DNA from: an uncultured Gammaproteobacteria bacterium
GTDB lineage: Bacteria; Pseudomonadota; Gammaproteobacteria; Enterobacterales; Psychrobiaceae
NCBI GenBank assembly: GCA_913060565.1
Contig: CAJXRU010000033.1
Span: forward strand, 1 to 33,681
DNA length: 33,681 nt
Direction: 5' to 3'
Below the pieces are notes generated by a model. It was not told where the DNA came from and ran no database searches. It saw only the letters and a list, made by a program, of their open reading frames with translations. A program made the translations under genes and the position numbers. Each line of letters opens with the position of its first letter. Within the stretch, counting starts at the first letter, position 1. Positions 1 to 33,681 of the stretch are shown in pieces.

Positions 1-48
1 TCTACACTATCCTCTTCGTCGGCAGCGTCAGATGTGTATAAGAGACAG
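1..48 (+). other. Synthetic Nextera i5 adapter (not genomic)
   Basis: Bases 1-7 (TCTACAC) are the end of the Illumina P5 primer. Bases 8-15 (TATCCTCT) match the standard Nextera i5 index called S503/N503. Bases 16-29 (TCGTCGGCAGCGTC) are the read-1 adapter and 30-48 (AGATGTGTATAAGAGACAG) are the 19-base Tn5 mosaic end. This is library sequence left on the contig. Genomic sequence begins at base 49. Confidence 0.99.
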
Positions 49-153
49 GTATTTGGTTAAACCAAATTCACTAAAGATAGCGCGAAGTTCTTTAGTCTTA
101 CTTCCGTAACGACCATCTACTGGAGAAACTGCGGTTAGGGCAGAAAGTTCCAT
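49..153 (-). CDS. purB: Adenylosuccinate lyase, N-terminal 35 codons only (cut by contig end)
   Basis: PurB cleaves adenylosuccinate to AMP and SAICAR to AICAR, two fumarate-releasing steps of purine synthesis. Only the start is present: reading from ATG at 153 gives MELSALTAVSPVDGRYGSK and onward through an IFSEFGL-type segment, matching the N-terminus of E. coli PurB almost residue for residue. A good ribosome site (GAGG, 8 bases before ATG) precedes it. It lies 24 bases after hflD, and mnmA-hflD-purB is the E. coli order, so the three are probably cotranscribed. The gene runs off the genomic part at base 49. Beyond that the adapter would add a false LSLIHI tail and a stop at 28-30. The full protein is usually about 455 residues. 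Confidence 0.95.
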
Positions 154-177
154 GAATAATTCCTCAATAAAGATTAT

Positions 178-804
178 TTAAAATTGGGTTAATTGTTGTT
201 TAGCCGATTTGACGTAGGCTTTACGGCTAAAGAATAAATGACGACGTTTGCCACCTACTTGTTGCCATAAAATCGCTGCGCGTATGCCTGCTAGTAATAA
301 GGTTCTAATTTTCTTTTGATTCAGTAGCTGTTGTAAATGTGTGGGCGTGCCTGTCACATTTATTTTCGCCCCTAACGGACTAACAATGTCGCTATAGATG
401 CTAGCAAAGTTACTAATCACGGCATCATCATTAATCGTAAAATGGTGTAATTGACGTTTAACTTGATCAATACGCTGGCTCATCACGGCCATTGCATTAT
501 CGTTGCGCAATAATTTGCGACTTAACGACACAATGCCTGCGATATATTTTGTTATTTCCATGCTACGACCTTCACCAGAATCAGACAGTTGCTTTATTAA
601 CGTGTCTAACCCCGATGCTAGATCAGATGTTGGTGCATAAATATCCATAACAGATTCAGGGTTAGTGCACACTAAACTTGAAACACACACTTGCCATTGG
701 TCGTTATCGATAACACCGTGACGGGCAACATCATTTGCTAGCTTGGCACACTGCGCTAACGCAGCAAATGCTAATGCTTGATTGTCAATTGACTCAACAG
801 ACAC
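178..804 (-). CDS. hflD: High-frequency lysogenization protein HflD homologue
   Basis: The 208-residue product matches HflD (YcfC; 213 residues in E. coli) in length, all-helical character and position between mnmA and purB. E. coli HflD is a peripheral inner-membrane protein reported to bind phage lambda CII; its normal cellular job is unclear. No catalytic motif is visible. The start is GTG at 804, only 2 bases past the mnmA stop, with AAGGGA placed suitably upstream inside mnmA, so translation is probably coupled to mnmA. The last residues are basic and hydrophobic (RRHLFFSRKAY). I recognise the family from sequence and synteny together. The function here is inferred from the name only. 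Confidence 0.9.
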   Translation of the reverse strand: MSVESIDNQALAFAALAQCAKLANDVARHGVIDNDQWQVCVSSLVCTNPESVMDIYAPTSDLASGLDTLIKQLSDSGEGRSMEITKYIAGIVSLSRKLLRNDNAMAVMSQRIDQVKRQLHHFTINDDAVISNFASIYSDIVSPLGAKINVTGTPTHLQQLLNQKKIRTLLLAGIRAAILWQQVGGKRRHLFFSRKAYVKSAKQQLTQF

Positions 805-806
805 AA

Positions 807-1919
807 TTAATCCCTTATGACTTCATCGATGATTGCGCCGCCTAAACAGACCTCACCATCGTAAAACACGGCAGATTGCCCAGGGGTTACCGAACTTTGT
901 GGCTCATCAAAGATAACGCGCACTTGATCGGGGCCTGCTGGGTAAACAGTACAAGGAATGTCGGTTTGGCGATAACGTGTTTTAACCGTTAGTTTAGCAA
1001 TTTGCTGAGGTCCAAGGCGGTCAGTCCAATGCGTTTGACTTGCTAATAAGCCATTGGAAAAAAGGCGAGGGTGGTCACTACCTTGACCAACAACTAGCAC
1101 GTTACGGGCAACGTCTTTGTCAACGACATACCACGGTGCTTCACCATGGTTAGATAAACCGCCGATCTGTAGCCCTTTGCGCTGACCTAGGGTGTGATAC
1201 ATCAAACCATCATGCTTACCAATTTCTTCACCTTCACAGCTTTCGATTACACCGGGTTGAGCAGGTAAGTATTTGGCTAAAAAGTCTTTAAATTTACGCT
1301 CACCAATAAAACAAATACCTGTTGAATCTTTTTTATTGTGAGTGACTAAATCTTGCTCCAGAGCAATTCGGCGTACTTCAGGCTTTTCTAATTCGCCTAC
1401 TGGGAATAGTGTTTGTCCGACATGTTCACTGCCGAGCGTATAAAGGAAATAACTTTGGTCTTTATTCTCATCTAGCCCGCGTAATAATTGCCATTGGCCG
1501 TTAACTTCACGGCGACGTACGTAATGACCCGTAGCTATGTAATCAGCGTTTAATGCTTCAGCGGCAAATTCTAAAAACGCTTTAAACTTAATTTCTTTAT
1601 TACAAATGATATCAGGGTTAGGTGTGCGACCTGCTTTGTATTCTTCAAGGAAGTACTCAAACACGTTGTCCCAATACTCAGCGGCAAAATTGATGCTGTG
1701 CAGTACTATGCCTAATTTTTCACAGACGGCTTGGGCGTCTTTTAGATCGTCAGCGGCAGAGCAATATTCATCAGTATCGTCTTCTTCCCAGTTCTTCATA
1801 AACAACCCTTCGACTTGATAGCCTTGTTGTTGTAGTAAATAAGCTGATACAGATGAGTCAACACCGCCGGAAATTCCGACAATGACTTTTTTGGATGCGT
1901 TGCTTGCGTTGTCTAACAT
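807..1919 (-). CDS. mnmA: tRNA-specific 2-thiouridylase MnmA
   Basis: MnmA uses ATP and a persulfide relay to put sulfur on U34 of Lys, Glu and Gln tRNAs, the s2 part of mnm5s2U. The 370-residue protein has the PP-loop SGGVDSS at residues 17-23, the substrate-binding segment KNWEEDD, the two catalytic cysteines ([12 protein letters not shown] and [12 protein letters not shown]) and the C-terminal [18 protein letters not shown] barrel. E. coli MnmA has 368 residues. I place the start at ATG 1919 ([11 protein letters not shown]), which fits the family; a GTG at 1949 would add ten residues not seen in relatives. AGGG lies just upstream as a weak ribosome site. It heads mnmA-hflD-purB. A CRP-like palindrome sits 16 bases upstream of the ATG. 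Confidence 0.97.
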
Positions 1920-1934
1920 TAAAACCCTGCTGAT

Positions 1935-1950
1935 TGTGATATAAATCACC
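1935..1950. promoter_or_regulatory. Candidate CRP/FNR-type operator before mnmA
   Basis: TGTGA and TCACC flank a six-base spacer (TATAAA), matching nine of the ten conserved positions of the E. coli CRP consensus TGTGA-N6-TCACA. It lies 16-31 bases upstream of the mnmA ATG, so if real it would more probably block transcription than activate it. This is a pattern match only. Confidence 0.35.
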
Positions 1951-2073
1951 TATTAAATTCAAATCAACAAAATAGTGTGATGAACTTAACAAATGATTGG
2001 CATTTTTCGGGCGCAAATTCTATCACAAAGATTTAGCACTGGGTAGACGAATTAATGATATCTTAAGCGTCGA

Positions 2074-2724
2074 TTAGCCTTTTATTTGTTGCCACTGCCC
2101 ATTGTCAATACCATCGAGACTCCATTGTCCAATGCGGTAACGAATAAGACGTAGCGTTGGATGGCCTATATGTGCTGTCATTCGTCTAACCTGTCTATTG
2201 CGTCCTTCGGTAATCGTTAGTTCAAGCCAGCATGTAGGAATTGATTGGCGTTCTCGAATCGGCGGGTTTCTTGGCCACAATGTATTGGGCTCTTCGATGA
2301 TTTTAACTTGTGCAGGTCGGGTTAATCCGTCTTTTAACACAACGCCCTGACGTAATTGCTTAATTGCGTCATCGCTAGGAATACCTTCAATCTGCACCCA
2401 ATAAGTTTTAGTCATTTTATTGGTTGGTTCGGTGATTTTAGACTGCAATTTACCGTCATTAGTCAACAATAGTAGACCTTCGCTATCACGATCTAAGCGT
2501 CCGGCGGCATACACTTCTTTCACATTAACGTAATCCGCAAGCGTTTCTCTTCCTTCGCCACCACTAAATTGACACAAAACATCAAAAGGTTTATTGAATA
2601 AAATAACCTTGGTTGGTCCTTGCGGCTTTTTGGGCTTAGAGACACTACTATGACGTTGTTTAGACTTAGTACTTTGTGGTGTAGGTTTGCGTTTGATTGA
2701 TAAACGCGTTCGCGTCTGAGACAT
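2074..2724 (-). CDS. rluE: 23S rRNA pseudouridine(2457) synthase RluE
   Basis: RluE isomerises U2457 in domain V of 23S rRNA. The 216-residue protein (217 in E. coli) has a basic, Ser/Lys/Gln-rich N-terminal tail of about 37 residues, then the RsuA-family core. The catalytic-aspartate motif [17 protein letters not shown] is at about residues 75-92. The RluE-typical [15 protein letters not shown] segment and the [20 protein letters not shown] motif follow, and these separate it from RsuA and RluB. The ATG at 2724 has no clear ribosome site, so the exact start is less certain than the gene. In E. coli rluE sits beside nudJ-mnmA-hflD-purB; here nudJ is missing from between rluE and mnmA. Confidence 0.95.
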
Positions 2725-2750
2725 GGAGATAAATTAATTGAGTTAGATTA

Positions 2751-2771
2751 GGGCTATTGTAACAATAGCCC
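2751..2771 (-). promoter_or_regulatory. Intergenic hairpin between cspD and rluE
   Basis: A perfect 9-bp stem (GGGCTATTG with CAATAGCCC) closes a three-base loop in the 87-base gap after cspD. On the minus strand no U-run follows, so it is not a standard intrinsic terminator. It may protect the cspD transcript end or reduce read-through into rluE. Confidence 0.5.
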
Positions 2772-2811
2772 CATCACAAGGGAATGGATGATTATCCAAT
2801 GGGTGTTTTTA

Positions 2812-3021
2812 TTAGTTTTCTACTGGGCTAATCTTCTCCGCATGTGCGCCTTTCGGACCACTTTGTAATTCATAATTAACTTCTTGTCCCGCTTTTAATG
2901 TGCGGTACCCTTCCATTTCGATCACTGAATAGTGAGCGAAAATGTCTTCACCGCCGTTGTCCGGACAGATAAAGCCAAATCCTTTTGCATTGTTGAACCA
3001 TTTCACCGTGCCTGTAGCCAT
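2812..3021 (-). CDS. cspD: CspD-type cold-shock-domain protein
   Basis: This is a 69-residue single cold-shock domain. It has GTVKWFNNAKGFGFI (RNP1 in KGFGFI) and the RNP2-equivalent DIFAHYS. The RNP2 motif and the segment EMEGYRTLKAGQ match CspD rather than the CspA group, which has VFVHFSAI. E. coli CspD (74 residues) is made in stationary phase and starvation, binds single-stranded DNA and inhibits replication. The same role here is inferred. Its position next to and divergent from clpS is the E. coli arrangement and supports the name. AAGGA lies 9 bases before the ATG. The 220-base A+T-rich gap to clpS must hold both promoters. Confidence 0.92.
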   Translation of the reverse strand: MATGTVKWFNNAKGFGFICPDNGGEDIFAHYSVIEMEGYRTLKAGQEVNYELQSGPKGAHAEKISPVEN

Positions 3022-3241
3022 AATAGCAATTCCTTCTGATTTACTGTTGATCCACTCAACCTAAATAACTACTAATTTCATAATAATTTCATATAAAACT
3101 ATTTAAGCTTGGATTTTAATACGAATTTAATACTAAAATAGTTAATCAAATTCAATTTTCAGTCAAGCGATAATTAGTTTTTTTTGATAAAATCTCTTTG
3201 ATTTTTCCACACAATTTTTATAAAGAGTCTAAAATTAGAAT

Positions 3242-3556
3242 ATGAGCGAGTTTAATGATAACGAGTTAGTGCTCGAGAAGGACACTCAAAAGCAAGATTT
3301 GAAACCGCCATCGTTGTACAAGGTTGTTTTAAATAATGATGACTATACGCCGATGGACTTTGTAATTGATGTTCTAAGGGTATATTTTAATAAAACTGAT
3401 GAGACCGCTTATCAGCTGATGATGCAAATTCATCAAGAAGGGAAAGCAACCTGTGGCACTTTTAGTGCTGATGTCGCAGAAACAAAGGTGAGCCAAGTGA
3501 ATGATTGTGCTCGTGAAAACGGTCATCCACTATTATGTACAATGGAAGAAGTATAA
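3242..3556 (+). CDS. clpS: ATP-dependent Clp protease adaptor ClpS
   Basis: ClpS recognises proteins with N-terminal Leu, Phe, Tyr or Trp and hands them to ClpA-ClpP. The 104-residue protein has a short flexible N-terminal tail (1-20) and a core starting [20 protein letters not shown]. The N-degron pocket residues are present: Asn32, Asp33 and His64 correspond to E. coli Asn34, Asp35 and His66. The C-terminal [25 protein letters not shown] is typical. It is 37 bases before clpA and very likely cotranscribed. The N-end transferases aat and bpt lie 3 kb away in convergent orientation. No strong ribosome site is seen before the ATG. Confidence 0.97.
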
Positions 3557-3593
3557 TTGCTGGTTACAGTGACTTTATCTTAAGGGGAAACTT

Positions 3594-5858
3594 ATGTTAA
3601 ATAAATCACTAGAATTAACGCTCAATAACGCCTTTAGAGATGCACGTGCGAAACGTCACGAATTTATGACGGTAGAACATCTGTTATTGGCCCTTATCGA
3701 CAACGAATCAGCTAAAGATGCACTTAATGCGTGTGGTGCAAATTTAGCAAGTCTTAAACAAGAACTGATTTCCTTTATTGAAGAAACAACGCCGTTACTC
3801 CCTGTTGATGATAACGACCGTGAAACACAGCCTACATTAGGTTTTCAACGTGTATTACAACGCGCTGTATTTCATGTTCAATCCTCTGGTAACAGTGAAG
3901 TAAGCGGGGCAAATGTATTAGTTGCTATTTTTAGTGAACAGGAATCACAGGCAACGTATTTATTGAAAAAATCTGATGTTTCACGTCTTGATGTCGTCAA
4001 TTACATTTCTCATGGTGTGTCTAAAGACGAAGAACATGATCCCATTCCAGGCATTGAGCAAAATGAAGGCGGGGAAGACGCCAGTAAAGCAAACGCATTA
4101 ACAAAGTATGCGATTAATTTAAATGAATCAGCATCTGCCGGTGAAATTGACCCACTAATTGGCCGTGCCAGTGAAGTAGAGCGCACCGTTCAAGTATTAT
4201 CACGTCGCCGTAAGAATAATCCATTATTAGTGGGTGAAGCTGGTGTTGGCAAAACCGCCATTGCTGAAGGCCTAGCGTTAAGAATTATTAAAGATGATGT
4301 ACCTGATGTAATTAAAGATCACGTTATTTATTCGCTTGATATGGGCGCTATTTTAGCGGGAACTAAGTACCGCGGTGACTTTGAAAAACGCTTTAAATCA
4401 GTGCTTAAAGAATTTGAAAGACAGGCAGACGCCATTTTATTTATCGATGAAATACATACCATTATCGGTGCTGGTGCAGCGTCAGGTGGCATGTTGGACG
4501 CATCAAACTTACTTAAACCATTATTATCAAACGGTAAATTACGCTGTATTGGCTCAACGACTTATCAAGAGTTTAGTGGTATTTTTGAAAAAGACCGAGC
4601 ACTCGCGCGTCGTTTCCAAAAAATTGACGTGGTAGAGCCTTCGATTGAAGATACGACTGACATTTTGATGGGTCTTAAGGCAAGTTATGAAAAACATCAT
4701 AATGTAACTTATACCCGTGCAGCAATGAAGGCGGCGGCTAAATTGTCGGATAAATACATTCTTGAGCGATTCTTACCAGATAAAGCTATTGATGTAATGG
4801 ATGAAGCAGGTGCTCGCCACGCAATGACGCGCAATGAACAAGATGACAACGTTATTGATGTGTCGCATATCGAAACCATCATTGCGAAAATGGCCCGTAT
4901 TCCTGAGCAATCAGTTTCGTCTTCTGACATTACGTTATTGCAACATCTTGATCGTAACCTCAAGCTTGTCGTGTTTGGACAAGATCCTGCCATAGAAAAA
5001 CTAACCTCCGCTATTCGATTATCGCGCTCAGGCTTAGGTAATGAAGACAAACCTATTGGGTCATTTCTATTTGCTGGTGCGACAGGTGTTGGTAAAACAG
5101 AAGTCTGTAAACAGCTAGCCAAATGTTTAGGCGTCGAGTTAATTCGTTTTGATATGTCTGAGTATTTAGAAAGTCACACAGTAAGTCGATTAATCGGCGC
5201 GCCTCCTGGTTATGTTGGATATGATCAAGGCGGGCTATTAACGGATGCCGTTCGTAAACACCCACATAGTGTTGTATTACTTGATGAGATTGAGAAAGCA
5301 CACAGCGACGTCTATAACCTGTTATTACAGGTGATGGACCATGGTAGCCTAACTGACAATAATGGCCGTAAAGCTGATTTTAGAAACGTTATTGTCGTGA
5401 TGACGACTAATGCTGGTGTGACCCAAACTGAGCGTCAATCAATTGGTTTTCAAGCTCAAGATCATTCGACCGATGCAATGCAGGAAATTAATCGTGTATT
5501 CTCGCCTGAATTTAGAAATCGTCTTGATTCTATAGTTTGGTTTAATAGCCTTGAACAATCAATTATCGAGCAAGTGGTCGACAAGTTTATTGTTGAGGTG
5601 CAAGCACAACTTGATGTGAAAGCCGTAACGCTAAATGTCGATAAAGCAGCGCGTTTATGGTTAGTTAATAAAGGTTATGACAAAACCATGGGCGCACGAC
5701 CAATGACTCGTGTTATCCAAGAAGAATTGAAAAAGCCAATGGCCAATGAATTACTCTTTGGTAAATTAGCTCAAGGTGGAACCGTAACAGTGAGCATTAA
5801 GAAAGATGCGCTAGCATTTGATTATGTGCCACAAGAAAAGCATGAAGAGATCAACTAA
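3594..5858 (+). CDS. clpA: ATP-dependent Clp protease ATP-binding subunit ClpA
   Basis: ClpA is the hexameric AAA+ unfoldase that feeds ClpP. The 754-residue protein (758 in E. coli) has an N-domain (1 to about 140) that docks ClpS, then a charged linker. AAA module 1 has Walker A GEAGVGKT near residue 215 and Walker [16 protein letters not shown] module 2 has Walker A GATGVGKT near 495 and [11 protein letters not shown]. The ClpP-docking tripeptide reads IGF (near residue 616, in [16 protein letters not shown]) where E. coli ClpA has IGL. AAGGGG lies just before the ATG. A bidirectional terminator follows 22 bases after the stop. clpP is not in the window. Confidence 0.98.
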
Positions 5859-5880
5859 CCGTTAGTTTCTAATAGCTACA

Positions 5881-5909
5881 AAAAAGCCCATCAATGATGG
5901 GCTTTTTTT
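5881..5909. terminator. Bidirectional terminator between clpA and infA
   Basis: The arms AGCCCATC and GATGGGCT enclose a three-base loop, with a run of As before and Ts after. It can therefore stop clpA transcripts on plus and infA transcripts on minus, which are convergent here. Confidence 0.9.
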
Positions 5910-5947
5910 ATAAATAATATCAAATTGAAATTATTTATAGGAAACAA

Positions 5948-6193
<246 letters not shown>

Positions 6194-6286
6194 TTAAAAT
6201 TGTTTAACTATTAAGCAATCATTATCAGTGCTAATTTATGGGCGCAAATGATGAACTAATTACGACTCCGTGTAAAGGTTTGGTCG

Positions 6287-6994
6287 CTAATTTTTGTATT
6301 TAATCCATCTATTGTCGATGAAGCGCTCATTTGGGCGATATTGTTGCTTATAATTCATCGCATCACAGTCATCAATTTGAAAGCCAAGATACAAATATTC
6401 AAGGTTTAACTGTTTGCATTGAGCAACTTGTTTCAGAATGTGAAATTTACCTAGTGAAAGATGTTCAAATTCAGGATCAAAAAAAGTATATACTGCTGAT
6501 AATCCATTACCCAAGATATCAGTCACCGCAACACCGATGAGTTTGTCATCGACATAGCTCTCTAAAAAGCCGATATTAAGCCAATCACATTGAGTGAATG
6601 TTTCTAATGCACTTATTTGTGGCGGATACATACTGCCTGTTTGGTGCCGGAGACTTATATACTTACTGTAGAGAGGAAAGTAGTCTTGTGACGGAGAGGT
6701 CACCCATTGTATTCGAATAGACTTATTTTTGCTAAGAACACGTTTTTGACTCTTGCTGGCTTTAAAATCATCCACTTTAATGCGGATACTTTGGCATGCC
6801 TTGCATTGCTCGCAGTGTGGACGATACGCATCATTGCCGCCGCGCCTGAACCCTCTTTCCATTAACTGCTGATATAGATAGCTGTTAATTTGTTGATTAG
6901 GGTACACGACCAAGAGGCGTTCAGACTCTCTCGGTAAATAACTGCAATTTCCTGCTTGTGTCAAGCCAAGCGTTAGTTGCTCTAATTCAGACAA
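6287..6994 (-). CDS. bpt: Aspartate/glutamate leucyltransferase (Bpt)
   Basis: Bpt transfers Leu from Leu-tRNA to proteins with N-terminal Asp or Glu, making them ClpS substrates. The 235-residue protein belongs to the bacterial arginyl/leucyl-transferase (ATE) family: an N-terminal NCSYLP motif, the cysteine cluster CEQCKAC near residue 60, and the GNAT-like C-terminal half (SAVYTFFDPEFEHLSLGKF, LYLGFQI). E. coli lacks it, while Vibrio and Shewanella carry it beside aat. The start is TTG at 6994, overlapping the aat stop by 8 bases. GGAG sits 7 bases before it, so this unusual start is well supported and translation is probably coupled to aat. Arginyl transfer is the alternative, but the bacterial subfamily is leucyl. 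Confidence 0.93.
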   Translation of the reverse strand: MSELEQLTLGLTQAGNCSYLPRESERLLVVYPNQQINSYLYQQLMERGFRRGGNDAYRPHCEQCKACQSIRIKVDDFKASKSQKRVLSKNKSIRIQWVTSPSQDYFPLYSKYISLRHQTGSMYPPQISALETFTQCDWLNIGFLESYVDDKLIGVAVTDILGNGLSAVYTFFDPEFEHLSLGKFHILKQVAQCKQLNLEYLYLGFQIDDCDAMNYKQQYRPNERFIDNRWIKYKN

Positions 6995-7685
6995 TAGTTA
7001 TCTCCTGAGACTGCCAATCAATTTTACTTGGTAATGTATTGGAAAGGTGTTCAACAAATGCTTGGCGCGAAATCAATTTAGCGCCAAGAGACATTAAATG
7101 CGGGTTTTCAATTTGGCAGTCTATCATTGAGACATTGTGCTGTTTAAGAAACTGGCTAAGGCCGAGTAAAGCCACTTTAGAGCCATTCGGTGCTAAGGAG
7201 AACATTGATTCGCCACAAAACGTATTGTTGATAAATATTCCATACAGACCACCAATGAGTTGGTCATTTTGCCAGGCTTCAATACTATGGGCGTGGCCTT
7301 GGTAGTGAAGATTACTGTAGGCAGTAGCCATTTTATTATCGATCCACGTGCCTAATTCATCTTTGCGTGGTTGACGGCACTGATCGATTACGTTGTTAAA
7401 CTGCTTATTGATCGTGATGCGGATAGTTGATTGTCTTAAAAACTTTCTAAATGATTTGCTAACATGAAATTCATTGCAATCAATGACACAACGCTTACTT
7501 GGCGACCACCACATTATAGGATCATCTTCATTAAACCACGGAAATATTCCATGAAAATAAGCGTTTAGTAATCTTTCCTTAGATAAATCTCCACCAATGG
7601 CTAATAAACCATCTGGCTCGTTCATTGCTAATTCGACGGGAGGAAAGTCGATATTATCCATTTTCAGCAGTGTAAGTTGACTCAT
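6987..7685 (-). CDS. aat: Leucyl/phenylalanyl-tRNA--protein transferase
   Basis: Aat adds Leu or Phe from aminoacyl-tRNA to proteins with N-terminal Lys or Arg, creating ClpS-readable N-degrons. The 232-residue protein (234 in E. coli) has the family landmarks: FPPVELAMNEPDGLLAIGGDL near the start, YFHGIFPWFNEDDPIMWWSPSKR, GTWIDNKMATAY, and GGLYGIFINNTFCGESMFS. It is cotranscribed with bpt (8-base overlap). Its 5' end is divergent from the gene at 7767. With clpS and clpA nearby, both tagging enzymes and the reader of the Leu N-degron system fall within 5 kb. Confidence 0.97.
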   Translation of the reverse strand: MSQLTLLKMDNIDFPPVELAMNEPDGLLAIGGDLSKERLLNAYFHGIFPWFNEDDPIMWWSPSKRCVIDCNEFHVSKSFRKFLRQSTIRITINKQFNNVIDQCRQPRKDELGTWIDNKMATAYSNLHYQGHAHSIEAWQNDQLIGGLYGIFINNTFCGESMFSLAPNGSKVALLGLSQFLKQHNVSMIDCQIENPHLMSLGAKLISRQAFVEHLSNTLPSKIDWQSQEITIV

Positions 7686-7702
7686 AGTGAAGAATAGGTG
7701 CG

Positions 7703-7731
7703 TTAACCGTTAATTTTTATTACACTATAAT
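7703..7731 (+). promoter_or_regulatory. Predicted sigma70 promoter for the gene at 7767
   Basis: A perfect -10 box TATAAT (7726-7731) lies 17 bases after TTAACC (7703-7708), a four-of-six match to TTGACA. Transcription would begin near 7738, about 29 bases before the chosen start codon. Confidence 0.5.
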
Positions 7732-7766
7732 ATACTATGATCGACGTATAGCACATGGAGAGCTTA

Positions 7767-8225
7767 ATGAAACGATTGGTTTTTGTGGTTTTTTTGATAT
7801 TTATTGGCTCGCTAGGCCAAGCTGTGGCTAGTGATAAAACCATTCATATTTCTAAGGTGGAATCTGCCGTTGTATCAAGTATTAGGCAACTAAGTGAACA
7901 AGACTTAGAGCGTGATCGAAATCGAAACTGGGCGTTATTTGGCAATTCATTACTTGGTGGTGTCTTAGGATATCAATACGGCAATGGATCTAGTGACGAT
8001 GTTAAATTAGTTTTAAGTACAATTTTGGCGCACAATCAAAAGAAGATTGAAGGGAACGAGCTAAAAAGTAGTATCAAAGTACGTCTGACCGAACTGCAAG
8101 TAAAATTAACGAATGGCAAACGCCAAGCGATTATCCTGTCAACACAAAGTGGTCGTGTCTATCGCGCCAATGATAAAGTGAGATTAGTGTATTTTGAGAC
8201 TGGCGTGTTTATCGACAAGATTTAA
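7767..8225 (+). CDS. Secreted glycine-zipper protein of unknown function
   Basis: I do not recognise a named gene. The 152-residue product has a Sec signal peptide (MKRLVFVVFLIFIGSLG, probable cut after Ala-Val-Ala at residue 21) and no lipobox cysteine. A charged helical stretch (DLERDRNRN) follows, then a glycine-rich segment GNSLLGGVLGYQYGNG near residues 60-75. The C-terminal part (IILSTQSGRVYRANDKVRLVYF) resembles the closing strands of glycine-zipper 2TM outer-membrane proteins such as SlyB or Pcp. An envelope role is therefore inferred. The start is ATG 7767, because the GGAG at 7758-7761 is placed as its ribosome site; an in-frame ATG at 7755 would bury that site. It is a single-gene unit: own promoter, terminator at 8243, divergent from aat. 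Confidence 0.75.
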   Translation: MKRLVFVVFLIFIGSLGQAVASDKTIHISKVESAVVSSIRQLSEQDLERDRNRNWALFGNSLLGGVLGYQYGNGSSDDVKLVLSTILAHNQKKIEGNELKSSIKVRLTELQVKLTNGKRQAIILSTQSGRVYRANDKVRLVYFETGVFIDKI

Positions 8226-8242
8226 GTGATGAAGTCATAAAC

Positions 8243-8275
8243 AAAAAGCCCCAGCAGAAATTGCTGGGGCTTTTT
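8243..8275. terminator. Bidirectional terminator between the 7767 gene and trxB
   Basis: The arms AGCCCCAGCA and TGCTGGGGCT enclose the loop GAAAT, with five As before and five Ts after. The symmetry allows it to serve both convergent genes. Confidence 0.92.
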
Positions 8276-8322
8276 ACGTATAGTACAAATAGTATCTAAG
8301 ACACTACATAATTTGTAATCAA

Positions 8323-9309
<987 letters not shown>

Positions 9310-9410
9310 TTAAGCGCCGTCATTAGTAATATGAATTTATATGGGGCTAAGTATAGGGATATCAAGGCGGGGGCACAATATGTTAAGTCTTATAGTCTAT
9401 GCCTAGGCAC

Positions 9411-9435
9411 AAAAAAGCCAGCATGACGCTGGCTT
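9411..9435 (-). terminator. Terminator of ald
   Basis: The arms AAGCCAGC and GCTGGCTT enclose a five-base loop. Read on the minus strand the stem is followed by six Ts. It lies 34 bases past the ald stop, so ald and trxB are probably separate transcription units. Confidence 0.88.
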
Positions 9436-9468
9436 AATATATTTACACAGAATTTTTACGCTAAATAT

Positions 9469-10584
9469 TTACGCGATAGCAACTTCTGGTGCAACAAAAT
9501 CCATGCCGTGAGCAATAGCAACACTTTCGCAAGTGATTTTGCCGTCAATAACATTAAGGCCATTTAAGAAATCTTGGTTACCAGATAAAGCGGCTTTGTA
9601 GCCTTTATTTGCTAACTCAATGATGTACGGCAATGTTGCGTTATTAAGTGCGAACGTTGAAGTACGTGGTACTGCACCCGGCATGTTAGCAACACAGTAG
9701 TGAACAACTTCATCGACGATGTATGTTGGATCTTGGTGAGTTGTTGCGTGAGATGTTTCAATACAACCGCCTTGATCAATTGCAACATCAACAATAGCAG
9801 CGCCTGATTTCATCGCAGCGATGTGTTCTTTGGTGACTAATTTAGGTGCTGCTGCACCAGGGATTAATACACCGCCGATTACTAAATCAGCTGCTAATAC
9901 TTCTTTTTCTAGCGTATCCGCTGTTGAGTAAAGTACTTTCGCTGTGTTACCAAATTGAACATTTAGACGACGTAATGTGTCAATGCTACGGTCTAAAATA
10001 GTGACTTCAGCGCCAAGACCAACAGCCATTTGTGCAGCGTTGTTACCAACCATGCCGCCGCCAATGACAACAACTTTTGCAGGTTCAACACCTGGAACGC
10101 CGCCTAATAACATACCGCGTCCTGCATTAGATTTCTCTAGTGCTTGAGCGCCAGCTTGAATAGACATACGACCAGCAACTTCTGACATTGGTGCTAATAG
10201 TGGTAGGCCACCATTGCGATCAGTGACTGTTTCGTAAGCGATACAAACAGCTTTAGAGTCGATTAATGCTTGAGTTTGCGGTAAATCAGGGGCGAGGTGA
10301 AGGTAAGTAAATAGAATCTGGCCTTCACGAAGCATTGCACACTCAACAGGTTGAGGCTCTTTTACTTTTACAATCATGTCTGCTGCATCAAAGATTGCTT
10401 TGGCAGTGTCTGAGATCGTCGCGCCTACATTAATATAGTCTTCATCAGAGAAACCGATGCCAACACCAGCATTAGTTTCAACAACAACACTATGACCATT
10501 TTGAACAAGCTCTCGAACGCTTGCTGGAACCATACCTACGCGATATTCGTGATTTTTTATTTCTTTTGGTACACCGATATGCAT
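9469..10584 (-). CDS. ald: Alanine dehydrogenase
   Basis: Ald interconverts L-alanine and pyruvate plus ammonia with NAD. The 371-residue protein is the usual length. It starts MHIGVPKEIKNHEYRVGMVP, with the pyruvate-binding Arg and Lys region in the first 75 residues (KVKEPQPVE). The Rossmann segment VVVIGGGMVGNNAAQMAVGLGA is near residue 170. GRMSIQAGAQALEK, VDVAIDQGGC and the Ald-specific YCVANMPGAVPRTST complete the family signature and rule out pyridine-nucleotide transhydrogenase. AAGG lies 7 bases before ATG. It is divergent from lrp, with an Lrp-box match and a TATAAT in the 166-base gap, so alanine- or leucine-responsive control by Lrp is likely. E. coli lacks this gene at the locus. 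Confidence 0.97.
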   Translation of the reverse strand: MHIGVPKEIKNHEYRVGMVPASVRELVQNGHSVVVETNAGVGIGFSDEDYINVGATISDTAKAIFDAADMIVKVKEPQPVECAMLREGQILFTYLHLAPDLPQTQALIDSKAVCIAYETVTDRNGGLPLLAPMSEVAGRMSIQAGAQALEKSNAGRGMLLGGVPGVEPAKVVVIGGGMVGNNAAQMAVGLGAEVTILDRSIDTLRRLNVQFGNTAKVLYSTADTLEKEVLAADLVIGGVLIPGAAAPKLVTKEHIAAMKSGAAIVDVAIDQGGCIETSHATTHQDPTYIVDEVVHYCVANMPGAVPRTSTFALNNATLPYIIELANKGYKAALSGNQDFLNGLNVIDGKITCESVAIAHGMDFVAPEVAIA

Positions 10585-10623
10585 ATTTTTACCTTATTAA
10601 CGGGATGTGATTTCAATGCGAAT

Positions 10624-10629
10624 ATTATA
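10624..10629 (-). promoter_or_regulatory. Predicted -10 box of ald
   Basis: On the minus strand this reads TATAAT, 40 bases upstream of the ald ATG. The sequence at the -35 distance (CAAAAA) is poor, as expected of a promoter that needs an activator. Transcription would begin near 10617. Confidence 0.45.
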
Positions 10630-10682
10630 TGAAAGTTCTTATGAAATTTTTGTCTTTAATTTAGGTTAAGAATCAACATTTG

Positions 10683-10697
10683 TAGCGAAATATTCTG
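10683..10697. promoter_or_regulatory. Candidate Lrp-binding site between ald and lrp
   Basis: TAGCGAAATATTCTG matches 13 of 15 positions of the E. coli Lrp consensus YAGHAWATTWTDCTR. Its centre is about 73 bases upstream of the predicted ald transcription start and 61 bases before the lrp ATG. It could therefore serve ald activation and lrp autoregulation. Confidence 0.5.
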
Positions 10698-10750
10698 TAA
10701 AATATGGTTTAATTAGTTTTTTATGCTGTAATAAGAGGTCAGATGAGGTT

Positions 10751-11215
10751 ATGGAACTTGATCGCATTGATAAAAACATTCTACGTGAGTTACAAAATAA
10801 CGGCAGAATCTCGAATGTTGAATTAGCAAAATGTGTCGGGCTGAGCCCAACTCCCTGTTTAGAACGGGTAAAGCGACTTGAACGTAATGGCGTGATAAGG
10901 CAGTACACAGCGTTATTAGATCCGACGGCTGTAGATGCATCGCTTTTAGTTTACGTTGAAATCAAGTTGCATCGCAGTAGTGCTGATGTGTTTGACCGAT
11001 TCAATCAAGCGGCACAACAATTAGATACTATTCTTGAATGTCATTTGGTGTCTGGTGATTTCGATTATTTACTTAAAACTCGCGTATCGGATATGTCGAC
11101 TTATCGTGGAGTACTCAACGAAACCTTATTATCTTTACCTGATATTAAGGATTCCCGCACCTATGTCGTCATGGAGGAGGTTAAATATTCAACAAATCTA
11201 CCTATTTCAAATTAA
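10751..11215 (+). CDS. lrp: Leucine-responsive regulatory protein Lrp
   Basis: Lrp is a global feast/famine regulator of amino-acid metabolism. The 154-residue protein has the winged helix-turn-helix in residues 1-60 (LDRIDKNILRELQNNGRISNVEL, then LSPTPCLERVKRLE) and the RAM effector domain after it (ECHLVSGDFDYLLKTRVSDM, TRTYVVMEEVK-like end). It is about ten residues shorter at the N-terminus than E. coli Lrp (164), and no in-frame start codon would supply the missing part. Position before ftsK is the E. coli order and supports true Lrp rather than a paralogue. Being divergent from ald suggests it is also the local regulator of ald. Confidence 0.93.
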   Translation: MELDRIDKNILRELQNNGRISNVELAKCVGLSPTPCLERVKRLERNGVIRQYTALLDPTAVDASLLVYVEIKLHRSSADVFDRFNQAAQQLDTILECHLVSGDFDYLLKTRVSDMSTYRGVLNETLLSLPDIKDSRTYVVMEEVKYSTNLPISN

Positions 11216-11356
11216 ATTGTGTGGACTAACAGCAATTAGCATCGTAAACATGGCAATTACACCCTAAATTTTGTATCGTAAGCCGATAATTCGCGCTTAA
11301 TTTTAATAAATAAAATCATTACGTTATTTACGCAACTGTTCAACAGGAGTTCAGCC

Positions 11357-13996
11357 TTGGTTTCTCACAATAATAATGAATCCACCAAACAGTTAGCTGA
11401 TCTCCCAGCAATAGAAAACGAGCATATTATGGATAGTAATTCTTCTGCATCGACAACATCACAACCTGTTACTGGCATGCAACGCGTTTTAGAAGCGAGC
11501 ATCGTGACATCAACGTTATTATCATTGTATCTATTATTGGCACTATATAGCTTTGATGCTGGTGACGCAGCGTGGACCCAAACTGCCAGCGATGAGCTCG
11601 CTAAAAACTGGATGGGTAATGCTGGTGCTTATTTGGCGGATATTCTATTTGTGAGCGTTGGCATTTTAGCTTACAGCCTGCCATTCTTACTTGCTGGTTT
11701 AGGCTATGTGTTATTTAAAGCGCACCATCGATTGCGAGAAATAGACTTTTTTACGATGGGCTTGCGTTTTATCGGTTTCTTTTTAACGACCTTTGGCATT
11801 TTAGCAACGGCGAGTATCAATTTTGATGATATTCACCAAGCATTTTCTGCGGGAGGGATCATTGGCGATATCATCGCTAATGCCATGTTACCTAATTTTA
11901 ACTTCATCGGAACAACCTTATTATTGGTTTGCTTTATTGCTGCTGGACTTACCTTGATGACCGGTATTGGTTGGATGCAAGTGGTTGAACGCACTGGTGC
12001 TGTCGTACTCGCGATTGTGATGTGGATTGTGAAGGGATGCGCAAGTCTTATCAATACCAGTGAACGTCAAACTGATAATGATGAAAATGACGAAGCGCCG
12101 CAATTAACTGAAGAAGTGTCGCCGATAACTATTGAAAGCGAAGCACAACAATTAGAAGCGCCGCAGATACGCAATATTCAAGAGCCTAAGATTTCATTAG
12201 ATGATGCTCAAGAATTACCTCAAGAGATTAAGCTAGAGCCAAGTACTCGATTGAATAGTGCTTCACAAGCGCTAGAAGAACATAGTGACCTGCCGTCTTT
12301 TAGTGCGGCAAATGAAGATGTCGACATTGACTTAACAATGTATCAACGCCCAGATGATAAGCCATCACCTCAATTGCACCCTGAGAATGAATCGCCATCG
12401 ACGGCTGAACTAGCCCAAGCCATTGCTGCTGTGCAACCTAAAGTGGTTGAAGTCGAGCAAGGCAAAGGAACGATTGATGGTTTGCCGCCAGTGCGCCGCT
12501 CAACAACGCCGTTGCCATCACTAGAATTATTAGACGCGCCTAAAAAGTTAATTAACCCGATAGCACAAGAAGATTTAGATCGCGTATCGCGGTTAGTTGA
12601 AGCTAAATTACTCGATTTTAATATTATTGCGAACGTGGTTGATGTGTTCCCAGGTCCAGTAATCACCCGTTTTGAATTGGATTTAGCACCAGGTATTAAA
12701 GTGAGCAAAATTTCGGGTCTTTCTAAAGATTTGGCTCGCTCACTGTCAGCGCTGAGTGTTCGGGTGGTGGAAGTCATTCCTGGAAAAAGCGTGATTGGAC
12801 TAGAAATTCCCAACGAAAATCGTGAAATAGTTTACTTGCGTGAAAACCTGTCCAGTGAAAAGTTCGCTAACAATAAATCACCCTTAACAATGGTACTGGG
12901 TAAAGATATCGCCGGTATGCCGGTTGTTGTTGATTTAGGCAAGATGCCTCATTTATTGGTTGCTGGTACAACAGGCTCTGGTAAATCGGTGGGCGTTAAC
13001 GCGATGATTTTGTCATTGCTTTATAAATCTACGCCTGACGAAGTTCGCATGATCATGATTGACCCGAAAATGCTTGAGCTTTCAGTATACGAAGGGATCC
13101 CACATCTATTATCTGAAGTGGTCACCGACATGAAAGAAGCAGCTAATGCGCTGCGCTGGTGTGTGGGCGAGATGGAACGTCGCTACAAGTTGCTATCAGC
13201 AGTTGGTGTACGTAATTTGGCGGGCTATAACGCCAAAGTAAAAGCGGCTATTGCAGCAGGTGATCCACTAACTGATCCGCTATGGAAAGCGGGCGATAGC
13301 ATGGATGAAACTGCGCCGCTGTTAGAAACGCTACCAAGCATTGTCGTTATTGTTGATGAATTTGCTGATATGATCATGATTGTCGGTAAAAAAGTTGAAG
13401 AACTTATAGCCCGTATTGCCCAAAAAGCACGTGCTGCTGGTATTCATTTGATTTTAGCGACACAGCGCCCATCCGTTGACGTTATTACTGGCCTTATTAA
13501 AGCAAACATTCCAACGCGAATTGCCTTCCAAGTGTCATCGCGTGTAGATTCTCGCACTATCCTAGATCAGCAAGGCGCAGAACAATTGCTGGGGCAGGGT
13601 GATATGTTGTATTTACCACCGGGTACGGGGGTTCCGACTCGTGTTCACGGCGCGTTCGTTGACGATCATGAAGTCCACAAAGTGGTGGATGATTGGAAAT
13701 TACGTGGTAAACCCAACTACATCGATGCCATATTATCCGGCGAAAGTAACGACGCTATATTATTGCCTGGCGAAGCAGCTGAAGGGGACGAAGAAAACGA
13801 TGAGTTTTACGATGAAGCAGTGGCTTTTGTCACTGAAACCCGTCGTGGCTCTATTTCTAGTGTGCAGCGTAAATTTAAAATTGGTTACAATCGCGCCGCT
13901 AGATTGATTGAACAAATGGAAGCTTGCGGCGTCGTAAGTTCACCGGGCCACAATGGTACGCGCGAAGTATTAGCGCCGCCAGCGCCAAAGAATTAA
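11357..13996 (+). CDS. ftsK: DNA translocase FtsK
   Basis: FtsK is anchored at the septum and pumps chromosome ends so that XerCD can resolve dimers at dif. The 879-residue protein has an N-terminal membrane domain with four or five hydrophobic segments (about residues 45-235), an acidic, Gln/Glu-rich linker to about 400, and the motor. Walker A is [12 protein letters not shown] near residue 537 and Walker B is [15 protein letters not shown]-terminal gamma winged helix ([24 protein letters not shown]) reads KOPS. The linker is much shorter than in E. coli FtsK (1329 residues total). The start is TTG 11357, supported by CAGGAG seven bases upstream; the next in-frame ATG lies 24 codons later without such a site. 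lolA follows after 10 bases. Confidence 0.96.
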
Positions 13997-14006
13997 AGGA
14001 AGTATT

Positions 14007-14684
14007 ATGAAAAAGTCACTATTAACACTCGTTTTATCACTGTCTATAACGGGGTTTGTTGCGCCATCGACGTTTGCGACTCAGCCACCAATGAAAGACA
14101 TTGAGCTGCACAAGAAGAATGTATTAGACAGCGCATCAATGGAGCTCCGTAACAAGCTTAATGTTTATAACCAATTTGCAGCGAACTTTTCTCAAACAGT
14201 TGTTGATAACAAAGGGCAAGAAATTCAACAAGCCACTGGTTCAATGAAAATGTCACAACCAAACATGTTTCGCTGGGTCACAAACGAGCCTGATGAATCA
14301 GTTGTCGTTTCTGACGGTCAAAGCGTATGGATTTACAACCCTTTCGTTGAGCAGGTAAGCGCGTTGGATCTCGATAGCACCATGACTCAATCACCCTTGT
14401 GGCTTATTGCTAATCAAAGTGATGAAGCCTGGTTATTGTTTGATGTTAAAAAGAATGGCGAACGTTTTGAAGTGAAGCCTAAAGATCCTAAAAACCTCAC
14501 CAAAAAGATTGTCATGTCTTTTAGTGATAATAAAATTGCCGCGTTAGATATTCTCGATGCGCAGGGCCAAACAAGTCATTTTGTGTTTAATAATTTTGAT
14601 TATCAAACCGCCATTGATGCTAATGCTTTCAAGTTTGATATGCCAGAAGGTGTCGACTTTGACGATCAGCGCGGAGCTAAATAA
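14007..14684 (+). CDS. lolA: Outer-membrane lipoprotein carrier protein LolA
   Basis: LolA is the periplasmic chaperone that carries lipoproteins from LolCDE to LolB. The 225-residue precursor has a signal peptide ([16 protein letters not shown], probable cut after Thr-Phe-Ala at residue 24). The LolA core follows: [45 protein letters not shown] and [16 protein letters not shown] at the end. An extra segment of about 20 residues sits between the signal peptide and the core. It lies between ftsK and rarA, the E. coli order, with AAGGAAG before the ATG. Cotranscription with ftsK (10-base gap) is likely. Confidence 0.96.
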
Positions 14685-14689
14685 GACCT

Positions 14690-16018
14690 GTGAGTAGCTT
14701 GCCATTTGATTTTTCGCCTGACTTTCAGCCGCTTGCAGCACGTATGCGTCCGACAAATTTTGAACAATATATCGGTCAATCGCATATTTTAGGTGAGGGT
14801 AAGCCGCTGCGCACAGCGCTCGAAGCTGGCCGCGCGCACTCGATGATTTTGTGGGGACCACCAGGCACTGGTAAAACTACTTTGGCAGAGATCGTTGCTC
14901 ACTATGTCGATGCTCATGTTGAGCGTGTTTCTGCGGTAACATCGGGTGTTAAAGAGATTCGCGCCGCCATTGAAAGCGCCAAACAAGTGGCGCAATCGCA
15001 ATCGCGCCGAACGCTCCTGTTTGTCGATGAAGTACACCGTTTTAATAAATCGCAACAAGATGCGTTTTTGCCGTACATTGAAGACGGTACGGTAATTTTT
15101 GTCGGTGCGACCACTGAAAATCCATCATTCCAACTCAACAACGCGTTGTTATCTCGTGCTCGTGTTTATTTACTTAAAAAACTTGAAAACGACGATATTA
15201 AAGCACTCGTGGTACAAGCGCTGGCAGATAAAGAGCGCGGCTTTGGTAAAGAGCAAATAACCTTAGATGATAATGTGTTAACAGGCCTTGCTAACGTGGT
15301 GCAGGGTGATGCCCGAATGGCGCTTAATTACCTAGAATTGCTCATGGACATGCGTGATGGTAGAGCTATTGATCTGGCAATGTTATCGCAAGTTTGTGGC
15401 GACAAAGTTAGCCAGTTTGATAACAAAGGCGACCTTTATTACGATTTAATATCAGCACTTCATAAGTCAATTCGAGGCTCGTCACCTGATGGTGCCTTGT
15501 ATTGGTTTTGCCGTTTGTTAGCGGTAGGCGGTGATCCCCTTTATGTGGGCAGGCGATTATTGGCTATTGCTTCTGAAGATATTGGTAATGCAGATCCCAA
15601 AGCAATGCAAGTGGCGCTGAGCGCGTGGGATTGTTTTCATCGCGTTGGGCCAAGTGAAGGTGAACGTGCCATTGCACAAGCAGTTATTTATCTGGCGTGT
15701 GCGCCAAAGAGTAACGCTGTTTATATGGCGTTTAGTGATATGAAAGCGCTGGTGGCCAAAGAAAACGATTTTGAAGTACCACATCATTTACGTAATGCCC
15801 CTACCAAATTAATGAATGAACTTGGTTATGGGCAAGAATATCGCTACGCCCATAATGAAGAAAATGCATTTGCCGCAGGTGAGAGTTATTTACCACCGCA
15901 AATAAAAGACATTGAAGTGTATCAACCGACCAATCGCGGATTAGAAAGTAAAATTGCAGATAAACTCAACTATTTAAAGCAATTAAATCAACAAAGTGAC
16001 ATCAAGCGCTATGAATAA
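14690..16018 (+). CDS. rarA: Replication-associated recombination ATPase RarA
   Basis: RarA (MgsA) is an AAA+ ATPase related to clamp loaders that acts at stalled replication forks. The 442-residue protein (447 in E. coli) has Walker [14 protein letters not shown] near residue 55, Walker [21 protein letters not shown], sensor 1 [12 protein letters not shown], and the RarA tetramerisation domain with [22 protein letters not shown] and [13 protein letters not shown]. The start is GTG 14690, 5 bases past the lolA stop; [20 protein letters not shown] aligns with the E. coli N-terminus. The stop overlaps crcB by 8 bases. Confidence 0.97.
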
Positions 16019-16379
16019 TTTACTACTAATTGGCCTTGGCGGTGCGTTGGGCGCAATTTCTCGCTATGGATTGTCACAATTGGCAATTAATATGTTTGGT
16101 AAAGGCTTTCCTTTTGGTACACTTATCGCCAATTTTGTAGGTTCACTATTAATGGGGTTATTATTTTCCCTTGTTGAAAGTGAATCGTTAATGCCACAAG
16201 CAAGAATTGCCTTAGGAGTTGGTTTTTTAGGGGCGTTCACAACGTTTTCGACATTTTCACTCGATACAGTGTTAATGCTCCAAGCCGGTGAGTTTCAAAA
16301 AGCAATATTAAACATTCTTTTCAATTTATTACTGTGTTTAAGCGCGGTGTGTATTGGGTTGTGGTTAGGCAACAAATAA
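16011..16379 (+). CDS. crcB: Fluoride channel FluC/CrcB
   Basis: Fluc channels export fluoride as dual-topology dimers in the inner membrane. The 122-residue protein has four hydrophobic segments, the pore motif [14 protein letters not shown] with its conserved Asn, and the phenylalanine-box segment [16 protein letters not shown]. The start is ATG 16011, embedded in the end of rarA (overlap ATGAATAA), giving the usual [21 protein letters not shown]-terminus. A GTG at 15996 would add five residues. No fluoride riboswitch can fit upstream because the gene overlaps rarA, so fluoride-specific control is not apparent. serS follows after 40 bases. Confidence 0.95.
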
Positions 16380-16395
16380 TTAAAAACAAATTTAA

Positions 16396-17706
<1,311 letters not shown>

Positions 17707-17718
17707 ACATCACGTGTA

Positions 17719-17835
17719 ATGAACGATGAACAGCGGTTTAGACGCATGCTCTATCGAGCAATGCTGCTATTGTTCAGCGGTTTGTTGTTAATAATCATCG
17801 GCGCAGCCGTGGAGTTATTAATAAAGCATGCATAA
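17719..17835 (+). CDS. Predicted small single-span membrane protein (38 aa)
   Basis: This ORF of 38 codons starts 12 bases after the serS stop. It begins with a hydrophilic, basic segment (MNDEQRFRRMLYRAM), continues with a continuous hydrophobic helix of about 18-20 residues (LLLFSGLLLIIIGAAVELL), and ends IKHA. The layout follows the positive-inside rule with the N-terminus inside. An intrinsic terminator begins 2 bases after its stop, so serS and this ORF would end the same transcript. Against it: no clear ribosome site precedes ATG 17719; an internal ATG at 17746 is possible, and translation could depend on serS termination. I know no named homologue. The function is unknown. Confidence 0.5.
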   Translation: MNDEQRFRRMLYRAMLLLFSGLLLIIIGAAVELLIKHA

Positions 17836-17837
17836 TT

Positions 17838-17862
17838 AAAACCACCTCACGGGTGGTTTTTT
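17838..17862 (+). terminator. Terminator of the serS unit
   Basis: The arms AAAACCACC and GGTGGTTTT enclose a five-base loop, and the second arm runs into six Ts. It lies immediately after the micro-ORF stop, closing the plus-strand gene block. Confidence 0.9.
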
Positions 17863-17876
17863 ATGTTCAGGATGAA

Positions 17877-18009
17877 CGGTATCCAGCGGTGCCAGTGATG
17901 CGAGGCCAGGCAAAGATCTGGGTATGCAGAATAGGCGCTATCCAGTAGTGCAGAAAAAATCGCCGAATGGCAAGGTTTTAGGGCAGAACAAAGCAGTATC
18001 TAATAGCAC
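17877..18009. repeat. Three imperfect repeats, spaced 58-59 bases
   Basis: Cores begin at 17877 (CGGTATCCAGCGGTGC), 17936 (CGCTATCCAGTAGTGC) and 17994 (CAGTATCTAATAGCAC). The first two match at 13 of 16 bases; the third matches the second at 10 of 16. Copies 1 and 2 also share a GGCAAAG/GGCAAGG and a later GCAGAA. The stretch lies in a gene-free gap between two terminators and has no credible ORF. It looks like decayed copies of an intergenic repeat, but the third copy is weak. Confidence 0.4.
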
Positions 18010-18049
18010 TTTGAATGTAGAAGAACAGCTAAGCCCTAAAATAGGCCAT

Positions 18050-18079
18050 AAAAAAAACCAGCGACTAGCGCTGGTTTTT
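18050..18079 (-). terminator. Terminator of the symporter operon
   Basis: The arms AACCAGCG and CGCTGGTT enclose the loop ACTAG. On the minus strand the stem is followed by eight Ts. It lies 23 bases past the symporter stop. The T-run on the plus side (five) makes it partly bidirectional. Confidence 0.92.
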
Positions 18080-18102
18080 ACATAGTAATAAAAGACTATC
18101 TA

Positions 18103-19836
18103 TTAGTGATCGTGAGCTTCACCGGCACCTTTAGGTACACGGATAGAATCAACCATATCAACAACATCTTGTGGTACATCACCTGTTACTTTTGATACAG
18201 CAAATGCGGTACCAAAGTTAACTAGCATACCAATAGTACCAATACCTTCAGGTGAAATACCTAAGAACCAATTATCAGGGCTATTTGCAGCCGGGTTAAC
18301 AAACTTGAAGTAGATGATGTATGCCGCTGTGAATACTAAGCCAACGATCATACCCGCAACTGCACCTTCCTTGTTCATCTTCTTGCTAAAGATACCCATG
18401 ATAATCGCAGGGAAGAGCGACGATGCTGCTAAACCGAATGCAAAGGCTACTACCGCAGCAACGAAATCAGGTGGATAAATACCTAGAATACCTGCTAAGA
18501 CAATACCTACTGCTGCTGCACCACGTGCCCACATTAGCTCTTGTTTGTCTGAAATATCAGGACGTAATGTTTTCTTCATTAAATCATGAGAAACCGACGT
18601 TGAGATAACCAATAGTAAGCCAGCAGATGTTGAGAGCGCTGCGGCTAGACCACCGGCGGCAACTAACGCGATTACCCATGCTGGTAAATCAGCAATTTCA
18701 GGATTCGCTAGTACCATGATGTCACGGTCAATTTTCATTTCATTGCGTTCGTCGCCTGAGTAGAACATTTTGCCATCGCCATTTTTATCGTCAAATGTAA
18801 TTAGGCCTGTTTTTTCCCAGTTTTTAATCCAGCTAGGCGCATCGGCGTATGAAGTACCTTGGCCATAAACTTTAGAGCCATCTTGCATTTGAACTGTTGG
18901 ACCATTGATTGTTTCAATCATGTTCACACGTGCAAATGATGATAATGCTGGAATAGTGGTGTACATAATACCGATAAATACTAGTGTCCAACCTGCAGAA
19001 ATACGTGAATCTTTTACTTTAGGAACAGTAAAGAAACGCACGATTACATGGGGTAGGCCAGCGGTACCAATCATTAATGCACCAGTGATACAGAATACGT
19101 CTAATGTTGATTTTCGCCCTTCGGTATAAGCACCAAATCCTAGCTCTTCGGATAAACCATCGAGTTTAGCAAGTAAATAACCAGAGCCATCAACCATTTC
19201 ACTACCAAAACCAATCTGCGGAATTGGATTACCAGTCATCATTACAGAGATAAAAATTGCTGGTACCATGAATGCGAAGATAAGCACACAGTATTGCGCT
19301 ACCTGCGTATAAGTAATGCCTTTCATACCACCTAGTACTGCGTAGAAGAATACTACGGCCATACCAATGACAACGCCGGTCTCGATTTCTACTTCTAAGA
19401 AGCGAGAGAATACAACACCAACACCACGCATTTGACCTGCTATGTAGGTAAAACATATGAATATTGCACAGACCACGGCTACAATACGTGCTGTGTCTGA
19501 GTAGTAACGGTCGCCAATGAAATCAGGCACTGTAAATTTACCGAATTTACGTAAATATGGCACCATACATAACGCCAGCAATACATAACCGCCAGTCCAT
19601 CCAAGTAGATACACTAGACCATCAGAACCGGTAAATGACACGATACCTGCTAATGAAATAAATGACGCTGCTGACATCCAATCTGCCGCTGTTGCCATGC
19701 CGTTCATTACTGGTGGTACACCGCCGCCAGCAACATAAAACTCTTTTGTCGATCCTGCGCGGGCCCAGATTGCGATACCGATATACATCGCAAACGTTAG
19801 ACCAACGATGATATAGGTTAAAGTTTGTACATCCAT
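18103..19836 (-). CDS. Sodium/solute symporter large subunit, VC_2705 type
   Basis: This is a 577-residue member of the solute:sodium symporter (SSS) family with about 13 hydrophobic segments. The N-terminal signature FYVAGGGVPPVMNGMATAADWMSAASFISLAG is typical of the acetate/pyruvate branch near ActP. The partner DUF4212 gene directly upstream places it in the VC_2705 subfamily of two-component symporters, thought to take up short monocarboxylates such as acetate; the substrate here is inferred. A hydrophilic insert near residues 320-370 holds DDKNGDGKMFYSGDE, resembling a calcium-binding loop. GGAG lies 8 bases before the ATG, overlapping the gap of 10 bases after the small subunit. The C-terminus is His-rich (GEAHDH). 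No acs gene or sensor kinase is in the window. Confidence 0.9.
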   Translation of the reverse strand: MDVQTLTYIIVGLTFAMYIGIAIWARAGSTKEFYVAGGGVPPVMNGMATAADWMSAASFISLAGIVSFTGSDGLVYLLGWTGGYVLLALCMVPYLRKFGKFTVPDFIGDRYYSDTARIVAVVCAIFICFTYIAGQMRGVGVVFSRFLEVEIETGVVIGMAVVFFYAVLGGMKGITYTQVAQYCVLIFAFMVPAIFISVMMTGNPIPQIGFGSEMVDGSGYLLAKLDGLSEELGFGAYTEGRKSTLDVFCITGALMIGTAGLPHVIVRFFTVPKVKDSRISAGWTLVFIGIMYTTIPALSSFARVNMIETINGPTVQMQDGSKVYGQGTSYADAPSWIKNWEKTGLITFDDKNGDGKMFYSGDERNEMKIDRDIMVLANPEIADLPAWVIALVAAGGLAAALSTSAGLLLVISTSVSHDLMKKTLRPDISDKQELMWARGAAAVGIVLAGILGIYPPDFVAAVVAFAFGLAASSLFPAIIMGIFSKKMNKEGAVAGMIVGLVFTAAYIIYFKFVNPAANSPDNWFLGISPEGIGTIGMLVNFGTAFAVSKVTGDVPQDVVDMVDSIRVPKGAGEAHDH

Positions 19837-19846
19837 CGTATTGCTC

Positions 19847-20110
19847 CTATTCTTCTACGTTATATTTTTTATCAAGATTGTTCATCTGTTTTACGTAGAT
19901 GAAAATCAAGGCAATAAAGACATACATGGCTCCCTGTTGGGCAAACCAAAATCCTAACTTAAACCCCATGAAAGTAATTTCATTGAGCTGATCAATAAAT
20001 AAAATGCCGCATCCATAAGATACAACGAACCATACAACCAATAATTTCAGCATTATCTTTAGGTTTTCTTTCCAATAACCTTCAGCCTGCTCTTTGTTTT
20101 CGAAACTCAT
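19847..20110 (-). CDS. DUF4212 symporter small subunit
   Basis: This 87-residue protein has a soluble N-terminus (MSFENKEQAEGYWKENLK), two hydrophobic helices (about 20-40 and 50-73) and a charged tail (KQMNNLDKKYNVEE). The length, the YWKENL motif, the two helices and the position 10 bases ahead of a VC_2705-type symporter identify the DUF4212 family, described as the small subunit of these transporters. The ATG at 20110 is preceded by a strong purine run (AAAGGGGGC). The operon's promoter should lie in the next 220 bases, where two related inverted repeats occur. Confidence 0.88.
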   Translation of the reverse strand: MSFENKEQAEGYWKENLKIMLKLLVVWFVVSYGCGILFIDQLNEITFMGFKLGFWFAQQGAMYVFIALIFIYVKQMNNLDKKYNVEE

Positions 20111-20188
20111 ATAACTGCCCCCTTTTGTTTAATAGTTATGTTGGAGTTACGAAAGTTAATCTAGCAAGCATGCTAGGTATGGGAATCA

Positions 20189-20200
20189 AGACCTTAGTCT
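20189..20200. promoter_or_regulatory. Operator-like inverted repeat, site 1
   Basis: AGACC-TT-AGTCT lies 79 bases upstream of the DUF4212 start codon. It is a one-mismatch version of the perfect repeat at 20317-20330. Two related copies upstream of one operon suggest a dimeric activator. In other gammaproteobacteria such symporters are controlled by the LuxR-type response regulator CrbR; linking this motif to CrbR is my inference. Confidence 0.45.
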
Positions 20201-20316
20201 AAATAGTATTTTGGGGATGTGAGAATAAACGCTTCTTAAAAATCAATAAAGCCTAGTAAACAGCGGGTTGTAATCAAAATGTTACAAATCTAGGCGGGCT
20301 AACTAGGATGGGGCGT

Positions 20317-20330
20317 TAGACCAAGGTCTA
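20317..20330. promoter_or_regulatory. Operator-like inverted repeat, site 2
   Basis: TAGACC-AA-GGTCTA is a perfect 6-bp inverted repeat with a two-base spacer, 207 bases upstream of the DUF4212 start and about 129 bases centre-to-centre from site 1. It could act on the symporter operon, on the diguanylate cyclase, or on both. Confidence 0.45.
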
Positions 20331-20413
20331 GTAAGTAAACTGCTGTTTTAAAATGGAAATTGATTGATTACTCTAAAATATATATTCAAGAGAAGGCGAT
20401 ATTATGAGCTAAC

Positions 20414-20429
20414 TACACTTGCAGGTGTA
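20414..20429. promoter_or_regulatory. 16-base near-palindrome ahead of the diguanylate cyclase
   Basis: TACACTTG followed by CAGGTGTA is a palindrome with one mismatched pair. It lies about 170 bases before the cyclase start and is a candidate operator for an unidentified dimeric regulator. Confidence 0.35.
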
Positions 20430-20447
20430 ACAAAACATTGCAGTTTT

Positions 20448-20487
20448 TTGGTACTTTATTCTTATGTGTTGATACTAGTTGGTACTT
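20448..20487. repeat. Direct repeat TTGGTACTT, 31-base period
   Basis: The nine-base word occurs at 20448-20456 and 20479-20487. The 31-base spacing is close to three helical turns, so a protein bound to both would lie on one face of the DNA. A chance occurrence is possible. Confidence 0.35.
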
Positions 20488-20596
20488 ACGTGGGTTGTTT
20501 AAGGCTGAGCTATCCGTAAACTTGTGTTCGTAAAAAAGGATTAGTTTCTGCCTGTTGTTGGAACTATGTTGTTATCCTAATCTTATCGAGGTTACG

Positions 20597-21616
20597 TTGA
20601 AATTTTCTGAAGATTCAAGTCAAGCGGCTAATTACCTTAGGCGAGCAGTACCGAAAATGGTCGAGCATGACATTGTACCCAATCCGCTTAATTATACGCT
20701 TTGGTATAGTTATTTTTCGCAAGCATACCCATCGCTAAATAAAGCTCTCGAAGCTACAGTTTCCCGTTATGGTACTTGTCCCGTTGATGTGAGCGAGTCG
20801 TTATTTCTTGAGCACATCATTCAAACGGATGACCAACTGAGTCAAAACAATAAGATTCAACAGTCGCTTGTTCATTTAGTGAGTGACTTATCTGGCACCA
20901 TCGAAAAAACCTCACAAGAGACTGCCGTCTATTCATCGGCGCTTAAAGAAAACATCATGGAGCTGGGAACGTCCGGCCTGAGTGATGAATTGGTACAGAA
21001 ACTTAACGAACTGAGTTCAAATGCGAGTGGTTTATGCAGTACTAACGAAGCTTTTCAGTCACAACTTGCCCAAGCACAGTCCGAAATTAATGCGTTAAAG
21101 CAAGAATTAGAAGAGTCTCAATCACAAGCTTCTACCGATGCGCTAACTGGACTTGCCAATAGACGAGTATTTGAATCGATATTTACCCAACATGCGCATA
21201 ATGATGACATGCCTATGTCTGTCGTTATGATTGATATCGACCGCTTTAAAAACTTCAATGACACACATGGCCATCTGATGGGTGACCAAATTCTTCAATT
21301 CGTTGGTAAGTTGTTAAAACAAGAATGCCCAGAATCAGTTACGCCAGTACGATTTGGCGGTGAAGAGTTCGCATTATTGTGTCCTGAATTAGGGATCGAT
21401 AATGTGAAGGATATTGCCGAAACCATTCGCACTAAATTATCTAAAGTGGCCTTTAGTAATAAACGCACTGGTGAACGTATTGAGCCTGTGACGGCGTCAT
21501 TTGGTATTGCGGTCAAACGATCGAACGAAGTACTAGAAAACTTGATAGAACGTGCTGATAAAGCATTATACGCGGCAAAGAATAATGGTCGTAACCAAGT
21601 ACAATTAGCTTCCTAA
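20597..21616 (+). CDS. Diguanylate cyclase (GGDEF protein), no I-site
   Basis: It makes cyclic di-GMP from two GTP. The 339-residue protein has no membrane segment. Residues about 1-75 form a conserved-looking sensory or oligomerising domain (YLRRAVPKMVEHDIVPNPLNYTLWYSYF), then a coiled coil to about 185 (QLAQAQSEINALKQELEESQ), then the GGDEF domain opening with DALTGLANRRVFE. The active site is RFGGEEF (GGEEF at 254-258), with the metal site in MIDIDRFKNFND. The inhibitory RxxD motif expected at 245-248 reads PESV, so product inhibition through the I-site is absent. I choose TTG 20597 because GAGG lies 5 bases before it; a TTG at 20555 would add 14 residues unlike the family. Confidence 0.92.
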   Translation: MKFSEDSSQAANYLRRAVPKMVEHDIVPNPLNYTLWYSYFSQAYPSLNKALEATVSRYGTCPVDVSESLFLEHIIQTDDQLSQNNKIQQSLVHLVSDLSGTIEKTSQETAVYSSALKENIMELGTSGLSDELVQKLNELSSNASGLCSTNEAFQSQLAQAQSEINALKQELEESQSQASTDALTGLANRRVFESIFTQHAHNDDMPMSVVMIDIDRFKNFNDTHGHLMGDQILQFVGKLLKQECPESVTPVRFGGEEFALLCPELGIDNVKDIAETIRTKLSKVAFSNKRTGERIEPVTASFGIAVKRSNEVLENLIERADKALYAAKNNGRNQVQLAS

Positions 21617-21820
21617 GAAAATTATTTCTAGTTACGCGGCCTTGTCCTGCGAGGATATTCTGAATAAGCATTAGCGCGTCGTTATTATTGTTTTGATTCA
21701 AATCATAAGTGGATTACATGACATGGACGTCATCAAATTATGATGGTGGTGTTAGAAACGGATCTAATGTGAACGATTTAATGAATATAGATGATATTAA
21801 TAGGGAATAAAAAGAAGAAG

Positions 21821-21897
21821 TGGCGCGCATGGAAGGAGTCGAACCTCCGACCGCCTGGTTCGTAGCCAGGTACTCTATCCAGCTGAGCTACATGCGC
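21821..21897 (-). tRNA. tRNA-Arg(ACG)
   Basis: This is a 77-base tRNA with encoded CCA (21821-21823). The acceptor stem GCGCATG pairs with CATGCGC, and discriminator G follows. The D-loop reads AGCTCAGCTGGATAGAG and the T-arm GGAGGTTCGACTCCTT. The anticodon loop is CTACGAA with anticodon ACG at 21861-21863, which becomes ICG and reads CGU, CGC and CGA. It lies 32 bases after tRNA-Ser, as in the E. coli serV-argV cluster. No clear terminator hairpin follows, only a T-rich stretch. Confidence 0.98.
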
Positions 21898-21929
21898 ATT
21901 ATACTTTGCTATCTATTATAAATAATAAA

Positions 21930-22021
21930 TGGCGGAGAAGGAGGGATTCGAACCCTCGATGGGATTTAAAGCCCATACTCCCTTAGCAGGGGAGCGCCTT
22001 CGGCCACTCGGCCACCTCTCC
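21930..22021 (-). tRNA. tRNA-Ser(GCU)
   Basis: This is a 92-base class II tRNA with encoded CCA (21930-21932) and a long variable arm. The acceptor GGAGAGG pairs with CTTCTCC, including one G-U pair, and discriminator G follows. The anticodon loop is CTGCTAA with anticodon GCU at 21985-21987, reading AGU and AGC. It is first in the two-tRNA unit and is preceded closely by a promoter with a GC-rich discriminator. Confidence 0.98.
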
Positions 22022-22060
22022 GTTGACGAGGCATATTATAGAAGTCCTAAAATATGTCAA
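22022..22060 (-). promoter_or_regulatory. Promoter of the tRNA-Ser/tRNA-Arg unit
   Basis: On the minus strand a perfect -35 TTGACA (22055-22060) is followed 16 bases later by TAATAT (22033-22038), or 14 bases later by a perfect but closely spaced TATAAT (22035-22040). The GCCTCG after the -10 box is a GC-rich discriminator of the kind found at stringently controlled stable-RNA promoters. The 5' leader would be only a few bases. Confidence 0.7.
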
Positions 22061-22126
22061 CATCGTATTTTATCAATTGCTTGTTAAATAAACGAATTTA
22101 GCGAAATACATTAATTACGCGAATAA

Positions 22127-22666
22127 TTACCACATTAAATCATCTGGGATTTGGAAATCAGCATACGGATCGTCTTCGTCAACTTCAGTCGGTTGATTAT
22201 CATTTTGTAGAACGATGTATTGCTCATCAACCGCTGCGATTTTATCGGCGGCTAAGGTCGGCAGTAAATAAATAACGTTGTCAAAATGACAGACAGTGAT
22301 ACGGCCTTTGACTAAGGCATTGTGGTTAACGTCATTAAGTAATAAGCGCTTTACTTTACCGTCTAACACGTAGTTATACTCGAGTTCACCTTCAAAATCT
22401 TTGATATGAAGTTGAGCAAGCATTTGTTTGACTTTGCCTTGCTCTGATTTTTTATCTAATGCTTGCTTAATGACAGCATTTTTTTCGGCGTCTACAGCGG
22501 CTTGCTGCTGTTTTTTTGCATCAATTTCATCTTGAAGAGAGGTATCTGCTTCGACTTGTTTCTTGCGAACCGCTTTATTTTTCTTACGTTTTTCACTACG
22601 GATTTTGTTTGCAGATTGCTTATTGGCTAAACCTGCTTTTAATAGTTGGTCTTGTAACGACGCCAT
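22127..22666 (-). CDS. DUF2058 family protein (YaiL-like)
   Basis: This 179-residue protein belongs to DUF2058, represented in E. coli by YaiL, which has been called nucleoprotein/polynucleotide-associated; its real function is unknown. The N-terminus (MASLQDQLLKAGLANKQSANKIRSEKRKK) and the very basic, coiled-coil-like residues 20-80 are typical. A small beta-rich domain follows (FEGELEYNYVLDGKVKRLLLND, ITVCHFDNVIYLLP), then an acidic C-terminus (EDDPYADFQIPDDLMW). It lies 54 bases after nadD on the same strand, where many relatives have rsfS. Basic N-terminus and acidic tail suggest nucleic-acid or ribosome association, but that is inference. Confidence 0.88.
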   Translation of the reverse strand: MASLQDQLLKAGLANKQSANKIRSEKRKKNKAVRKKQVEADTSLQDEIDAKKQQQAAVDAEKNAVIKQALDKKSEQGKVKQMLAQLHIKDFEGELEYNYVLDGKVKRLLLNDVNHNALVKGRITVCHFDNVIYLLPTLAADKIAAVDEQYIVLQNDNQPTEVDEDDPYADFQIPDDLMW

Positions 22667-22720
22667 CTGTGCCTCAATGGGGGAATACTAAAAGATTGGC
22701 GAATGATATCAATCACTAAT

Positions 22721-23362
22721 TCAGTTGGCTAGATAAAGTTGATGCGTCGTTATGTATGCTTCGACTGCTGGTGGTGTGAGGAAAGTAATTGGCTGATTTT
22801 CGCTAATTTCTTGACGCATTTGAGATGATGAGATTGCTAGCGGAAAGGCCTGATGCAGATAGATTTTCCCACCAAGGTTCACGCGTAAATCATCTATATT
22901 GTTAGTTTCATGTTGTGTCAGCAAAGTGTGGGCATCACTTTGTGCTTCAACCTGATAACCGGGACGCTGCGAAACGACAAGATGGCAGTGCTTGAGAATA
23001 TCTTGCCAACGATGCCATGTGGTGAAATTAATAAAAGAATCCATACCCATTAAAAAGCACAGTGGCTGATCTGGATAGTTGTTTCTAAAGTGAATTATCG
23101 TATCGACGGTAAACGAAACCGCGGGGGAGTTGATTTCAATATCGCTCACTTTAAGCTGTTGGCAGCTTTGTGTTGCTAGCGTCAACATAGTTAATCTATG
23201 TGTTGGTGCAATCGTTTCGTGTTGCTTATGGGGTGAAATAAAATTAGGAATTAGGGTTACATGAGCCAATGATAATGCATGGCATATATCAAGGGCACTG
23301 CGTAAATGCCCGTGATGAACAGGGTTGAAGGTGCCACCGAACAATCCAATTGGCGTCTTCAT
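22721..23362 (-). CDS. nadD: Nicotinate-nucleotide adenylyltransferase NadD
   Basis: NadD joins ATP and nicotinate mononucleotide to form deamido-NAD. The 213-residue protein equals the E. coli length. It has the nucleotidyltransferase signature GLFGGTFNPVHHGHLRSALD at the N-terminus, the FLMGMDSFINFTTWHRWQDI segment and the SSSQMRQEI motif (the ISSTxxR equivalent). The start ATG overlaps the holA stop by one base (TGATG), which implies coupled translation. A TTG one codon earlier is also possible. It belongs to the leuS-lptE-holA-nadD unit. Confidence 0.97.
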   Translation of the reverse strand: MKTPIGLFGGTFNPVHHGHLRSALDICHALSLAHVTLIPNFISPHKQHETIAPTHRLTMLTLATQSCQQLKVSDIEINSPAVSFTVDTIIHFRNNYPDQPLCFLMGMDSFINFTTWHRWQDILKHCHLVVSQRPGYQVEAQSDAHTLLTQHETNNIDDLRVNLGGKIYLHQAFPLAISSSQMRQEISENQPITFLTPPAVEAYITTHQLYLAN

Positions 23363-24366
23363 CAATCCAAATCACCAGTAATCGTTAACGTGAGTTGGGT
23401 TAACTTATCCCAAGGTAAATCATAGGATAATTTAATAGACTGTTCTATATCGCTCAATATTGCCAGTGAACGCAATAGGGTTTGGAGTGATAAACGTCGC
23501 AGCGCTGCATCAAATAACTTCTGGCGCGCAGCCCAAACTCGTGCTTGCTGATAAAGTGGACTGAGTGAGTGCTTTTGACTTTGTGCTTGTTTCAGATTTA
23601 TCAATAAAGAAAGTTCGCGGTTAAACGCCCAAAATAGAAGTTGGGGCTCAACTTCTTCTCGTTGTAGGCTCACTAATATTTTAAGCGCTTTATCACAATG
23701 ACCTTCAAGAAGCGCATCTTGTAATTCAAATAAACTAAATCGAGATTGGTTAGTTACCCGTTGTTTTAGTCCTGCAACATCTAGTGCATGTTGGCCCACT
23801 TGTAATGATAACTTTTCAAGCTCTTGAGAGGCTGCCAATAAATTGCCTTCAAACATCTGTGATAGCAAAGCAATGCCTTGCGGTTCAATATTGAGTTGAT
23901 GTTTGGCTATTTCGCCCTCAAGCCACTTTACAAAGTGGTGGCCTTCAGGTTGGGTTATCTGTACAAAAATCCCCTTAGACTCTAGGGTCTTGAACCACTT
24001 TGCTTTTTGCGCTTCAGCGGTTGCTTTTGGACCATGAATCAACAAGATTGTATCTGGTGATTGGTGCGCTAAAAACTCATTAATTGCTTTTGCGCCTTCT
24101 TGACCTGGTTTTAGGCTTGTGAGTTCTAATTCAATTAATTGTTTGTTAGAAAAAAGGGACAGGTTTTGACCGTTGGCGTTTAGGTCATGCCAACTAAATT
24201 GTGGCCCTTGAATAAGTGATATCCGTTCATCAAAACCTTGTTGAGTACAAGCATGACGTATGGCGTCCACTGTTTGTATCTTTTGCAAAGGTTCATCACC
24301 GAGTACCAGATAAACTGGCGCCAACTGATTGAGATGTTGTTTAAGTTGGTTTACATAAATGCGCAT
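23362..24366 (-). CDS. holA: DNA polymerase III delta subunit HolA
   Basis: HolA is the clamp-opening subunit of the DnaX clamp loader. The 334-residue protein (343 in E. coli) starts MRIYVNQLKQHLNQLAPVYLVLGDEPLQ, the typical HolA opening where the P-loop is not functional. It continues with LTSLKPGQEGAKAI and QSPDTILLIHGPKATAEAQKAKWFK, and the SLFELQDALLEGHCDKALKIL helical domain used for the collar. It lies 8 bases after lptE and overlaps nadD by one base, as in E. coli. Confidence 0.96.
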   Translation of the reverse strand: MRIYVNQLKQHLNQLAPVYLVLGDEPLQKIQTVDAIRHACTQQGFDERISLIQGPQFSWHDLNANGQNLSLFSNKQLIELELTSLKPGQEGAKAINEFLAHQSPDTILLIHGPKATAEAQKAKWFKTLESKGIFVQITQPEGHHFVKWLEGEIAKHQLNIEPQGIALLSQMFEGNLLAASQELEKLSLQVGQHALDVAGLKQRVTNQSRFSLFELQDALLEGHCDKALKILVSLQREEVEPQLLFWAFNRELSLLINLKQAQSQKHSLSPLYQQARVWAARQKLFDAALRRLSLQTLLRSLAILSDIEQSIKLSYDLPWDKLTQLTLTITGDLD

Positions 24367-24374
24367 ACTGGTTA

Positions 24375-24863
24375 TTAAAGTCGACTAAGCTGCTGAATAA
24401 TTTGGCGTGATGCTTGTTGTCTAATTTCTCTTAGCAACTGTTCGCGCTCACGACTTTTAGCCTGTGCGGTTTGAGGATCGTCTAGATAATCACGGCGAAT
24501 AGTAACATTAAACAGTTTAGGTTCTTCGTTAGGTTCAATTAATTGATACTCTAGTGAGTAGATGAGTTCATATTCAGCTACTTGTCCTGTTGAAAACAAC
24601 GATAAGGTGCCACGTTCAAACTTCTCTTTACCCAGACGTAATACAGGTGATGTATTGTTGGTATTTAATTGTACTTTTTGTTGCGATAGTTGCGTTGTAA
24701 CCAAGCGGGTTATCTCATTAAATTTATCTTGGCTTTGAACATTAAGAGATTGTAATGACGTGGGCAGTTGATAATGACCTTGGAGACGGAAACCACAGCC
24801 AGAGATAATGAACAGTATGGTTGTGATAACACATACTTTTGTGAAATTGTTGATAGGGTGCAA
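24375..24863 (-). CDS. lptE: LPS-assembly lipoprotein LptE
   Basis: LptE plugs the LptD barrel and helps place lipopolysaccharide in the outer leaflet. The 162-residue precursor has a lipoprotein signal (VCVITTILFIISGC, lipobox Ile-Ser-Gly-Cys with Cys23). The family opening CGFRLQGHYQLPTSLQSL follows, then alternating beta strands and a helix (QVAEYELIYSLEYQLI, AQAKSREREQLLREIRQQA). It is shorter than in E. coli (193). The start is TTG 24863 with GAGG 6 bases upstream; no ATG fits. A 12-bp hairpin separates it from leuS. Confidence 0.94.
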   Translation of the reverse strand: MHPINNFTKVCVITTILFIISGCGFRLQGHYQLPTSLQSLNVQSQDKFNEITRLVTTQLSQQKVQLNTNNTSPVLRLGKEKFERGTLSLFSTGQVAEYELIYSLEYQLIEPNEEPKLFNVTIRRDYLDDPQTAQAKSREREQLLREIRQQASRQIIQQLSRL

Positions 24864-24893
24864 AGGTCACCTCGTCATAATGTTTAGTATTGA

Positions 24894-24921
24894 TAGGGAA
24901 AACAGTTACCTGTTTTCCCTA
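24894..24921. promoter_or_regulatory. 12-bp hairpin between leuS and lptE
   Basis: The arms TAGGGAAAACAG and CTGTTTTCCCTA pair perfectly around the loop TTAC. On the minus strand, in the direction of leuS-lptE transcription, no U-run follows. It may be an RNA-processing or stabilising element, or a partial terminator that sets the leuS:lptE ratio. Confidence 0.55.
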
Positions 24922-24956
24922 TACACTTTTTCCTAGAAATCGATGAAGCCGTTGAA

Positions 24957-27545
24957 CTAATTAGCTACGATATTAACTAGTTTTCCTGGAATAACGATGA
25001 CTTTACGTACTGTTTTATCTTCAGTAAAACGTAATACATCACTATCTTCTAGGGCTAGCTTTTCAATATCATCTTTTGATGCATCAGCAGCAACTTTTAG
25101 TTTGGCGCGTAATTTACCATTCACTTGCACGATAATCAGTTTTGAATCTTCTACTAACGCTGACTCGTCAACACTTGGCCAGTCAACAAAGGCAAGATTA
25201 TCGTCATGACCCAATGCCGCATAGAGTTCGTGACAAATATGCGGTGCGATTGGTGCTAACATTTTAACAATAGCTTCGATTGCTTCGCCTAGAATCGCGC
25301 GATCTTGTTCAGACTCTGTTGGCGCCTTATACAGGCGGTTAACTAATTCCATGATTGCTGCGATGGCTGTGTTAAACGTTTGACGACGGCCAATATCGTC
25401 AGACACTTTAGCAATAGCCTTGTGTACTTCACGGCGTAATGATTTTTGTCCGTCATTAAACGCTGAAGCGTTAATCGCAGGAGTTGCGCCTTGTTCAATG
25501 TGATTGTAAGCCAAACGCCATACGCGTTTTAAGAAACGGTTAGCGCCTTCAACCGCAGAATCTACCCACTCAAGTGTTTGCTCAGCAGGGGCTGCGAACA
25601 TAATAAATAGACGAACTGTGTCTGCGCCGTATTTATCAATCATCACTTGTGGGTCAATACCGTTATTTTTAGACTTTGACATCTTACTCATACCAGCATG
25701 CTCAATTGGCTCGCCCGTTGATTTTTGAGTTGCACCGATGATCTGACCTTTGTCATTAGTGATGGTTTCAACATCATCTAATAAGATCCATTGCTTAGTG
25801 CCTTTCTCATCAAGCTTAAAGAAAGCGTCTGACAGTACCATGCCTTGCGTTAATAGCTTTTTGAACGGTTCGTTACTGTCGACTAAGCCCTGATCGCGTA
25901 GTAATTTGTGGAAGAAACGCGCGTACAATAAATGCAAGATTGCGTGTTCGATACCACCGATGTATTGATCAACAGGTAACCAGTGGTTAGCTTGTGCAGG
26001 ATCTAACATTGCATCTTTAGCGGGTGATGCGTAACGCGCGTAATACCAGCTTGACTCCATAAAGGTATCAAAGGTATCTGTTTCGTGCATCGCAGGCTGA
26101 CCGTTATAGGTTGTCTTAGCCCATTCTTTGTCTGATTTTATTGGCGAGTTAATCCCGTCCATCACAACATCTTCTGGTAACACAACAGGTAGCTGTTCAG
26201 CTGGCACTGGCACAACATCGCCATTTTCAAGATGCAGCATAGGGATCGGGCTACCCCAATAACGCTGACGAGAAACACCCCAGTCACGAAGACGGAAGTT
26301 CACTGTTTTCTTACCTTTACCTTGGGATTCTAATTCGCTGGCAATCGCGTCAAGTGCTTCATCTGATGTTAAACCATCAAACTGCGCCGAATTAAACAAA
26401 ACGCCTTTTTCGGTGTAAGCGGCTTCGCTAATATCAACGGTTTTGTCTTCACTGTCAGTTGCGTGAATTACCGCTTCAATGGACAAGTTATATTTAGTTG
26501 CAAATTCATAATCACGTTGGTCATGACCAGGTACAGCCATCACTGCGCCAGAGCCGTAATCAGCTAATACAAAGTTAGCAATCCACACCGGTACTTCACG
26601 GCCTGTTAATGGGTGAACAGCGAAGAAAGGAGTAGCAATACCTTTCTTTTCCATGGTTGCCATGTCCGCTTCAGCCACTTTAGTCGTCTTACATTCTTCG
26701 ATAAATGCAGCAATGTCGGTGTTAGTTTTAGCAGCTTCTAATGCAAGCGGGTGTTGCGCAGCAATACCAACGTACGTTACGCCCATCAACGTGTCAGGAC
26801 GCGTTGTGTAAACGTCTAATTTGTCTTGACGATCTTTTAAAGCAAAGCTTAAATCAACACCTTCAGAGCGACCAATCCAGTTGCGCTGCATGGTTTTAAC
26901 TTTTTCTGGCCATTCATCTAGCTCGTCCAAGTCATCTAATAACTCTTGTGCGTATTTGGTAATGCGAACAAACCACTGTGGAATTTCTTTGCGTTCAACC
27001 ACAGTGTCACAGCGCCAACAACAGCCATCAACAACTTGCTCATTGGCTAATACTGTTTGGTCATGTGGACACCAGTTAACCGCAGAGGTCTTTTTGTACA
27101 CCATGTCTTTTTTGTAAAGCTCAGTGAAGAACCACTGCTCCCAGCGATAGTAGTCAGGCTTACACGTTGCTAGTTCACGATCCCAATCGTAACCAAAACC
27201 CAAGGCACGTAATTGATCATTCATGTAGTCAATATTTTCGTACGTCCACTTAGCCGGCGCCGTTTTATGGTTAATTGCCGCGTTTTCAGCGGGTAAACCA
27301 AATGCATCCCAACCCATTGGTTGCAGTACGTTTTTACCTTGCATACGTTGGTAACGTGATACAACATCACCAATGGTGTAGTTACGGACGTGACCCATGT
27401 GCAGGCGGCCACTTGGGTATGGAAACATTGATAAACAATAAAACTTTTCTTGGCCATCTTTTTCAATAGCTTTGAAGGTGTTGGTATCAACCCAATATTT
27501 TTGGGCTTTGGATTCAATTTGTGATGGAGTGTACTGCTCTTGCAT
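24957..27545 (-). CDS. leuS: Leucine--tRNA ligase
   Basis: LeuRS charges tRNA-Leu and so also supplies the Leu-tRNA used by Aat and Bpt. The 862-residue protein (860 in E. coli) has the class I motifs HMGH in [17 protein letters not shown] near residue 40 and KMSKS in [16 protein letters not shown]. The CP1 editing domain is intact: [14 protein letters not shown], then [17 protein letters not shown] with the Asp that limits editing. A zinc-ribbon-like segment with [22 protein letters not shown] is present. The anticodon-binding domain and the C-terminal tail ([11 protein letters not shown]) complete it. It heads leuS-lptE-holA-nadD. Confidence 0.98.
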
Positions 27546-27809
27546 TTAACTTTACCTAGGACACTTAACGGCAATCAACCAAGTTGAAGGTGTTGCACGT
27601 TTTAAATATGAAAAAATTAGCCATAGGATACAGCCCAAGTTGATTTGCAACAATAGTTAGTTGCCTTGGATGATAAAAAGTTAGTCAAAATTGTGCAATC
27701 TGTTGTATCTAGGCGTATATTTTAACTATACCTGTTTCAAATGATGGTGTTCTATTCTCGCACCTTTATCTTGAATCGGGTGAATACGTTGTTCATTGGG
27801 GAGTTATTT

Positions 27810-28307
27810 ATGCAAACTGATAAGGCAATATTTAAAACTGGATACCATAAGTTGTTGGAATCGTTACAACGTCGTTGGTTAGAGCATGACAAAAAAGATA
27901 GTTTAGACGTGCTCATTGCTACTGGCATGGACAGTTATCGATTTAATCACGACATAAGTGATGAACAACTGCGTGATATTGAGTGGCAGTTAAAAATTGA
28001 TCTCACTGAATTTATCAGTGATTCACGGCAAAACCCGGCGCTAATCAATTCTCCGTCCTACCTTGCGATGGAATCAACTATTTGGCAATGGGCCTTAGCA
28101 ATAAGTGATAAGTGCCAAATAGAATGGCTAGAACTAAGTCAAGACATAAAACACGATGGGCTTTACCAGACCGACGATGTGGTAGGGCTAGGGCAGTTTC
28201 TTTGTTTACAATGTTCAAGCGCTATCTTGGTTTATCATCCGCAAGCCTTAAGCACCTGTGCTCGGTGCCAAGGCTCGCAGTTTAGGCGAATCGCCTTTAG
28301 TCCTTAG
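27810..28307 (+). CDS. ybeL: YbeL family zinc-ribbon protein (DUF1451)
   Basis: The function is unknown. The 165-residue protein matches E. coli YbeL: a helical N-terminal part, the segment KCQIEWLELSQDIKHDGLYQTDDVVGLGQF, and a C-terminal zinc ribbon with two CxxC pairs (CLQC and CARC) ending QFRRIAFSP. E. coli ybeL also lies beside leuS on the opposite strand, which supports the assignment. The start is ATG 27810, with GGGGAG 6 bases before it; an earlier in-frame start at 27741 would add 23 residues unlike the family. Its 3' end overlaps that of lnt by 11 bases, tail to tail, with no terminator visible. Confidence 0.92.
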   Translation: MQTDKAIFKTGYHKLLESLQRRWLEHDKKDSLDVLIATGMDSYRFNHDISDEQLRDIEWQLKIDLTEFISDSRQNPALINSPSYLAMESTIWQWALAISDKCQIEWLELSQDIKHDGLYQTDDVVGLGQFLCLQCSSAILVYHPQALSTCARCQGSQFRRIAFSP

Positions 28308-29952
28308 TTAATGAATAACCGTCATTTATCGTCGCCAGTTTTTGAGTTAAGCGATTCTGGCGATGGCCGGCTAACATGCAAATTCCGAGCAAACAGCCAA
28401 ACAAAATCACAAACGGTGTCTGGCCGTGGCGGTAAAAGAAGGTTTCACCAGTGACAGTTTTGACGTTTGCTCGCAGTACGGCTTCTTTGAATTGAGGTAG
28501 CTTATTCACTATCTTTCCATATTGATCGACGATAGCAGTTACCCCAGTGTTAGTCACTCGAATTAAAGGTCTTCCTAATTCAACGGCGCGCATTTGAGCG
28601 ATTTGCATATGTTGGTGTGGCCCGATGGACTCACCGAACCATGCGTCATTAGAAATCGTCAGTAGAAAATCTGTATCTGATTTCATGTTTGCCCTGACTA
28701 GATCGCCGAAGGCTATCTCATAACAAATAGCTGGTGAAAACTTAAAACCCCTTGCTGTTAAATTGTTTTGTGCCCAATCTCCACGGGCAAACGAAGACAT
28801 TGGCAAATTAAACAAAGGCGCTAAAGGACGTAACAGCGATTGTAAAGGCACAAATTCACCAATGGGTAACAATTGATGCTTATAATATCTATTATCATGA
28901 CTTGGCTGATAAATTCCTCCAATATTACGACTGTCAGTGGCATTGCCGACAGTCATGATGGCGTTAAAGTAATCATGATTAATGGAAGACGGTGGCTTAG
29001 CTGCGAGGTTTGGTGCGATATTTTTCTTTGAGGTGCGGCCAATAATACCGGTGATTATGGCGCTGTCATTAAATGCTGCTGCCGAATCCATTAATTTTAG
29101 ATAATCTTGGACCCAGCCTTCAACGGCTGGCATAGCAGCTTCAGGCCAAATGATGACATCACTATCAAAATGCTCTCGGCTTAAATCCATATAACGAGTA
29201 ATAGTCGGCCACATGGCCTTAGCATCCCATTTTGCACTTTGCTCAATGTTGCCTTGAATAAGCGCAAGGTTGACGGAGCGATCTTGTTCAATTAACTGGT
29301 GTTGGCTAGTTAGACTAAAACTACCAAAGGCAACGATGATGAGTAAAACTGCACTTTTTAAGTGACGCTTTATGGTGTAAAAGGCGAGGGTAGACAACAA
29401 GCAAATAATAGCTGACAAGCCCAACATTCCAATGACTGATGCGGCGCTACTATAAAGCCCAGTTGTTTGGCTATAACCTAATGATAACCATGGGAACCCA
29501 GTTAACACGATACCGCGTAGATATTCTGTCACTAACCACGCACTGGTGAACAACAACACATTAAATAATGGCCATTGTGGCTGACGATACTTAATGAAGA
29601 GATAACAGGCCAATGCTGGATAAAGGGCAAGATATAGGGCAAGTAACAGCATCAAGATTAATGTCACTATCAGCGGCAAACCGCCAAAAATATCCAATGA
29701 CACGTGAACCCAACGCAGACCTGCTAAAAATAAACCACATCCGAATGCTAGGCCAAGGCCAAATGCTGTCCCAACCGAATTAACTTTATGATGGTGCAGC
29801 AATGCGAATAGAGCAATTAATGAAACGGGAACTGCCCATTGCTGATCATAAGGTGCAAATCCCAAATGGGCGATAATACCGGCTAGAAATGCAATGGCAG
29901 GTAAGATAAAAAAACGCCCCTGAAGGGCGTTTAACATTGGGGGTAATCCCAT
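28297..29952 (-). CDS. lnt: Apolipoprotein N-acyltransferase
   Basis: Lnt adds the third acyl chain to lipoproteins in the inner membrane, needed before LolA can export them. The 551-residue protein has about six N-terminal membrane helices, a periplasmic nitrilase domain and a last helix near the C-terminus. The catalytic triad is visible as Glu271 (IIWPEAAMP), Lys358 (YYKHQLLPIGEFVPL) and Cys410 (SPAICYEIAFG). The Lys-Cys distance (52) equals that of E. coli, while Glu-Lys is about 19 residues longer, reflecting a polar insert. The start is ATG 29952, 17 bases after corC; ATG 29937 is the alternative. A terminator-like hairpin lies within codons 7-15. Confidence 0.96.
   Translation of the reverse strand: MGLPPMLNALQGRFFILPAIAFLAGIIAHLGFAPYDQQWAVPVSLIALFALLHHHKVNSVGTAFGLGLAFGCGLFLAGLRWVHVSLDIFGGLPLIVTLILMLLLALYLALYPALACYLFIKYRQPQWPLFNVLLFTSAWLVTEYLRGIVLTGFPWLSLGYSQTTGLYSSAASVIGMLGLSAIICLLSTLAFYTIKRHLKSAVLLIIVAFGSFSLTSQHQLIEQDRSVNLALIQGNIEQSAKWDAKAMWPTITRYMDLSREHFDSDVIIWPEAAMPAVEGWVQDYLKLMDSAAAFNDSAIITGIIGRTSKKNIAPNLAAKPPSSINHDYFNAIMTVGNATDSRNIGGIYQPSHDNRYYKHQLLPIGEFVPLQSLLRPLAPLFNLPMSSFARGDWAQNNLTARGFKFSPAICYEIAFGDLVRANMKSDTDFLLTISNDAWFGESIGPHQHMQIAQMRAVELGRPLIRVTNTGVTAIVDQYGKIVNKLPQFKEAVLRANVKTVTGETFFYRHGQTPFVILFGCLLGICMLAGHRQNRLTQKLATINDGYSLTKD
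29908..29932 (-). terminator. Terminator-like hairpin inside the start of lnt
   Basis: On the minus strand the arms AAACGCCC and GGGCGTTT pair perfectly around the loop TTCAG, and the second arm runs into seven Ts. It has the full form of an intrinsic terminator, yet lies 20-45 bases inside lnt. Translating ribosomes would normally mask it, so it could cut lnt transcription when translation is slow. Confidence 0.55.
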
Positions 29953-29969
29953 AAACTACTTAAATCCTA

Positions 29970-30836
29970 TTAAGTTTGCGACTCTGTTGTTGGTACTTTA
30001 ACTTGCAATTGTACTAATCGTCGCGAATCCGCTTTAATGACTTTAAATTGATAGTCCATAAGTTGAATCTCTTCACCACTGCTGGGTAAATGTCCAAACT
30101 CTTTGGTGATTAAGCCACCAATGGTATCAACTTCAGATTCATCAAATTTTGTATCGAAGTATTGGTTAAAATCTTCCAGAGTTGTCAATGCGGCTATTGA
30201 ATAAACTTGCTTACCAACTTTTTTGATATCTTCGGTAATGGTTTCATCAATGGCTGATTCATCTTCAATTTCACCAACAATCTCTTCAAGGATATCTTCG
30301 ATGGTAACGAGTCCAGATACGCCGCCATATTCATCAACAACGACAGCCATGTGATAGCGCTTAGCACGGAACTCACGCAACAATACATCTACTTTTTTAC
30401 TTTCAGGAACGATGACACAAGGACGAATAATATTGCTAATTACTTGGTTTTCGATATCACCATCAAGTGTTAGCGGGATAATGTCTTTGGCTAACAACAT
30501 TCCTTCGACATTATCTTTGTCTTCAGAAATAACAGGGAATCGAGAGTGAGAAGATTTGGTAATCACTTCAATTGTTTTGGCGATAGTATGGTTATTTTCT
30601 AATACAACCATTTGAGAGCGCGGGATCATGATATCTCTCACGCGCTTGCGCGACACATTAAGCACACCATGGATCATGTCTTGGGTGTATGAATCAATTA
30701 ATGCGCGATCGCCTGCATCTTGGATAAATTCAACTAACTCTTCTTGGCTTTTTAATTCGCCTTGGAACATTTGTCCGATACGCTCTAGCCAAGTTTTGTT
30801 AGTTGTTTGACTACTTGGAGGTTTGTCTTCACTCAT
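29970..30836 (-). CDS. corC: CorC/YbeX CBS-domain protein
   Basis: The 288-residue protein (292 in E. coli) is named for a role with CorA in magnesium and cobalt efflux; links to ribosome maturation have also been proposed for YbeX. It has an N-terminal acidic, Gln-rich segment, two CBS domains (about 65-190, with VRDIMIPRSQMV and YHMAVVVDEYGGVSGLVTIEDILEEIVGEIEDE) and a C-terminal CorC/HlyC domain (about 205-280, with DTIGGLI and FGHLPSSGEEI). There are no membrane helices, so it is the soluble short form. It lies 30 bases after ybeY and 17 before lnt, in the conserved ybeZ-ybeY-ybeX-lnt operon. Confidence 0.95.
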   Translation of the reverse strand: MSEDKPPSSQTTNKTWLERIGQMFQGELKSQEELVEFIQDAGDRALIDSYTQDMIHGVLNVSRKRVRDIMIPRSQMVVLENNHTIAKTIEVITKSSHSRFPVISEDKDNVEGMLLAKDIIPLTLDGDIENQVISNIIRPCVIVPESKKVDVLLREFRAKRYHMAVVVDEYGGVSGLVTIEDILEEIVGEIEDESAIDETITEDIKKVGKQVYSIAALTTLEDFNQYFDTKFDESEVDTIGGLITKEFGHLPSSGEEIQLMDYQFKVIKADSRRLVQLQVKVPTTESQT

Positions 30837-30866
30837 TGCTGATTATTTTTCCTACGATATTTGAAA

Positions 30867-31325
30867 TTATAATATGTCGTCACGATAGGGATCGTCAATC
30901 GCTAATGTGGCTAATACTTTCTTTTCAAGCGACTCCATCTCAAGTGCTTGATCTGGTTCAATATGATCCATTCCTAATAAATGTAACGAACCATGTATCA
31001 CCATATGCGCCCAATGATCATTGAGTGCTTTTTCTTGTTCAATTGCTTCTTGCTCGATAATTGATTTACAAATGACAAGATCACCAAGCAAATTGAGTTC
31101 AACCATTGGCGGCGCATCAAATTCAAATGACAACACATTGGTTGGTTTATCCTTACCGCGATACTCACGGTTAAGTGCTTGTGACTCTTCAGGTTCAACC
31201 AAACGGATCGTCACTTCGGCATTTGGTTTTACATCTTTTAATGCCGCTGTTAACCAGGTGGTAAACTGGGCTTGAGTGGGTAAACCGGATTCGTCACAGG
31301 CAATTTGTAAATCAAGATCAATCAT
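30867..31325 (-). CDS. ybeY: Endoribonuclease YbeY
   Basis: YbeY is a zinc-dependent RNase used in 16S rRNA 3'-end maturation and ribosome quality control. The 152-residue protein (155 in E. coli) has the metal-binding [11 protein letters not shown] (HxxxHxxxxxH) near residue 112 and the conserved Arg in [17 protein letters not shown]. The start ATG lies inside the end of ybeZ (8-base overlap), so translation is probably coupled. The pairing with the PhoH-like ATPase is conserved and suggests a joint role. Confidence 0.96.
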
Positions 31326-32391
31326 TATTAGGTGACTCTTGCGCTACTGTTTCTTGCTTAGCTATCTCTTGTATCGCCCTTTCTTGTTTGCGAACAGCAT
31401 TGGCACGATTTTCGTTATCTTCATACGCTTGATACGCATCAACCACACGTGCAACTACTTGGTGGCGTACGATATCGCGTGACTGGAAGAAATTAAAGCT
31501 CACAGAATCGATATCGCTGAGTACTTCAATGGCTTGACGCAAACCACTTTTTACGTGGCGCGGTAAATCAACCTGCGTAATATCACCTGTGATAATCGCT
31601 TTTGAATTAAAACCGATACGGGTTAAGAACATTTTCATTTGTTCTGTGGTGGTGTTTTGAGATTCATCTAGGATCACAAATGCATCATTGAGTGTGCGAC
31701 CGCGCATATAGGCAAGAGGGGCAATTTCAATAACATTTTTTTCAATCAGTTTTTCGACTTTCTCAAAACCGAGCATTTCAAACAGTGCATCATAAAGTGG
31801 ACGTAAATAAGGGTCTACTTTTTGGCTCAAATCACCGGGTAAAAAACCGAGCTTTTCGCCGGCTTCAACGGCTGGGCGAGTCAATAAAATACGACGTACT
31901 TCTTGGCGTTCTAATGCATCCACAGCGCAAGCAACAGCGAGATACGTTTTACCGGTACCGGCAGGCCCCACACCAAAACAAATATCATTAGTTTTGATAT
32001 TGGCAACATAGTCTTGCTGGTTTAAGTTGCGCGGCTTAATAATGCCTTTGCGAGTTTTTATGTAGAATTCATTGCCTTGATTGGCCACTTCATCTTGTTC
32101 AAGCGCACGACATTCTTCAATAGCCATGTGAACTTGATCAGGCGTCAACTCTGCTGTTTGTCCATTAACTGGGGCAGTTTCAATATAGAGATCTCGTAGC
32201 ATGTCTGATACAGGTTTAGCGATTTCAGGGCGGCCAATGATTTGAAAGTGATTGTCTTTATAGAGAATTTCTACGCCCATGCGACGCTCTATTTGCTTTA
32301 GATTGTCGTTAAATGGACCACATAGGTTGATTAAACGAGCCTGTGTCGGTGGTTCCATATAGGTATCAACGGTAATAATGTTTTTAGCCAA
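31318..32391 (-). CDS. ybeZ: PhoH-like ATPase YbeZ
   Basis: YbeZ is a PhoH-family NTPase believed to work with YbeY in RNA metabolism. The 357-residue protein has a small KH-like N-terminal domain (about 1-100, [24 protein letters not shown]) and the PhoH P-loop domain. Walker A is [20 protein letters not shown] near residue 140. [19 protein letters not shown] follows, then Walker [13 protein letters not shown]. The tail is Glu/Gln/Ala-rich and probably disordered. The start is TTG 32391, with AAGGAA about 10 bases upstream; the first in-frame ATG (codon 12) lies inside the conserved region, so TTG is preferred. A hairpin lies upstream in the gap after miaB. Confidence 0.94.
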
Positions 32392-32417
32392 GAGTTAACT
32401 GTTCCTTTTTGTTGATG

Positions 32418-32450
32418 AAAACGAAAGACAAGTTGTTGTCTTTCGTTTTT
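32418..32450. terminator. Long hairpin between miaB and ybeZ
   Basis: Arms of 14 bases (AAAACGAAAGACAA with TTGTCTTTCGTTTT) enclose the loop GTTG, and on both strands the stem ends in a T-run. It lies 28 bases after the miaB stop and could end miaB transcripts. The stem is A+T-rich, so termination may be partial. Confidence 0.65.
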
Positions 32451-32477
32451 CCCTAGCGCAAATATAAAGCTAGATTT

Positions 32478-33647
32478 TTACGGTGTATATATTCCGACAC
32501 CTGATTCATCAATAGATTCATTGTGCTTTGCTAAGATTGACTCTGGTGACGTATCAACACGTAATCCCATTTCATCTTCACCGCGCACGAATTCACCACG
32601 TAATGAGTTAGTGAATACATCGACAACTTTCACGTCGGCAAAACCACCGATCAAGCTGTGTGGACCTTCGAAGTTAATCACGCGATTATTTTCAGTTCGG
32701 CCACGTAATTCCATCGGGTTTTTCTTTGACGGGCCTTCAACCAAAATACGTTGTTCAGTATTAAGCATATGGCGTGCATGTTGAAGTGCTTGCTGATTAA
32801 TGCGATGTTGCAATAGACCAAGACGCTGCTTTTTCTCTTCCATCGGCACATCGTCAGGAAGATCAGCCGCTGGAGTACCAGGACGAGCACTGTAAATGAA
32901 GCTAAAGCTCATATCAAAATTGATTTCTTCGATAAGTTTCATTGTATCTTGGAAGTCTTCATCTGACTCGCCAGGGAAACCGATGATAAAATCACTGCTC
33001 ATTGCGATATTAGGGCGCACTTTGCGCAATTGGCGGACGGTTTTCTTAAACTCAATCGCCATATGATTACGCTTCATCAGATTTAGAATGCGATCTGAGC
33101 CTGATTGAACTGGCAAATGTAAGTGATCTACTAGTTCTGGCACATCAGCATACACCTCAACTAAACGCTGAGTGAACTCAACAGGGTGGCTCGTTGTATA
33201 ACGAATACGGTCAATTCCATCAATCGAAGCAATTAGGCGAATTAAGTCAGCAAAATCACAAATATCATCTTCAAAGGTAGCGCCGCGATAAGCGTTTACG
33301 TTTTGACCTAATAAATTAACTTCACGTACACCTTGCTCAGCCAATGACGCCACTTCATATAAAACGTCATCAAGTGGACGAGAAACTTCTTCACCACGAG
33401 TATAAGGTACAACACAGAAGCTACAGTATTTACTACAACCTTCCATGACTGATACAAAAGCTGTTACGCCATCAGCTTTAGGCTCTGGCAGTCGGTCAAA
33501 TTTTTCAATTTCTGGGAAACTTACATCGATAACTGTCTTTTCACCTTGTTGGATCTTTGAAATCATTTCTGGCAAACGATGTAATGTTTGTGGGCCGAAA
33601 ATTAAATCAACAAAATGAGCACGTTCTCGAATGGCCTTACCTTCTTG
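32478..33647 (-). CDS. miaB: tRNA-2-methylthio-N6-dimethylallyladenosine synthase MiaB, N-terminus missing
   Basis: MiaB is a radical-SAM enzyme that methylthiolates i6A37 in tRNAs reading UNN codons. The 389 genomic residues cover the radical-SAM core, with CxxxCxxC in [45 protein letters not shown] and [10 protein letters not shown], followed by the C-terminal TRAM domain ([22 protein letters not shown]). By alignment with E. coli MiaB (474 residues) about 86 N-terminal residues are missing, including the three cysteines of the auxiliary iron-sulfur cluster. This is a contig-end cut, not a natural truncation. Genomic coding begins at Gln (33645-33647); the upstream GTG at 33660-33662 and the residues YKRQ come from the adapter. 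Confidence 0.97.
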
Positions 33648-33681
33648 CTGTCTCTTATACACATCTCCGAGCCCACGAGAC
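33648..33681 (-). other. Synthetic Nextera read-2 adapter (not genomic)
   Basis: Bases 33648-33666 (CTGTCTCTTATACACATCT) are the reverse complement of the Tn5 mosaic end, and 33667-33681 (CCGAGCCCACGAGAC) are the Nextera read-2 adapter up to the point where the i7 index would begin. Genomic sequence ends at 33647. Confidence 0.99.

Follow-up and report, generated by a model that had tools for sequence, protein, structure and literature searches.

The first codons of lnt, the gene for apolipoprotein N-acyltransferase, appear to be dual-coded. In the window (the whole 33,681-nt stretch of DNA analysed here) they encode the start of the protein and, on balance probably, also an intrinsic (Rho-independent) terminator, which would end most ybeZ-ybeY-corC transcripts and leave lnt to be expressed on read-through. 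Because relatives keep the hairpin by silent and compensating changes, a single segment of DNA appears to act both as protein code and as RNA signal. Sequence comparison shows the anatomy of a terminator, its coding position, selection on the codons of stem and U-run in the genus of the window and in Vibrio-type genomes, and compensatory changes in Vibrionaceae. The features concerned are the following.

28297..29952, minus strand: lnt, apolipoprotein N-acyltransferase (551 aa; TIGR00546), start ATG at 29952-29950.
29905..29907, minus strand: ATC codon that follows the U-run; of the 20 Ile columns of the genus, no other is restricted to a single codon.
29908..29914, minus strand: U-run of seven, of which 29914-29912 also belong to the 3' arm; six or seven T in 9/9 genus genomes.
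29912..29932, minus strand: terminator-type stem-loop inside lnt (5' arm 29932-29925, loop 29924-29920, 3' arm 29919-29912), present in 9/9 genus genomes.
29935..29937, minus strand: second in-frame ATG (lnt codon 6), with just 5 nt between it and the stem; a possible, less likely start.
29970..30836, minus strand: corC (ybeX) type gene, whose transcript the terminator would end; best NCBIfam model CorC with 355 bits, below the cut-off of 379.
30867..31325, minus strand: ybeY (TIGR00043, above cut-off).
31318..32391, minus strand: PhoH-like gene in the ybeZ position (PRK10536, 223 bits, below the cut-off of 380).

The best NCBIfam models of the neighbours are MiaB, PhoH, YbeY, CorC and Lnt, with PhoH and CorC below their own cut-offs. 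corC and lnt lie on the same strand, with 17 nt from the corC stop codon to the likely lnt start. For Salmonella, the excerpted text of PMC12421838 gives the order ybeZ-ybeY-corC-lnt and places corC and lnt in one operon.

Read from the sequence, a terminator-type hairpin occupies lnt codons 7-15 on the minus strand from 29932 to 29908, where the original prediction had located it, and starts 37 nt past the corC stop. From 29932 to 29905 the strand reads AAACGCCC-TTCAG-GGGCGTTT-TTTT-ATC; in terms of the codons, AAACGCCC-TTCAG-GGGCGTTTTTTT is followed by ATC. Positions 29932-29925 pair with 29919-29912 in an 8-bp stem with five G-C pairs; one more pair (U-G) could form, and the loop comprises 3-5 nucleotides. 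The element thus combines a G+C-rich stem and a short loop with a U-run right behind the stem (seven T, three of them shared with the stem). Its earlier description, with eight stem pairs and seven further Us behind them, stands as to the hairpin but not as to the count, since three Us were counted twice: the element has either 8 bp and four Us, or 5 bp and seven. A 31-mer containing the hairpin folds at -12.6 kcal/mol (z -4.6; 0/200 shuffles equal or better), and longer stretches are less striking (76-mer, z -2.4, with 6/200 shuffles as good; 81-mer, z -1.4, with 19/200).

A consensus scan of 27000-33681 returned five terminator-like sites compared with 5.6 expected from shuffles, so that the number of sites is no argument for the lnt hairpin, but its strength is: among the five it has the most pairs. 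With a d'Aubenton-type terminator score, the lnt hairpin reaches 33.3 as against 21.6 at 9435(-) and 16.0 at 17838(+), both intergenic in the window. The prediction that it has the form of a terminator is supported. The hairpin at 9415-9435, which served as a yardstick, is terminator-like and scores on both strands. Control windows within the lnt genes of the genus exceed zero in 1/207 cases (maximum 6.9). Across 400 kb of another genome from the genus, the first 80 nt score above zero in 2/270 ORFs of 150 aa or more (37.4 and 4.2) and mid-gene windows in 0/270; the ORF scoring 37.4 is an over-long upstream extension across the terminator of the preceding gene, which we take to be der. The stem pattern is present once in the window's genome, and a dispersed repeat or mobile terminator is thereby ruled out.

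Within the genus, stem and U-run (6-7 T) are found at the same lnt codons in 9/9 genomes (the window and eight others, whose lnt proteins are 57-89% identical to the window's), and the junction window bears a hairpin in 9/9 compared with 4/216 windows inside lnt. Loop codon 11 is variable (Q, K, N, S, N, E, L, Q, T), whereas Gly-Arg-Phe is present in 9/9 genomes and spelled by the same codons, GGG-CGT-TTT, in all of them. For the best 10-codon window, at the hairpin, pairwise synonymous identity is 237/255 (0.93) versus 4609/10954 (0.42) across lnt, in a comparison where the L009 CDS begins one codon too early. The 12 best of 489 such windows all overlap the hairpin, and the best of the 471 windows elsewhere reaches 0.60. 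The first codons of corC (MSEDKPPSSQ..., window 30790-30836, minus strand) show synonymous identity of up to 0.85 in the genus, where the gene mean is 0.53; raised codon identity is thus not unique to the hairpin. When synonymous codons were redrawn with the protein held fixed (300 draws, random seed not fixed, so that p-values would shift slightly on a rerun), the terminator was significant at p<=0.01 in 8/9 genus loci and gave 0.013 in L008; the stem regardless of the U-run was not significant in L002 (p 0.063). The genus stems vary little: two one-sided changes retain pairing, and no compensatory pair occurs among the nine genus junctions. Judged by these codons and by those of the Vibrio-type genomes, the hairpin is under selection.

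The Vibrio-type sample comprises 38 genomes, namely the 30 closest matches and 8 chosen more distant ones; the label rests on named loci with the same hairpin type (L038, L044). A terminator-shaped hairpin lies within the lnt codons of 37/38 of them, about -47..-27 from the FAPY motif, and resampling gives p<=0.01 for the terminator in 35/38. In the 30 closest loci, which are no even draw and of which 13 carry an identical hairpin sequence, the junction window has a hairpin in 30/30 cases versus 41/720 control windows within lnt. Across 23 distinct Vibrio-type sequences (42 genomes, including three sister genera), 169/184 cells are paired, with a shuffle maximum of 161 and at most 116 in slid controls, and 21 cells carry both-side, that is, compensatory, changes. 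Among the 150 columns of the 30 closest lnt genes, those with a single codon (CAT, CGC, CGG, GCC, TTT, GTT, GGC) are all in or beside the hairpin; the fixed CGG makes up about 1% of the Arg codons of these genes, and the fixed TTT-GTT of the U-run is located beyond the stem. In Vibrio sinus (L044) the stem is present and the U-run interrupted. A shared origin of the genus and Vibrio hairpins is unlikely; as their position (-73..-52 versus -47..-27 from FAPY) and reading frame differ, we read them as independent.

Most sampled families have no terminator-shaped hairpin in lnt, and a few other lineages possess one. The locus collection leaves out 22/162 loci with no recognised lnt frame or anchor. 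Hairpins of dG<=-9 occur in 4/38 Shewanellaceae and in 11/63 other loci; the latter include L031 and L032, duplicates of G007 and G001 that are not counted within the genus. Among Shewanella-type loci, 2/41 have a hairpin in the stretch examined, and in three (L019, L201, L241) a strong hairpin is present farther upstream. At the start of lnt, U-tailed hairpins were seen in 3/3 genomes of family f10, where they are weaker (dG -10), and in f12 (1/5), f13 (1/2), f18 (1/3), Ferrimonas-type (2/5), g69 (2/4) and g66 (2/3) genomes. Parashewanella (L034-L036) likewise has a U-tailed hairpin of 29 nt at this place, with a d'Aubenton-type score of -47 in L035; simple-stem tests did not confirm the g66/Parashewanella hairpin and found nothing in g66. 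About 15 further families, sampled with one to six genomes each, yielded no hairpin at the lnt start. Four f25 loci (L026, L028, L029, L030) share a GC-rich hairpin, CGCCCCTGC...GGGGCG and then TTGTCAT, which lies some 80-245 nt upstream of the lnt anchor. A plasmid search with the corC-lnt DNA returned partial matches only.

The distances between hairpin and start codon bear on its function. In the genus, 20-23 nt separate the likely lnt start from the stem (33 nt with the GTG of L006 as start), which places the stem just beyond the footprint of an initiating ribosome. More widely, 27/28 stem-bearing loci (31 listed) have an in-frame start codon 20-29 nt ahead of the stem, some with nearer ones too, in a survey of start codons and codon identity in which the corC of L005 is cut short. 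This spacing suits a terminator that does not block initiation, and equally a hairpin that acts on the ribosome. A mis-annotated lnt start was considered and rejected: in the window's species the only in-frame start between hairpin and FAPY is a TTG, which precedes FAPY by two codons and whose use would remove the first helix, and there is no alternative in 36/38 Vibrio-type and 22/25 Photobacterium-type loci. In 7/9 genus genomes an in-frame ATG, GTG or TTG does follow the hairpin before FAPY, so a later start is possible there. A Pro-Pro pair (MGLPPM, codons 4-5, window 29938-29943) lies just 5' of the hairpin; among the nine it occurs only in the window's species and in G007, and possibly represents an EF-P-dependent pause. 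From the corC stop, located in all but 22 of 220 loci, the hairpin is 33-113 nt away in the genus and 26-90 nt away in those Vibrionaceae loci where it occurs. A general rule that the hairpin lies more than 27 nt past the corC stop was abandoned: it holds in the genus and, one case of 26 nt aside, in Vibrionaceae, but other lineages often fall short of 27 nt, several with 9-24 nt, and the spacing argument is therefore not general.

For E. coli, the excerpts of PMC4824070 state that the ribosome at an upstream stop codon represses a terminator lying no more than about 27-30 nt beyond it, that terminators are functional within the initial 100 bp of a coding region, and that translation costs a terminator 30 bp past the start codon only about 10% of its efficiency. 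A working terminator is favoured, since the spacing of the genus hairpin falls in the stretch that these rules permit. We propose that the dual-coded codons would give a short tail ahead of the first membrane helix together with a terminator directed from corC into lnt. RNA polymerase arriving via ybeZ-ybeY-corC would free most transcripts at about 29905-29910, and lnt would be expressed from the read-through fraction, so that the element would set the corC:lnt ratio. With at least 33 nt to the corC stop and 20-23 nt to the likely lnt start, the genus spacing would permit folding while the last corC ribosome is at its stop, and the hairpin would form before any lnt ribosome could catch up. The terminated RNA would bear an lnt start without a stop codon; for this reason the weak lnt starts (TTG or GTG) in four of nine genus species may limit wasteful initiation.

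We favour a working terminator over a stem that acts in the mRNA, and the latter over an attenuator that depends on translation. In the second of these readings the conserved entity would be the stem itself, with the U-run incidental or a later addition, and it would modulate initiation or re-initiation after corC or protect a processed corC 3' end; we consider this rather unlikely. It draws on the 25 Photobacterium-type genomes (23 distinct sequences; L168-L173, L256-L274), which form long stems in the lnt codons. These stems are significant by codon resampling (p<=0.01) in 20/25, whereas by the criterion of the resampling test a U-run terminator at the lnt start is found in 0/25; L168 has a short TTTT and a d'Aubenton-type score of 6.6. 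Their pairing is kept by compensation, with 210/230 cells paired as against a shuffle maximum of 204, and 18 both-side changes compared with at most 12 in shuffles. Similarly, L046, whose lnt is 54-60% identical to that of the genus and which is about as near to the genus as the genus's own outer members, carries a 10-bp stem of other sequence without a U-run. The Photobacterium-type and L046 stems are either remnants or stems with a use of their own, and since the former are compensated without a U-run, the stem may do more than terminate. The in-frame start 20-29 nt before the stem in 27/28 stem loci also fits an effect on ribosomes. Against this reading, the U-run codons past the stem do not vary, either among the 30 Vibrio-type lnt genes, with TTT and GTT, or within the genus, with TTT and then ATC, and the d'Aubenton-type score lies above those of intergenic sites.

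Relatives thus keep the stem beyond the needs of the protein, as the genus codon identity, the resampling tests and the Vibrio-type and Photobacterium-type genomes agree in indicating; compensatory changes, a check named with the original prediction, were observed in Vibrio-type and Photobacterium-type stems and are lacking in the genus.

The original prediction went further and proposed a translation-dependent attenuator, in which prompt lnt ribosomes melt the stem and let transcription continue, and poor initiation leads to a stop. The position of the stem within the early codons and the weak TTG or GTG starts of four of nine species agree with such a device, as does the Pro-Pro found directly 5' of the stem in two of the species, the window's and G007; according to the excerpts of PMC5021804, motifs of this class uncouple ribosome and polymerase in the absence of EF-P and unmask a terminator. 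Pro-Pro is, however, missing in seven of nine genus species. RNAalifold found no conserved competing (antiterminator) structure in the nine genus junctions, only the hairpin and one weak 3-pair helix inside lnt. This result and the translation effect of about 10% on a terminator 30 bp past the start codon in the excerpts of PMC4824070 weaken the attenuator, and the proposal did not gain support. Translation-dependence is possible as the weaker reading; the attenuator as such appears improbable.

That codons at the start of a membrane helix happen to form a hairpin, by chance or through protein constraint alone, is very improbable and largely refuted by the codon tests: Leu/Ala/Gly-rich helix starts do fold elsewhere, with 8.6% of control windows at -8 kcal/mol or better, and the F columns of the genus are often TTT (81% usage; 5/17 entirely TTT), but codon resampling, codon identity and compensatory changes oppose it, and scores above zero occur in only 1/207 lnt windows and, the over-extended ORF aside, 1/270 gene starts, both weak.

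Returning to the working terminator, a broader and more tentative proposal is that the lnt 5' end has repeatedly evolved a coding hairpin 20-29 nt past the start in several gammaproteobacterial lineages, with differing sequence, frame and position. This convergent element might meter Lnt synthesis as a terminator in the genus, in Vibrio and in some members of other families and, in lineages that lost the U-run (Photobacterium, L046), by a second mechanism based on translation or stability.

Intrinsic terminators are expected at gene ends. In the lnt case a terminator is apparently maintained within the opening codons of an important coding sequence, where it constrains silent codons and possibly amino acids. 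If it works, it would explain how a single operon can make Lnt at a level different from that of its ribosome-maturation and magnesium proteins, and it would provide a natural case for rules of ribosome-polymerase spacing so far measured on plasmids. The Photobacterium stems without a U-run make a separate function of the hairpin directly testable. Codon changes at the lnt start in reporters or knock-ins may alter transcription.

A known Rfam RNA was rejected as an explanation. No match with E<=1 was found in window 28297-32400 and none to the Lnt RNA motif RF01711 in 10 related loci, which gave one sub-threshold match to an unrelated family. At window 27845-27902 on the minus strand (L001 1046-1103) there is a weak Rfam match to MDR-NUDIX (26.4 bits against a gathering threshold of 54.9, E 0.33), probably by chance. 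RF01711 is likewise a conserved RNA structure named after lnt, but belongs to Chlorobi, another phylum (PMC2864571, in excerpt). Open-licence PMC full text, which leaves most subscription journals outside, contained no account of such a conserved terminator within lnt; the consulted portion of the attenuator survey PMC2965389 does not mention lnt, and the main text of PMC7815308 mentions neither lnt nor ybeX.

Among described systems, the geometry is closest to that of the tR2 terminator inserted within the first 100 bp of an E. coli coding region, where the stem lies about 30 nt past the start and more than 27-30 nt from the upstream stop and termination takes place (PMC4824070, in excerpt); those were plasmid constructs, whereas the lnt hairpin is a natural site conserved across a genus. 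In pyrBI-type ribosome-controlled attenuators, as treated in the same excerpts, a near ribosome can block folding of the terminator, as may hold for lnt; in contrast to these, the lnt locus has no visible leader peptide or conserved alternative structure. The terminators that set stoichiometry in clostridial ABC-importer operons stand between operon genes and allow partial read-through, as the lnt hairpin may do, but they are intergenic (PMC9045158, in excerpt), and the lnt hairpin is inside the downstream coding sequence, in codons 7-15. The 3' ends in E. coli 5' UTRs and ORFs, for example at ispU/uppS, reflect premature intrinsic termination before or within genes, as is proposed for lnt (PMC7815308, in excerpt, for E. 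coli); the ispU terminator is in the 5' UTR, unlike the lnt hairpin within the ORF. Intraoperonic terminators, terminators in 5' UTRs and ORFs, and attenuators are thus already known, and the conserved putative terminator inside lnt would be a new variant of these.
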